Source of the DNA: Sphaerisporangium perillae
GTDB taxonomy: Bacteria; Actinomycetota; Actinomycetes; Streptosporangiales; Streptosporangiaceae
Direction of reading: 5' to 3'
Assembly: GCF_023276435.1 (NCBI RefSeq)
Contig: NZ_JALLPO010000005.1
Location: 1-64,000 of the forward strand
DNA length: 64,000 nt
The notes beneath the pieces were generated by a model. It had not been told where the DNA came from. It saw only the letters and a list, made by a program, of their open reading frames with translations, and ran no database searches. This document shows positions 1 through 64,000 of the stretch, piece after piece (positions within the stretch are counted from its first letter, which is position 1; each line of letters starts with the position of its first letter). The position numbers and the translations under genes were made by a program.

Positions 1-2
1 TG

Positions 3-11659
<11,657 letters not shown>

Positions 11660-11700
11660 CGCGTGATGGCCATGGGGGACGGCCCCATGGCCATCACGCG
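11660..11700 (+). terminator. Strong hairpin after the NRPS operon
   Basis: A perfect 18 bp stem (11660-11677 with 11683-11700) and a 5 base loop begin immediately after the NRPS stop codon at 11657-11659. There is no T-run, which is common for actinobacterial terminators. It would end the NRPS transcript. Confidence 0.85.
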
Positions 11701-11709
11701 CGTCCGGAC

Positions 11710-11870
11710 GACGCCCGCCACGCGGTCGCCGTCGAACAGCAGGCCCTCGACCTGGCAACCCTCCCGGAACTCGGCGCCCGCCGCCGCGAGGTCGGACTCC
11801 ACATCCCCCGCTCGTGGTAGCCGATCTCGACGCGGCGGTCGACCGCCAGCGAGGGGAAGCGGCGCAGCAG
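11710..11870 (-). pseudogene. Duplication scar: fused fragments of the flavoprotein and P450 genes
   Basis: Bases 11710-11790 closely match 14104-14196, inside the flavin-dependent oxidoreductase gene, with a short internal gap. Bases 11792-11870 closely match 14556-14634, the 3' end of the P450 gene. Both pieces keep the orientation and order of the intact genes, but about 370 bp between them is missing. On the minus strand the fragment still encodes AEFREGCQVEGLLFDGDRVAG as in the flavoprotein. It is a decayed second copy of the P450-flavoprotein junction, not a functional gene. Confidence 0.85.
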
Positions 11871-11903
11871 CCGAGCAATCCTGGGGTGGATCCCGCCTTG
11901 ACG

Positions 11904-12293
11904 TTAGGGCTGGGCGGGGGTGATGTCGGTGTGGGGGAAGTCGTCGCCTTTGAACAGGAGCGGCTGGTTGAGGTCCTTGGCGAGGGCGTAGGCGAAACAG
12001 TCGCCCATGTTGAGTCTGGCCTTGGAGTTGTTGCCTTTGCCGTAGGTCTGGTAGGCGCTGCGGGCGATCTTCGCCTGGTTGGGTGTGACGGGCTCGATCA
12101 GGAGGGTCATCTCTTCGACGAGGGCGTCGAAGGACTGGCGCATGGTCTCGCCTCGGTTGTCGGCCACGATGGCTGCTTCGACGTAGTTGACGGCGGAGAT
12201 GCGGCAGACCGTGCCGGCAATGGCGTGGGCGAACCTGCTGGCTTCGGGTTCGTCGTTGATGATGGCGATGATGGCGCTTGAGTCGACGATCAT
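11904..12293 (-). CDS. vapC: VapC-type PIN-domain toxin ribonuclease
   Basis: Toxin of a type II toxin-antitoxin pair; the family cleaves RNA in the cytosol. The 129-residue product has the compact PIN fold pattern: MIVDSSAIIAII with Asp4 at the N-terminus, a central NYVEAAIV segment with the expected Glu near 39, and GDCFAYALAKDL with the conserved Asp near 98. Length is normal for VapC. Its ATG overlaps the stop of the upstream antitoxin (ATGA), the usual coupled arrangement. It lies in the scarred insertion between the NRPS genes and the tailoring genes and has slightly lower GC than the NRPS genes, which suggests horizontal origin. Intact by sequence. Confidence 0.9.
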   Translation of the reverse strand: MIVDSSAIIAIINDEPEASRFAHAIAGTVCRISAVNYVEAAIVADNRGETMRQSFDALVEEMTLLIEPVTPNQAKIARSAYQTYGKGNNSKARLNMGDCFAYALAKDLNQPLLFKGDDFPHTDITPAQP

Positions 12294-12535
12294 GCGGGGA
12301 GGCCGGTGCCTGGGTCGTAGAGGGCGTCGGTGGACAGTTTGTCCTGGCCAAGGTGGGTGCGCATGTCGGCGGCGATCGTCAGGATGCGCTCGGCTCGGCC
12401 GGTAGCTTCGTCGCGGCGTTCCAGGGCTTCCAGGCGGCGTTCGAGTACCTGGGCGGCGTGTTGGGTTTCCTCGGCCAGTCGGATGACTCGGCGGGCGAGG
12501 TCATGGATGGGTTCGTGTTCGAGGTCCACGTCCAC
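12290..12535 (-). CDS. vapB: VapB-type antitoxin
   Basis: Putative antitoxin partner of the PIN toxin. The 81 residues include a charged helical region (about 8-45, HDLARRVIRLAEETQ onward, Glu/Arg-rich) and a C-terminal tail that would wrap the toxin. The chosen GTG start at 12535 follows GGAG about 10 bases upstream. The assignment rests on size, position, ATGA coupling and overall resemblance to the VapB/PSK type; I see no clear ribbon-helix-helix or AbrB motif. The family usually autorepresses its promoter, but no operator is obvious upstream. Confidence 0.75.
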   Translation of the reverse strand: MDVDLEHEPIHDLARRVIRLAEETQHAAQVLERRLEALERRDEATGRAERILTIAADMRTHLGQDKLSTDALYDPGTGLPA

Positions 12536-12829
12536 GGTCGCTCATCTCCTTTCGCCCTCATCTCCGGACTGTGGCTCCAGCGTAGCTTGTGGTCGGTTGC
12601 CGTATCTGCCGATCACGGCGGCGTCCGGTGGGCCGAGGTACCCCGAGGTGCGGAGCTGTCGTCCTTCCCCGTCGCCGGTGCTGCCGAGTTCATTCCGAAG
12701 GACTGTGTACCTACCGGGTAGGTGCGGGTGTCGAATATTTTTCCAGGCAGGTCAAAGGCATGATGGACGATCCGTCCTTTCGGGTGAGCGCCTCGAGCGC
12801 TGCGTCAGATAGCGGCATGATGATCGGTC
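12536..12829. other. Intergenic stretch between the antitoxin and the transposase remnant
   Basis: About 290 bases with no convincing gene. It should contain the leftward promoter of the toxin-antitoxin pair, but no consensus promoter is clear. No inverted repeat that could mark an IS end was seen. Confidence 0.4.
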
Positions 12830-13310
12830 GTGTTGCTGCGCTTGGCCTACCTCACGGTGACGACCATCTTCTCGCTCCTGCGGCTGCTCTTCGCAAGCGA
12901 TCGCGACAAGGACATCGAGATCTTGGTGCTCCGGCATCAGCTGACCGTGCTGCAACGGCAGGTGAGCAAGCCCGCGTTCACTCGGGAAGATCGGTTCCTC
13001 CTCGCGGGGCTGCTGCATCGTCTGCCGATGGACATGCTGCGGTACCTCACGTTGCTGATCCGCTCTGACACGATCCTGCGCTGGCATCGTGATCTGCTGC
13101 GGCGCCGGCACGCCGCAGCCAGTGCTCACCGGCGCCTAGGACGCCCGCGCACTGTCCGATCTATCCGCGTCCTGGTGCTGCGACTGGCCGGGAGAACTCC
13201 TCGTGGGGCTACCGGCGTTTCCACGGCGAGCTGGCCGCGCTCGGCATCAAGGTCGCCGCCTCCACGGCCTGGGAGATCCTCAAGGACCACGGCAGGCGGT
13301 GTCGGTGCTG
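12830..13310 (+). pseudogene. Frameshifted, 3'-truncated transposase/integrase
   Basis: The N-terminal 120 residues (LLRLAYLTVTTIFSLLRLL, DRDKDIEILVLRHQLTVLQRQ, RPRTVRSIRVLVLRLA) are those of a common actinobacterial integrase-core (rve-type) transposase. Around 13187-13192 one base appears to be missing. The continuation ENSSWGYRRFHGEL...STAWEILKDHG is found in the next frame to about 13295. The DDE catalytic half is absent and the sequence runs directly into the 3' end of the flavoprotein gene, so the element cannot be active. Confidence 0.85.
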
Positions 13311-13326
13311 GAACGGCCGCCCGCTC

Positions 13327-14514
13327 TCAGACGAGGGCGAGCGCGTCGAACAGTTCGTCGGTGTAGAAGTCGTCGATCTCGCAGGCGCCCGACAGGGTGG
13401 CGAAGTAGGTGTCGACGAGATCCTGGCGGCCGGCGATCGCGCGGAGCATGGTGACCCGCTCCGGCTGGATCTCCAGCCCGGCGGCCTTCAACGTGCCGTG
13501 GTAGAGGCCCAGGAAGTGCTCGTCGCGGTCCCTGCCGAAGCGGCCGAGCGCGAGGTCCAGCCCGGCCTCGTCGCGCAGGCCGTCGCCGATGTGGTCGACC
13601 AGCATCTGCACCTGAAGGAAGGCGTCGGTGATGCCGCTGTTCCCGATCGAGTCCTTGTGGTAGCCGGAGTCCCCCAGCAGGACCCACCCCGGACCGGCCG
13701 CCTGGCGGAAGAAGTTGCGCTGGTCGCCGGTCCCGTAGAGCCGTTCCGCCCGCCGGGCGGCGCGCAGCCGCTCGTGGACCTCCGGCGCGGTGGTGCGGAC
13801 GCTCTCCAGGTAGGCCGTCATGGCGTCCCCGCGGATCCGGTCGAACTCCGACTGCGGGAAGTACGCGCCGACCAGCGTGCGCCCGTCGTTCGTCGGCACC
13901 GTGCCGACGAGGCGGTGCGGCCGCGCGTACACCTCGAAGGTCGCGGGCAGGTCCTCCCAGTAGCTGAAGTAGACGCAGGACCTGCGGTCGTCCTCGACCG
14001 TGGTCGGCGCGCCGGTCAGCGACGCGACCGTGGAACGCATGCCGTCCGCGCCGATGACGAGCCTCGCCCGCTCCTCGAACCGGCCGTTCGAGGTCGTGCA
14101 GCGGACGCCCGCCACGCGGTCGCCGTCGAACAGCAGGCCCTCGACCTGGCAGCCCTCCCGGAACTCGGCGCCCGCCGCGGTGGCCGCCGCCGCGAGGACG
14201 GGGTCGAGACGGTGGCGGCGCGGCGCGTACGCCGTGCGGTGGCCGTCGACCCCCCACGAGCAGCCTTCCAGGCGGACGTCCTCCACCTGGTAGACGATGC
14301 GGTCGATGGGCGGGCAGCCGGTCGCGACCACGTCGTCGAGCACGCCCCACTGCCCCAGCTTGGCCACACCCGGCTGGTGGATGTAATGCGTCGACAGCGT
14401 GTCCCTGGGGAAGCGCGCCTTGTCGAGCAGGAGCACCCGGTACCCGGCGCGGGCGAGGAGCATGGCGGCCGGCGACCCCGCGCAGCGGGCGCCGACCACG
14501 ATCACGTCGTACAT
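13327..14514 (-). CDS. FAD-dependent monooxygenase/oxidoreductase, NRPS tailoring
   Basis: Flavoprotein of 395 residues probably acting in the cytosol on the peptide or a precursor amino acid. The N-terminal dinucleotide-binding motif is VIVVGARCAGSPAAMLLA, followed by an acidic strand end (LLLDKARFP). A second FAD-binding segment, GDSGYHKDSIGNSGITDAF, lies near 285-303. The family is the PF01494-like FAD monooxygenase group. It lacks the WxWxIP motif of tryptophan halogenases, so I do not call it a halogenase. It is the second gene of a leftward pair with the P450, 9 bases after the P450 stop, with GAGGG before its ATG. Its 3' end abuts the transposase remnant but the protein looks complete. 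Confidence 0.85.
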   Translation of the reverse strand: MYDVIVVGARCAGSPAAMLLARAGYRVLLLDKARFPRDTLSTHYIHQPGVAKLGQWGVLDDVVATGCPPIDRIVYQVEDVRLEGCSWGVDGHRTAYAPRRHRLDPVLAAAATAAGAEFREGCQVEGLLFDGDRVAGVRCTTSNGRFEERARLVIGADGMRSTVASLTGAPTTVEDDRRSCVYFSYWEDLPATFEVYARPHRLVGTVPTNDGRTLVGAYFPQSEFDRIRGDAMTAYLESVRTTAPEVHERLRAARRAERLYGTGDQRNFFRQAAGPGWVLLGDSGYHKDSIGNSGITDAFLQVQMLVDHIGDGLRDEAGLDLALGRFGRDRDEHFLGLYHGTLKAAGLEIQPERVTMLRAIAGRQDLVDTYFATLSGACEIDDFYTDELFDALALV

Positions 14515-14523
14515 CGTCGTCCC

Positions 14524-15738
14524 TCAGTTCGGCCGGGCGATGACGGGAAGGTTCTTCGGACCCCACATCCCCCGCTCGTGGTAGCCGATCTCGACGCGGC
14601 GGTCGACCGCCAGCGAGGGGAAGCGGCGCAGCAGCGCCTCCAGCGCGATCTTGCTCTCCAGGCGCGCCAGCGGGGCGCCGATGCAGAAGTGGATGCCGTG
14701 GCTGAAGGCCAGGTGCGGGTTGGGATCACGGCCGATGTCGAACCGGTCAGGGTGCGCGAAACGGCGGCCGTCGTGGTTGGCCGACATCAGCCATGGCGTG
14801 ACCATGCGGTTCTCCGGGATGGTGACCCCGCCGATCTCCACCTCCTTGGCGGTGATCCTGCTGGCGGTGGTGAAGGGGGAGCGGTAACGCAGCACCTCCT
14901 CGATCGCCGCGGGGATCAGCCCGGAGTCGCCGCGGACCGCGGCCATCGCGGCCGGGGTCTGGTCCAGGCAGAGCACGGCGCTGCCCAGCAGGAGCGTCGT
15001 GGTGACGCTTCCGGCCATGAACACGATGTCGGCGAACTTGACGACCTCGTCCTCCGAGAGCCGCTCGCCGTCCACCTCGGCGGAGCAGAGCGCGCTGATC
15101 AAATCGTCCTTGGGATTGCGGCGGCGGTCGCGGCAGTGCTGGAGGAGGTAGTCGGCCATGTCCTTGGTGACCTGCTCGAGCAGGTCGGCGTACTCGGGCG
15201 ACTCCGAGGTGATCCCTTCGCGCGCGGTCATGCCCTGCGCGTTCAGCATCCGGTTGATCCACGTGCGGAACAGGTGCCGGTCGGAGGCGGGAACGCCGAG
15301 CAGCTCGGAGATCACGATCACCGGCAGCGGGAAGGTCAGCGCGTCGACGAGGTCGAACTCCTCCTCCGCCACCTCCTCGAGCAGTCCCCCGGCGAGGGAC
15401 GCGATGCGGGGCGCGAGCGCGCTCACCGTCCGGGGCGTGAACGCCTTGCTGACCAGGCGGCGCAGCTTCGCGTGTCCCGGCGGGTCCATCGAGTTGATGT
15501 TCCCCTGGCTCATCTCGGCCAGTTCGGGATTGATGCGGCTGATGTCGTTGGAGAAGGTGGCGTGGTCGGTGAGCACGCGTTCCACGTCCGCGTAGCGGAA
15601 GACGTGGTACGCGCCGTCTCCTTCGCGCCATACGGGATGGTCCTCCCGCATGCGTGCCATCCAGTCGAAGAGCTCGGTCCCGCCGTCCGCCAGCGGAACG
15701 GCGTCGATCATGACCTCGGTCATTGTGGCGGACTCCAT
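14524..15738 (-). CDS. Cytochrome P450, NRPS tailoring
   Basis: Soluble bacterial P450 of about 404 residues that probably hydroxylates the peptide or a carrier-bound amino acid. The heme-binding loop is [15 protein letters not shown] near the C-terminus, and the K-helix ExxR lies in EEVLRYR. The I-helix reads AGSVTT, with Val where most P450s have the acidic residue of the acid-alcohol pair. Related actinobacterial subfamilies with AGHITT also lack the acid. Possible starts are ATG 15762, 15738 and 15723. I prefer 15738, preceded by GGTGG, because the likely leftward -10 hexamer lies at about 15752-15757. It is first in the operon with the flavoprotein. A duplicated fragment of its 3' end persists at 11792-11870. 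Confidence 0.92.
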
Positions 15739-15768
15739 TCTGTAGTCCACCTGAATATGCACGAACCG

Positions 15769-15814
15769 CTTATCACCCCGATATCGGGCGGCTTACTGAT
15801 ATCAGGGTGATAAG
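15769..15814. promoter_or_regulatory. Large inverted repeat between divergent tailoring operons
   Basis: Left arm 15769-15785 (CTTATCACCCCGATATC) and right arm 15798-15814 match as an inverted repeat at 16 of 17 positions, separated by 12 bases. It lies between the leftward P450 operon and the rightward racemase operon, with each arm just upstream of the presumed promoter of one operon. It is most likely a binding site for a regulator controlling both operons together. Confidence 0.75.
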
Positions 15815-15821
15815 CCGTGGT

Positions 15822-15836
15822 TATAGCTTGCGCCAA
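15822..15836 (+). promoter_or_regulatory. Probable -10 element giving a leaderless racemase transcript
   Basis: TATAGC at 15822-15827 would place the transcription start at or within a few bases of the racemase ATG at 15836, and no ribosome binding site is visible. No -35 consensus is present. The position where it should be is occupied by the right arm of the inverted repeat, consistent with factor-dependent transcription. Confidence 0.45.
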
Positions 15837-16543
15837 TGGATGTTCTCGGTGTGCTCGGTGGGATGGGGCCGCTCGCCTCGGCCGAGTTTCTGAAGACGCT
15901 CTACCACGCCAACCTCCGTTCCTACGAGCAGGACATGCCCCGGGTCCTGCTCGACTCCGATCCGGGCTTTCCCGACCGCACACAGGCGGTGGACGGCCCG
16001 GGTGCCCAGGAGATCGGCGACCGCCTCACCCTGCGGCTGGGGGACCTGCTGGCGCGTGGCGCGACCCGGCTGGTCATGGCCTGCTTCACCGCCCACCACT
16101 TCCTCCCCCTCGTCGATCCGGCGGTACGGCGGCGGCTGACCTCCCTGGTCGACGTCACGCTGACCGAGCTGGACCACGCCGAAGGCAGGTTCCTCCTGCT
16201 GTGCACGGAGGGAACGCGGCGGGCGCGGATCTTCGAGAACGCGCCGCTGTGGGACCGCGTGGCCGGCCGTGTCGCGCTGCCGGGGGAGCTCGACCAGGAG
16301 CTGGTGCACCGGATGGTGTACCGGATGAAGCGCCACGGCGCCCTCGGGGACATCGCGCCGGCCGTCGACCGCCTGCGCGCGCGTTACGGGTGCTCGGGCG
16401 TCATCCTCGGCTGCACGGAGTTCCACCTGGTCGCAGACCGGCTCGTCGCCCTCCGGGGCGAGGGCAACGTGATCGACGCACTGCGCGCCATCGCCCGCAC
16501 CGCCGAGGCGCCCTATGGAAAGGATCTCCAGCATGCCGGATGA
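15836..16543 (+). CDS. Aspartate/glutamate racemase-family enzyme
   Basis: Cofactor-independent racemase family (PF01177), 235 residues. Two catalytic cysteines are visible in MACFTAHH near 81 and LGCTEFHL near 197, as expected for two-base proton transfer at the amino-acid alpha carbon. The N-terminal GVLGGMGPLAS motif is typical of the family. It is first in the rightward tailoring operon and overlaps the SbnB-like gene, so it probably supplies or consumes a D-amino acid for the peptide. The true substrate cannot be read from sequence. The ATG has no clear ribosome binding site and may be leaderless. Confidence 0.88.
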   Translation: MDVLGVLGGMGPLASAEFLKTLYHANLRSYEQDMPRVLLDSDPGFPDRTQAVDGPGAQEIGDRLTLRLGDLLARGATRLVMACFTAHHFLPLVDPAVRRRLTSLVDVTLTELDHAEGRFLLLCTEGTRRARIFENAPLWDRVAGRVALPGELDQELVHRMVYRMKRHGALGDIAPAVDRLRARYGCSGVILGCTEFHLVADRLVALRGEGNVIDALRAIARTAEAPYGKDLQHAG

Positions 16544-17546
16544 AAGGCTCGACGTTCCGCCGTTCGGCGTGCTCTCCGGAGCCCGCGTGCGCCGGGTGCT
16601 GTCCGGCCGGGAGAAGCAGGTCGTCGAGCTGGTCGAGGAGGCCTACCGGCGGCACGGCGAGGGCGGCACGGTCAACCCGCCGTCGTACTTCCTGCGCTTC
16701 CCCGACCGGCCCACCGGGCGGATCATCGCGCTGCCCGCCTCCGTCGGCGGGGAGAACGCCGTGGACGGGGTGAAGTGGATCTCCAGCTTCCCCGCGAACG
16801 TGGTGAAGGGCATCCCGCGCGCGTCCGGCGTCCTCATCCTCAACGACCCGCGCACCGGCTACCCGTACGCCTGCCTCGAGGCCTCCCTGATCAGCGCCGC
16901 GCGCACCGCGGCCTCGGCCGTCCTCGCGGCCGACTGGCTCACCCGCGGGCAGGAGCGCCCCACCCGGGTCGGGTTCTTCGGCACCGGGCTGATCGCGCGC
17001 TCCATCCACGCCTACTTCGCCGCCACCGGCTGGTCCTTCGACCGGGTCGGCGTGCACGACCTGCTGCCCGAACGCGCCGCGGGCTTCGCGGGCGACCTGC
17101 GGGCCGCCGGCGAGGACGTGGTGGTCCACGACCGTCCGGAGGATCTGCTGCGGAGCTGCGACCTGGTGGTGTTCGCCACCGTGGCGGGGAGCCCGCACGT
17201 GACGGACCCGAGCCTGCTGGCCCACCATCCACTCGTCCTGCACGTGTCGCTCCGCGACCTCGCGCCGGAGATCATCAAGGACGCCGCCAACGTCGTCGAC
17301 GACGTGGACCACTGCCTGCGCGCGGGCACCTCGCTGGACCTGGCGCAGCAGCTCACGGGCGACCGGGCGTTCGTCGACGGGACGCTGCACGACGTCATGA
17401 CCGGCGCGGTGACGGTACGCCGCGACCGGCCGGTGATCTTCTCGCCCTTCGGGCTCGGCGTGCTGGACCTGGCCGTCGGCAAGTTCGTCCACGAGGCCGC
17501 GACCCGCTCGGGAGACCTCGCCGTCGTGCCGGACTTCTTCCCGTGA
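16533..17546 (+). CDS. sbnB: SbnB-like 2,3-diaminopropionate biosynthesis enzyme (ornithine cyclodeaminase family)
   Basis: NAD-dependent enzyme of the ornithine cyclodeaminase/mu-crystallin family. SbnB in staphyloferrin B synthesis oxidatively hydrolyses an aminocarboxyethyl-glutamate to L-2,3-diaminopropionate and 2-oxoglutarate. Here PPSYFLRFPD, IKWISSFP-like DGVKWISSFP, ASGVLILNDPRTGYPYACLEAS and the nucleotide-binding VGFFGTGLIA (near 148) follow the SbnB pattern. The start at 16533 has GGAAAGGA about 9 bases upstream and overlaps the racemase stop by 11 bases. An upstream in-frame ATG at 16515 is possible. The partner SbnA (cysteine-synthase-like) is not in the window and may lie upstream of the NRPS genes. 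Confidence 0.85.
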   Translation: MPDERLDVPPFGVLSGARVRRVLSGREKQVVELVEEAYRRHGEGGTVNPPSYFLRFPDRPTGRIIALPASVGGENAVDGVKWISSFPANVVKGIPRASGVLILNDPRTGYPYACLEASLISAARTAASAVLAADWLTRGQERPTRVGFFGTGLIARSIHAYFAATGWSFDRVGVHDLLPERAAGFAGDLRAAGEDVVVHDRPEDLLRSCDLVVFATVAGSPHVTDPSLLAHHPLVLHVSLRDLAPEIIKDAANVVDDVDHCLRAGTSLDLAQQLTGDRAFVDGTLHDVMTGAVTVRRDRPVIFSPFGLGVLDLAVGKFVHEAATRSGDLAVVPDFFP

Positions 17547-17624
17547 AATCCATTCAATATCGCCCGCATAAACCGACTGAATACGCTCTATGAGTGGCTT
17601 CGGCGCTATTCTTAGGAGAGTCAG

Positions 17625-18608
17625 TTGACAGTTCTGGCAACGGCGGAAAGCGCGACCGGGAGTCTCCGGTTGAGCGCTGCGGACGCCGATGAATTGCTGG
17701 CGATCGCCCGCACGGTCATCCGTCAGGTGCCGGGCGGCCGGATCGACGACCCGACCATGCTCGCGGCCTGCCGGCAGGCCGCCATGCTCATGCCGGCGTC
17801 CCTGCGCGGGACGCTGCGGGAGTTCCGCCGCGAGTCGGGGGAGCGCGGCGCGGCGCTGATCAGTAACCTTCCCGTCGACGAGCCGTCCCTGCCGAGCACC
17901 CCGGGAACGAGCACCTCGGTGCAGCGGTTCGGCACCGTCCCCGCCCTGCTGCTCATGATGATCGCCGCCGAGCTCGGCGAGCCGGTGGCCTTCAGGCCGG
18001 AGAAGTCGGGAGCCCTCGTACAGGACGTCGTGCCGGTGCAGGGCAAGGAGGACTTCCAGGGCAACGCCGGCTCGGTGCTGCTCAGCTTCCACAACGAGAA
18101 CGCCTTCCACCCCTACAGGCCGGACTTCGTCATGCTCCTGTGCCTGCGAGCGGACCGGGACAGGGTCGCCGGACTGCGCACGGCGTGCGTCCGGGAGGTC
18201 CTGCCGCTGCTCAGCCGGGAGAGCAGGGCGGCGCTGAGCAGCCCGGACTTCGTGACGGCGGCTCCGCCGTCCTTCGGCACCGGGGGGAGCACCGCGCCGC
18301 ACGCGGTCCTGTCGGGGGCGCCCGAGGACCCCGACATCCGCGTCGACTTCGCCGCCACCAAGCCGCTCGGGCCCGGCGCGGAGCAGGCGCTGGAGGAGCT
18401 GCGGGGGCTGTGCGAGAAGGTCGCGCACACGGTGGTCATGCACCCGGGCGACCTGGCGATCGTGGACAACCGGGTCGCGCTGCACGGGCGCACCGCGTTC
18501 CGTCCCCGGTACGACGGGGCTGACCGCTGGCTCCAGCGCACGTTCGTCCTGCAGGACTTCCGCCGGTCGCGGATCGGCCGTCTCGGCGACGGGCACGTCA
18601 TCGACTGA
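17625..18608 (+). CDS. Fe(II)/2-oxoglutarate-dependent amino-acid beta-hydroxylase (AsnO/VioC/MppO type)
   Basis: Clavaminate-synthase-like dioxygenase, 327 residues, which in characterised relatives hydroxylates the beta carbon of free Asn or Arg for NRPS incorporation. The iron-binding HxE motif is in SFHNENAFHP (near 156). The distal His lies in NRVALHGRTAF (near 285), followed by the 2-oxoglutarate-binding Arg region (DRWLQRTFVLQD). The use of Glu in the facial triad matches this subgroup. The TTG start is supported by AGGAG 6-7 bases upstream. It lies 78 bases after the SbnB-like gene and is probably co-transcribed. Substrate (Arg, Asn or other) is undetermined. Confidence 0.88.
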   Translation: MTVLATAESATGSLRLSAADADELLAIARTVIRQVPGGRIDDPTMLAACRQAAMLMPASLRGTLREFRRESGERGAALISNLPVDEPSLPSTPGTSTSVQRFGTVPALLLMMIAAELGEPVAFRPEKSGALVQDVVPVQGKEDFQGNAGSVLLSFHNENAFHPYRPDFVMLLCLRADRDRVAGLRTACVREVLPLLSRESRAALSSPDFVTAAPPSFGTGGSTAPHAVLSGAPEDPDIRVDFAATKPLGPGAEQALEELRGLCEKVAHTVVMHPGDLAIVDNRVALHGRTAFRPRYDGADRWLQRTFVLQDFRRSRIGRLGDGHVID

Positions 18609-18712
18609 CCGGATCGCCGCCACCGGCCCTCGCCCTCCAGCCCCCTGCCCTCTACCCTCCTGCCCCTCTCGCCATGCCCGGCCACGGCCGCCGCACGCCC
18701 GGATCCCGGCCG

Positions 18713-18744
18713 CCGAGACCCTCCCGTTCGCGGGGGTGTCTCGG
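18713..18744 (+). terminator. Hairpin downstream of the dioxygenase
   Basis: CCGAGAC at 18713-18719 pairs with GTCTCGG at 18738-18744, with additional G-C pairing inside. It follows a pyrimidine-rich stretch 100 bases after the dioxygenase stop and is a plausible end for the tailoring operon. Confidence 0.5.
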
Positions 18745-19007
18745 TCACGGGCCGGGAGCGTCTCGGTCTCGAGCCGGGGGGCATCAGAAAGTTTCACGGG
18801 TGCGCGCGGTGGCTCCTCGCGGCTTCAACGTCACGGTCCCGAACGGCGGCGCGCGCACGACGGCGTACGACATCTGGTGCGATGGCCACACCTACGAGAT
18901 CATCGAAACAGCGGCGGGATGGACTTCCGCACCAACAGCTTTTCCGTGTCGGCGAGCTGACGCCCGCCGGACCCCGGGAAAACGGCGAGCGGCAGGCGGG
19001 TGGGCGT
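18745..19007 (+). other. Unexplained stretch with gene-like fragments upstream of the MauE gene
   Basis: One frame around 18820-18925 reads GFNVTVPNGGARTTAYDIWC then DGHTYEIIETA, which looks protein-like. Another frame ends MDFRTNSFSVSAS at 18957. Neither forms a clear complete gene. A decayed small gene, or a very small peptide gene upstream of the membrane protein, are both possible. I do not recognise a family. Confidence 0.3.
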
Positions 19008-19511
19008 GTGGCGGGCTATGTGGAGATCGGGTGCCAGGTCCTGCTCGCCGCCGTGTTCGGCTGGTCCGCGGTGAGCAAGCTGGCCTCCCGCACGGCCTTC
19101 CGCCGGTTCGCCCGGTCGCTGGAGCCGCTGGTGCGGCGGACGACGCCGGTGGCGGCGGCGCTCGTCGCGGGTGAGCTCCTCACGCCGCCGTTGACGCTGC
19201 TCGCGCCGCTCGCCGGGTTCGCCCTGGCGAGCGGCATGCTCGCCGTGCTGAGCGCGGGCGTGCTCACCGTGGTGCGCCGCGGCCTGGCCGTGCGCTGCCG
19301 GTGCTTCGGCTCCGGGGACGCGCGGCTGGGCCCGCGTCACGTGGTCCGCAACCTGATCCTGCTCGCCATCGGCGTGCTCGGACTCCTCCTGGCCGCGCTG
19401 CCCGCCGCTTCCCCGGCCGACGCCGCGGGCGTCGCGCTCGCCGCCGTCGCCGGCCTCGCCGTGGCCGGCCTCGTCATCCGGTTCGAGGACCTCGTCGAGC
19501 TGTTCGCCTGA
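19008..19511 (+). CDS. MauE/DoxX-like membrane protein
   Basis: Integral membrane protein of about 167 residues with four or five predicted hydrophobic helices (EIGCQVLLAAVFGWSAVSKLA at the N-terminus, AAALVAGELLTPPLTLLAPL, the segment around LASGMLAVLSAGVLTVV, LILLAIGVLGLLLAALPA). The pattern fits the MauE family, which is linked to maturation of disulfide- or quinone-containing proteins. A CRCFG motif lies between helices. The GTG start at 19008 was chosen because the upstream sequence in frame looks non-coding; the ribosome binding site is weak. It follows the NRPS tailoring genes but no direct link to the peptide is evident. Confidence 0.75.
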   Translation: MAGYVEIGCQVLLAAVFGWSAVSKLASRTAFRRFARSLEPLVRRTTPVAAALVAGELLTPPLTLLAPLAGFALASGMLAVLSAGVLTVVRRGLAVRCRCFGSGDARLGPRHVVRNLILLAIGVLGLLLAALPAASPADAAGVALAAVAGLAVAGLVIRFEDLVELFA

Positions 19512-19706
19512 CGGCCCGGTGATCTCATTCCCACGGTGTGCCATCAGGCATTTCGTGGGTTTCACGACGTTTTGCGGAAGCCGATAAGCTGACGCCCCCG
19601 AACTGCACCACCGCGGGGGCGCCGCCTGCGCGGGCCGCCGGAGAACGGCTGCAGTGCCCGCCTCTCACCCCTCGTTCCCGCGGTGTTTCGGCATGCCTAC
19701 GGTCTC

Positions 19707-19720
19707 CCGAAAGTTTTCGG
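19707..19720. promoter_or_regulatory. Palindrome CCGAAA-GT-TTTCGG
   Basis: A 6-2-6 inverted repeat about 140 bases upstream of the sugar-transport promoter. It shares the CGAAA/TTTCG core with the operator at 19908-19922 and may be an auxiliary site for the same regulator. Confidence 0.45.
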
Positions 19721-19849
19721 CGATGGCATGACCGCTCGTACCATCCCTCCGGGTGAAACCCCAACCGTGCTCTGCCGGGCATCTCCCATGCTCATGCGGG
19801 CACGGCCTCGCTGCGCGAATAACGGTTCGGTAGCTGTGCCGCAGGGCCG

Positions 19850-19878
19850 TTGACGCTGATCTCCACGCCCTCTACTGT
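19850..19878 (+). promoter_or_regulatory. Sigma-70-type promoter of the sugar ABC transporter operon
   Basis: TTGACG at 19850-19855 and TACTGT at 19873-19878 are separated by exactly 17 bases. Transcription would start near 19885, leaving a leader of about 48 bases that contains the palindromic operator. Confidence 0.75.
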
Positions 19879-19907
19879 CCACGATTACGGCAACTTTCGG
19901 AAACGGA

Positions 19908-19922
19908 CTCGAAACTTTCGAG
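19908..19922. promoter_or_regulatory. LacI-type operator CTCGAAACTTTCGAG
   Basis: A perfect 7-1-7 palindrome between the promoter and the ATG at 19933. Its size and position suit repression by a LacI-family sugar sensor, but no such regulator gene is in the window. Confidence 0.65.
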
Positions 19923-19932
19923 AGGCTCCACG

Positions 19933-21249
19933 ATGAAGACACGGTTCACACGCACCGTCACCGGTACCGCGGTGCTGGCTCTGGGGCTCTCCCTGTCCGC
20001 CTGCGGAAGCAGCGACAGCGGAGGCACTGGCGCATCCCCCGCCGGAGAGGAATCCGGCCAGTTCCATGTCCTCGTCTACGGGGACGCCACCAACAAGGTG
20101 GAGAAGCAGATCGTCGACACCTTCAACAAGACCTCGAAGGTCAAGGCCGTCCTCGACACCATTCCGGGCGCGGACTACCAGCAGAAGCTCCAGACGATCA
20201 TCAACACCGACCAGGCCCCGGACGTGTTCTTCAACTGGGGCGGGGGCAGCATCGCCCCCTTCGTGCGGGCGAACCTGCTGCTGCCGCTGGACGACTACAT
20301 CGCCAAGGACCCCGGCCTGAAGAGCAACTTCCTGCCGTCGGTGTTCAACAGCGCGAGCGTGAACGGCAAGGCCTACGGCGTCCCGATGCGCGGCACCCAG
20401 CCCGTCATGCTGTTCAACAACAAGAAGGTCCTCGCCGACGCGGGCGTCACCCCGCCCACGACCTGGGACGAGCTCATCGCGGCGGTACAGAAGCTCAAGG
20501 CCAAGGGCGTCACCCCGATCGCGCTCGGCGGCGGGGACCAGTGGCCCACCCTGATGTGGTTCGAGTACGCCTACGACCGCATCGCCGGCCCCGAGCTGTT
20601 CCAGAAGGCCCTCGACGGTGACAAGCAGGCATGGGCCGGTGAGGACAGCAAGAAGGCGCTGACCATGCTGAAGCAGCTCATCGACACCGGCGCCTTCGGC
20701 GACAAGTTCGACTCCGTCAAGTTCACCGACCAGGGCTCCCCCACCCTGCTGGCAAACGGCAAGGCCGGCTTCGAGCTGATGGGCTCGTGGGAGTACGCCA
20801 CGATCCAGGACTTCAACCTGAAGTTCGCGAAGAACGACCTCGGCTACACGAACTTCCCGTCCATCGCCGGCGGCAAGGGCGACCCGAACAACGTCGTCGG
20901 TAACACCAACAACTTCTACTCGGTGCTGAAGAAGACCAAGACGCCCAAGGCCGTCGGCGAGTTCCTGAAGCTCATGTACTCCGACGAGTTCGTCAAGGCG
21001 AGCTTGGCCATCGGCAACCTGCCGACCACGACCAACACCGAGAAGTTCCTGGACGCCGCCGACAACCCCGACTACCTGAAGTACCAGTTCAACCTGGTCA
21101 AGCAGGCGCCGTCGTTCCAGCTCTCCTGGGACCAGGCCTACCCGCCCAGCGGCATCGAGCCCATCCACCGGGCCGTTCAGCAGTTCTTCAGCGGCCAGAT
21201 CGACGCCGACGGGTTCATCCAGGCCATGCAGGCCCTCCCCGCGGCCTGA
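19933..21249 (+). CDS. Sugar ABC transporter substrate-binding lipoprotein
   Basis: Family 1 extracellular solute-binding protein, 438 residues, anchored to the outer face of the membrane. The N-terminus MKTRFTRTVTGTAVLALGL is a signal peptide ending in the lipobox LSAC, with Cys near 23. A Ser/Gly-rich tether follows. Motifs include a ligand-binding region rich in aromatic residues (FFNWGGGS, GGGDQWPTLMW). It is the first gene of an operon with two permeases and a family 3 glycosidase, so the ligand is likely a beta-linked oligosaccharide. No ATPase is present; a shared MsiK-type ATPase elsewhere is usual in actinomycetes. Confidence 0.93.
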   Translation: MKTRFTRTVTGTAVLALGLSLSACGSSDSGGTGASPAGEESGQFHVLVYGDATNKVEKQIVDTFNKTSKVKAVLDTIPGADYQQKLQTIINTDQAPDVFFNWGGGSIAPFVRANLLLPLDDYIAKDPGLKSNFLPSVFNSASVNGKAYGVPMRGTQPVMLFNNKKVLADAGVTPPTTWDELIAAVQKLKAKGVTPIALGGGDQWPTLMWFEYAYDRIAGPELFQKALDGDKQAWAGEDSKKALTMLKQLIDTGAFGDKFDSVKFTDQGSPTLLANGKAGFELMGSWEYATIQDFNLKFAKNDLGYTNFPSIAGGKGDPNNVVGNTNNFYSVLKKTKTPKAVGEFLKLMYSDEFVKASLAIGNLPTTTNTEKFLDAADNPDYLKYQFNLVKQAPSFQLSWDQAYPPSGIEPIHRAVQQFFSGQIDADGFIQAMQALPAA

Positions 21250-21263
21250 GGTCCATCACCGAC

Positions 21264-22193
21264 ATGACGACCATCGCTCCAGCTGTGAGCGGCAGGCGGC
21301 GCACGAAAAGCCTGGGCAGCCTCGAAATGGGCCGCCCGGGCTTCGCCTGGGCCATACCCGCCACCTTGTTCTTCGGTCTCTTCGCGATCGTTCCGCTCAT
21401 CCTCGTCGCCGTCCTCTCCTTCACCAGGTGGGACGGTCTGAGCTCGCCTGAGCTCGTCGGATTCGAGAACTGGTCCGCGCTGCTCGACGACCCCATCATG
21501 ATCAAGAGTCTCTGGCTCAGCCTGCTGCTCACCGTGCTGGGCGTCGTGATCCAGACGCCGCTGAGCGTCCTGCTCGGCGTCTGGGCGGCCGGGCACCAGC
21601 GCAACCGGGCGATCCTCTCGGCGATCTACTTCATCCCGCTGCTGCTGTCGGCGACCGCGGTGTCCGTCCTGTGGCGGGCCCTGCTCGACCCGAACTTCGG
21701 CATCCCGGCACAGGCGTCCTGGCTGTTCGGCAACGGCAACCTCTTCGGCAAGCAGGCCACGGCCATCGGCGTCCTGGCCTTCGTGAGCACCTGGCAGTTC
21801 ACGCCGTTCCACACCCTGATCTACCAGGGCGCCGCGCGGGCGATCCCCCGTGTCCTGTACCAGGCGGCGGAGATCGACGGCGCGTCGACGGTCCGGCAGT
21901 TCTGGAGCATCACGCTGCCGCAGCTGCGCAACAGCATGATCACCTCCATGATCCTGATGGTGGTCGGCGGCCTGACGACGTTCGACACCGTGCTGATCCT
22001 GACCCAGGGCGGCCCGGGGACCGACACCATGATCAGCGCCTATTACATGTACGAGAAGGGGTTTCGCAACTTCGAGTTCGGCGCGGCCTCGGCCATCGCG
22101 CTCGTCCTGGTCGTCGTCGCCACGCTCGTCTCTCTGGTCGTGGTGCGCGCCTCCGGTTACGACAAGATGCGCAGCACGCTGGAGGGCATGTGA
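21264..22193 (+). CDS. Sugar ABC transporter permease (MalF type)
   Basis: Inner-membrane permease of 309 residues with about six transmembrane helices. The EAA loop is visible as QAAEIDGASTVRQFWSITLP near residues 196-215, which docks the ATPase. It begins 14 bases after the binding-protein stop. Its stop overlaps the GTG start of the second permease (GTGA), so translation is coupled. Confidence 0.93.
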   Translation: MTTIAPAVSGRRRTKSLGSLEMGRPGFAWAIPATLFFGLFAIVPLILVAVLSFTRWDGLSSPELVGFENWSALLDDPIMIKSLWLSLLLTVLGVVIQTPLSVLLGVWAAGHQRNRAILSAIYFIPLLLSATAVSVLWRALLDPNFGIPAQASWLFGNGNLFGKQATAIGVLAFVSTWQFTPFHTLIYQGAARAIPRVLYQAAEIDGASTVRQFWSITLPQLRNSMITSMILMVVGGLTTFDTVLILTQGGPGTDTMISAYYMYEKGFRNFEFGAASAIALVLVVVATLVSLVVVRASGYDKMRSTLEGM

Positions 22194-23008
22194 GGCGCCG
22201 CCCCAACTACCTCGCCGGCCTGGGATCGGCCCTCTGGCTCTTCATCGTGGGTCTGCCGATCTACGTGCTGGTCATGGCCACTGTCCAGACGCGGTCAGGC
22301 TACGGGCAGAACGGTCCTCTGGGGTTCCCCGACGACTTCACCCTGTCCAACTTCTCCGACGTCTTCTCCGGCGGCTTCGGGCACTACTACCTGAACACGG
22401 TCATCGTCACCGCCTCGGTCGTCGGCATCGTGCTCCTGCTGGTGCCGCCGCTCGCGTACGCGATCGTGCGGAGCCGGAACAAGGTGATCTCGGCCGTGTT
22501 CCGGCTGTTCCTGCTGGGACTCGCCGTCCCGGCCCAGGCCGTGATCATCCCGGTGTTCTACGTCATCAGCACGGTCGGCCTGTACGACAACCTGATCGGC
22601 GTCATCCTGCCCACCGCCGCGTTCGCGCTGCCGGTCTCCACACTGGTCCTGTCCGGCGTGATGCGCGACATCACGCCCGAGCTGTTCGAGGCCATGGCGG
22701 TCGACGGCGCGACGCCGCGGCGGATGTTCTTCCAGCTCGTCCTCCCCCTGTCCAAGGGCGGGCTGTCGACGATCGCCGTCTTCTCCGCGCTGCAGGCGTG
22801 GAACGGGTTCCTGTTCCCGCTCATCCTCACCCAGTCCAACTCCACAAAGTTGATCACGATGGGGTTGTACGACTTCCAGACGCAGTACGGCATCAACATC
22901 CCTGGGCTGCTGGCCGCAGTGATCCTGTCGATGGTGCCCATCCTGCTCGTATATCTGTTCGCCCGTCGTGCCCTGGTACAGGGGCTCATGGGCGCCGGAG
23001 GAAAGTGA
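22190..23008 (+). CDS. Sugar ABC transporter permease (MalG type)
   Basis: Second inner-membrane permease, 272 residues, about six helices. The EAA loop is EAMAVDGATPRRMFFQLVLP near residues 167-186. The GTG start at 22190 overlaps the first permease stop. It forms the heterodimeric channel with its neighbour. Its stop overlaps the glycosidase start region, keeping the operon tightly packed. Confidence 0.92.
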   Translation: MRRRPNYLAGLGSALWLFIVGLPIYVLVMATVQTRSGYGQNGPLGFPDDFTLSNFSDVFSGGFGHYYLNTVIVTASVVGIVLLLVPPLAYAIVRSRNKVISAVFRLFLLGLAVPAQAVIIPVFYVISTVGLYDNLIGVILPTAAFALPVSTLVLSGVMRDITPELFEAMAVDGATPRRMFFQLVLPLSKGGLSTIAVFSALQAWNGFLFPLILTQSNSTKLITMGLYDFQTQYGINIPGLLAAVILSMVPILLVYLFARRALVQGLMGAGGK

Positions 23009-25395
23009 TTCGAATCGTGGCCGTTGAGACAGACCCAGCCACCCCCATCGGGAACGACCCCGATCAGGACGCCGGCGCCCGCGCCGATGCCCTGATCACG
23101 CGGATGACCTTGGAAGAGAAGGTCGCACAGCTTTTCGGCGTCTGGGTCGGCGCCTCGGGCGAGGGTGGAGAGGTCGCGCCACACCAGCACGACATGGAAG
23201 AGGAGGTGGACCTGGACGCGCTGCTGCCGGACGGCCTCGGGCAGCTGACGCGCCCTTTCGGCACGGCTCCCGTGGACCCGGCCATCGGCGCGCTGTCCCT
23301 GCTCAGGACCCAGGAGCGGATCGCCGGCGCCAACCGCTTCGCGATCCCCGCCCTCGCCCATGAGGAGTGCCTGGCCGGTTTCGCCGCCTGGGGCGCCACG
23401 GCGTATCCCGTGCCGCTCTCGTGGGGGGCCACGTTCGATCCCGCGCTGATCCGCCGGATGGCGGGCCGCATCGGCGGCGACATGCGCTCCGTCGGGGTAC
23501 ACCAGGGGCTCGCCCCCGTGCTCGACGTGGTGCGGGACGCCCGGTGGGGGCGGGTCGAGGAGACCATCGGCGAGGACCCCTACCTGGTCGGCACCATCGC
23601 CACCGCCTACATCCAGGGCCTTGAGTCGGCGGGGATCGTCGCCACGCTCAAGCACTTCGCCGGCTACTCGGCCTCCGTGGCCGGGCGCAACCTCGCGCCG
23701 GTGGCAATGGGACCCCGTGAGCGCGCCGACGTGATGCTCGTGCCGTTCGAGATGGCGGTGCGCGAGAGCGGCGTGCGATCGGTCATGCACGCCTACACCG
23801 ACACCGACGGGATGCCCGCGGCGGCCGACGAGTGGCTGCTGACCGGGCTGCTGCGCGACACGTGGGGCTTCGAGGGCACGGTGGTGGCCGACTACTTCGG
23901 CGTCGCCTTCCTCAAGACGCTGCACGGCGTGGCGGGGACCTGGGGCGAGGCCGCGGGCACCGCCCTCGCCGCCGGCGTGGACGTCGAGCTTCCCACCGTG
24001 AAGACGTTCGGGCGGCCCCTGCTGGACGCGGTCGCCGCCGGGGAGGTCCCCGAGGCCCTGATCGACCGCGCGCTGCGCCGCGTGCTCGTCCAGAAGGCGC
24101 AGCTCGGACTGCTCGACCCCGGCTGGAGTCCCGTCCCGGCGGGGCTGGCCGGCGCCGACCTGAGCGATCCCGAGGCGCTGCGCGGGACGATCGACCTGGA
24201 CTCGGCCGCCAACCGGGAGATCGCCCGGCGGATCGCCGAGCAGGCCATCGTCCTGCTCGGCAACGATGGCACCCTGCCTCTGCGGAGTCCGGGGAAGATC
24301 GCGCTCATCGGCCCCAACGCCGACGACCCGCTGGCCGTACTCGGCTGCTACTCCTTCCCTGTCCACGTGGGCGTCCATCACCCCGAGGCGCCCAACGGCA
24401 TCGGCCTGCCGACGCTGCGCGAGGCCCTCGCGGCCGAGTTCCCCGACGCCGAGATCGTCACCGCGCCCGGCGCCACCGTCGACGGCCCCGGCACCGCGGG
24501 CTTCGCCGAGGCGATCGAGGTCGCCCACGGCGCGGACGTCGTCGTGGCGGCGCTCGGCGACCGGGCCGGGCTGTTCGGGCGGGGCACGAGCGGGGAGGGC
24601 TGCGACGCGGAGTCCGCGGCGCTCCCCGGAGTGCAGCAGCAACTGCTCGACGCCCTCATCGGCACGGGGACGCCGGTGGTCACGACCCTCCTCGCCGGCC
24701 GGCCGTACGCGCTGGGCCGCGCCGTGGAGGACTCGGCCGCGATCGTCCAGTCGTTCTTCCCCGGCCAGGAGGGCACCTCGGCCATCACCGGTGTGCTGAG
24801 CGGCCGGGTCAACCCGTCCGGACGCCTGCCGGTGAGCATCCCGCGCCGGCCGGGCGTGCATCCGTCCACCTACCTGTCGGCGCGGCTGGCCCACGCCAGC
24901 GAGGTGTCCAACATCGACCCGACGCCGGCCTTCGGGTTCGGCCACGGCCTGACGTACACCACCTTCGAGTGGTCCGGCCTGGAGGTCGAGGGCGTGGAGA
25001 CCGGCACGGACGGCGAGCTGCGCCTGGGCTTCAGGGTGCGCAACACCGGGGACCGCGAGGGCACCGAGGTCGTGCAGCTCTACTTCCACGACCCCGTCGC
25101 CTCCGTGGTGCAGCCGGTCCAGCGGCTGATCGGCTACGCGCGGGTGCCGCTCGGCCCGGGTGAGTCGAGCCGCGTGCGGGTCACCGTCCCGGCCGACGTC
25201 ACCTCCTTCACCGGTCGCGACGGCCGGCGGATCGTCGAACCGGGAGAGCTGGAACTGCGCCTCGGCGCCTCCAGCACCGACCCGCGCCTCACCGCGACGG
25301 TGAGGCTCACCGGGCCGGTCCGCCAGGTGGACCACACCCGCCGCCTGCACGCCACCTTCACCGTGTCCGACGGAGCCGGAGCCGGAGGACGGTAG
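23005..25395 (+). CDS. Glycoside hydrolase family 3 beta-glucosidase/beta-xylosidase
   Basis: Retaining beta-glycosidase of 796 residues, probably intracellular because no signal peptide is seen. It would hydrolyse the oligosaccharide imported by the upstream transporter. The N-terminal (alpha/beta)8 domain starts MTLEEKVAQLFG. The nucleophile Asp lies in GTVVADYFG near 297. A second alpha/beta sandwich domain (LIGPNADD, QEGTSAI) and a C-terminal fibronectin III-like domain (about 640-780) follow. GTG at 23005 overlaps the permease stop, and GTG 23017 is an alternative start. Exact sugar specificity (glucoside or xyloside) cannot be read. Confidence 0.92.
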   Translation: MIRIVAVETDPATPIGNDPDQDAGARADALITRMTLEEKVAQLFGVWVGASGEGGEVAPHQHDMEEEVDLDALLPDGLGQLTRPFGTAPVDPAIGALSLLRTQERIAGANRFAIPALAHEECLAGFAAWGATAYPVPLSWGATFDPALIRRMAGRIGGDMRSVGVHQGLAPVLDVVRDARWGRVEETIGEDPYLVGTIATAYIQGLESAGIVATLKHFAGYSASVAGRNLAPVAMGPRERADVMLVPFEMAVRESGVRSVMHAYTDTDGMPAAADEWLLTGLLRDTWGFEGTVVADYFGVAFLKTLHGVAGTWGEAAGTALAAGVDVELPTVKTFGRPLLDAVAAGEVPEALIDRALRRVLVQKAQLGLLDPGWSPVPAGLAGADLSDPEALRGTIDLDSAANREIARRIAEQAIVLLGNDGTLPLRSPGKIALIGPNADDPLAVLGCYSFPVHVGVHHPEAPNGIGLPTLREALAAEFPDAEIVTAPGATVDGPGTAGFAEAIEVAHGADVVVAALGDRAGLFGRGTSGEGCDAESAALPGVQQQLLDALIGTGTPVVTTLLAGRPYALGRAVEDSAAIVQSFFPGQEGTSAITGVLSGRVNPSGRLPVSIPRRPGVHPSTYLSARLAHASEVSNIDPTPAFGFGHGLTYTTFEWSGLEVEGVETGTDGELRLGFRVRNTGDREGTEVVQLYFHDPVASVVQPVQRLIGYARVPLGPGESSRVRVTVPADVTSFTGRDGRRIVEPGELELRLGASSTDPRLTATVRLTGPVRQVDHTRRLHATFTVSDGAGAGGR

Positions 25396-25402
25396 CGACG
25401 GG

Positions 25403-25525
25403 GCTGAACGTTTCGAATTACACAGTGACCGTGTTAGCGAGTCGGGCGCCGGCGTCCAGCTCGAGACGTTCGACCACCTGAACCACGCCGAGTACACCAT
25501 CCTGTACGAGGTCGTCCCGGCCTGA
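25403..25525 (+). pseudogene. Possible 3' remnant of an unidentified gene
   Basis: An open frame ending at TGA 25523-25525 encodes a C-terminus-like segment (GVQLETFDHLNHAEYTILYE then VVPA). It has no start and no recognisable family. Its protein-like composition just downstream of the glycosidase suggests a leftover gene end. Confidence 0.35.
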
Positions 25526-25615
25526 CGGTCCGCGCGGCGCGGTGGGGCGCCGGGGGTGTGCCCGTGACCCCGCCGCGTGCCTGTCCCGGCCGGTGGGCCC
25601 TCGGCATCACCGAAA

Positions 25616-25656
25616 TTCAAGGCGCTCCGAATTCCCGGAATTCGGAGCGCCTTGAA
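25616..25656. terminator. Bidirectional terminator between convergent operons
   Basis: A perfect 20 bp inverted repeat (25616-25635 with 25637-25656, arm TTCAAGGCGCTCCGAATTCC) is followed by a short T-rich run on the right. It lies between the rightward glycosidase operon and the leftward HAD-MurA cassette and can serve both. Confidence 0.9.
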
Positions 25657-25773
25657 CGTTTTCATGACTTATAACTGGCTTTCTGCGGCTTATGTGGATG
25701 ATTACCTGTTCGTGGCTCTGAGGGAAAGCTACGCTCGGGGCGCCGCATGGGGGTCATGCCGACGGGGGTCGCG

Positions 25774-25893
25774 ATGGACGGCTTACGCGTGCGCCTGCTC
25801 GGAACGTCCTCGATGGTCGAAGGGGACAGACCGGTCCGGGCGGAGCCGGCAAGACGCGGCTGGCCATCGCCATCGGCGAACGCTCCGACGACC
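25774..25893 (+). pseudogene. Remnant of a SARP/AfsR-type regulator
   Basis: The ATG at 25774 opens MDGLRVRLLGTSSMVEGDRP, which resembles the N-terminus of a BTAD-type regulator. Immediately afterwards, in another frame, comes TGPGGAGKTRLAIAI, the Walker A segment of the AfsR-type NB-ARC ATPase domain. The two are normally about 250 residues apart, so an internal deletion of the DNA-binding/BTAD region is inferred. Homology ends abruptly where the truncated HAD gene on the other strand begins. Confidence 0.65.
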
Positions 25894-26124
25894 TTCCAGC
25901 CACGGCATGACCTGCTCGGGCTCACGGCTGGTGTGGATGAACACCGCGTGCCGCTCCATCAGCGAACGCAGGCTCTCGACCGCCCCCGGGACCGGCTCGT
26001 CGTAGATGCTGCCGTCGTCCCAGCCGCGCCGGTAGGCGTGGAGTACGCCGTCGAAGTCGACGCCGACCGTCCCGGCCCGTCTCGGCCGCCGACCCTGCTC
26101 GGCCCCGCGCTGCTCCTGGCCCAT
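25783..26124 (-). pseudogene. 3'-truncated HAD-like hydrolase gene
   Basis: The first 75 residues contain the HAD nucleophile motif VGVDFDGVLHAY and the family's DGSIYDEPVPGA and FIHTSREPEQVMPWL segments. After about 25893 the homology stops and the frame runs on into SARP-remnant DNA, so the later catalytic motifs are missing. The ATG at 26124 follows AGGAGG 6 bases upstream. It is the last gene of the leftward MurA cassette, 55 bases after the MurA stop. Confidence 0.75.
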
Positions 26125-26179
26125 CGAGATCCTCCTGCGGTGCGGCTGCGCTGCCACCGGGTTGTTCCGGGCCGGTGGC

Positions 26180-27499
26180 CTAGCTCTCGGGGACGATCTC
26201 GATGTCAGCGCCGATGGAACGCAGTTTGCTCGCGACGTCGGCGTAGCCGCGTTCCAGGTATCGGGTGCCTCGGATCTCGCTGGTGCCCTCCGCGACCAAG
26301 GCCGCGAGCACGTAGGCGAAGCCGGCGCGCAGGTCGGGGATCTCCAGCGGCCCGCCGACCAGCGGGGTCGGCCCGATGACGACGGCCGAGTGTTCGTAGT
26401 CGCGCAGCGCGAACCGGCAGCCGCGGCCGCCCAGGCACGCGGTGTGCAAGGCGATGTTGGCGCCCATCGTGTTCAGTTGCCGGGTGTATCCGAAACGATC
26501 CTCGTAGATGGTCTCGTGCACGACCGAAGCGCCGTCGGCTTGGGTGAGCAGCACCACCAGGGGCTGCTGCCAGTCGGTCATGTACCCCGGATGCACATCG
26601 GTCTCGACCGGGATCGGCGACAGCTCGCGGGCCGCGAAGAACGCCAGCCCGCCAGGGGTGACCTCGAACTCGCCGCCGAGCTTGCGCAGATGGTTGAGGA
26701 ACGTCGTCACGTGCTCCTGGACGGCGCCGACGACCTCGATGCGGCCGCCAGTGGCCACGGCCGCCGCCGCCCATGAGGCGACCTCGATGCGGTCAGGGAG
26801 CGTCTTGTGGGAGGCGCCGCGCAGCGAGTCGACGCCTTCGATGACGATCCTGCGGTCCACCTCGACCGACACCAGCGCCCCCATCTGCTGGAGGAACAGA
26901 ATCAGGTCCATGATCTCGGGTTCGACGGCCGCGTTGTCGATGATCGTCGTGCCTTTGGCCAGGACGGCGGCGAGCAGAAGGTTCTCGGTCGCGCCGATCG
27001 ACGGGAACGGCAGAGCGATGTGCGCGCCATGGATCCGGTCGGCGCGGACCTTCACGCTGCGGATCTGCTCGGTGATGTCGACGCCCATGGCGCGCAGCCC
27101 GGACAGGTGGAAGTCGATCGGGCGTTTGCCGATCCTGCAGCCGCCGGGAAGCGGCACGACGGTTTCGCCGGTGCGGTGCAGCAGCGGCCCCATCATCAGG
27201 ATCGGGATGCGGTTGACCCCCGAGTACGCTTCGGACAACGACGGATTGGTGATCTTCGCTGTGGTGAGGCGCACCGACTGGTCGTCGAGCCATTCCACGT
27301 CGGTGCCGAGCTCGGTCAGCATGTCCAGCACGATGCCGACCTCCGCGATCCGCGGAACACCAGTCAGGGTGCACGGCTGATTGGTCAGCAGGGTGGCGAC
27401 CATCTGTTTGGTCACCGCGTTCTTCGCCCCGGCCACCTGCACGGTGCCGGTCAGCGGACGCTGTCCGGTGATGCGGTAATAGTGGCGGTCGGTGGCCAT
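26180..27499 (-). CDS. murA: UDP-N-acetylglucosamine 1-carboxyvinyltransferase paralogue
   Basis: Transfers enolpyruvate from phosphoenolpyruvate to UDP-GlcNAc or a related sugar nucleotide, in the cytosol. The 439 residues keep the family landmarks: AGAKNAVTKQM near 17-27 (Lys-Asn pair), the catalytic cysteine loop GGCRIGKRP near 118, and YMTDWQQP with the catalytic Asp near 309. The ATG at 27499 was chosen for its GAGG ribosome site and fit to family length. It sits with a glycosyltransferase, an acyltransferase and an aldolase in an accessory zone instead of a cell-wall locus. It is probably a specialised second copy acting in surface-sugar or natural-product chemistry, but it could act as a housekeeping backup. 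Confidence 0.92.
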   Translation of the reverse strand: MATDRHYYRITGQRPLTGTVQVAGAKNAVTKQMVATLLTNQPCTLTGVPRIAEVGIVLDMLTELGTDVEWLDDQSVRLTTAKITNPSLSEAYSGVNRIPILMMGPLLHRTGETVVPLPGGCRIGKRPIDFHLSGLRAMGVDITEQIRSVKVRADRIHGAHIALPFPSIGATENLLLAAVLAKGTTIIDNAAVEPEIMDLILFLQQMGALVSVEVDRRIVIEGVDSLRGASHKTLPDRIEVASWAAAAVATGGRIEVVGAVQEHVTTFLNHLRKLGGEFEVTPGGLAFFAARELSPIPVETDVHPGYMTDWQQPLVVLLTQADGASVVHETIYEDRFGYTRQLNTMGANIALHTACLGGRGCRFALRDYEHSAVVIGPTPLVGGPLEIPDLRAGFAYVLAALVAEGTSEIRGTRYLERGYADVASKLRSIGADIEIVPES

Positions 27500-27619
27500 G
27501 ACCTGAGGTCCTCGCCGGTCGGTCACGCGGGTCTCACTTCCGTGATCGGAGTCTGGGCAGTAGGCGGGTGTTGCGTGCCCGGCGATTGAAGCAGACACGC
27601 AGCGGGGGCCGCCCGCGAA

Positions 27620-28395
27620 TCAGGGCGGCCCCCGGTATGTGTCCGGTCGTCTTCCGGCGGAAGGGGTTAGGGTCGCGGGGAACAGCCGGTCGAGTTGGAT
27701 ACGGCCGCTGTCACCGCCCAGCACCGCCTGCAGCAGCGCGGTGCGCGCGGCCTCCTCGACGCGGGCGACGTTGTCGAACGCCTCGTCGGCGGACTTGGCG
27801 AACGCGAACAACCCGTGCCGGTACAACGTGAACGCCAGCCCGTGATGGGCCAGCTCGTGTCCCCGCGGGCCGAACACCTTCTCGATCTGCGGTTCGATGT
27901 GCTCCAGGTTCACCACGGCAGCGTCAGGGCGCGGGCTCATCCCGGCCGGCAGTTGCAGCGGACGCGGGTTGGCCAGGTAGTCGGCCTTGATCCTGGTGTC
28001 GTCGGCCGCGATGCACGGCACCTCGCCCAACATGTCCATCCGGTTGGTCAACGAGGGCACCGGCAGGCCGAGCGAGGCGAACGCCAGACTGTAGGGGGAG
28101 TGGGCGTGCAGACAGGCGTTCGCGTCGGGGAACCTCCGGTAGATCGCCAGGTGCGTGGTGGTCGCCGCCGCCCCGAGCCCGGCCGGCCGGTCGACGATGT
28201 CACCAGCGGGGGTCAGGGCGATGAAGTCCTTGACGGTCAGGTTCCACCGGTGGAACGCCGACCCGGCGCACGACATGAGGATGTTGCCGTCGGGCAGACG
28301 CATACTGAGCGCCCCACCGGACGGTTGAGCATGTCCCAGCGTTGCAGCTCCTCGGCCAGGGCCAGGAGTTCGCGGCGTTCGGCGGTGTACTTCAC
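27620..28395 (-). pseudogene. Class II aldolase/adducin family protein, frameshifted near the N-terminus
   Basis: Family members are zinc-dependent sugar-phosphate aldolases or dehydratases. Most of the domain is intact from LSMRLPDGNILMS onward: the HAH zinc ligands in NACLHAHSPYSLAF, HGHELAHHG-like GHELAHHGLAF, and FDNVARVEEAARTAL near the end. The expected first 25 residues (start GTG 28395, reading KYTAERRELLALAEELQRWD) lie in a different frame. The switch is at about 28320-28330, so one base is missing or two are extra. The start overlaps the acyltransferase stop (GTGA) and has GGAGG 6 bases upstream. A sequencing error or internal start at ATG 28303 are alternatives to real inactivation. 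Confidence 0.8.
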
Positions 28396-29132
28396 GGTTG
28401 GCCTCCAACGGCCTCAAGAGCGGAAGTGGGCGAGGGAATGTCGCGGCGCGGGGTGATCCGGACGGAGGCGGGGTCTGGGCGGGCGACGTGCGCGGCCGGC
28501 ACAACGGCGCCGGCCGCGATGACACCGGGGTAGATCACGCTGTCGGCGCCGACCACCAGGCCGGGGCCGAGGGCGACGTGCATGCCGACGCGGGTCCGGT
28601 CGCCGATGATGGCGCCGAACTTCACCAGCCCGGTCCGGCACACCGACCCGTCGCCCAGCCGCACGGTGACCTCCCGGTCCGGGTGCCCCATGTCGGTGCA
28701 CCACAGGTGCGTGGAGGCGACGACCACGGACGCCGACAGGTGGACGGCTTGCCCGACGATGCTGTACCCGACGCAGATTTGGTGGGCGAGCCGCGTGCCC
28801 TGGGCGACCACCGTGTTGGTGACCTCGCAGCCGAAGCCGACCTGCACGCCGGCTGACAGCACGCTGTGCCCCCGCACGGTCGCGTACTCGTGCACCGTGA
28901 CGTCAGGGCCGATCACCACGTCGGGGCTGACCTTGGCGAGCGGCGAGATCGACGCGGTCGGATGGATCCGCCCCGGCCCGACGCGGTGCAGGGCCGTCGC
29001 GTAGGCGTCGCCGGCGAAGTCCCCCAGGTGGTTCAACGGCCGGTCCTCCAGCGCCGCCGCGACGCCCCACGCGGTCAGGAACGGATCCGCCGACAGGCCC
29101 GCCAGGTCGCCGAGCCGGGGGATCTGGCTCAT
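28392..29132 (-). CDS. Left-handed beta-helix acyltransferase-like protein
   Basis: Protein of 246 residues with hexapeptide repeats typical of bacterial acyl/acetyltransferases (IHPTASISPLAKVSPDVVIG near 57-76, then VVIGPDVTVHEYATVRG, later VKFGAIIGDRTRVGMHVALG). Such enzymes use acetyl- or acyl-CoA or ACP to modify sugars or amino sugars, with trimer-interface active sites. The ATG at 29132 overlaps the glycosyltransferase stop (ATGA), and its own stop overlaps the aldolase start. This suggests N- or O-acylation of the same sugar handled by the cassette. A sugar nucleotidyltransferase-like role is less likely because no nucleotide domain is present. Confidence 0.8.
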   Translation of the reverse strand: MSQIPRLGDLAGLSADPFLTAWGVAAALEDRPLNHLGDFAGDAYATALHRVGPGRIHPTASISPLAKVSPDVVIGPDVTVHEYATVRGHSVLSAGVQVGFGCEVTNTVVAQGTRLAHQICVGYSIVGQAVHLSASVVVASTHLWCTDMGHPDREVTVRLGDGSVCRTGLVKFGAIIGDRTRVGMHVALGPGLVVGADSVIYPGVIAAGAVVPAAHVARPDPASVRITPRRDIPSPTSALEAVGGQP

Positions 29133-30247
29133 GCGCCAGCCCCCACCAGCGCACGCGCCTGGTTGCTCACCTCATAGGCGAGGTGCAGGTATTCGGTGGC
29201 GCATCGGCCCGGGGTGAACCAGGCCAGGGCCCGATGCCGGGCGGCCTGCCCCATGGCGGCGAGCTCGCCCGGGTCGGTCTCGGCCGCCCAGTACAGGGCG
29301 TGCGCCAACCCGTCGGGGTCGGCGGGGTCGTACAACAGGCCCGTGATGCCGTCGAGCACGACTTCCGGACAGGCGCCGGCGTTCGGCATGACGGAGGGGG
29401 TGCCGCCGCCGGCGGCGTCGACGACGCACCGCCCGAACCCCTCGACCAGCACTGCGCCTGCCAGCACATCGGCCCGCGACAGGTGCTCCGACAGCTCGTC
29501 GACGTAGCCGTGACAGGTGAACGGCACGCCGAGTTCGTCGGCGAGGCGTTGCAGGTGTGCGCTGTCCTCGGCACCGTACACATCCAGCCGGGACCGGCCG
29601 GTGAGCAGCGGATGCGCGAGGGCGGCGATGATGTGGTCGAGCCGTTTCCAGGGCACTGCCCGCGCCACAGCGGCGACCCGCAGGACCGGCCCGCGCGGCG
29701 CCCGCTCGGGATGGACGGCCGGCACGGTCAGCCCATTGAGGATCACCTCGACAGGCGTGCCGGGCGGGGCCGCCTGGCGGATCGAGGCGGCCGAGGCCTC
29801 GCTGATGCCGACCCACCGCGCGACGCGGTGTAGCCGGTCCCATGGCCACGACCCGGGCGGATACTCCACCAGGCCCCCGCTGTTGGGGTCGATCACCCTC
29901 AACGGATGATCGGGCTGAATGATGCCGTGCACGACGGCCAGGACCGGCGCGGCACCGGCGTGGTGCAGGTCCACCAGGACCGTACGCTGCGTGGACACCA
30001 GCACCGTGCCGTGCCCGTCGCCCATCACCGCGGCGAGCTGCGCGCGGTACCCGGCGAGGTCGGCCACCTGCCGGACGTCGACGCCCGGGCGCGTCCCCAG
30101 GTAGGCCGGCCCGTCGCCGTGCCGCCACCACACCACGGCGACGTCCATGCCGAACCGGGCGAGATACTCGGCGACCTCCTCGATCGAGCGTTCGGCGCCG
30201 CCGCGGCCGGTGGCGACCCACGTCAAGACGATTCGCTGCAACCCCAT
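29129..30247 (-). CDS. Glycosyltransferase family 4 protein
   Basis: GT-B retaining glycosyltransferase of 372 residues. The N-terminal glycine-rich acceptor-side motif is WVATGRGGAERSIEEVAEYL. The C-terminal donor-binding half contains PWKRLDHIIAAL, a VYGAEDS segment and the EGFGRCVVDAAGGGTPSVMP motif, where the two Glu/Gly positions bind the nucleotide sugar. No membrane segment is visible. It is the first gene of the leftward cassette, coupled to the acyltransferase. The donor and acceptor are unknown. Confidence 0.85.
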   Translation of the reverse strand: MGLQRIVLTWVATGRGGAERSIEEVAEYLARFGMDVAVVWWRHGDGPAYLGTRPGVDVRQVADLAGYRAQLAAVMGDGHGTVLVSTQRTVLVDLHHAGAAPVLAVVHGIIQPDHPLRVIDPNSGGLVEYPPGSWPWDRLHRVARWVGISEASAASIRQAAPPGTPVEVILNGLTVPAVHPERAPRGPVLRVAAVARAVPWKRLDHIIAALAHPLLTGRSRLDVYGAEDSAHLQRLADELGVPFTCHGYVDELSEHLSRADVLAGAVLVEGFGRCVVDAAGGGTPSVMPNAGACPEVVLDGITGLLYDPADPDGLAHALYWAAETDPGELAAMGQAARHRALAWFTPGRCATEYLHLAYEVSNQARALVGAGA

Positions 30248-30343
30248 CGCGTCTACTCCAGGGCTGTAGGCCGGGCTCCGCCGCCCGGCCGGGTGCGCTC
30301 ACCATGTGGCAGGTGCGGGCGGCCGGCCAGAGCGAGCCGCTCG

Positions 30344-31039
30344 CACATCGGCCTCGGCCATCACCGGCACGCCCGCAACTGGTTCTCCACAGCGCAGGTC
30401 GCCGCGCAGGAGACCAACGACCGGGTCCTGAAATCGTGGGTGCGGGCGCGTGAGGCGACGGTGAGCCTCTACCATCACCAGCCCGCGCAGACCGCGCTCG
30501 CCCTAGCCGGCGAGGCGCGCCATTGGGCAGGGCAGGCTCCCTGCACCGGCGCCGCCCTCGCCGCCTCGACCGAGGCCCGCGCCTATGCCCGGCTCGGTGA
30601 CGCGGCTCGCGCCCTGGAGGCGCTACGGCAGGCCGAGGAGATCGTCGACAAGCTGCCGCCGGCGCACCTGGAGAACTCCATCTACGGGTATCCGCGGCAG
30701 CAGATGGCATTTCACAAAGAGGCCACGCTGACCGCGATCGGCCGGCTGAAAGAGGCGGGAGAGGCCCAGACGGCAGCGCTCGCGCTGTATCCGGCGACCG
30801 AACACGTCAACCCCATGCTCATCCGGCTCGACCAGGCTTCGTGTCTCATCCGCGGGGGAGACCTCGCCAGCGGCTACCAGCTCGCGGCCCATCACCTCAT
30901 GGCCACGCCCTCCGGCTACCGGACCCCTCTTGTGCTGTCACGTGCGCACGAGCTGCTCGACGTCTCCAACACCGGGCAGCGCGGGTCGCCGGCGTTCAAC
31001 GACTACCGGGAGACGCTGCACAGCCTGGCGGCCGGGTGA
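30344..31039 (+). pseudogene. 5'-truncated XRE/TPR regulator
   Basis: The C-terminal 231 residues of a common actinomycete XRE-type regulator are present (NWFSTAQVAAQETND, SLYHHQPAQTALALAGEARH, ENSIYGYPRQQMAFHKEATL, then YRETLHSLA). They form tetratricopeptide-like helices. The N-terminal helix-turn-helix half is absent, and no start codon with a ribosome site is present at the fragment edge. It is not expected to bind DNA. Confidence 0.75.
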
Positions 31040-31052
31040 CCCGGCCCGGCGG

Positions 31053-31526
31053 TCACAAGGTGGGGTGGCTGTTCTCCAGGTAGGCGACCCCCCTTGCGCG
31101 AGCGGACATGCTCGCCCGGGCGCGGCGGGCTCGCTGCGGCGGCAGGTAGTCGTCGACGTCGGGCAGCGCGACGAGTTTCCATTCGCTGAGCTCCTCAGGC
31201 GGGAGCCTGATCTGCGGCAGCGCTGCCTCGTCGAACACCCCGCCATCGAAGATGAGGCGTAGCCCGCCGGGTTCCCCGGGACGTGCGCGCATCCAGTCGA
31301 AGCACAGCAGCCGCGGGGGCTGCGTCCAGACGAGGCCGAGTTCTTCTTTGATCTCCCGGACCGCGGCCTCCCACGGGGTCTCTCCGGCGTCGACCATTCC
31401 GCCGGGGAATTCCCACAACGGTTTATAGGTCGGCTTGACGAGCAGGAGCCGTCCGGCCTCGTCGGTGATCAGTAGTCCGACTGCTGCCGGCTGGCGAGAG
31501 AAATCATTACCTTCTGCGACGCTCAT
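31053..31526 (-). CDS. NUDIX hydrolase
   Basis: Nucleoside-diphosphate-linked hydrolase of 157 residues, cytosolic. The complete NUDIX box is visible at about residues 44-66: GGMVDAG then E, TPWEAAV, and REIKEELGL, supplying the divalent-metal glutamates. Substrate is not predictable. The start at ATG 31526 gives a normal N-terminus. It is tail-to-tail with the truncated XRE gene (13 bases apart); NUDIX and XRE/TPR genes often travel together in actinomycetes. Confidence 0.9.
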
Positions 31527-31619
31527 ACACAAACCGTAACCGAGGGGGCTCTGGGGTGTTGTGCGCCTGAAATCTGTCCGATAATTTTTTATCCTGATGC
31601 GTATGGGGCATCCAGGTCC

Positions 31620-32070
31620 GTCTGCGGTACCGATGCTCAGGTGGTAAGGGAACTCGGTATGAGCGTGGCGACGGTCCGCCGGTGGCGAACCGCCTTTGCC
31701 CAAGGCGGGACCGACGCCCTGCTGGACAGGCCCCGGACGGGGCGGCCGAAGGCTGAGCTGACGGTGAGCGATGAGGAACGCGCGACGTTGCAGCGATGGG
31801 CACGCCGGGCGAAGTCCTCGCAGGTCCTGGCGATGCGCTCGCAGATCGTTCTGGCGTGCGCGGAGGGAAAGGACAACAAGCAGATCGCCGCGGAGTTGCG
31901 GGTCCACCCCGACACGGTGTCCAAGTGGCGTACCCGGTTCCTGCGGCTGAGGCTGGAGTGGCTGATGGACGAGCAGCGGCCGGGCCGGCCGCCGTCCATC
32001 AGCCTGGACCAGGTCGAGCAGGTCGTGGTGGCGACGCTGGAGCAGACCCCCAAGGACGCCTGTCGACGAA
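31620..32070 (+). pseudogene. IS630-family transposase remnant, truncated at both ends
   Basis: Residues from [20 protein letters not shown] through [20 protein letters not shown] match the N-terminal helix-turn-helix half of IS630 transposases. Homology stops at about 32060 before the DDE catalytic domain. Upstream, an extra helix-turn-helix segment ([16 protein letters not shown]) is fused in frame at GRPK, so the piece may be a chimera of two related elements. No intact terminal repeats were found. Confidence 0.75.
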
Positions 32071-32108
32071 TTTCTGGCGCGGGACACTTACTTAGGGCCT
32101 GTTCCGAG

Positions 32109-32123
32109 TCCCGATCATCGGGA
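32109..32123. repeat. Short palindrome TCCCGAT-C-ATCGGGA
   Basis: A 7-1-7 perfect palindrome between the transposase remnant and the 3' end of the isochorismatase-like gene. It may be a weak terminator or part of an IS end. Confidence 0.35.
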
Positions 32124-32240
32124 TGTGTCGTTCGTCCTTGCGAGAGGTCATGGCCTCGCCGGCCGACCGGGCCACGAGTTGGTTACGCGCGGCCGCATCC
32201 CGGTTCTGGTCGAGTGACGCCATGCCGAGTGCGGGCACCG

Positions 32241-32768
32241 TCAGCGTGCCGCCACCCAGTCGGCCACGGTCGTGACATCCGCCTGGTGGGGGGACACCTT
32301 CTCCGTGAGCACCCGATGCACCTCCGGGTCGGCGTCGAGGCATCCGTCGGCCAGGACGGTGAGGCCGAAGTCCAGGTCGGCCGCCTGGCGCAAGGTGGAC
32401 AGCACGACGCCGCTCGTGGCGATGCCGGTGAGGACGAGGTGATCGATGTCGCCGGCCCGCAGAACCATGTCGAGGTCGCTGCCGGCGAAGGCGCTGACGC
32501 GTCGCTTGGTGACGAGGATGTCGCCGGGTTCGGGTGCCACGTCCGGATGGGCCCGGGTGGCTTGGCCGCCGCCGGCCGCTCCCGTGGTGCCCGGGAGCGC
32601 ACCGAACATCTTGTTGCGGGTGCTGACCTCCGGGTACCCGGAGCGGAACCCGACGACCACATAGATCACGGGAAGGCCGCCCGCCCGGGCGGCGCCGATC
32701 GCCTCGCGCAGGCGCGGCAGGTAGGCGGGATCGGGGTAGCGGTCGACGACGACGCTTTGGACATCCAT
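32241..32768 (-). CDS. Isochorismatase-like hydrolase lacking the catalytic cysteine
   Basis: Isochorismatase/cysteine-hydrolase fold, 175 residues. The Asp is in MDVQ at the very start and the Lys in [16 protein letters not shown] near 90. The loop that usually carries the nucleophilic Cys reads [12 protein letters not shown] with no Cys. Many actinobacterial relatives show the same loop, so this may be a subfamily trait. The N-terminal strand before MDVQ is missing, because the sequence upstream of 32768 switches to an oppositely oriented TetR remnant. The gene has therefore lost its native promoter and first few codons and may be inactive. Confidence 0.7.
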
Positions 32769-33153
32769 GACGGGGGGTGCAGGCGAGTTCCCCCGAGACC
32801 GTGCCGCCCTCGCCGAGGCCCTCAGCCACCAATTGTCGGCCGGTGCCTGGCCGGAATTCGGCGAGCACCCGGTGCTGATGTTGTTGCGCGTCTCCGGCGA
32901 CGAAGGGGTGGACAGCCTGCGCAGACAGGCCCTGCAGGACTTCAGCCGACAGGTGCTCCAAGCCTCGGGCACGCGGCCGGCGCAGGACGACGACGAACGC
33001 CTGCTGAGGGCGGAACTCCTGGTCGCGCTGGGCGTCGGCGTCGCCGTCATACGGTCCGCCGTCGGTCTGCAGCCCTTGCGCGACGCGACATCCGACGATC
33101 TGATCGGCCCGCTTCGCGATGTCGTCGACATCCTGCTCGCGCCCCCACACTGA
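32767..33153 (+). pseudogene. TetR-family regulator remnant (C-terminal domain only)
   Basis: The 128 residues match a TetR C-terminal ligand-binding domain ([37 protein letters not shown], then [21 protein letters not shown]). The N-terminal helix-turn-helix of about 60-80 residues is missing. It overlaps the truncated isochorismatase-like start by two bases, which marks the deletion junction. Confidence 0.65.
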
Positions 33154-33275
33154 TCGATCCCGAGCCCGCTCCGCCAATGCGAACAAGCCCGCGAACGTTC
33201 GTGGGCACCGCACCGGTGAAGCGGCCGCGACGGGCGCGCCCGGTGATGGAGGGGAGTGCGCCACCGTGGGGCGGA

Positions 33276-33609
33276 TCAGTTCGCTTCGGCGAGCGGGCGG
33301 CCGGACACCGCTCCGGCGCGGTGCCGGAGGGCGTCGAGATCCCGGATGATGATCTCCCGGCGGCCGGTCTCGATCCAGCCGCGGTCACGCAGGACGCGCA
33401 GCGCCTTGGCGGTCGCGATCCGGGACGATCCCGTCCACCCGGCCAACTCCTGCTGCGACAGCGGAAGCGTGATCCTCAGCCCCGGCGGGACACCGCGCGC
33501 CGAACCGGCCGGCGAGCTCGACCAGCCGCCGCACCACCCGCCCGAGCATGTCGCAGGAGCTGAACTCCACGAGCTTCTCCTCGGCGTCGCGCAGGCGCCG
33601 GCCCAGCAA
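33276..33609 (-). pseudogene. Crp/Fnr-type regulator remnant, frameshifted
   Basis: The winged-helix part [20 protein letters not shown] followed by [18 protein letters not shown] is in one frame from about 33490 down to 33297. The preceding helix ([31 protein letters not shown]) is in another. The frame changes near 33490. The cyclic-nucleotide-binding domain is absent. It is not functional as it stands. Confidence 0.7.
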
Positions 33610-33632
33610 CTCCAGCCAGCTCCGCTTCCCAC

Positions 33633-33844
33633 CCGTCCACAGCCGCCCCCCTCTACCTGAGCCCGGCCCCCTGAGCCCGCTGAGCCCGCGTGCTCCCTGG
33701 GCCCCTGAGCATGACGGTCGCCGCGTCAGCGCATCGTTTGCCTGTCGTTAGCGGCAGGCGGTGCCGCGTCGTGCCGAGGCGCCGGGCCGGGCGGTCCACC
33801 CGGTTCCGCTGGAGCATGCCGGGCGTATGTGTTGAAGTTCGACC
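33633..33844. other. Gene-free stretch
   Basis: About 210 GC-rich, low-complexity bases between the Crp remnant and the pentapeptide gene. No coding signal or clear promoter is seen. Confidence 0.4.
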
Positions 33845-35305
33845 ATGAGACAGCGCTGGTGGAGGGCGAAGCGTAGGACGGTCGGCATGATCTCGACGGT
33901 CGCGGCCATGGTGGCGGTGGCCGGGGCGGTCCTCGCGGGGCTGCTGGGAGCGCCCGACATCGTGGCCTACGTGCCGGTGTCCGGGGTGCTCGCGCTTGCG
34001 GCCGTGGTGCTGGCCGGAACGGGCATGGGCCTGGCCAGGGGCCTGGACGGGAGCGCCGGCCGGGTCTCGTTGCGCGTCCTGTCCTGGTGGTGGGTCCTCG
34101 GCGGCGTCGTGCTCATCGTCGTATCCATGTGGAGCGCCACGGCGGTGCTGCTGTACCTCGCGGACACGGCCCCTGACCCGGCACGGCGCGTCGAGCTGCG
34201 GCTGGAGGCCGTGAAGACCGGACTGACCGTGGGCGCCGGCGCCGCCGGGCTGGTGGCGCTCCTCCTCGGCGTCCGCCGCCAGTGGCTGGGGGAGCGCACC
34301 CAGGCCTACCAGCAGTACGACGCCGACGAGAAGCGCGTGACCGAGCTCTACACCAAGGCGACCGACCAGCTCGGGCATGACAAGGCCGCCGTACGCCTGG
34401 CGGGGCTGTACGCCCTGGAGCGCGTCGCCCAGAACAACCCCGAACACCGCCAGACGGTCGTCGACGTGATCTGCGCCTACCTCCGCATGCCTCCTATCCG
34501 GGCCGGATTCCCGCAGGGGGAACCGGCGGAACAGGCGGAGCATCTCCTCCTCGCCGGCCGTGAGGAGGAGATCATGAATCTCATCGACCCGCAGGAGCTG
34601 CAGGTCCGCACCACGGCGCAGCGGATCCTCGGCAACCACCTGCGCTGGAGCAGGTCCGACCCGTCGCCGCCCGCCGCCTTCTGGCCGGACATGGACCTGG
34701 ACCTGACGAGCGCATGGCTCGTGAAACTCGATTTCTGGGAGTGCCGCATGCGCGCGGCGGGCTTCGGCGGGGTCACGTTCGAGGGGTTGGCCCGCTTCGA
34801 CGGCTCCACGTTCTCGGGACGGACGGTCTTCGGGGGAGCCGTCTTCACCGGCAAGGCGGCCTGGGGCGACGCCAACTACAAGGCGGGCTTCGAGAATGTG
34901 GTGTTCGAGGAGGGGGCGATATTCCGGGAGACCGTCTTCGCCCTCCGGGCGGATTTCAGGAGCGTCACGTTCGAGAAGGAGGCGATCTTCAGCCGGACGG
35001 TGTTCAAGAACCGGGCGCTCTTCCGGGCGGCCGCCTTCGCCGGGGACGCGGTCTTCGGCGGAGCCGCCTTCAAGGACGAGGCCGTCTTCCGGCAGGCGCG
35101 CTTCGACGGCGGGGCGTCGTTCCAGGAGGCCGCGTTCGCCACCACCCCGGCCCTGTGGGAGGCCACGGCCCGGGCCGTCCCCGGCACCGGACGATCATGG
35201 CCCGAAGGCTGGCAGGAGGCAACCGGCCCCGACGGCCCGGCATCCACGATCCTGGTCCACGGAAACCGAGGTGGCGAACCACCGGAGGGCGACCACTCGT
35301 CCTAG
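33845..35305 (+). CDS. Membrane-anchored pentapeptide-repeat protein
   Basis: Protein of 486 residues. Three or four hydrophobic helices occupy residues 13-150 (VAAMVAVAGAVLAGLLG, the segment around AYVPVSGVLALAAVVLAG, WWVLGGVVLIVVSMWSATAV, VGAGAAGLVALLLGV). A linker typical of actinobacterial homologues follows (AAVRLAGLYALERVAQNNPE). The C-terminal domain (about 290-435) has F-centred pentapeptide repeats such as ARFDGSTFSGRTVF and AAFAGDAVFGGAAF, forming a right-handed quadrilateral beta-helix. Function of this group is unknown. The repeat domain is presumably cytosolic and tethered to the membrane. Confidence 0.85.
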   Translation: MRQRWWRAKRRTVGMISTVAAMVAVAGAVLAGLLGAPDIVAYVPVSGVLALAAVVLAGTGMGLARGLDGSAGRVSLRVLSWWWVLGGVVLIVVSMWSATAVLLYLADTAPDPARRVELRLEAVKTGLTVGAGAAGLVALLLGVRRQWLGERTQAYQQYDADEKRVTELYTKATDQLGHDKAAVRLAGLYALERVAQNNPEHRQTVVDVICAYLRMPPIRAGFPQGEPAEQAEHLLLAGREEEIMNLIDPQELQVRTTAQRILGNHLRWSRSDPSPPAAFWPDMDLDLTSAWLVKLDFWECRMRAAGFGGVTFEGLARFDGSTFSGRTVFGGAVFTGKAAWGDANYKAGFENVVFEEGAIFRETVFALRADFRSVTFEKEAIFSRTVFKNRALFRAAAFAGDAVFGGAAFKDEAVFRQARFDGGASFQEAAFATTPALWEATARAVPGTGRSWPEGWQEATGPDGPASTILVHGNRGGEPPEGDHSS

Positions 35306-35412
35306 CAGATGGGGCGGCAATACAGTGGTGTTGTAGGTGTCCCGTGCCGGGAGACCGTTGCGGGGCGCGGTGAGGTAGCACGGCAGGGGGAGCGGATCAC
35401 GCTCGGAGACGG

Positions 35413-35571
35413 CACTTCAGCGTCGAGGAGCGCGCCGTGCTGATGATGATGACCAACCAGCTCGGCCTGGCCGTGGCGCGGGCACAGCTTGGCGAGAGCG
35501 AGCGGGCCCTCGCGCCTCGCCGGCGGTCGAGCCGGCAGGCCGCGCGTGACGTCACGGTGATGTTCAGGTAG
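35413..35571 (+). pseudogene. GAF-domain protein remnant
   Basis: An open frame without a start reads HFSVEERAVLMMMTNQLGLA followed by VARAQLGESERALA. This is the last helix of a GAF domain leading into the linker of a SpoIIE/PP2C-type phosphatase or sensor. The rest is missing. It fills most of the 308 bases between the pentapeptide gene and the sulfotransferase. Confidence 0.6.
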
Positions 35572-35613
35572 CTCACAGTTAATTGCCAGGGAAACTAGGT
35601 AGCCTGCTGCGGC

Positions 35614-36498
35614 ATGACGTGGCAGCGGAGGATGCACAGCGCCCTGAGTAAGTATACCGGAATCCAGATCAAACGGGTAGGGAAACCCGGTCATGTCCCG
35701 GCCGGAGTCGCCGCCCCGGCCCCCGGCGACCTGGTCCGGCCTCCGGCGGACCCGCGAGCCGACCGGCTGCTGACCGCCCCCATTTTCGTCATCTCCCCGG
35801 TGCGTTCGGGCTCCACCTTGCTGCGCGCGATGCTGAACGCCCATCCCGACCTGCACGCTCCGCACGAGCTGCACGTCCGCCGGCTCAGCGTGGGCTTCGG
35901 CACGCCGCTGGCGGAGAAGGCCATGGCGGCGCTCGGCCACAACCAGGCCGACCTCGAGCACCTGCTGTGGGACCGTGTGCTGCACCGGGAGCTGGCGCGA
36001 AGCGGCAAGCGGTTCATCGTCGACAAGACCCCGGCCAACGCCTTCGCCTACAAGCGCATCGCCACCTGCTGGCCCGACGCCAGGTTCGTCTTCCTTCTCC
36101 GGCACCCCGCGTCCATCGCGACCTCCTGGCATGAGGCCAGCCCGGACAGGAGGACCCCGGAGGAGGCCGCGACCGACGCCCTGCGCTACATGAAGGCGGT
36201 GCAGCGGGCCAGGGCCGCGCTGCCGGGCCTCACCGTGCGGTACGAGGACCTGACCTCGGCCCCCGAGCCGGAGACCCGCTCGATCTGCGCGTTCCTCGAC
36301 ATTCCCTGGGATCCCGCGATGCTCTCCTACGGCGAGCCCGGCGTGCTGCAGAAGGGGCTCGGCGACTGGAAGGACAAGATCCGCTCCGGCAGCGTCCAAC
36401 CAGGGCGCGAGCTTCCAGGTCCGGAGGAGATCCCCGAGCCGCTACGGCCGATGTGCGCGAGCTGGGGTTACCTTCCCGGAGCGGCGGGATCGGCGTGA
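35614..36498 (+). CDS. Sulfotransferase family protein
   Basis: PAPS-dependent sulfotransferase-like protein of 294 residues. The 5'-phosphosulfate-binding loop is SPVRSGSTLLRAML near 62-75, and the 3'-phosphate-binding segment is FVFLLRHPASIATSW near 165-180. The catalytic base is not certain by eye. It is coupled to a glycosyltransferase (GTGA overlap), which suggests sulfation of a carbohydrate or glycolipid at the cell surface. Confidence 0.85.
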   Translation: MTWQRRMHSALSKYTGIQIKRVGKPGHVPAGVAAPAPGDLVRPPADPRADRLLTAPIFVISPVRSGSTLLRAMLNAHPDLHAPHELHVRRLSVGFGTPLAEKAMAALGHNQADLEHLLWDRVLHRELARSGKRFIVDKTPANAFAYKRIATCWPDARFVFLLRHPASIATSWHEASPDRRTPEEAATDALRYMKAVQRARAALPGLTVRYEDLTSAPEPETRSICAFLDIPWDPAMLSYGEPGVLQKGLGDWKDKIRSGSVQPGRELPGPEEIPEPLRPMCASWGYLPGAAGSA

Positions 36499-37673
36499 AG
36501 ATCCGTTACCTGATTCTGCACGCGTACGGCATGGGCGGCACGATCCGCACCGTGCTCAACCAGGCCGGCGCGATGGCCGCGTATGGTCACGACGTGGAGG
36601 TCGTGAGCGTGGTGCGCCGCCGTGACGACCCCCAGTTCCCCCTTGACCCGCGCGTCCGGCTGACCGCGCTGGTGGACCAGCGAGACGGCGTCCAACCCGA
36701 CTCGCTCGGCCGGCGGGCATGGCGGAGGCTGCGCGGCAAGATCGTCCCGGTCGGCGAGTTCGCCGCGGGCTACTTCACCGAGCCCGTCGAACGGGCCGTC
36801 ATCGACTACGTCTCGCAGCTGCGGGACGGGGTCCTGGTCACCACGCGGCCGGCGCTCAACCTCATCTCCGCCCGGCGGGCGCACAAGAGCGTGATCCGGG
36901 TCGCGCAGGAGCACATGAACCTCGCCGCCTACCCCGGCACCGTCCGCGAGGAGATCGCCCGGTACTACTCCCGGTTCGACGCGATCGCCGCCCTGACCAG
37001 GACCAGCCGGATCGAATACCAGCGCCTCCTGCCGCACAGCGCGATCGTCCGCATCCCCAACGCCGTCCACACCGACGATCCCAAGCCCTCCACCCAGGAG
37101 AACCCCGTCGTGGTGGCCGCGGGCAGGCTCGTCCCGCAGAAGGGGTTCGACCTGCTGATCCCGGCGTTCAGCCAGGTGGCCCGCCGGCATCCGGAGTGGC
37201 GGCTGCGCATCTTCGGCACCGGCGCCCAGAAGGCCCCGCTGCGGAAGCTCATCGACGAGCACGGCATGGCCGGCCACGTCACCTTGATGGGCCGCACGAA
37301 GAACCTGCAGGACGAGCTGGCGGACTCCTCGATCTACGCGCTCAGCTCCCGCTTCGAGGGCCTGCCCATGGTGATGATCGAGGCGATGAGCCATGCGCTG
37401 CCGATCGCCGCCTTCGACTGCCCGACCGGGCCGGCGGACGTGCTCACCGACGAGGCCGACGGGCTCCTGGTGCCGCCCGAGGACGTCGACGGGCTGGCCG
37501 CCGCCCTGCTCCGCCTCGTCGAGGACCGTGACCTGCGGCTGCGGATGGGGGCCGCGGCCGCCATGACCTCCGGCGACTACGCCCCGGAGGTCGTCATGCC
37601 GCTGTGGGAGCACCTTTTCGACGAGCTGCACGGCGGATGGCCGGTCAAGGGCGGCCTCTGGACCGCCTGCTGA
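36495..37673 (+). CDS. Glycosyltransferase family 4 protein
   Basis: GT-B glycosyltransferase of 392 residues starting at GTG 36495 within the sulfotransferase stop. The N-terminal half has the glycine-rich loop YGMGGTIRTVLNQAG. The donor half carries AAGRLVPQKGFDLLI, RIFGTGAQKAPLR and the sugar-nucleotide motif SSRFEGLPMVMIEAM. It resembles poly(glycerol-phosphate) or teichoic-acid-type glycosyltransferases. It probably decorates the same surface glycan that the sulfotransferase modifies. Confidence 0.88.
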   Translation: MKIRYLILHAYGMGGTIRTVLNQAGAMAAYGHDVEVVSVVRRRDDPQFPLDPRVRLTALVDQRDGVQPDSLGRRAWRRLRGKIVPVGEFAAGYFTEPVERAVIDYVSQLRDGVLVTTRPALNLISARRAHKSVIRVAQEHMNLAAYPGTVREEIARYYSRFDAIAALTRTSRIEYQRLLPHSAIVRIPNAVHTDDPKPSTQENPVVVAAGRLVPQKGFDLLIPAFSQVARRHPEWRLRIFGTGAQKAPLRKLIDEHGMAGHVTLMGRTKNLQDELADSSIYALSSRFEGLPMVMIEAMSHALPIAAFDCPTGPADVLTDEADGLLVPPEDVDGLAAALLRLVEDRDLRLRMGAAAAMTSGDYAPEVVMPLWEHLFDELHGGWPVKGGLWTAC

Positions 37674-37685
37674 GGCTCGGGGCGA

Positions 37686-37886
37686 TCACTCGAAGTCGTC
37701 GGGGTTGAGCTCCTTCAACCGCTTCCACTCGGCGTCGGTGATCTCCTCGTCCGGCCCTGGCGTGGCGCCCCCGGGCCGCGCGGAGGCCTCCTCTTCCGCG
37801 GAGGTCAAGGGCGCCCCGGCCGCCTCCCCGGCACCGCCGCGCTCGACGCGCCGCCCTGATTCCTCATCTCCGGATGGTGTGCTCAT
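37686..37886 (-). CDS. Small acidic protein of unknown function
   Basis: A 66-residue, Glu/Gly-rich product ending ITDAEWKRLKELNPDDFE. The ATG is preceded by GAGGGGGAC, a good ribosome site. It has no signal peptide or membrane segment. The ordered acidic C-terminus suggests a conserved small protein, but no family is recognised. Confidence 0.6.
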   Translation of the reverse strand: MSTPSGDEESGRRVERGGAGEAAGAPLTSAEEEASARPGGATPGPDEEITDAEWKRLKELNPDDFE

Positions 37887-38080
37887 GTCGTCCCCCTCGA
37901 TCGATCGACATTGACACGAAACCGTCCCGTATGGGCGGGCGTACCCCCGGGGAATGTCCCTACACGGCCCGGCCGCCGTCCGAAACGGTTCTCACCTGCC
38001 GTCAGGGCCGGTTGCCACCGGTCGCGCGGGGTAGGGGTAAAGGCCGATCGAAGTCACCCGCCCCGGCACGAGGAGGACCG

Positions 38081-39028
38081 ATGACGACCTCCGGCACCCG
38101 CCTCAGACCTCCCGCGCGGCGTTCATGGCTGCGCATCCTGCTCACCGGCCTGGTGCTGTGGCTGCTGACCGTGACGATCACCTTCCTGACCGCCAACCCC
38201 AACCTGATCCCGACCCTGGTGCTGCTCGGCAGCTTCCTGGTGCCCGTGACCTTCGTCGTGTGGGCCTTCGAGCGCCGCGACACCGGGGAGCTGACCCCGA
38301 CGCTGGTGTTCAGCACCTTCCTCACCGGGGGCGTGCTGGGCGTCCTCGGGGCGTCCGTCCTGGAGTCCTACCTGCTCCGCCCCTCGCCGTGGCTGTTCGT
38401 CGGGGTCGGGTTGATCGAGGAGGCGGTGAAGCTGCTGGCGCTGGCCTTCCTCACCCGCCATCTGGCCGACAAGTCCGTGCGCGACGGCGTGATCCTCGGG
38501 GCGGCCGTGGGCTTCGGGTTCGCCGCCTTCGAATCGGCCGGGTACGCCTTCACCGCGCTCTTCACCGTCAAAGGGCTGTCGTTGATGCAGTTGGTGCAGA
38601 CCGAGGTGCTGCGCGGGCTGCTCGCTCCGGTCGGGCACGGGCTGTGGACGGCGATCCTCGGCGGCGTGCTGTTCAGCGCCAGCACCCGGGACCATTTCCT
38701 GATCACCGGCCGGCTGGTGCTGACCTATCTGGGGGTCTCCGCACTGCACGCCCTGTGGGACTCCATGCATTCCATCGCGTTGGTCGTCATGCTGCTGCTC
38801 ACCAGCACGCCTGGCCAGCTGGACCTGCTGCGGCAGGGCTGGGTGCCCAATCCCACCCCGGCCCAGCTCCAGTCGTTCACCGTCCTGTACTGGGCGGGGC
38901 TCGCCCTGACCTCGGTGATCGGCCTGGCCTGGCTGTTCGGGCTGTGGCGCTCGACCCGCCGCGTCCGCCGTGTGCCGCCGGCCTGGCGCATCCCCACCGG
39001 CGGCATGCCACCTCCCAGGGGCCGCTGA
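38081..39028 (+). CDS. PrsW-family intramembrane metalloprotease
   Basis: Polytopic membrane protein of 315 residues with about eight hydrophobic helices. PrsW proteins cleave membrane substrates such as anti-sigma factors. The family's motifs are present: EE in GLIEEAVKLLALAF near 118, FESAGYAF near 155 and HALWDSMH near 226, supplying the glutamates and the His/Asp pair. The ATG at 38081 follows AGGAGG 4-9 bases upstream. No anti-sigma gene is adjacent, so the substrate is unknown. Confidence 0.88.
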   Translation: MTTSGTRLRPPARRSWLRILLTGLVLWLLTVTITFLTANPNLIPTLVLLGSFLVPVTFVVWAFERRDTGELTPTLVFSTFLTGGVLGVLGASVLESYLLRPSPWLFVGVGLIEEAVKLLALAFLTRHLADKSVRDGVILGAAVGFGFAAFESAGYAFTALFTVKGLSLMQLVQTEVLRGLLAPVGHGLWTAILGGVLFSASTRDHFLITGRLVLTYLGVSALHALWDSMHSIALVVMLLLTSTPGQLDLLRQGWVPNPTPAQLQSFTVLYWAGLALTSVIGLAWLFGLWRSTRRVRRVPPAWRIPTGGMPPPRGR

Positions 39029-39190
39029 GCCCTCGTCGAATGGCGCGGCACCGGCTCCAGCCGGCTGAGGCTATCCCCGGCGACCGAGGCTGCGTAGGCT
39101 GAGCACCGCGAGTGTCGCCGGCATCGGCGGACCCCCTTCCGCGCAGGGCCGGCCAGTTCCGGTGGACGGCCCGGCAGGCAGGAGTGACGG

Positions 39191-39919
39191 ATGCGCAGTG
39201 ACAATGCCGATGTCGCCGGGCAGGGAGAGGCCACGCCGCTCCGGCCGGCCGCACCCCTCCAGCGCGTGCTGCTCGCCTGCGGGGCGGTCGGGCCGCCGCT
39301 CTTCGTCCTGGCGTTCCTGGTGGAGGGGGCCACCCGCCATGCGGGGTACGACCCGCTGCGGTATCCGGTGAGCTCCCTCGCGATCGGGCCGTCCGGCTGG
39401 ACGCAGACCGCGAACTTCCTGGTCACCGGGGCCCTGCTGCTCGCGTTCTCGTTCGGCCTGCGGCCGGCCGTTCGCCGCTACGGGGGCGGTGTCTGGGCGC
39501 CGCTGCTGATCGGCCTGGTGAGCATCGGCCTGATCGGCGCGGGCGTCTTCGTCACCGATCCCGTCAACGGCTATCCCGAAGGCACCCCGATGGTGCCGGT
39601 GAAGACCATGTCCGGCACGCTGCACGACCTGTTCTCCGCTCTGGTCTTCCTGGGACTGCCCGTCGCCTGTCTCGTGCTGGCCTACCGGTTCTGGGTTTCG
39701 CGGCACAGAGCCTGGGCGGGGTACTCCGCCGGGACGGCCGTCGCGTTCCTGGGCTGCTTCGTCCTCACGAGCATGGGCTTCGCCCGGGATCCGGTGTTCA
39801 TGCCGGTCGGCGGCCTGCTGCAGCGCCTCACGCTGGCCATCGGATGGGCGTGGCTCACCTTGCTCGCGCTGTACCTGCTCCGCCGGAGGCCGCCCGCCGC
39901 ACCCGCCTCCCGCCCCTAG
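39191..39919 (+). CDS. DUF998-family membrane protein
   Basis: Membrane protein of 242 residues with six likely helices (LLACGAVGPPLFVLAFLVEG, ANFLVTGALLLAFSFGL, APLLIGLVSIGLIGAGVFV and others). The pattern GYDPLRYPVSSLAIGPSGW and the central VNGYPEGTPMVPVKTMSGTL with HDLFSALVF fit DUF998. Biochemical function is unknown. It stands alone, 162 bases after the PrsW gene. Confidence 0.8.
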   Translation: MRSDNADVAGQGEATPLRPAAPLQRVLLACGAVGPPLFVLAFLVEGATRHAGYDPLRYPVSSLAIGPSGWTQTANFLVTGALLLAFSFGLRPAVRRYGGGVWAPLLIGLVSIGLIGAGVFVTDPVNGYPEGTPMVPVKTMSGTLHDLFSALVFLGLPVACLVLAYRFWVSRHRAWAGYSAGTAVAFLGCFVLTSMGFARDPVFMPVGGLLQRLTLAIGWAWLTLLALYLLRRRPPAAPASRP

Positions 39920-39988
39920 CCGGCCACGCCGGCCCCGCGAGGTCGCACCGCCGCTGAGCTTCCCGCCGGCTGGCGACGGCCTGCCTCG

Positions 39989-40657
39989 TTAGGTGACCTC
40001 GCCGCCGGTCACCCGTGGTCGGCGCAGGCAGGGAGTGGGGTCGGGGACCTCGGCCGGCATGAGGCGCTCGCCGGAGGCGGGCATGGCGAGCAGGACGACC
40101 TGCCCGTCGCGCCACTGCGGCCGCACGTGGTCGTTGGTCGCGACAGGCGTGTCCGGTGAGGGCGCCTCCGGCTCGCCCAGCACGACGATGCGGTCGATCA
40201 CCGAGCGGGCCAGCACGTCGGCGACGGTCAGTGTGCCGGTGAGCTCCGCCCTGCCGGGATAGAGGACCAGCCGCCCGCCCGACCCTGAGGCGCGTTCGGC
40301 CGCCGCCAGCGCGGCGCCCTCCGCCAGGTCCGCCGGCCCCGTACGGGCGTCACCGAGCGCGGTGCCCAGGTCGCCGAGCGCGGTGCCCAGGTCACCGAGC
40401 GCGGTGCCCAGGTCACCGGGCAGCGAGCCGAGGTCGGCGGTGAGCGTGCCGAGGCCGGCGGCCCCGCCGCTGGTGGCTTCCCTGGCCGGCTCTCCGGTGG
40501 TCAGCGAGCAGGCGACGTGCGGGAGTCCGGTCGCGGTGCGGACGAAATGGGTGCAGCCCACGGTCCCGGGCGGGAGGCCGAGCACCTCCACCACGTCGTG
40601 GAGGAGATGCTCGGCCTCGGCGACCGTCCGCGAGCCCGCGTCCAGGCCGAGGATCAT
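39989..40657 (-). CDS. Hypothetical actinobacterial protein with heptad-repeat insert
   Basis: Cytosolic protein of 222 residues with no recognised function. The N-terminal half starts MILGLDAGSRTVAEAEHLLH. The C-terminal half (GTLTVADVLARSVIDRIVVL, then PTPCLRRP) looks conserved. Between them a 21-base repeat encodes LGTALGD three times. The ATG at 40657 overlaps the stop of the PHP gene (ATGA), so the two are translated together and may share a pathway. Confidence 0.7.
   Translation of the reverse strand: MILGLDAGSRTVAEAEHLLHDVVEVLGLPPGTVGCTHFVRTATGLPHVACSLTTGEPAREATSGGAAGLGTLTADLGSLPGDLGTALGDLGTALGDLGTALGDARTGPADLAEGAALAAAERASGSGGRLVLYPGRAELTGTLTVADVLARSVIDRIVVLGEPEAPSPDTPVATNDHVRPQWRDGQVVLLAMPASGERLMPAEVPDPTPCLRRPRVTGGEVT
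40351..40413 (-). repeat. 21-bp tandem repeat, three copies
   Basis: Three copies of a 21 bp unit (40351-40371, 40372-40392, 40393-40413), differing at one base, with a degenerate fourth to 40434. It lies inside the hypothetical gene and keeps the frame, encoding heptads LGTALGD. Confidence 0.9.
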
Positions 40658-42414
40658 CCGCGCGGCACGATCCAGATCGGGTTGCTGTAGAACCAGAGGT
40701 CCTTCCACGGGTCGGCGTCCCCGAAGACGTCGATGCGGGGACCCACCGGGTCGACCGCCGCGCCGAGCAGACCGGCGGCGCCGCGGTTGCCGTCGGTGCC
40801 GCGCAGCCGCACGTACACCGGCCGGTCGACGGCGCCGACCTGGTAGGTGAACGTGACCGTCCCGGTGTTCTTGCCGACCTCGAACGACTTGACCACCTTG
40901 GTGGCGGGGGTGGTGAAGACGTCCTTGTCGGCGGCGGGTCCGGTGACGTCACCCTGGATGACGTCCACGCGGGCCAGGGCCGGGACGAACTGCGCCCAGT
41001 TCGGCTGGTTCGCCAGCGTGATCTCGATGGCGATCTCGACCTTGGCGCCCTGGCGGACGTGCAGCGTGTCGCCGAGGGTCACCCCGCGCTGTCCGGTGCC
41101 GGCCTGGCGGGCGCGCACGACCAGCGCGCTGATCAGGCCGCCGTGGTCGACCCAGACGCGGCCCTGGCGGATGCCGTCCATGACCGCGGTGTAGGAGAAG
41201 CCCTTCGACCCGACGTGGGTCCGGCTGTAGTAGCCCGGCCAGAAGTCGCCCTTGGTGAGGTCGACGACCCCCTTGTAGACCGGGTCGTTGTAGCGCCCGT
41301 TGGCCTCGAAGTCGCTGCCGGGGCCGCGGTCGCTGGTGTCGCCGTAGACCCAGTGCGAGTCGGAGTTCGCGGTGATCCACCAGCTCTTGCCCTCGGCGAG
41401 CAGGCTGTCCCACAGGCCGCCGACGGTGGCGGTCATCCAGTCGAAACCGCCGAAGGTCTTGTAGCTCTCGGCCGGGTAGGCGGGGAAGGAGTCCGCGCCG
41501 GGGGTGCTGTCGTAGAAGCCGCGCCCGGAGCCCGGGCCGTTCGGCTTGGGGATGCCGGCCGCCTGGTGACCCGGCGCGCCCTCCATGCCGACGGCGATGT
41601 CCGGCTGCGCGTCCCGCCAGCCGCGGATCTCGTGCGGGGAGTCGAGACCCTTGCGGGCGGGGTGGTTGGCGAGGAACAGAGCGGCCTCGACGCGGCGGTT
41701 CTTCACGGCGTCGGCGAGGAAGTTCAGCCCGGCGATGGCGAGGGCCTCGTTCTGCGGGGTGGACGCCGAGGCGCCCTTGACCGAGCCGTCGAAGGAGTTC
41801 TCGAACTCCTTGAGCGTGGCGACCTCGTTGCGGCCGGGGGCCACGAACACCGTGCCGTGCTCGGCGGCCGGGATGTTCCACTCCAGCCCCTGGAAGACCA
41901 GGGTGTCCTTGACGGCCTGGCGGGCGGCGACGATGTCGGGGTTGACCTTCTCCACACCGATCTTGGCGTGCGCGACGCTGCCGTGGTCGGTGATGACCAT
42001 CCAGTCCAGGCCGTACGCGTTCGCGTGCTGGACCTGGTCGCTGACCTTGTAGATGCCGTCGGAGCTGTGCTGGGTGTGGATGTGGTGGTCGCCGGCGAGC
42101 CACAGGTAGCCGTCGCGCGGCTCGGAGGCGTGCCTCGCGCGGTCGGTCGAGGAGGTGGCGGCGGCCGCGGTGTGCTGGGTGCCGAGCACCCCGGCCGCGG
42201 TCAGGCCGGCGCCCAGCAGGCCCGCGCGCCGGAACATCTGGCGCCGCGACAGCTGGCCGGGGGAAAGCTCGGAGTCGGGGACCGACATGTCCACGACCGG
42301 CGCCATTTCGCCCTGCTCGTGGGCGTGCTCGGCACCGTGGGAGTGGTCGTGGGGGTGAGCATGCGGATGATCGTGAGGGTGGTCGTGCCCGTGGCCCATG
42401 TCTTGCCTTTCCAT
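40654..42414 (-). CDS. Tat-exported PHP-domain (CehA/McbA-type) metallohydrolase with His-rich N-terminus
   Basis: Predicted secreted metal-dependent phosphoesterase-like protein of 586 residues. Residues 7-33 are a His/Asp-rich block (HGHDHPHDHPHAHPHDHSHG). A twin-arginine signal SRRQMFRRAGLLGAGLTAAG follows near 57-76. PHP metal ligands appear in AGDHHIHTQHSSDG near 109, ITDHGSVAHAKIG near 140, and later SDSHW near 352. The His block lies before the Tat motif, so it would be on the cytosolic side or removed with the signal. It could hold metal for loading before export. Substrate is unknown. It is coupled to the hypothetical gene downstream. Confidence 0.85.
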   Translation of the reverse strand: MERQDMGHGHDHPHDHPHAHPHDHSHGAEHAHEQGEMAPVVDMSVPDSELSPGQLSRRQMFRRAGLLGAGLTAAGVLGTQHTAAAATSSTDRARHASEPRDGYLWLAGDHHIHTQHSSDGIYKVSDQVQHANAYGLDWMVITDHGSVAHAKIGVEKVNPDIVAARQAVKDTLVFQGLEWNIPAAEHGTVFVAPGRNEVATLKEFENSFDGSVKGASASTPQNEALAIAGLNFLADAVKNRRVEAALFLANHPARKGLDSPHEIRGWRDAQPDIAVGMEGAPGHQAAGIPKPNGPGSGRGFYDSTPGADSFPAYPAESYKTFGGFDWMTATVGGLWDSLLAEGKSWWITANSDSHWVYGDTSDRGPGSDFEANGRYNDPVYKGVVDLTKGDFWPGYYSRTHVGSKGFSYTAVMDGIRQGRVWVDHGGLISALVVRARQAGTGQRGVTLGDTLHVRQGAKVEIAIEITLANQPNWAQFVPALARVDVIQGDVTGPAADKDVFTTPATKVVKSFEVGKNTGTVTFTYQVGAVDRPVYVRLRGTDGNRGAAGLLGAAVDPVGPRIDVFGDADPWKDLWFYSNPIWIVPRG

Positions 42415-42740
42415 CCCGCCGGAGAGATCTTGCTCCGGCTACGTAGGCACCCTCGCAAGAGCGGCTGAACCGCACATGAACGGTCCGGATCGGTAAGTGG
42501 GCGAACGGCTTGCGACGTCGCGTACAGGTGGGAGGGGGAGGGCGGGGGAGATGACCCAAACATGACCCGGCGAGCCGCTCGGGCACGCCGATCCGGGGCG
42601 GTGGCAGGGCCAAGCTGGCCTTCGAGCCCGCCCCACGCGGGTCTTCGTCCAGGCCTCGCGTCAGGTCTGCGCGCGGGGCTTCACGCGGGCCCGCGCGCGG
42701 GTCCGACGGCGTGGCCGCCGATCTCCTGGAGGTAGTACAC
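42415..42740. other. Divergent intergenic region
   Basis: About 326 bases between the leftward PHP gene and the rightward glycosyltransferase. It has a purine-rich patch (GGGAGGGGGAGGGCGGGGGA near 42531) and GC-rich self-complementary runs near 42680-42710. No consensus promoter is obvious. Confidence 0.4.
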
Positions 42741-43943
42741 GTGCGGATCCTGTTCACCACGGCGCCGTTGCCCGGCCACTTCCTGCCCCTGGTGCCACTG
42801 GCGTGGGCGTTCCGCTCGGCCGGGCACGAGGTGCTGGTCGGCGCGGTGGAGAGCTTCGTGCCGGCGGTCGTCCGTTCGGGGCTGCCCGTCGCGTCGTCGG
42901 GACCGGCGATCGAGTTCACCGATCTGGTCCGCCGTGACCGGGCGGCCGGCGCGGGAACGGTGGCGAGCGGGTCGGGCGAGCAGCGCCGCCTGCACGGGCG
43001 CGGGTTCGGCCGTATCGCGGCCCATGCCCTGCCCGGGATCGCGGCGCTCGTACGCGCGTGGGAGCCCACACTGATCGTCAGTGAGCGCGCGGAGTTCGCC
43101 GGCCCGATCGCCGCGGCCGTCCACGGCGTGCCCTGGGTGCGCTACCACTGGTCGGTCGCCGGGCTGCACGAGTACAGGGACGCCGCGGCCGAGGAGTTCG
43201 GCGGCGAGCCGGCGGCGCTGGGACTCTCCGCGATGCCGGAGCCGGGGATGGTGCTCGACCCGTGGCCGGAGTCCCTGCGCCTGCCGCACGCGAGGGGCCA
43301 CCACGGTGTCCGCCACGTGCCGTTCAACGGAGACGCCCACGTCCCGAGCTGGGCTTTCGCGCGCCGGGACAGGCCACGGGTGTGCGTGACGCTGGGCACG
43401 CTCCTGCCGCGGTACGGCGTCGCCGGCGACCCGGAGTTCATGGTGAGGCTGCTCCGCGACCTGGCGCGGCCCGACATCGAGCTGCTGGTCGCGGTGGACG
43501 ACGACATCGCCGCGTCGTGGCCGCCGCTGCCCGCCGGCGTGCTGCACGCCGGCCGGCTGCCGCTGGCCGAGGTGCTGGCGACGTGCGACGCCGTGGTGCA
43601 CCACGGCGGCCAGGGGACCGCGCTGACGGCCCTGCTGACGGGCCGCCCGCAGCTGGTGCTGCCGCAGATGGACGACCAGTTCGAGAACGCGGACGCGGTG
43701 GTGCGGGCGGGCGCGGGGGTGCGCCTGTCGCCCGGCGAGATCACGCCCGAGGCGGTGGCCGAGGGCTGCCGGGAGGTGCTCGGCACGCCGCGGTACGCCG
43801 AGGCCGCGGCGCGCGTGGCGGGGGAGATGACCCTCCAGCCCTCCCCGTTCGACGTGGTGCGGTCGCTGGAGGACCTCGCCGGCTGCCGTCCGGGCGCCGG
43901 GCCGCGCCGTGCGCCCGGACGGGTAGGCGCGCCTTCCAGATGA
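42741..43943 (+). CDS. MGT/UGT-type glycosyltransferase
   Basis: GT-B enzyme of the macrolide/UDP-glycosyltransferase type (GT1), 400 residues. The N-terminus RILFTTAPLPGHFLPLVPLA forms the acceptor domain. The C-terminal donor motif is HHGGQGTALTALLTGRPQLVLP near 290-311, followed by QFENADAVVRAGAGVRL. The GTG at 42741 has GGAGG 8 bases upstream. It could glycosylate a small molecule, perhaps a natural product, but no pathway is adjacent. Confidence 0.88.
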   Translation: MRILFTTAPLPGHFLPLVPLAWAFRSAGHEVLVGAVESFVPAVVRSGLPVASSGPAIEFTDLVRRDRAAGAGTVASGSGEQRRLHGRGFGRIAAHALPGIAALVRAWEPTLIVSERAEFAGPIAAAVHGVPWVRYHWSVAGLHEYRDAAAEEFGGEPAALGLSAMPEPGMVLDPWPESLRLPHARGHHGVRHVPFNGDAHVPSWAFARRDRPRVCVTLGTLLPRYGVAGDPEFMVRLLRDLARPDIELLVAVDDDIAASWPPLPAGVLHAGRLPLAEVLATCDAVVHHGGQGTALTALLTGRPQLVLPQMDDQFENADAVVRAGAGVRLSPGEITPEAVAEGCREVLGTPRYAEAAARVAGEMTLQPSPFDVVRSLEDLAGCRPGAGPRRAPGRVGAPSR

Positions 43944-44096
43944 ATGTTTCATCGGACTCCGTGGTGATCCACTGAGCCGTGCCGCGTGTTTGCACAGCAC
44001 AACATGGGCGGCGGGCCGGGTGCGGCGGGCAAACGGGCCGCCGCCCCGGGTGGCCGCCCGCAATCTGCTGTACATCCTCTCGGAACACTCCGACGA

Positions 44097-44110
44097 TGGG
44101 AGCGCTCCCA
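44097..44110. promoter_or_regulatory. CebR-type operator TGGGAGCGCTCCCA
   Basis: A perfect 14 bp palindrome identical to the box bound by the cellobiose-responsive LacI-family repressor CebR in Streptomyces. It lies 83 bases upstream of the cellulase ATG, so cellulase expression should be induced by cello-oligosaccharides. Confidence 0.9.
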
Positions 44111-44192
44111 CCGCCGATGTCGAGCTGGGCGCTGCTTGGCCGCCTCAAGAAGGCGGCGGACCGATCAGTTTCATGAGGGAGACAAACAGACA

Positions 44193-46250
44193 ATGGGACC
44201 CCACAAGAGTTCCTGGCGCAGAGGCCTGACGGCGGTGACAGCGCTAGCGCTCGCCGCCATCGGGATCGCCGTCGCCCCGACGTCGGCGAATGCCGCCGTC
44301 GCGTGTGATGTCACGTATGCGAAGGCATGGGAAGGCGGTAACGGGTTCGGCGGAAACCTCACGATCAAGAACCTCGGCGACCCGCTGACCAGCTGGACGC
44401 TGACCTTCGCCTTCCCGGGCAGCCAGAAGGTGACCCAGGGCTGGAGCGCCGACTGGTCGCAGTCCGGTGCGAACGTGACCGCGAAGAGCCTGTCGTACAA
44501 CGGGAGCCAGGCCACCGGCGCCTCGTGGAGCATCGGGTTCAACGGCACCTTCAGCGGCACCAACAGCAACCCCACCAGCTTCGCCATCAACGGCACGACG
44601 TGTAACGGCGGCGGAGGCAACCCGACCCCGACCCCGACGCCCACCGTCACCCCCACCCCCGGCACCCAGTCCCTGGTCGTCAGCCCGACCTCGGTGAGCG
44701 TCCCCGAGGGCAGCACGGCGACCTACGCCGTCCGCCTGGCGACGCAGCCGACGAGCAACGTGACGGTGACCACGACCGCCGGCAGTGGTGACTCCGACCT
44801 CTCCGTGTCGAGCGGGGCCAGCCTGACCTTCACCACCTCCAACTGGAACACCGCCCAGAACGTGACGCTGCGGGCCGCGGAGGACACCGACACCACCAAC
44901 GGCACGCGGGCCTTCTCCGTGGCCTCCTCCGGGCTCACCTCGGTCGCGGTGACCGCCACCGAGGCCGACAACGACACCGGCGGGGGCAACCCCGGCACGC
45001 ACGTCGACAACCCCTACGCCGGCGCCACGGGTTATGTGAACTCCGACTGGTCCGCCAAGGCCTCGGCCGAGCCGGGCGGCGCCGCCGTCGCCAACGTCTC
45101 GACCGGTGTGTGGCTCGACCGCATCGCCGCCATCGCCGGCACCTCGAGCGCCAAGGGCCTGCGGGCGCACCTCGACGCGGCCGTGCAGCAGGACGCCTCG
45201 AACGGCAGCTCCCCGCTGACCGTCCAGTTCGTCATCTACAACCTGCCGAACCGTGACTGCTCGGCGCTGGCCTCCAACGGCGAGCTGAAGATCGCCGAGA
45301 ACGGCCTCAACCGCTACAAGACCGAGTACATCGACCCGATCGCCGCGATCATGAGCGACTCGAAGTACTCCGCGCTGCGCATCGTGACGATCATCGAGAT
45401 CGACTCGCTGCCGAACCTCATCACCAACACCAACCTGGCCGCGTGCCAGGAGGCGCAGTCGTCCGGCGCCTACGTGCAGGGTGTGCAGTACGCCCTGAAC
45501 AAGCTGCACGCGATCAGCAACGTCTACACCTACATCGACGCCGCGCACCACGGCTGGCTCGGCTGGGACACCAACTTCGGCCCGGCCGCGCAGCTCTTCG
45601 CCAGCACCGTCCGCGGCACCACCGCGGGCATGGCCAGCGTCGACGGCTTCATCACCAACACCGCCAACTACTCGGCGCTGACCGAGCCGTACTTCACCAT
45701 CAACACCTCGGTCAACGGCACGTCGGTGCGGCAGGCCAAGTGGATCGACTGGAACTTCTACGTCGATGAGCTCACCTACGCGCAGGCGTTCCGGCAGCGG
45801 CTCGTCTCGGAGGGCTTCGCGTCCAACATCGGCATGCTGATCGACACCTCCCGCAACGGATGGGGCGGGTCGGCCCGCCCGACCAAGACGAGCACGTCGA
45901 CCAACGTCGACACGTTCGTGAACGAGTCGCGCGTCGACCGCCGGATCCACGCCGGCAACTGGTGCAACCAGAGCGGCGCCGGCCTCGGCGAGCGGCCCAG
46001 GGCGAACCCCGCGACCGGTCTCGACGCCTACGTCTGGATCAAGCCTCCGGGTGAGTCCGACGGCTCCAGCACGGCGATCCCGAACGACGAGGGCAAGGGC
46101 TTCGACCGGATGTGCGACCCCACCTACGGTGGCAACGAGCGCAACGGCAACAACGCGACCGGTGCCCTGTCAGGCGCCCCGCTCTCCGGTGCCTGGTTCT
46201 CGGCGCAGTTCCGCCAGCTGCTGGCGAACGCCTACCCGCCCCTCTCCTGA
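44193..46250 (+). CDS. Secreted glycoside hydrolase family 6 cellulase with CBM2 and Calx-beta-like linker domain
   Basis: Extracellular cellulase of 685 residues. A signal peptide (LTAVTALALAAIGIAVAPTS, cleaved near ANAA) is followed by a family 2 carbohydrate-binding module (about 35-140, VTYAKAWEGGNGFGGNLTI), a Pro/Thr linker, a beta-sandwich of the Calx-beta/cadherin-like type (about 155-260, SVPEGSTATYAVRLATQPTS), and a family 6 catalytic domain (about 275-685). Catalytic features are NRDCSA (general acid Asp), YIDAAHHGWLGW and LIDTSRNGWGG. GH6 enzymes invert and act as cellobiohydrolases or endoglucanases; loop content was not resolved. A CebR box lies upstream. Confidence 0.94.
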   Translation: MGPHKSSWRRGLTAVTALALAAIGIAVAPTSANAAVACDVTYAKAWEGGNGFGGNLTIKNLGDPLTSWTLTFAFPGSQKVTQGWSADWSQSGANVTAKSLSYNGSQATGASWSIGFNGTFSGTNSNPTSFAINGTTCNGGGGNPTPTPTPTVTPTPGTQSLVVSPTSVSVPEGSTATYAVRLATQPTSNVTVTTTAGSGDSDLSVSSGASLTFTTSNWNTAQNVTLRAAEDTDTTNGTRAFSVASSGLTSVAVTATEADNDTGGGNPGTHVDNPYAGATGYVNSDWSAKASAEPGGAAVANVSTGVWLDRIAAIAGTSSAKGLRAHLDAAVQQDASNGSSPLTVQFVIYNLPNRDCSALASNGELKIAENGLNRYKTEYIDPIAAIMSDSKYSALRIVTIIEIDSLPNLITNTNLAACQEAQSSGAYVQGVQYALNKLHAISNVYTYIDAAHHGWLGWDTNFGPAAQLFASTVRGTTAGMASVDGFITNTANYSALTEPYFTINTSVNGTSVRQAKWIDWNFYVDELTYAQAFRQRLVSEGFASNIGMLIDTSRNGWGGSARPTKTSTSTNVDTFVNESRVDRRIHAGNWCNQSGAGLGERPRANPATGLDAYVWIKPPGESDGSSTAIPNDEGKGFDRMCDPTYGGNERNGNNATGALSGAPLSGAWFSAQFRQLLANAYPPLS

Positions 46251-46384
46251 TCCCTCTCGACAGCGGGCCCTGCCACGGCTGACCGACAGCCCGTTGGCGG
46301 GGCCCGTCCCCAGGTCACCATCGTGGCCCTGCTCCGGACAGGGGTCCTCTCCGGGGCGGGGCCATGATCCATGTACGGGGGACG

Positions 46385-47608
46385 CTATGCCCGTGACCCG
46401 AGCATCCCGTGCGGGTCCAGGACGAACTTGCGGGCCGCGCCCTTGTCGAAGTCCGCGTAACCCCGCGGGGCCTCGGTGAGCGGGATGGGGGTGGCGTTGA
46501 CCGCCTCGGCGATCCGCACCCGGTCGTGGAGTATCGCCATCATCAGCTGCCGGTTGTAGCGCATGACGGGGCACTGGCCGGTGAAGAACGCGTGCGACTT
46601 GGCCCAGCCGAGGCCGAACCTGATCGACAGTGACCCCTCCTTGGCGGCCTGGTCCGCGGCCCCGGGGTCGCCGGTGACGTACAGGCCGGGAATGCCGATG
46701 GCGCCGCCGGCCCGGGTGATGTCCATGAGGCTGTTCAGCACGGTGGCGGGCCGCTCGACCCCCGCCTCGGCGCCGTGGCCGCGCGCCTCGAAGCCCACCG
46801 CGTCGACCGAGCAGTCCACCTCGGGGACGCCGAGGATCTGCTCGATCTGGTCCTTCGGCTCGCCCTTGGACACATCGACGGTCTCGCAGCCGAAGCTGCG
46901 CGCCTGCGCCAGGCGATCCTCGTTCAGGTCCCCGATGATCACCACGGCGGCGCCCAGCAGGAGCGCCGACGCGCCGGCGGCCAGCCCGACCGGGCCGGCG
47001 CCCGCGATGTACACGGTGGAGCCGGTGCCGACGCCGGCGGTGACGCACCCGTGGTACCCGGTGGGGAAGATGTCCGCCAGCATGGCCAGGTCGAGGATCT
47101 TCTCCATCGCCTGGTCCTTGTCGGGGAACCGGAGCAGGTTCCAGTCGGCGTAGGGCACCAGCACGTACTCGGCCTGCCCGCCGACCCAGCCGCCCATGTC
47201 GACGTACCCGTACGCCGAGCCGGGCCGGTCGGGGTTGACGTTCTCGCAGATGCCGGTCTTGCCCTCCTTGCAGTTCCGGCACCGGCCGCAGGAGATGTTG
47301 AACGGGACCGACACCAGGTCGCCCACCTTGACGAACTCGACGTCGGGACCGGTCTCGACGACCTCGCCGGTGATCTCGTGGCCCAGGATGAGGCCCGCCG
47401 GCGCCGTGGTGCGCCCGCGGACCATGTGCTGGTCGCTGCCGCAGATGTTGGTCGCGATGGCCTTGACGATCGCGCCGTGGCCGACCTTGCGGCCGACGTT
47501 GGCGGGGTTCACGCCCGGCCCGTCCTTCAGCTCGAACTCCGGGTAGTCGGTGTCCTCGATCTCGACCCTGCCGGGCCCGAGATAGGCGACGGCCTTGTTA
47601 CCGGGCAT
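46385..47608 (-). CDS. fdhA: Glutathione-independent formaldehyde dehydrogenase (zinc MDR family)
   Basis: NAD-dependent zinc dehydrogenase of 407 residues, cytosolic, oxidising or dismutating formaldehyde as in Pseudomonas putida FDH. Catalytic zinc ligands are in ATNICGSDQHMVRGR (Cys near 55) and GHEITGEVVE (near 75). Structural zinc cysteines are in CGRCRNCKEGKTGIC. The Rossmann motif is VYIAGAGPVGLAAG near 195. The insertion typical of FDH over ordinary alcohol dehydrogenases is present (SAYGYVDMGGWVGGQAEYVL). The ATG at 47608 has GGGGGAGC upstream. Stand-alone gene. Confidence 0.92.
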   Translation of the reverse strand: MPGNKAVAYLGPGRVEIEDTDYPEFELKDGPGVNPANVGRKVGHGAIVKAIATNICGSDQHMVRGRTTAPAGLILGHEITGEVVETGPDVEFVKVGDLVSVPFNISCGRCRNCKEGKTGICENVNPDRPGSAYGYVDMGGWVGGQAEYVLVPYADWNLLRFPDKDQAMEKILDLAMLADIFPTGYHGCVTAGVGTGSTVYIAGAGPVGLAAGASALLLGAAVVIIGDLNEDRLAQARSFGCETVDVSKGEPKDQIEQILGVPEVDCSVDAVGFEARGHGAEAGVERPATVLNSLMDITRAGGAIGIPGLYVTGDPGAADQAAKEGSLSIRFGLGWAKSHAFFTGQCPVMRYNRQLMMAILHDRVRIAEAVNATPIPLTEAPRGYADFDKGAARKFVLDPHGMLGSRA

Positions 47609-48245
47609 GCTGCTCCCCCTGCGAGCCGCGCGACGGTGGGTGGGGGACAGCCACGAAGATCGTGTCGTGCCGCGGCCGGACGAGATCGGCCGCGGCATGG
47701 CATGACCGGCCGCTGTCCCCCTGAGCGCGGGCGACGGCGGAGCCCGGCCCGAACGCGCTGCGCGGCACCCGGCGGACACCCGTGGAACCGGGGTCCGTCG
47801 CGGGTGACCGGCCATCGCTCGCCCCCACGACAGACGTTCTTCCCCGGTGATTCGTCATATATCCGCAGCTCATAGGCATAAGTCGGGCTATAGGAGGCAT
47901 TGGTTGTATGTGCCCGAGCCCAGCCGCCGCAGGCGGATGCTCATCCTGGTCACCTGCTGCATGAGCCTGTTCGCCGAATCTCCTTCAGCGTGGAGACCTC
48001 TGCGGTCCCCGGGTGGTCTCCCCCTTCCGGGCGGTGTCCGCTTGCGTCGTCGGGCGGTCGCACCCCTCCGCTCGGTGTCCACTCGCGTCTCTGGGCGGTC
48101 CCACCCTTCCGTTCGGTGTCGTGGTCGTGCATCGGGCGCCGTGACGGCGAGTACGGTACGGCGGTACCGGCGCCCTTCGTACGGCGAGCGACCCAGGACA
48201 CCGCACCGGCGCCGGTCGCTTCGAGCGGAAGGGGAGGCCGCGCGT
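47609..48245. other. Long gene-poor intergenic region with tandem repeats
   Basis: About 640 bases separate the dehydrogenase from the polyprenyl synthase. Several overlapping open frames exist but none has a recognisable protein or ribosome site. It contains the 41 bp repeat described separately. Confidence 0.5.
48011..48120. repeat. 41-bp imperfect tandem repeat, about three copies
   Basis: Units begin at 48011, 48052 and 48093 with GGG(T/C)GGTC, followed by pyrimidine-rich sequence and CGGTGTCC. The third copy fades after 48120. No spacer structure like CRISPR is present. Confidence 0.75.
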
Positions 48246-49364
48246 TCAGTGATCGCGGTGGGCGACCAGGTGGGCCAGGGCGCGCAGCTCGGCGGTGGCG
48301 CGCGGCGCGGGGCGGTCCAGGGAGGCGAGGTGGGCGAGGGCCTCGGCCAGCAGCGCGTCGGCGTGTTCCTGCGTCCACTCCCGCCCGCCGGCGGCCTCGA
48401 CCAGACCGGCGGCACGCATGAGGCCGGCGTCGGTGTCGGCCGGCCCGGCGCCGGTGGGGGGCAGGCCGGGTGCCGAGGCGAGGTTGGGCAGGCCGGGGGC
48501 GGCGGCGGGGTGGTGGCGCCGGTAGAAGGCCGCCAGCTCGCGGGCGGCGGGGGTGCCGGAGGTCAGGGCGGCGACCACGGGCAGGGACTTCTTGCGGTTG
48601 CGCAGGTCGGAGTAGACCGGCTTGCCGGTCACCGCCGGGTCGCCCCAGATGCCGAGCAGGTCGTCCACCAGCTGGAAGGCCAGCCCGAGCCGGTCGCCGA
48701 ACCGGCGCAGGCGCTCGACCCGCTCCGGCCCGCCACCGCCGAACAGGCCGCCGAGGGTGCAGGCGGCGCCGAGCAGGGCGCCGGTCTTGCTCTCGGCCAT
48801 GCTCACGCACTCGGGCAGGGTCACATCGTCGCGCCGCTCGAAGGAGGTGTCGGCGCTCTGCCCCTCCACCAGGTCGAGCACGGCGGCGCCGAGCACCCGT
48901 GCCGCCTCCGGGACGGCCGGGCGGCCGTCGGCCCTGAGCACGTCGAAGGCCAGCGTCAGCAGCGCGTCCCCGGCCAGGATCGCCGCGTTGACGCCGAACA
49001 CGCTCCAGGCGGTGCGGCGATGGCGTCGGGTCGCGTCGCCGTCCATGACGTCGTCGTGCAGGAGGGAGAAGTTGTGCACCAGCTCCACCGCGACGGCCGC
49101 CGGCAGCGCGGCGGCGGCGGAGCCTCCGGCGGCCTCGGCGGCCAGCAGGACCAGCGCCGGGCGGACGGCCTTGCCCCCGCCGACCGCGGCCGGCAGGCCG
49201 TGCTCGTCCAGCCAGCCGAAGTGATAGCCGGCGACGCGCCGCATCGAGGGCGGCAGGGTCTCCACCGCGGATCGCAGGCCGGGGCGGGTCAGATCGCGGC
49301 TCCACGCCAGCACCTCCCGCGCCGACCGGACCGTCGACGCGCGAGTCGTCTCGCTCACGACCAC
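48246..49364 (-). CDS. Polyprenyl (geranylgeranyl-type) diphosphate synthase
   Basis: Trans-isoprenyl diphosphate synthase of 372 residues, cytosolic. The first Asp-rich motif is LLHDDVMDGD near 102 and the second is LVDDLLGIWGD near 230. The KxxR-type substrate loop is GGGKAVRPALVLL near 62. Length and motif spacing fit GGPP/FPP-type synthases, but product chain length cannot be fixed by eye. It has a good sigma-70-type promoter at 49409-49437. No terpene cyclase or carotenoid gene adjoins it. Confidence 0.9.
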   Translation of the reverse strand: MVVSETTRASTVRSAREVLAWSRDLTRPGLRSAVETLPPSMRRVAGYHFGWLDEHGLPAAVGGGKAVRPALVLLAAEAAGGSAAAALPAAVAVELVHNFSLLHDDVMDGDATRRHRRTAWSVFGVNAAILAGDALLTLAFDVLRADGRPAVPEAARVLGAAVLDLVEGQSADTSFERRDDVTLPECVSMAESKTGALLGAACTLGGLFGGGGPERVERLRRFGDRLGLAFQLVDDLLGIWGDPAVTGKPVYSDLRNRKKSLPVVAALTSGTPAARELAAFYRRHHPAAAPGLPNLASAPGLPPTGAGPADTDAGLMRAAGLVEAAGGREWTQEHADALLAEALAHLASLDRPAPRATAELRALAHLVAHRDH

Positions 49365-49408
49365 ACCACCTGAGCGCTCTGGTTACGGTGTCGCTTTCCG
49401 TGGCCGTA

Positions 49409-49437
49409 ATTATGAAACCGCGTCTTTGATGTGTCAA
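49409..49437 (-). promoter_or_regulatory. Consensus promoter of the polyprenyl synthase gene
   Basis: On the minus strand TTGACA (49437-49432) and CATAAT (49414-49409) are separated by exactly 17 bases. The start would be near 49402, 38 bases before the ATG. GAAACC at 49414-49419 and GGTTTC at 49442-49447 form an inverted repeat around the -35 region that could be an operator. Confidence 0.85.
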
Positions 49438-49764
49438 TTATGGTTTCCCCGGCCGGCCGGTCCGAAATTAATGGCATTCGCCGATAAGAGCGGTCGTGAT
49501 CAGGAAATTCCATCCGGTGCGGCGGTTAATGACGGGACGCGTTATCGGCCCTCCCTTGCCCGCCCGCCTGCCCCGCTCGCCCGCGTGCCCCGCCCTCCGT
49601 CCGTGCCCGAGATTTGGCCCGAGACCCGGCCAGGAGGACCGGGCGAGGAGAAGGCGTAGGCTGCGAACAAGGCCCAGGACCGCCCCGAGACCCGTGCCGG
49701 CGCCCGCAGCGCCGGTGCGCCGTGTCGCCGGGCGGTCCGCCTCCGAGCACGTTAGGGGGCCGCG
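49438..49764. other. Divergent intergenic region
   Basis: About 330 bases between the polyprenyl synthase promoter and the phosphoribosyltransferase-esterase gene. AT-richer near 49440-49510 and GC-rich later. No gene or clear rightward promoter was recognised. Confidence 0.4.
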
Positions 49765-51774
49765 ATGTCCGACCGCCTCTTCTATGACCGCAGAGATGCC
49801 GGTCGAGCGCTGGCCGGCCTTCTCGACCGTTACCGGGGACACCCCGACCTCGTCGTCCTGGCGCTGCCGCGCGGGGGCACGCCCGTCGGGTACGAGGTGG
49901 CCAAAGCCCTCGGCGCCCCCCTCGACGTCTTCCTCTCCCGCAAGCTCGGCGTCCCCGGCCAGGAGGATCTGGCGATGGGGGCGATCGCCGGAGACGGCGT
50001 GATCGCGCTCAACGACGACCTGGTCCGAGGCCTCGCCATCCCCCCGGAAGTGGTGGAGCACGTCGCAGGCTGGGAAGGGCGGGAGATCGTCCGCTGGGAG
50101 CAGCACTTCCGCCAGGGCCGTTCGCCGCAGCGGGTCGAAGGCAGGGTGGTGGTCCTCGTCGACGACGGCCTCGCCACCGGTGTCGCGCTGGTGGCCGCGC
50201 TCAAGGCCCTGCGCCGGCTGCGGCCCGCGCGCGTGATCGTGGCCGTGCCCGCCTGCTCCGTGGCCACCTTCGAGGAACTCGAGATGGAGTCGGACGAGGT
50301 GGTCTGCGCGACCACCCCCTCGCCGTTCTTCGTGGTCGACCCCTCCTACTGGGGCTTCAAGGAGGTCACCCTGGAGGACGTCCGCGACCTGCTCCGCGCG
50401 TCCGCGATGTCGGCGCAGGCAGGCGCGGGCGGGCAGGGGCCGAGCGACGTCTCCGCCGTCCGCGCGGAGGCCGTCCCGGTCGAGGACGGCACTCCCGCGC
50501 CCGAGGCGCTGTTCGAACTCATCGGCGACGCCCACTACGTGCTGATCGGCGGAGCCTCCCACGGCACGCACGAGTTCTACGCGACGCGTGCCGCCATGAC
50601 GCGGCGGCTCATCGAGGAGCGGGACTTCTGCGCCGTCGCGGTGCAGGCGGACTGGCCCGACGCCTACCGGGTCAACCGGTACGTCCACGGCCGCACCCAG
50701 GACGCGACCGCCGAGGAGGCGCTGCGCGACTTCCGGGGGTTCCCGAGCTGGATGTGGCGCAACATGGTGGTGCTGGAATTCGTGGAATGGCTGCGCGAGC
50801 ACAACGACCGGATCCTCGCCGGCCTTTCCGGCCAGGCGGGTTTCTACGGCCTCGACGTCTATGGCGCCCACCGGACGATGCAGCAGGTGGTCGCCTTCCT
50901 GGAGGGGATCAACCCGCTCGCCGCCGACCGCGCCCGCGAGCGCTACGCCTGCTTCGACCACATCGGCCCCGACGACGAGCCCTACGGGTTCAGCCCGGCC
51001 TGCGGGGCCGGTATGGGCAGCGAGGAGGACATGATGGCCCACCTCGTGGACCAGCGGCGGGACGCGATGCGGTGCGCGCGCGAGGAGGGGTTGCTCGCCG
51101 AGGACGAGATGTTCTACGCGCAGCTGAACGCCGGGGCCATGAGGGGGGCCGACGAGCATTACCGCGCGATGCTGTGCGGCCGGATCTCCGCCTGGAACCA
51201 CCGGGACCGCCACATGGCCGACACGCTGGACGCGCTCGCCGAGCATCTCGGCCGGGTCCGGGGCGGCCCGGCCAAGATCGTCGTATGGGCGCACAACGCC
51301 CACGTGGGCGACGCGCGCGCGACGGAGGCGGCGTGCCGCGGCGAGGTCAACCTCGGCCAGCTCGTACGGGAACGGCATGGCGACGACTGCCGCATCATCG
51401 GAATGACGACCTACACGGGCACGGTCACCGCGGCCGACCGCTGGGGAGCGCCGGGCGAACGCAAGTGGCTGCGGCCCGCGCTGTCCGACAGCGTGGAGGA
51501 GCTGTTCCACGAGGTCGGCGAGAAGCAGTTCTACACCTGGTTCGCCACGGCGCTCCGCACCGCCGACGTGCTGCGGTCCGCGCGCCTGCAGCGGATGATC
51601 TCCGCCGTCTACGTCTCGCAGTCCGAGCGGCGCTGCCACTACTTCCGGGCCAGGCTGCGGGACGAGTTCGACGCGGTGATCCACATGGACGAGACGCGGG
51701 CGGTGGAACCGCTGGAGCGGACGGCCCGGTGGGACCAGGGCGAGCTTCCCCGGACCTACCCGTCCAGTGTCTGA
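49765..51774 (+). CDS. Phosphoribosyltransferase-erythromycin esterase fusion protein
   Basis: Two-domain cytosolic protein of 669 residues. Residues 1-210 form a type I phosphoribosyltransferase domain: LALPRGGTPVGYEVAKAL, and the PRPP loop RVVVLVDDGLATGVALVAAL near 127. Residues 240-660 form an erythromycin-esterase-like domain with GGASHGTHEFY near 263 and AHNAHVGDAR near 512, which carry the expected catalytic His residues. Substrates of both domains are unknown in this family. It precedes the hydrogenase locus, and such fused proteins recur near stress- or dormancy-linked genes. An antibiotic-resistance role is unproven. Confidence 0.85.
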   Translation: MSDRLFYDRRDAGRALAGLLDRYRGHPDLVVLALPRGGTPVGYEVAKALGAPLDVFLSRKLGVPGQEDLAMGAIAGDGVIALNDDLVRGLAIPPEVVEHVAGWEGREIVRWEQHFRQGRSPQRVEGRVVVLVDDGLATGVALVAALKALRRLRPARVIVAVPACSVATFEELEMESDEVVCATTPSPFFVVDPSYWGFKEVTLEDVRDLLRASAMSAQAGAGGQGPSDVSAVRAEAVPVEDGTPAPEALFELIGDAHYVLIGGASHGTHEFYATRAAMTRRLIEERDFCAVAVQADWPDAYRVNRYVHGRTQDATAEEALRDFRGFPSWMWRNMVVLEFVEWLREHNDRILAGLSGQAGFYGLDVYGAHRTMQQVVAFLEGINPLAADRARERYACFDHIGPDDEPYGFSPACGAGMGSEEDMMAHLVDQRRDAMRCAREEGLLAEDEMFYAQLNAGAMRGADEHYRAMLCGRISAWNHRDRHMADTLDALAEHLGRVRGGPAKIVVWAHNAHVGDARATEAACRGEVNLGQLVRERHGDDCRIIGMTTYTGTVTAADRWGAPGERKWLRPALSDSVEELFHEVGEKQFYTWFATALRTADVLRSARLQRMISAVYVSQSERRCHYFRARLRDEFDAVIHMDETRAVEPLERTARWDQGELPRTYPSSV

Positions 51775-51843
51775 GAGGCGGAAGACCGGTAGGAGGCCAC
51801 ACGACCGGCGACCGGCAGGAGGATCACGACCCGGCAGGAGGAC

Positions 51844-52527
51844 ATGATGGTCGAGCGGCAGAGCCTTGCGATCCCGGCGGTGGGCGTCTCGCTCGGAGCG
51901 GACGTCACGGTGCCGCGGCCCGCCCATGGCGTGGTGGTGTTCGCGCACGGCAGCGGCAGCAGCCGGCACAGCCCGCGCAACCGGCACGTCGCGGCCGAGT
52001 TGCACACCGCGGGGCTGGCGACGGTGCTGATGGACCTGCTGACCCCTGAGGAGGAGGAGGTCGACGCCCTGACCGCGGCGCTCCGTTTCGACATCGGGCT
52101 GCTCGCGGAGCGCGTGGTCGCGGTGACCGACTGGCTGCCGCGGTACAAGCCGCTCGCCAGCCTCGGCGTCGGGCTGTTCGGCGCCAGCACGGGCGCCGCG
52201 GCGGCGCTGGTGGCCGCGGCCGAACGTCCCGCCACGGTCCAGGCGGTCGTGTCGCGGGGCGGCCGGCCGGACCTCGCCGGTGACTTCCTCCGCCTGGTCC
52301 ACCAGCCGACCCTCCTCATCGTCGGGGAGTACGACACCGTCGTGATCGATCTCAACCGCAAGGCGATGGAGCAGATCCCAGGTCCGACCGCCTTCGCGAT
52401 CGTCGCCGGGGCGACACACCTGTTCGAGGAGCCCGGCACGCTGGACCAGGCGGCCCACTTGGCGCGTGACTGGTTCGCCCGCCATCTGCGGACCGTGCAC
52501 TGGCGCGAGGTCCATCCCACGGCGTAG
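51844..52527 (+). CDS. Dienelactone hydrolase-like alpha/beta hydrolase
   Basis: Alpha/beta hydrolase of about 227 residues, cytosolic. The nucleophile elbow is LFGASTGAAAAL (Ser near 118). The acid is likely in IVGEYDTVV near 160-165, and the His in GATHLFEEPG near 193. An oxyanion-side motif FAHGSGSSRHSPRN follows the second strand. Two adjacent ATG codons (51844, 51847) are possible starts. It lies 69 bases after the fusion gene. Substrate is unknown. Confidence 0.85.
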   Translation: MMVERQSLAIPAVGVSLGADVTVPRPAHGVVVFAHGSGSSRHSPRNRHVAAELHTAGLATVLMDLLTPEEEEVDALTAALRFDIGLLAERVVAVTDWLPRYKPLASLGVGLFGASTGAAAALVAAAERPATVQAVVSRGGRPDLAGDFLRLVHQPTLLIVGEYDTVVIDLNRKAMEQIPGPTAFAIVAGATHLFEEPGTLDQAAHLARDWFARHLRTVHWREVHPTA

Positions 52528-52586
52528 GAGATCAAGCCTTTACTCCGGGTTGTCCGCCTTGGGATGTCGGTCCGCTGCGTACGGAT

Positions 52587-52604
52587 CGTAGCCTGACGAC
52601 TACG
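52587..52604. promoter_or_regulatory. Inverted repeat CGTAG-N8-CTACG upstream of the hydrogenase operon
   Basis: Sits 20 bases before the first SIS gene, in the only sizeable gap (98 bases) upstream of the hydrogenase genes. It could be an operator, though outer bases match imperfectly. Confidence 0.4.
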
Positions 52605-52624
52605 GTACATAACGGAGCGTGAAC

Positions 52625-53236
52625 ATGCCTGTGACGTCGACCACGCGCCTGGCGGTCAGCGAAGCCTTCACCCGGCGGGAGGCGGCGGGACGCGGTCTCG
52701 CCGAGGACTCCGAGCGCATCACGCGCGCCTGCCGCGCCATGGCCGCGAGGTTCCACCGCGGCGGCAAGCTGATCGTCTTCGGCAACGGCGGCGCGGGCAC
52801 GGACGCCTCCCACATCGCGGTGGAGTTCATGCATCCGGTGATCGTGGGCAAGCGCGCGCTGCCGGCCATGGCGCTGAGCAACGACGCCGCCACGGTGTCC
52901 GCCGTCGGGGCGAGCGAAGGCTTCGGCGAGGTGTTCGCCCACCAGGTGCGCCACTGGGCCGACCCGGCGGACATGGCCCTCGGCGTCTCGCCGGACGGCT
53001 GGTGCGCCAACGTCCTCAAGGGGCTGGAGGCCGCCCACGAGCTGGGCCTGTTCACCATGGCCCTGCTGGGCGGCGACGGCGGCGCCATCGCGCGCAGCCC
53101 GGCCGTCGACCACGCGCTCGTCGCCCGCTCCGGCGACGCGGCGGTGGTGAAGGAGATCCACGTCACGATGTACCACGTCCTGTGGGAGCTGGTCCACGTC
53201 TTCCACGCCCGGACCCGTCCGGAGGCGGGCCGATGA
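52625..53236 (+). CDS. SIS-domain protein (GmhA-like), phosphate-loop degenerate
   Basis: Sugar-isomerase fold protein of 203 residues at the head of the hydrogenase operon, similar to sedoheptulose-7-phosphate isomerase GmhA. GNGGAGTDASHIAVEF (near 54) keeps the His and Glu that act in GmhA, and EIHVTMYHVLWEL keeps the late His pair. The phosphosugar loop, STSGNS in E. coli GmhA, reads SPDGWC here, so phosphate binding looks impaired. The ATG at 52625 has GGAG about 8 bases upstream; GTG 52619 is an alternative. Its stop overlaps the HypC-like start (ATGA). The role in hydrogenase biogenesis is unknown. Confidence 0.85.
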   Translation: MPVTSTTRLAVSEAFTRREAAGRGLAEDSERITRACRAMAARFHRGGKLIVFGNGGAGTDASHIAVEFMHPVIVGKRALPAMALSNDAATVSAVGASEGFGEVFAHQVRHWADPADMALGVSPDGWCANVLKGLEAAHELGLFTMALLGGDGGAIARSPAVDHALVARSGDAAVVKEIHVTMYHVLWELVHVFHARTRPEAGR

Positions 53237-53556
53237 CCGCATGCGCGGACGGCCCCGAGGGGGTGTGCCTCACCTGCTCCGACCAGGCCCTGCCCGCCCT
53301 CGTGGTGCGGCCCCTGGACGACGGGCTCGCGGTCGTGGAGATCGACGGCGTCCGCGAGGAGGTGAGCGTCGCGCTGGTCGACGCGGCCGCCGGCGACACC
53401 GTCCTGGTGCACGCCAAGGAGGCCCTCGCCGTCATCGCGAGAGCGGGCGACGTCCCGGAGGGGAGCGGCGCCCGCAGGGCGAACGACCACCCGAAGGGGA
53501 GCGGCGACCCGAGGCGGAGCGGGGACGCGAAGGGGGGCGGCGATGGCCACGGATGA
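53233..53556 (+). CDS. HypC/HupF-like hydrogenase assembly chaperone
   Basis: Small cytosolic protein of 107 residues resembling HypC/HupF, which carries the Fe(CN)2CO group between HypD and the large-subunit precursor. The beta-barrel pattern ALPALVVRPLDDGLAVVEID then VLVHAKEALAVI is clear. The cysteine motif is GVCLTCSD about 12 residues in, instead of the canonical N-terminal MCLxxP, so the mechanism may differ. A Gly/Arg/Asp-rich tail (about 78-107) is likely disordered. It is coupled to both flanking SIS genes by overlaps. The canonical HypC is encoded later at 61656. Confidence 0.8.
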   Translation: MTACADGPEGVCLTCSDQALPALVVRPLDDGLAVVEIDGVREEVSVALVDAAAGDTVLVHAKEALAVIARAGDVPEGSGARRANDHPKGSGDPRRSGDAKGGGDGHG

Positions 53557-54343
53557 GGAGGCGGAGGCGTCCTCCGAAGGGATACGCCGGCTGTATCCCT
53601 TCCTGCAGGGGCACGGCCACGCGCCCTCCGGCGAGCGCGACCGGCGTGCCGAGCGCGAGGACCCCGTCAACCGGTCCACCGAGACCAAGGCCGCCGAGAT
53701 CGTCCGCCTGCGCACGCAGGTGGCGGGGCTGCACGCCGACCGGCTCGCGGAGTGCGCGCAGGCGATGGCGGCGAGCTTCGCCGCGGGTGGCAGGCTCTTC
53801 GCGTTCGGCAACGGCGGGAGCAGCACCGACGCCCAGGAGGTGGCCACCGCCTACCTGCGTCCCCGGTACGGGCGGCCGCTGCCGGCCCTGTCGCTGACCT
53901 CCGACGTCGCCGTGGTCACCGCGCTCACCAACGACGTGGGGTTCGACGTCGTCTTCGCCCGGCAGATCGCGGCGCTCGGCAGGCCCGGCGACATCGCCTT
54001 CGGCCTGTCCGCCAGCGGCGGGTCGGCCAACCTCGTCCAGGCGTTCGAGGAGGCGTGGGGTCGGGGCCTGCTGACCGTCGGGCTGGCCGGCTACCAGGGG
54101 GGAAGGCTCGCCGAGCTGGCGGAGCTGGACGTCCTTCAGTACCTGTTCGTGATCCCGTCCTCGTCCGTGCACCGCATCCAGGAGGCGCAGACGACGGTCT
54201 ACCACGTGCTGTGGGAGGTCACGCAGCACCTGCTGCGCGACATGCCCGGCCGTCCGGACCGGCCCGATCAGGCGGATCGGGTTCACGTGACGGATCGCGC
54301 TGAGGGGGAGCGCGTCTCGAGGCTCATCGACACCGACCAGTAG
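53543..54343 (+). CDS. SIS-domain protein (GmhA-like), catalytic-residue degenerate
   Basis: Second SIS protein of 266 residues with a 60-residue N-terminal extension. It keeps a good phosphosugar loop (SASGGSANLV, near 158) and the GNGGSSTDA turn. The His and Glu that follow in GmhA are replaced: DAQEVATAY against DAMHFAEEL. It retains RIQ and a late His (VYHVLWEV). This is the reverse of the first SIS protein. It overlaps the HypC-like gene by 14 bases and ends 14 bases before the hydrogenase small subunit. A joint complex of the two SIS proteins is plausible. Confidence 0.85.
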   Translation: MATDEEAEASSEGIRRLYPFLQGHGHAPSGERDRRAEREDPVNRSTETKAAEIVRLRTQVAGLHADRLAECAQAMAASFAAGGRLFAFGNGGSSTDAQEVATAYLRPRYGRPLPALSLTSDVAVVTALTNDVGFDVVFARQIAALGRPGDIAFGLSASGGSANLVQAFEEAWGRGLLTVGLAGYQGGRLAELAELDVLQYLFVIPSSSVHRIQEAQTTVYHVLWEVTQHLLRDMPGRPDRPDQADRVHVTDRAEGERVSRLIDTDQ

Positions 54344-54357
54344 CGGGGGAGGCGGTT

Positions 54358-55434
54358 ATGGCCGCGATGACAGATTCAGCGGACAGGAGGGCGCGGGAGC
54401 AGGACGAACCCGTCGTCCACATCCTGTGGATCAACGCCGGCATGAGCTGCGACGGGGACTCCGTCGCGCTCACGGCGGCGACGCAGCCGGCGATCGAGGA
54501 CATCGTGCTCGGCGGGCTCCCGGGCCTGCCGGCGGTCGACGTCCACTGGCCACTGATCGACTTCCACAGCGGCCCGATGCAGGGCGCCGACGCCATGATC
54601 GACTGGTACTTCCTGGCGGCGCGAGGCGCGCTGGAGCCGTTCGTGCTCGTCGTCGAGGGATCGGTGCCGAACGAGTCGATCAAGCAGGAGGGGTACTGGT
54701 CCGGGTTCGGCAACAACCCCGAGACCGGCCAGCCGATGACCCTGCCCGAGTGGCTGGACCGGCTGGCGCCCCAGGCGACGGCCGTGATCGCCGCCGGGAC
54801 CTGTGCCACGTACGGCGGGATCCACGCCATGGCCGGCAACCCGACCGGCTGCATGGGCGTCGCCGACTACCTCGGCTGGGAGTGGCGGTCGAAGGCCGGA
54901 GTGCCGATCGTCAACGTGCCCGGCTGCCCGGTCCAGCCGGACAACATGTCCGAGACGCTCCTCTACCTGCTCTACCAGCTCAACGGGCAGGCCCCGATGA
55001 TCCCGCTGGACGAGGCGCTGCGCCCCACGTGGCTGTTCGGCCAGACCGTGCACGAGGGGTGCGACCGGGCCGGGTACTACGAGCAGGGCCAGTTCGCCGT
55101 CGAGTACGGCTCGCCGAAGTGCCTGGTCAAGATCGGGTGCTGGGGCCCCGTCGTGAAGTGCAACGTCCCCAAGCGCGGCTGGATGAACGGCCTCGGCGGC
55201 TGCCCGAACGTCGGCGGCATCTGCATCGCCTGCACGATGCCCGGCTTCCCGGACAAGTTCATGCCGTTCATGGACGAGCCCCCGGGGGCTCACGTGTCCG
55301 CGACGGTCAGCACGGTGTACGGCGGGATCGTCCGCAAGCTGCGCGGCATCACGCTTCGAACAGTCGACAAAGAGCCGAAGTGGCGGGCCAAGGGCCGCGC
55401 ACTGCTCACCGGTTACAAAGCGCCCTGGAGCTGA
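54358..55434 (+). CDS. hhyS: Group 1h high-affinity [NiFe]-hydrogenase small subunit
   Basis: Electron-transfer subunit of 358 residues holding three iron-sulfur clusters that take electrons from the large-subunit active site. The proximal-cluster region reads NAGMSCDGDS, with Asp where most hydrogenases have the second Cys; this is a known feature of the actinobacterial-type enzymes. Further ligands lie in AAGTCATYGG, VPGCPVQP, CDRAGYYEQG and the C-x-C rich CWGPVVKCNV...GGCPNVGGICIACTMPGFP. No Tat signal is present, unlike classical uptake hydrogenases. These enzymes oxidise atmospheric hydrogen during starvation. It lies 4 bases before the large-subunit gene. Confidence 0.95.
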   Translation: MAAMTDSADRRAREQDEPVVHILWINAGMSCDGDSVALTAATQPAIEDIVLGGLPGLPAVDVHWPLIDFHSGPMQGADAMIDWYFLAARGALEPFVLVVEGSVPNESIKQEGYWSGFGNNPETGQPMTLPEWLDRLAPQATAVIAAGTCATYGGIHAMAGNPTGCMGVADYLGWEWRSKAGVPIVNVPGCPVQPDNMSETLLYLLYQLNGQAPMIPLDEALRPTWLFGQTVHEGCDRAGYYEQGQFAVEYGSPKCLVKIGCWGPVVKCNVPKRGWMNGLGGCPNVGGICIACTMPGFPDKFMPFMDEPPGAHVSATVSTVYGGIVRKLRGITLRTVDKEPKWRAKGRALLTGYKAPWS

Positions 55435-55438
55435 CGAC

Positions 55439-57223
55439 ATGACCACCTCGAAGGACCAGAACCGCGACCTGGTCGAGATGGCCTGGGACCCGATCACGCG
55501 CATCGTGGGCAGCCTGGGCATCTACGCGAAGATCGACTTCGCGAAGAAGGAGGTCGTGGAGTGCCACAGCACCTCGTCGATCTTTCGTGGCTACAGCATC
55601 TTCATGAAGGGCAAGGACCCGCGCGACGCCCACTTCATCACCAGCCGCATCTGCGGGATCTGCGGTGACAACCACGCCACCTGCTCGGTGTACACGCAGA
55701 ACATGGCCTACGGCGTGCGCCCGCCCGCGCTCGCCGAGTGGATCATCAACCTGGGCGAGTCGGCCGAGTACATGTTCGACCACAACATCTACCAGGAGAA
55801 CCTGGTGGGGGTCGACTACTGCGAGAAGATGGTCCGCGAGACCAACCCCGGCGTGCTCGAGCTGGCCGAGCGCACCGAGTGCGCGCACGCCGAGCAGCAC
55901 GGCTACCGCACCATCGCCGACATCATGCGCTCACTGAACCCGCTGGAAGGCGAGTTCTACCGCGAGGCCCTGGTGATGAGCCGCCTCGCGCGGGAGATGT
56001 TCTGCCTGATGGAGGGCAGGCACGTCCACCCCTCCACGCTCTACCCGGGCGGGGTCGGCACGGTGGCCACGGTGCAGCTGTTCACCGACTACCTCACCCG
56101 GCTCATGCGCTACATCGAGTTCATGAAGAAGGTCGTGCCGATGCACGACGACCTGTTCGACTTCTTCTACGAGGCGCTGCCCGGGTACGAGGAGGTCGGC
56201 CGGCGGCGGGTGCTGCTGGGCTGCTGGGGGAGCCTCAACGACCCGGCGTACTGCGACTTCACCTACGACAACATGAACGCCTGGGGTCACAAGATGTTCA
56301 TCACCCCCGGCATCATCGTCGACGGCGAGCTGATCACCAACGACCTGGTCGACATCAACCTCGGCATGCGCATCCTGCTCGGCAGCTCCTACTACGAGGA
56401 CTGGGCCGACCAGGAGCCGTTCGTCACCCACGACCCGCTGGGCAACCCGGTCGACATGAGGCATCCCTGGAACCAGTACACGATCCCCCGGCCGCAGAAG
56501 CGCGACTTCGCCGACAAGTACAGCTGGGTCATGTCGCCCCGGTGGTTCGACGGCAAGGACATGCTGCCGCTGGACACCGGGGGCGGCCCCCTCGCCCGGC
56601 TGTGGTCGACCGCCCTGTCCAGGAGGGTCGACTTCGGCGGCATCGAGGCGACCGGGCACAGCGTGATCATCCGGCTGCCGAAGACCGCCACCAAGCCCGA
56701 GACGACGTTCGAGTGGAAGATCCCCGAACGCGACGGTCAGCTGATGTCCAACACGCTCGAGCGCAACCGGGCCCGCACCTACTTCCAGGCGTACGCCGCC
56801 GCGTGCGCGGTGTACTTCGCCGAGCAGGGGCTGGACGAGGTGCGAAGGGGACACACCCAGACCTGGGAGCCGTTCACGGTCCCAGAGGAGGCGATCAGCT
56901 GCGGGTTCACCGAGGCGGTGCGCGGCGTTCTCTCCCACCACATGGTGATCAGGAACGGCAAGATCGCCAACTATCATCCGTACCCGCCGACGCCCTGGAA
57001 CGCCAGCGTCCGCGACAGCTACGGAACGCCCGGGCCGTACGAGGACGCCGTGCAGAACACGCCGATCTTCGAGGAGAACCCGCCGGAGAGGTTCAAGGGC
57101 ATCGACATCATGCGCACCGTCCGCAGCTTCGACCCGTGCCTGCCGTGCGGGGTGCACATGTACCTCGGCAACGGCAAGGAACTCCGCAAGCTGCACAGCC
57201 CTCATGCGTTCGATGCCACCTGA
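55439..57223 (+). CDS. hhyL: Group 1h high-affinity [NiFe]-hydrogenase large subunit
   Basis: Catalytic subunit of 594 residues with the NiFe(CN)2CO centre. The L1 motif is RICGICGDNHATCS near 62-75. The L2 motif is FDPCLPCGVHMY near 563-574, both diagnostic of group 1h (formerly 5). The residues after the L2 His (about 22) form the C-terminal extension expected to be removed by the maturation protease encoded at 60619. The gene shares its operon with the small subunit, and its 3' end overlaps the NifU-like gene by 20 bases. Confidence 0.96.
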   Translation: MTTSKDQNRDLVEMAWDPITRIVGSLGIYAKIDFAKKEVVECHSTSSIFRGYSIFMKGKDPRDAHFITSRICGICGDNHATCSVYTQNMAYGVRPPALAEWIINLGESAEYMFDHNIYQENLVGVDYCEKMVRETNPGVLELAERTECAHAEQHGYRTIADIMRSLNPLEGEFYREALVMSRLAREMFCLMEGRHVHPSTLYPGGVGTVATVQLFTDYLTRLMRYIEFMKKVVPMHDDLFDFFYEALPGYEEVGRRRVLLGCWGSLNDPAYCDFTYDNMNAWGHKMFITPGIIVDGELITNDLVDINLGMRILLGSSYYEDWADQEPFVTHDPLGNPVDMRHPWNQYTIPRPQKRDFADKYSWVMSPRWFDGKDMLPLDTGGGPLARLWSTALSRRVDFGGIEATGHSVIIRLPKTATKPETTFEWKIPERDGQLMSNTLERNRARTYFQAYAAACAVYFAEQGLDEVRRGHTQTWEPFTVPEEAISCGFTEAVRGVLSHHMVIRNGKIANYHPYPPTPWNASVRDSYGTPGPYEDAVQNTPIFEENPPERFKGIDIMRTVRSFDPCLPCGVHMYLGNGKELRKLHSPHAFDAT

Positions 57224-57833
57224 GCCCGGCGGCGCCGCCCCCGGACGTCCGGAGGGGAAGCCGGTGCGCGTGCGCGAAGCGCAGGACGTCCGGGCGGTCG
57301 GAGAGCGCGTCGAGGGGCTGATCGACGAGCTCGGCACGCTCGCCGACCCGGTGACCAAAGCCCGCGCCGAGGAACTGGTGCGAAGCGTCGTCGAGCTGTA
57401 CGGGGCGGGCCTGGAACGCGTCATGGCCATCGTGGTCGAGAGCGGCGCGGCCGAGGTGCTCCGGCGGCTGACCGCCGACGAGGTCCTCTCCGGCCTGCTC
57501 GTCCTGCACGACCTGCACCCGCTCGGCACCGAGGAACGCGTCCGCGCGGCGCTCGACGACGTGCGCCCCGCCCTCGGCCTGCACGAGGGCGGAGTGGAGC
57601 TGCTCGGCGTGGAGGAGGGCGGGGTCGTGCGGCTACGCCTGTCCGGCAGCTGCCACGGCTGCGCGTCGTCGCAGGCCACGGTCACCGGCGCGATCGAGCG
57701 GGCCGTCCTGCGGGCCGCTCCGGAGGTGTCGCGGCTGGAGGTCGAGGGGGTGGCCGACACCACGTCGCCACTCCTGCAGATCCAGCACCGCCCGCCCGGC
57801 CCCTGCCCGGTCCCCGAGGAGGCGACCCCGTGA
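57204..57833 (+). CDS. NifU-like C-terminal domain protein, hydrogenase-associated
   Basis: Protein of 209 residues. The C-terminal part (about 130-195) is a NifU domain with the cluster-binding motif GSCHGCASSQATV. The N-terminal helical region (VGERVEGLIDELGTL, EELVRSVVELYGAGL) is of unknown function. It may carry or deliver Fe-S clusters for the hydrogenase small subunit. ATG 57204 overlaps the large-subunit end; ATG 57213 is an alternative. Similar genes directly follow the structural genes in other high-affinity hydrogenase loci. Confidence 0.85.
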   Translation: MRSMPPEPGGAAPGRPEGKPVRVREAQDVRAVGERVEGLIDELGTLADPVTKARAEELVRSVVELYGAGLERVMAIVVESGAAEVLRRLTADEVLSGLLVLHDLHPLGTEERVRAALDDVRPALGLHEGGVELLGVEEGGVVRLRLSGSCHGCASSQATVTGAIERAVLRAAPEVSRLEVEGVADTTSPLLQIQHRPPGPCPVPEEATP

Positions 57834-58591
57834 CGGGGGCCGCCGAGCCGGCGGGAGCGGCAGGGTTGCGGCGGTTCCGGGAGCCGCGGCGGCCGGCGGT
57901 GGAGGCGTGCGAGATGTGCGCCGAGCCCCTCGACGACCGTCACGGCCACGCCGTGAACGCCGAGAGCCGCGCGCTGCTGTGCATCTGCGTCGGCTGCCGC
58001 CTGCTGCTCTCGCACGGCGCGTCCGTCGCCCGGGGCCGCTACCGCGCCGTCCCCGAGCGCTACCTGTACGTCCCCTCGTTCCGGCTGACGGCGGCGGAAT
58101 GGGAGGAGCTGCAGATCCCGGTGCGCACGGCGTTCTTCTTCCACAATTCCACGCTCGGCCGGTACGTGGCGTTCTATCCCAGCCCCGGCGGCGCCACCGA
58201 GTCGCTGCTCGACCTGTCCGCCTGGGATCGCGTCCTCGCCGCCAACCCCGAGCTGCCCTCGGCCCAGCCGGACGTCGAGGCCTACCTCCTCGACCGCCGC
58301 CCGGACGGCTTCACCTGCCACCTGGTCCCGATCGACGCCTGCTACGAGCTGGTCGGCTTGGTCCGGGTGCACTGGAAGGGATTCCACGGCGGGCAGCAGG
58401 CGCAGGAGGCCATCGACGGCTTCTTCGACAAGCTCCGCCGCCGCGGCGAGGTCGTGGGGACCGGCGCCGCCGCGGGGGACGCGCACCGGGCAGAGCGGTC
58501 CGGGGACGCGCACCCGGCTGGGCCCGGGGACGCGCACCCGGCAGAGCGGTCCGCGGACGTGCGCGCGCGAGAGGCGGGCGACCGTGGCTGA
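57830..58591 (+). CDS. DUF5947-family hydrogenase-associated protein
   Basis: Protein of 253 residues typical of high-affinity hydrogenase clusters; biochemical role unknown. Cysteine pairs CEMC (near 25) and CICVGC (near 50) resemble a zinc or iron site. The core runs to about residue 205. The last 45 residues are repetitive and charged (GDAHRAERSGDAHPAG pattern), encoded by a 24-27 bp repeat, and are probably disordered. GTG 57830 overlaps the NifU-like stop (GTGA). Confidence 0.8.
   Translation: MTGAAEPAGAAGLRRFREPRRPAVEACEMCAEPLDDRHGHAVNAESRALLCICVGCRLLLSHGASVARGRYRAVPERYLYVPSFRLTAAEWEELQIPVRTAFFFHNSTLGRYVAFYPSPGGATESLLDLSAWDRVLAANPELPSAQPDVEAYLLDRRPDGFTCHLVPIDACYELVGLVRVHWKGFHGGQQAQEAIDGFFDKLRRRGEVVGTGAAAGDAHRAERSGDAHPAGPGDAHPAERSADVRAREAGDRG
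58475..58552 (+). repeat. 24-27-bp repeat, three copies, in the DUF5947 gene tail
   Basis: Copies at 58475-58501, 58502-58525 and 58526-58552 start GGGGACGCGCACC. The first and third are 27 bp and nearly identical; the middle is 24 bp. All preserve the reading frame. Confidence 0.85.
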
Positions 58592-59219
58592 GATCCGGTT
58601 CGAGTGCCGCGGCGTGCGCGCGGACCCGTACGGGGCCTTCCCGACGCTGCTGTTCGGGCTCGGCATCACGGCGCCCGACGAGAGCGCCGTGCACGCCATC
58701 GCGCTGCGCTGCCAGATCCGCGTCGAGCCCGGCCGCCGCCGGTACGGCACCGGCGAGACCGAGCTGCTCGCGGACCTGTTCGGGCACCCGTCCCGATGGG
58801 GCGAGACGGTCAAACCCCTGCAGTTCGCCAACGTCTCGTTCATGGTCCCGCGGTTCGCCGGCGCCACCGAGATCGAGCTGCCGGTGCCGTGCAGCTACGA
58901 CCTCGAGGTGGCCGCGGGGAAGTACCTCGCCTCGCTCGACGAGGGCGAGGTGCCGCTGCTCCTGCTGTTCAGCGGCACGATCTTCGCCAGGGCGGCCGGC
59001 GAGGGGTTCACCGTACGGCAGGTGCCGTGGGACTGCGAGGCCCGCCAGGGGCTGCCCGTCTCGGTGTGGCGGGAGCTGATGGACCGCTACTTCCCCGGGA
59101 GCGGCTGGCTGCGGCTGCACCGGGACACGCTGCGGGCGTTGCAACGGTACAAGTCCGACCGCGCCATGCCCACCTGGGACGAGGCGATGGAAGCACTGCT
59201 GAAGGAGGCGCGGGAGTGA
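58584..59219 (+). CDS. DUF6084-family hydrogenase-associated protein
   Basis: Protein of 211 residues with no known activity, recurrent in high-affinity hydrogenase clusters. Features include FECRGVRADPYGAFPTLLFG at the start, an all-beta central part, and a conserved-looking DRYFPGSGWLRLHRDTLRAL near 171-190. GTG 58584 overlaps the preceding gene by 8 bases, and its stop overlaps the next start (GTGA). No signal peptide or membrane helix. Confidence 0.8.
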   Translation: MAEIRFECRGVRADPYGAFPTLLFGLGITAPDESAVHAIALRCQIRVEPGRRRYGTGETELLADLFGHPSRWGETVKPLQFANVSFMVPRFAGATEIELPVPCSYDLEVAAGKYLASLDEGEVPLLLLFSGTIFARAAGEGFTVRQVPWDCEARQGLPVSVWRELMDRYFPGSGWLRLHRDTLRALQRYKSDRAMPTWDEAMEALLKEARE

Positions 59220-60622
59220 GCGTGCCGATGGAGATCGCCCGCAAGGTGGCCGACACCGTCCTGTACGAGGGGTACCTTCTCTACCCCTACCGTGCCTCGG
59301 CCGCCAAGAACCGGCTGCGCTGGCAGTTCGGGGTCCTGGTCCCCCCGGGGTACGCGGCGACGGCCGAGCCCTCGGCGAGCGTGACCGAGTGCCTCCTGGA
59401 AGGGGCGGCCAACGCGCTGCTGCGCCTGCGCCTGCGGTTCCTGCACGTCAAGGAGCGCCGGGTGGAACGCGCAAAGGACGGGCGCTACCTGCCGGTCCCT
59501 GAGCTGACGTGCGGCGGCACGACGCACCTCACCTTCGACGAGGCGACCGCGCGCGAGGTGGAGACCGTCCTGGCGGTGCCCCACCTGCTCGGCGCGGAGC
59601 GGGCGGTCACGGTGCGCCTGCCCGGGGACCGCTCCGAGGAGCCGATCGTGGCCGCAGCGGGAGAGGTGGTCACGGCCGGACCGGGAGACGCCGCCGTGGC
59701 CCGGCAGGGGGAGGTCGTCGGGCGGATCGTCGCCGAGCACCGGCCGGTGCGGGCCGTGCTCCGCGTCACGGCCGAGCGGCAGGACGGGCCGTACGGGCTG
59801 GTGAAGATCCGAGTCCGGGTGGAGAACGCCGCCGAGCCGCCGCCGGCGGACGCCACGCGTGAGGAGGCGCTGCGGCACTCCCTCGTCGCCGCCCACCTGC
59901 TGATCGGGGTGACGGCCGGGTCGTTCCTCTCGCTGATCGACCCCCCGGAATGGGCGCGCCAGCCCGCCACCGGCTGCCACAACGTCAACACCTGGCCGGT
60001 GCTCGTCGGCGAGCCCGGGCACCGTGACGTCGTGCTGTCGTCGCCGATCATCCTGTACGACTACCCCGACATCGCGCCCGAGAGCCCCGGCGACCTGTTC
60101 GACGGGACCGAGATCGACGAGATGCTCCACCTGCGGACGCTCACCCTCACCGAGGAGGAGAAGCGGGAGGCGCGGGCCACCGACCCGCGGGCCGCCGAGA
60201 TCATCCAGCGGGCCGGCGACCTGCCGCCCGAGCTGGTGGAACGCCTGCACGGCGCGATCCGCTATCTGGGCGAGCCCTCGAGCCCGCCCGCGCGCGCGCC
60301 GAGTGGCGATCCGGTGGCCGCGATGGAAGGGCCGCAGCCGGAGGACGGCGCCGGCAGCGTGACCGTCGCCGGGGTCGAGATCGCCAAGGGCAGCCGCGTC
60401 CGGCTGACGCCGGGGAAGCGGCGCGCCGACGCCCACGACATGTTCCTCGCCGGCAGGACCGCCCAGGTGGAGGCCGTGCTCCGTGACGTCGACGGGGGAC
60501 GCTACCTGGCCGTCACGCTGGACGACGACCTCGGCGCCGACCTGCACCGCTCACACGGGCGCTTCCTGTACTTCGCCCCCGACGAGGTGGAGCCGGTCGC
60601 CGGAGAGGGGACGGGCGCGTGA
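59216..60622 (+). CDS. Hydrogenase-associated protein of unknown function
   Basis: Protein of 468 residues beginning VSVPMEIARKVADTVLYEGY. The body has a likely all-beta/mixed fold (LLYPYRASAAKNRLRWQFG, FLSLIDPPEWAR, then TWPVLVGE and IILYDYPDIAPESPGDLFDG). A short C-terminal module follows a low-complexity linker (about 365-395) and reads KGSRVRLTPGKRRADAHDMF. Homologous proteins occur in the same position in other high-affinity hydrogenase loci. An assembly or stability role is inferred only from context. GTG 59216 is in the preceding stop. Confidence 0.8.
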   Translation: MSVPMEIARKVADTVLYEGYLLYPYRASAAKNRLRWQFGVLVPPGYAATAEPSASVTECLLEGAANALLRLRLRFLHVKERRVERAKDGRYLPVPELTCGGTTHLTFDEATAREVETVLAVPHLLGAERAVTVRLPGDRSEEPIVAAAGEVVTAGPGDAAVARQGEVVGRIVAEHRPVRAVLRVTAERQDGPYGLVKIRVRVENAAEPPPADATREEALRHSLVAAHLLIGVTAGSFLSLIDPPEWARQPATGCHNVNTWPVLVGEPGHRDVVLSSPIILYDYPDIAPESPGDLFDGTEIDEMLHLRTLTLTEEEKREARATDPRAAEIIQRAGDLPPELVERLHGAIRYLGEPSSPPARAPSGDPVAAMEGPQPEDGAGSVTVAGVEIAKGSRVRLTPGKRRADAHDMFLAGRTAQVEAVLRDVDGGRYLAVTLDDDLGADLHRSHGRFLYFAPDEVEPVAGEGTGA

Positions 60623-61308
60623 GGGTCCTGGTCGCGGGCGTGGGCAACGTCTTCCTCGGCGACGACGGCTTCGGGGTCGCCGTGGCCCGGCGTCTCGCCG
60701 CGACCGGCGTGCCCGAAGGCGTCACGGTGTCCGACTTCGGCATCCGGGGCGTGCATCTGGCCTACGAGCTGACCGGCGGCGGCCACGACCTCGCCATCCT
60801 GGTCGACACGGTGGCGCGGGGCGGCCCGCCCGGCACGCTGTACGTCCTGCGGCCGTCACCGCAGGAGGCTCCGGGCACCTTCGTCGACGCCCACGACATG
60901 AACCCGGACGCGGTCCTGGCGCTGGCGCGGACGCTGGGCGGCGAGATCGGGCCGGTCCTGCTCGTGGGATGCCGGCCCGCGGACGTCTCACCCGGCATGG
61001 AGCTGAGCCCGCCGGTCGCCGCCGCCGTCGGCAGGGCCGCGGACCTGGTACTGGAACTCATCGCGGAACAGGCCGCGACGGGAGGAATCGCGGAACAGGC
61101 CGCGACGGAGGCGGTCGCGGAAGAGGCCGCGATCGCAGGACAGGAGAGAAGACATGCTCAAGCGAATGATCACGCTCACGGTGCTGGTGGGGATCGGCGT
61201 CATGGTCTACCGGTCGATCCCGGACCTGAAGCGCTACATGCAGATCAGGAAGATGTGACCTCGCCGCCGGCCGGCCGCCGGCGACCGAAGCCGACCCAGA
61301 CGAGATGA
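60619..61308 (+). CDS. Hydrogenase maturation endopeptidase (HybD/HycI type) with C-terminal extension
   Basis: Nickel-dependent endopeptidase that trims the large-subunit C-terminus after nickel insertion. The family core occupies about residues 1-150: VAGVGNVFLGDDGFGVAV near 5-22 with the Asp ligand, LVDTVARGG near 62 and DAHDM near 91 with the His ligand. Family members are usually 150-170 residues, but this frame continues to 229. The tail is a 9-residue repeat (AEQAAT type) followed by translation through the downstream 34-codon gene in another frame. GTG 60619 overlaps the preceding stop. Confidence 0.85.
   Translation: MRVLVAGVGNVFLGDDGFGVAVARRLAATGVPEGVTVSDFGIRGVHLAYELTGGGHDLAILVDTVARGGPPGTLYVLRPSPQEAPGTFVDAHDMNPDAVLALARTLGGEIGPVLLVGCRPADVSPGMELSPPVAAAVGRAADLVLELIAEQAATGGIAEQAATEAVAEEAAIAGQERRHAQANDHAHGAGGDRRHGLPVDPGPEALHADQEDVTSPPAGRRRPKPTQTR
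61060..61140 (+). repeat. 27-bp tandem repeat, three copies, at the protease gene tail
   Basis: Period 27 from 61060, 61087 and 61114 (core TCGCGGAACAGGCCGCGA). It encodes nine-residue repeats in the extended C-terminus of the maturation protease. Confidence 0.85.
61154..61258 (+). CDS. 34-residue DUF6893-like membrane peptide, nested in the protease reading frame
   Basis: A small gene encoding MLKRMITLTVLVGIGVMVYR then SIPDLKRYMQIRKM, a single hydrophobic helix with a basic C-terminus. AGGAGAGAAGAC directly precedes the ATG, a strong ribosome site. It lies entirely within the extended 3' end of the maturation protease gene, in a different frame. It resembles the small DUF6893 proteins seen in actinobacterial hydrogenase loci. 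It may anchor or tune the hydrogenase at the membrane. Confidence 0.75.
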   Translation: MLKRMITLTVLVGIGVMVYRSIPDLKRYMQIRKM

Positions 61309-61315
61309 GGTAATC

Positions 61316-61708
61316 GTGCACGAATACGGGATCGCGGAGTCGATTCTCGCCGCGGTGGAGGGCAGGGCGGACGGCCGGCGGGTGCGCCGGGCACGGGTGC
61401 AGGTGGGGGCCCTGCTCCGTGTCGCCGAACCCTCGATCAACGACGCGTGGGCCATGGTGACCGAGGGCACCGTGGCCGAGGGCGCGCGCCTGGACCTGGT
61501 CAGTCTCCCGGTGCGGATCACCTGCCGGGAGTGCGGGAACACGGCCACCTCGGTGGACCCCTACGCCGTCTGCCCGGCCTGCGGGGACACCGACGTCGAC
61601 ACCGAGGGCGGCGACGATCTCGTCCTCGAATCCATTCAGCTCGCGGAGGCGACTCATGTGCCTGGGGATTCCCGGGGAGATCGTGGAAATCCTGTCGGAT
61701 CGTCCTGA
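61316..61708 (+). CDS. hypA: HypA nickel-insertion accessory protein
   Basis: Zinc-binding nickel metallochaperone of 130 residues that, with HypB, inserts nickel into the large subunit. The N-terminal MHEYGIAES carries the nickel-binding His2, so the GTG at 61316 is the correct start. The zinc site is CRECGNT near 72 and CPACGDT near 89. After the family end (about LESIQLAE, residue 109) the frame continues for 20 residues over the start of HypC. HypB is not in the window. Confidence 0.93.
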   Translation: MHEYGIAESILAAVEGRADGRRVRRARVQVGALLRVAEPSINDAWAMVTEGTVAEGARLDLVSLPVRITCRECGNTATSVDPYAVCPACGDTDVDTEGGDDLVLESIQLAEATHVPGDSRGDRGNPVGSS

Positions 61709-61934
61709 CCTGGCGAAGGTCGACGTCAGCGGGGTCCGCCGGGCGATCAACATCGGCCTGCTGGAGGGGGAGCCGCTCGCGCCCGGCGACTGGATCCTCA
61801 TCCACGTGGGCTTCGCCCTGTCCAAGATCGACGAAGCGGAGGCCAGGTCGGCGCTCGACTTTCTGGAGAGCATCGGCCAGGCGTACGAGGACGAGATGGA
61901 CGCCCTCCGCGAATCCATGATCGAACAGGGGTGA
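61656..61934 (+). CDS. hypC: HypC hydrogenase assembly chaperone
   Basis: Canonical HypC of 92 residues beginning MCLGIPGEIVEI, whose Cys2 is required to carry the iron group from HypD to the large subunit. The barrel core (KVDVSGVRRAINIGLLEGE, PGDWILIHVGFALSKIDE) is complete. GGAGG lies 5-6 bases before the ATG. It overlaps hypA by 53 bases. A second, atypical HypC-like gene is at 53233 in the same locus. Confidence 0.95.
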   Translation: MCLGIPGEIVEILSDRPDLAKVDVSGVRRAINIGLLEGEPLAPGDWILIHVGFALSKIDEAEARSALDFLESIGQAYEDEMDALRESMIEQG

Positions 61935-61939
61935 CGCCG

Positions 61940-63067
61940 ATGCGGTTCGTCGACGAGTACCGCGACGCGGGCAAGGCGCGGGCGCTGGCCGCCCGGATCG
62001 CCGCGCTGTGCGAGCCGGGACGTTCGTACAAGTTCATGGAGGTGTGCGGAGGGCACACCCACACGATCTACAAGCACGGGCTGGAGGACTACCTGCCCGG
62101 GCAGATCACGCTGGTGCACGGCCCGGGCTGCCCCGTCTGCGTCATCCCGATGGGAAGGGTGGACGACGCGATCCACATCGCGGAGCAGCCCGGCGTGATC
62201 ATGACGTCGTTCGGCGACATGATGCGCGTTCCCGGCGGCAACGGGTCGTTCCTGGACGCCAAGGCCCGGGGCGCGGACATCCGCATGGTGTACTCGCCGC
62301 TGGACGCCCTGAAGATCGCTCGTGACAACCCGGACAAACGGGTGGTCTTCCTGGCCATCGGGTTCGAGACCACGGCGCCCTCCACGGCGATGACCGTCCT
62401 GCGGGCCGCCGCCGAGCGCATCGGCAACTTCTCGGTCTTCTGCAACCACGTGACGATCATTCCGGCGATCAAGGCGATCCTGGACTCTCCCGACCTGCGG
62501 CTCGACGGGTTCATCGGCCCCGGCCACGTCTCGACGGTGATCGGCTGCCGGCCGTACGGCTTCATCGCCCGCGACTACGGCAAGCCGCTGGTGGTCGCCG
62601 GGTTCGAGCCGCTGGACGTGCTGCAGTCCGTCTACCAGAACCTCGTCCAGCTCGCCGAAGGGCGGGCGGAGGTGGAGAACCAGTACGGGCGGGTGGTGCC
62701 CTGGGACGGCAACGCCAAGGCGCTCGCGGTGATCAACGAGGTGATGGAGTTGCGCCCGCACTTCGAATGGCGCGGGCTCGGGTTCATCTCCGAATCCGCC
62801 CTGTGCGTGCGGGAGCCGTACGCCGAGTTCGACGCCGAGCGGATCTTCCGCATCCCGGGCGGGCGCGTCGCCGACCCGAAGGCCTGCCAGTGCGGCGAAG
62901 TGCTCAAAGGCGTGCTGAAGCCGTGGGAGTGCAAGGTGTTCGGCACGGCCTGCACTCCCGAGACGCCGATCGGCACCTGCATGGTGTCCTCCGAGGGCGC
63001 CTGCGCCGCGTACTACAACTTCGGCCGGTTCTCGCGCGACCGGGTCAAGGAGGCGACACGGTCTTGA
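61940..63067 (+). CDS. hypD: HypD hydrogenase maturation protein
   Basis: Fe-S scaffold protein of 375 residues on which the Fe(CN)2CO unit is built, in complex with HypC and HypE. Conserved motifs: MEVCGGHTHTIYKHG near 34, HGPGCPVC near 61, FCNHVTIIPA near 170, GFEPLDVL near 220, and the C-terminal cluster cysteines in CQCGEVLKG through CKVFGTACTPETPIGTC. The ATG at 61940 follows AGGGG by 7 bases. GTG 61931 in the hypC stop is an alternative. Confidence 0.95.
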   Translation: MRFVDEYRDAGKARALAARIAALCEPGRSYKFMEVCGGHTHTIYKHGLEDYLPGQITLVHGPGCPVCVIPMGRVDDAIHIAEQPGVIMTSFGDMMRVPGGNGSFLDAKARGADIRMVYSPLDALKIARDNPDKRVVFLAIGFETTAPSTAMTVLRAAAERIGNFSVFCNHVTIIPAIKAILDSPDLRLDGFIGPGHVSTVIGCRPYGFIARDYGKPLVVAGFEPLDVLQSVYQNLVQLAEGRAEVENQYGRVVPWDGNAKALAVINEVMELRPHFEWRGLGFISESALCVREPYAEFDAERIFRIPGGRVADPKACQCGEVLKGVLKPWECKVFGTACTPETPIGTCMVSSEGACAAYYNFGRFSRDRVKEATRS

Positions 63068-64000
63068 ACCGCGAGGAGCAGGTTCTGGAGCGCATCGAGC
63101 GGGCGCGCCGAGCCAGGCCGCGCGTGCGGGAGGAACTGGTCACCCTCGCGCACGGCGCGGGCGGCAAGGCCACACGCACGCTGATCGAGGCGGTGTTCCT
63201 GGAGTCCTTCCGCAACCCGCTGCTGGAGCCCCTGGCGGACGGCGCGGTGACCGGGGGAACGGCGTTCACCACTGACTCCTACGTGGTGACCCCGCTGTTC
63301 TTCCCCGGCGGGGACATCGGGGACCTCGCGGTCAACGGCACCGTCAACGACCTGGCCATGTGCGGGGCGCGGCCGGAGCACCTGTCGGCCGCGTTCATCC
63401 TCGAGGAGGGCTTCCCGATCGAGCACCTGCGCCGGATCGCCGCGACGATGGCGGAGGCGGCGCGGGCGGCCGGCGTGGCCATCGTCACCGGCGACACCAA
63501 GGTCGTCCAGAGAGGCAAGGCCGACGGCTGCTACATCACCACGGCCGGCGTCGGGACCGTCGACCCGGCGGTCAGGCTCAGCGCGTCCGCCGCCGAGCCG
63601 GGCGACGCGATCATCGTGTCCGGGCCGATCGGGGAGCACGGCGTCACGGTCATGCTCGCCCGGGGAGAGCTCGACATCGAGGCCGACCTGGTGTCCGACA
63701 CCGCGCCGCTCAACGGCCTGACCGCCCGGCTGCTGGACGCCTGTCCCGAGGGCAGGGTGCGCTGCCTGCGGGACGCCACCCGGGGCGGGGTGGCCACCGT
63801 GCTGAACGAGATCGCGCAGGCGTCGGAGGTCGCGGTCGTCCTGGACGAGGACGCGGTGCCCGTCCGGCCCGCCGTGCGCGGCGCGTGCGAGCTCCTCGGC
63901 ATCGACCCGCTCTACGTCGCCTGCGAGGGCCGGATGATCGCCGTGGTGGACGGGCGGTCCGCCGACGCGGCGCTGGCCGCCCTCCGGTCGCACCCGCTGG
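63064..64000 (+). CDS. hypE: HypE carbamoyl dehydratase (3' end outside window)
   Basis: PurM-like ATP-dependent enzyme that converts the HypF-delivered carbamoyl group to thiocyanate for the iron cyanide ligands. At least 312 residues are visible. Motifs include LAHGAGGKATRTLI near 28, GGDIGDLAVNGTVNDLAMCGARP near 79-101, GDTKVVQRG and DATRGGVATVLNEIA near 238. The TTG start at 63064 overlaps the hypD stop (TTGA) and has AAGGAGG about 10 bases upstream. The active C-terminal cysteine lies beyond the window. Confidence 0.93.
   Translation, partial: MNREEQVLERIERARRARPRVREELVTLAHGAGGKATRTLIEAVFLESFRNPLLEPLADGAVTGGTAFTTDSYVVTPLFFPGGDIGDLAVNGTVNDLAMCGARPEHLSAAFILEEGFPIEHLRRIAATMAEAARAAGVAIVTGDTKVVQRGKADGCYITTAGVGTVDPAVRLSASAAEPGDAIIVSGPIGEHGVTVMLARGELDIEADLVSDTAPLNGLTARLLDACPEGRVRCLRDATRGGVATVLNEIAQASEVAVVLDEDAVPVRPAVRGACELLGIDPLYVACEGRMIAVVDGRSADAALAALRSHPL

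Follow-up and report, generated by a model that had tools for sequence, protein, structure and literature searches.

Genes ahead of the hydrogenase subunits

On the forward strand of the window (the whole stretch of 64,000 nucleotides analysed here) three overlapping genes lie directly upstream of those for the two subunits of a [NiFe]-hydrogenase. The first, SIS1 (52625..53236, with a possible alternative GTG start at 52619), encodes a SIS-fold protein with a putative metal triad of H63, E67 and H184 accompanied by H70 and H191 (its own numbering); the second, HypC2 (53233..53556), a HypC-like protein; and the third, SIS2 (53543..54343), another SIS-fold protein, with an N-terminal LYPFL motif encoded at 53594-53608. 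SIS1 and HypC2 share four bases (ATGA), and HypC2 and SIS2 share 14, in agreement with the initial annotation, which had placed both SIS genes in overlap with a HypC-like gene just before the hydrogenase subunits. The small (54358..55434) and large (55439..57223) subunit genes are followed on the same strand by those for a NifU-domain protein (57204..57833), a DUF5947 protein (57830..58591), a DUF6084 protein (58584..59219), a maturation protease of the HycI family (60619..61308), a canonical HypC beginning with Met-Cys-Leu-Gly-Ile-Pro-Gly (61656..61934) and a HypD of the SIS-associated type described below (61931..63067); the cluster also includes a HypA gene. The large subunit shares 75% identity over 580 residues with its counterpart in a C. 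necator pHG1 locus that carries a SIS gene and which we take to be of group 1h.

SIS1 and SIS2 match the Pfam family SIS_2 (PF13580) with E-values of 7.8e-16 and 2.8e-18 (58.8 and 66.7 bits, gathering cut-off 27), and their scores against the NCBIfam gmhA model, 110.0 and 124.3 bits, fall short of its cut-off of 209.45. A third SIS gene, which is GmhA-like, lies elsewhere in the genome of the window (C102), as does a weaker match (C26); a search of this genome for HypX gave no match at E <= 1e-40. HypC2 resembles the HypC/HupF/HoxL proteins in its match to Pfam HupF_HypC (PF01455; E 2.2e-10, 40.9 bits against a gathering cut-off of 28.5) and in ending with a V-L-V-H-A stretch; it differs from them in lacking the N-terminal Met-Cys and the C-terminal helix region and in carrying a CxxC near its N-terminus (C-x(7)-C-L-T-C-S-D in the window), and its 22.8 bits with NCBIfam hypC_hupF lie below the cut-off of 48. 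Of 61 HypC2 domains with scores of at least 45 bits, C-x-T-C-[SGA]-D is present in 57 and a near variant with CxxC in the remaining four; the Met-Cys is missing from all 16 HypC2 rows aligned.

The presence of SIS genes beside [NiFe]-hydrogenase genes is already published. A HypD-HypE-GmhA cluster obtained with DENSE/STRING for C. acetobutylicum in 2011 was presented as an association whose why and how were unclear, in an account that, in its accessible text, makes no mention of a SIS family, a split site or a link to HypX (PMC3231954); gmhA is asterisked at group 1h loci in the legend of Fig. 5 of a 2018 article (PMC5900883), and a SIS cluster, number 37, figures in Table 1 of a 2025 neighbourhood study (PMC12727194). 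The excerpts of PMC5900883 and PMC12727194 contain neither a function nor a residue analysis of the hydrogenase-linked SIS proteins, and in the accessible portions of the open-access literature, subscription papers and preprints aside, we found no function assigned to them.

Active-site residues of the two SIS proteins

Residue positions are given hereafter in E. coli GmhA numbering, as obtained by alignment. SIS1 of the window has H61, E65 and H180, with S-P-D-G-W-C at the place of the phosphate loop S-T-S-G-N-S, Ala at S55 and Lys at Q172, whereas SIS2 keeps the loop (S-A-S-G-G-S), S55, Q172 and also H180, with Glu at H61 and Ala at E65; the alignment agrees with the residue calls of the initial annotation and finds the complete GmhA set in neither chain. 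This partition is conserved. In 30 pairs from the order of the window, H61, E65 and H180 of SIS1 and S55, S121, S124 and Q172 of SIS2 are each present in 30/30, S119 of SIS2 in 28 (Thr in the other two) and T120 in 29. The same holds for a wide set of 126 SIS1 and 125 SIS2 domains from at least 10 phyla (at least 140 bits and more than 110 residues; smaller domains were left out, and the members are not all independent), where SIS1 has H61 in 125/126, E65 in 126/126 and H180 in 125/126 (one gap), retains S55 in only six and S124 in one, and shows no Ser in the seven most frequent letters of position S121. The counterpart figures for SIS2 (n=125) are 122 for S55 and S119, 123 for S121 and 124 for T120, S124 and Q172, while the seven most frequent letters at H61 do not include His (Asp in 90, Glu in 16), nor those at E65 Glu (Asp in 78). 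The split is imperfect: H180 persists in 121 of the 125 SIS2 domains, and Gln stands at Q172 in 82 of the 126 SIS1 domains, chiefly in fused forms. The residue split and the trio reported for one locus recur in other hydrogenase loci, and the pattern points to a strong and lasting constraint on each half, with the SIS1 triad and the SIS2 loop and Gln nearly invariant, so that 'degenerate' is not the best description of these proteins. The sole exception at H61 among the 126 SIS1 domains, an Arg, belongs to a second SIS1/SIS2 pair of one genome (G090; L047:7869-9159), which is located after nitrate reductase genes (alpha, beta and delta, by Pfam) and not after hyp genes.

In GmhA structures the zinc ligands are H61, E65 and H183 from one monomer together with Q175 from the adjacent one, so that the metal site spans two subunits (PMC5387315). 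Because of this geometry, as given in the parts of that paper available, the conserved residues of the SIS pair can be read as one inter-subunit site made of the SIS1 triad and the SIS2 Gln, which a SIS1:SIS2 assembly would rebuild as a single composite metal site. A composite site of the GmhA type, one of the two options of the initial annotation, fits both the conservation and the published structures; the simple split has no need for the H180 of SIS2, and a description of GmhA active sites as containing residues from three chains (PMC11056994) also complicates it. The reciprocal site (triad positions of SIS2 with the Gln of SIS1) changes jointly: of 125 loci, 78 combine Asp/Asp in SIS2 with Gln in SIS1, 44 have neither, three have the Gln without the Asp and none the Asp without the Gln. 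We considered this covariation of Q172 and D65 as evidence of contact and keep it as suggestive only, since it appears to amount to about one event on the tree. The LYPFL-type motif, a possible docking peptide, is common to SIS2 and the single SIS proteins of proteobacteria; it occurs in 30/30 SIS2 of the order set and in 115/131 by pattern, with variants in eight of the ten misses printed, and is missing from 10 rows of GmhA and other SIS proteins.

Proteobacteria have one SIS protein carrying all the site residues (7/7), as do the five GmhA proteins aligned; the full set is broken only by an Ala at S124 in one of the single SIS and by a Thr at S119 in one of the GmhA. Homologues with every catalytic residue in place, named in the initial annotation as evidence against its proposal, do therefore exist to the letter, in a sister clade encoded in the same hyp operons that looks more like the unsplit form than like a refutation; the second kind of contrary evidence that it named, a pairing not conserved across hydrogenase loci, is not what we find. 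Two further histidines are almost invariant in SIS1 (126/126 and 125/126) and present in the single SIS (7/7), whereas five GmhA proteins have Gly/Ser and Glu/Asp at these positions (0/5). The resulting histidine-rich site (H61, E65, H180 and the two family histidines) might suit an iron donor or metallochaperone that brings Fe to HypCD, and the Cys cluster of HypC2 could receive the iron. We regard this explanation as improbable, given that hydrogenases linked to HypX need iron as well, which leaves the alternation of SIS and HypX described below unexplained, and that it finds no use for the phosphate loop of SIS2.

Linkage, descent and alternation with HypX

Among the 80 named loci (L069-L148), the best 80 of 567 relatives, SIS1 is present in 80/80 and SIS2 in 79/80, the remaining locus (L104) ending on its contig; hyp genes accompany them in 76/80 (all except L114, L116, L122 and L137), hypE directly precedes SIS1 in 55/80 and HypX occurs in 0/80. 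These loci come from Acidobacteriota, Bacillota, Deinococcota, Gemmatimonadota, Chloroflexota, Verrucomicrobiota, Actinomycetota, Planctomycetota and Eremiobacterota, as well as from Rhodothermales. SIS1 and SIS2 are fused in 74/80 of these best 80 of 567 relatives, as they are on a Thermus plasmid, a proportion in which fused forms are over-represented because a fused Thermus protein was the lead query of the scan. HypC2, present in 28/30 loci of the order set, is found in 19/80 of the same best 80 of 567 relatives and can be ruled out as a universal component; it is fused to SIS1 in 9/132 loci, one of them on a plasmid of Mycobacterium intracellulare. The single SIS lies directly upstream of hypD on the proteobacterial plasmid records examined, in the order hypF-hypC-SIS-hypD-hypE in C. 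necator, A. carboxidovorans, Bradyrhizobium, Mesorhizobium, Sphingopyxis and Novosphingobium and hypF-SIS-hypD-hypE in Methylocystis. Judged by identity, 1h-like, 2a-like and MBH-like enzymes all occur among the linked hydrogenases, under names that we use as presumed labels and not as HydDB assignments, and the group 1h context to which the initial annotation had confined the pair proves too narrow.

Several relatives have the trio followed by hypF (L036-L042, L048), and hypF comes next after SIS2 in 12/79 of the named loci (best 80 of 567). On these grounds one might take the unit for a metabolite sensor, or for a feed of carbamoyl phosphate to HypF, with the SIS2 loop binding a phosphorylated metabolite and gating or channelling the synthesis of the cyanide ligands. 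We think this very unlikely: HypF is needed alongside HypX too, so the alternation would again go unexplained, and hypF is found as a neighbour less often than hypE, hypD or a glutaredoxin gene.

The presence of SIS1 follows that of the hydrogenase. Across 150 genomes of the order, 61 have the large subunit and 57 of these have SIS1, compared with 1/89 genomes lacking the large subunit, in a SIS1-positive list of 58 genomes compiled by hand; of the four with the large subunit and no SIS1 (G006, G013, G114 and G128), G013 and G128 show weaker SIS matches on short contigs. In the phylum of the window 41/346 genomes are SIS1-positive at E <= 1e-42, likewise by a hand-compiled list, and HypD is found in 38 of them. 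Genome-wide absences carry little weight throughout, because the scans scored only some of the candidates in each genome (for instance 10 for HypX and 26 for SIS). In a tree of 67 rows the hydrogenase-linked SIS proteins form one clade apart from 10 others (five GmhA and five other SIS) with support of 100/100, within which SIS1 (100/100), SIS2 (100/97) and the single SIS (100/99) are each well defined, and the sister relationship of SIS1 and SIS2 reaches only 84/77. The likeness to GmhA (sedoheptulose-7-phosphate isomerase) lies in the fold and in the site residues of the single SIS; the family is distinguished from it by its own clade, the two extra histidines, the LYPFL-type motif, the hyp-operon context and, in most phyla, a site divided over two subunits or halves. 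That these are ordinary heptose or sugar-phosphate enzymes beside the hydrogenase by chance, as their annotation as SIS or phosphoheptose isomerase, their fold and their distant similarity to GmhA could suggest, is hardly credible and already contradicted by the tree, by the hyp genes in nearly all named loci and by the tracking of the hydrogenase, and no GmhA site can be built from either protein of the window alone; we discard both chance neighbourhood and heptose metabolism. The HypD proteins seem to be of a distinct type as well, with 62-100% identity to the HypD of the window when SIS-linked (n=76), against 48-54% when HypX-linked (n=4) and 48-49% when linked to neither (n=3); in a quick tree of 37 HypD, 30 SIS-linked sequences fall on one side of a branch with an SH-aLRT of 84, near long branches.

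HypX, a formyl-THF decarbonylase, supplies O2-tolerant hydrogenases with their CO ligand. It combines formyltransferase-like and enoyl-CoA-hydratase-like parts and makes the CO ligand in air, according to the accessible text of a recent review (PMC12134894), and it has a fold unrelated to that of SIS and belongs to different Pfam families. What the two have in common is their setting, in hyp/hydrogenase loci, in alternation at hypD places and upstream of the same type of hydrogenase, an alternation that is new with respect to the initial annotation. At 96 plasmid hypD places, among the matches listed (132 places) and with near-identical strains included, HypX lies within 15 kb at 29, SIS at 19, both at none and neither at 48; the chance of this zero overlap would be 4e-4 if the places were independent, which they are not. 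Nine plasmids carry both HypX and SIS, each gene at its own hypD. On pHCG3 of A. carboxidovorans a SIS gene stands beside a large subunit that shares 80% identity over 375 residues with HoxG of C. necator, whose operon has HypX, and a search of pHCG3 gave no HypX match. The large subunit occurs in 54 of the 121 genomes of the genus of G172, with HypX within 15 kb in 41; in the other 13, HypX lies elsewhere in four and has no match in nine. One genome of this genus, G577, has the SIS1-SIS2 pair and gave no HypX match. Its trio lies immediately ahead of the small subunit, and its HypD shares 81% identity with the HypD of the window, as against 48-51% for the HypD of the HypX loci of the genus. 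In those loci HypX itself may likewise come ahead of the small subunit (L162, L187) or have another position within the cluster (L163, L186, L191). On a large-subunit tree of 29 rows (29/33 loci retained) the HypX label changes at least three times. Taken over these comparisons, the SIS unit appears to take the place of HypX in hyp loci.

Three weak matches to the SIS1 model in the genus of G172 (G513, G531 and G538) were examined as counter-examples and rejected, as they score 233-250 bits as GmhA-type against 106-163 with the hydrogenase-linked profiles and have no hyp genes within 16 kb. Exclusion of HypX and SIS over whole genomes is false: 9/61 large-subunit genomes of the order have a HypX match, none of them within 15 kb of the large subunit (eight on other contigs, and in G147 1.1 Mb away). 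Four of these nine HypX loci were inspected. Eight HypX homologues (L157-L161, L165-L167; about 42-47% identical to C. necator HypX) have surroundings free of hyp and hydrogenase genes over 12-19 kb and, by this context, represent a HypX-like enzyme outside hydrogenase maturation; because HypX-like genes also occur outside hydrogenase loci, we claim exclusion at the level of the locus only. Eight of the 54 large-subunit genomes in the genus of G172 (one a fragment) have neither HypX nor the SIS pair, which together with half of the plasmid places leads us to a third source or to a dispensable step. Hydrogenase loci of this type with neither factor (L169 of G114, L179-L185) may depend on a third source of CO or on no such source at all.

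A putative role in hydrogenase maturation

The fixed linkage, the complementary conservation, the fusions, the HypD type and the alternation with HypX are products of comparison, and on them we base a reading to which we give slightly better than even odds (about 0.55), namely that SIS1, SIS2 and HypC2 would constitute one [NiFe]-hydrogenase maturation unit that does the job of HypX at HypC-HypD. SIS1 and SIS2 would descend, by a single ancient duplication, from a SIS protein linked to hydrogenases and related to GmhA, and would work as an obligate hetero-oligomer or as a single fused chain, with a metal site formed by His/Glu/His from SIS1 and Gln from SIS2 and a phosphate-binding loop provided by SIS2 alone. 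The unit would act at the HypC-HypD scaffold and provide the iron of hydrogenases made aerobically with CO, either as the ligand itself or as a bound precursor, by a chemistry different from that of HypX. The same job as HypX is the simplest proposal because an unrelated protein is found repeatedly in its place, with a HypD type of its own, and the unit is probably an oxic maturation factor at HypCD that takes part in CO-ligand supply. The complex, its metal, binding to HypCD, the supply of CO and the substrate are what we infer from these comparisons.

The SIS2 loop and the kinship with GmhA, whose mechanism proceeds through an enediol in the part of the literature available (PMC7705670), point to a sugar phosphate and to a reaction through an enediol, and the substrate is probably a small phosphorylated ketose or aldose. 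A phosphorylated substrate, which the loop favours, counts to some extent against equivalence with HypX, whose substrate is formyl-THF. As a tentative proposal, which we consider less likely than not, one can go further and see in the SIS unit a second, HypX-independent CO synthase, whose composite metal site would form the enediolate of a small sugar phosphate, in the manner of GmhA, and cleave it, possibly with O2, so that the CO would pass directly to the iron of HypC/HypC2-HypD. Nickel acireductone dioxygenase offers a parallel for an O2-dependent cleavage that releases CO; we know of no SIS enzyme that makes CO.

A unit without chemistry, which would hold or shield Fe(CN)2CO on HypCD as an assembly or O2-protection factor and for which the metal site would be structural, is in our opinion unlikely. 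The same operon evidence speaks for it, as do the fusions of SIS1 to a HypC-like domain and the protective or storage role described, in the accessible text, for HoxV/HupK (PMC12134894). Against it, the near-invariant triad, phosphate loop and Gln across at least 10 phyla are hard to understand without a ligand or a reaction, and HypX, the partner in the alternation, is an enzyme. The second option of the initial annotation, non-catalytic assembly factors, can be kept as to assembly, given that the pair lies in hyp maturation operons, and not easily as to 'non-catalytic', with both halves so strongly constrained and two extra histidines nearly invariant.

A 2025 review, in the sections available, names as an open question where the CO ligand comes from when HypX is not involved, with the stress on anaerobes (PMC12134894). 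Many of the aerobic H2 scavengers sampled here have the SIS unit instead of a hydrogenase-linked HypX, so that a role in CO supply can be tested on two or three specific genes. On our reading, heterologous production of O2-insensitive hydrogenases would need the genes of the SIS unit. The pair would also be one of the rare clear examples of paralogues that share a single active site, here in at least 10 phyla; if it should make CO, a sugar-isomerase fold would have become a carbonyl-ligand enzyme with an active site split over two subunits.

Two minor observations concern the fused genes. On a Sulfobacillus plasmid (L062:9878-11094) the fused SIS gene is spread over two reading frames around its 3' part, where it has no annotation, the result of a sequence error or of a broken gene. 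A small glutaredoxin-like gene lies directly 3' of the fused SIS gene in 50/80 of the loci L069-L148 (best 80 of 567), and on the Thermus plasmid such a gene (L061:11124-11384) is annotated as a Uxx-star (seleno)protein.
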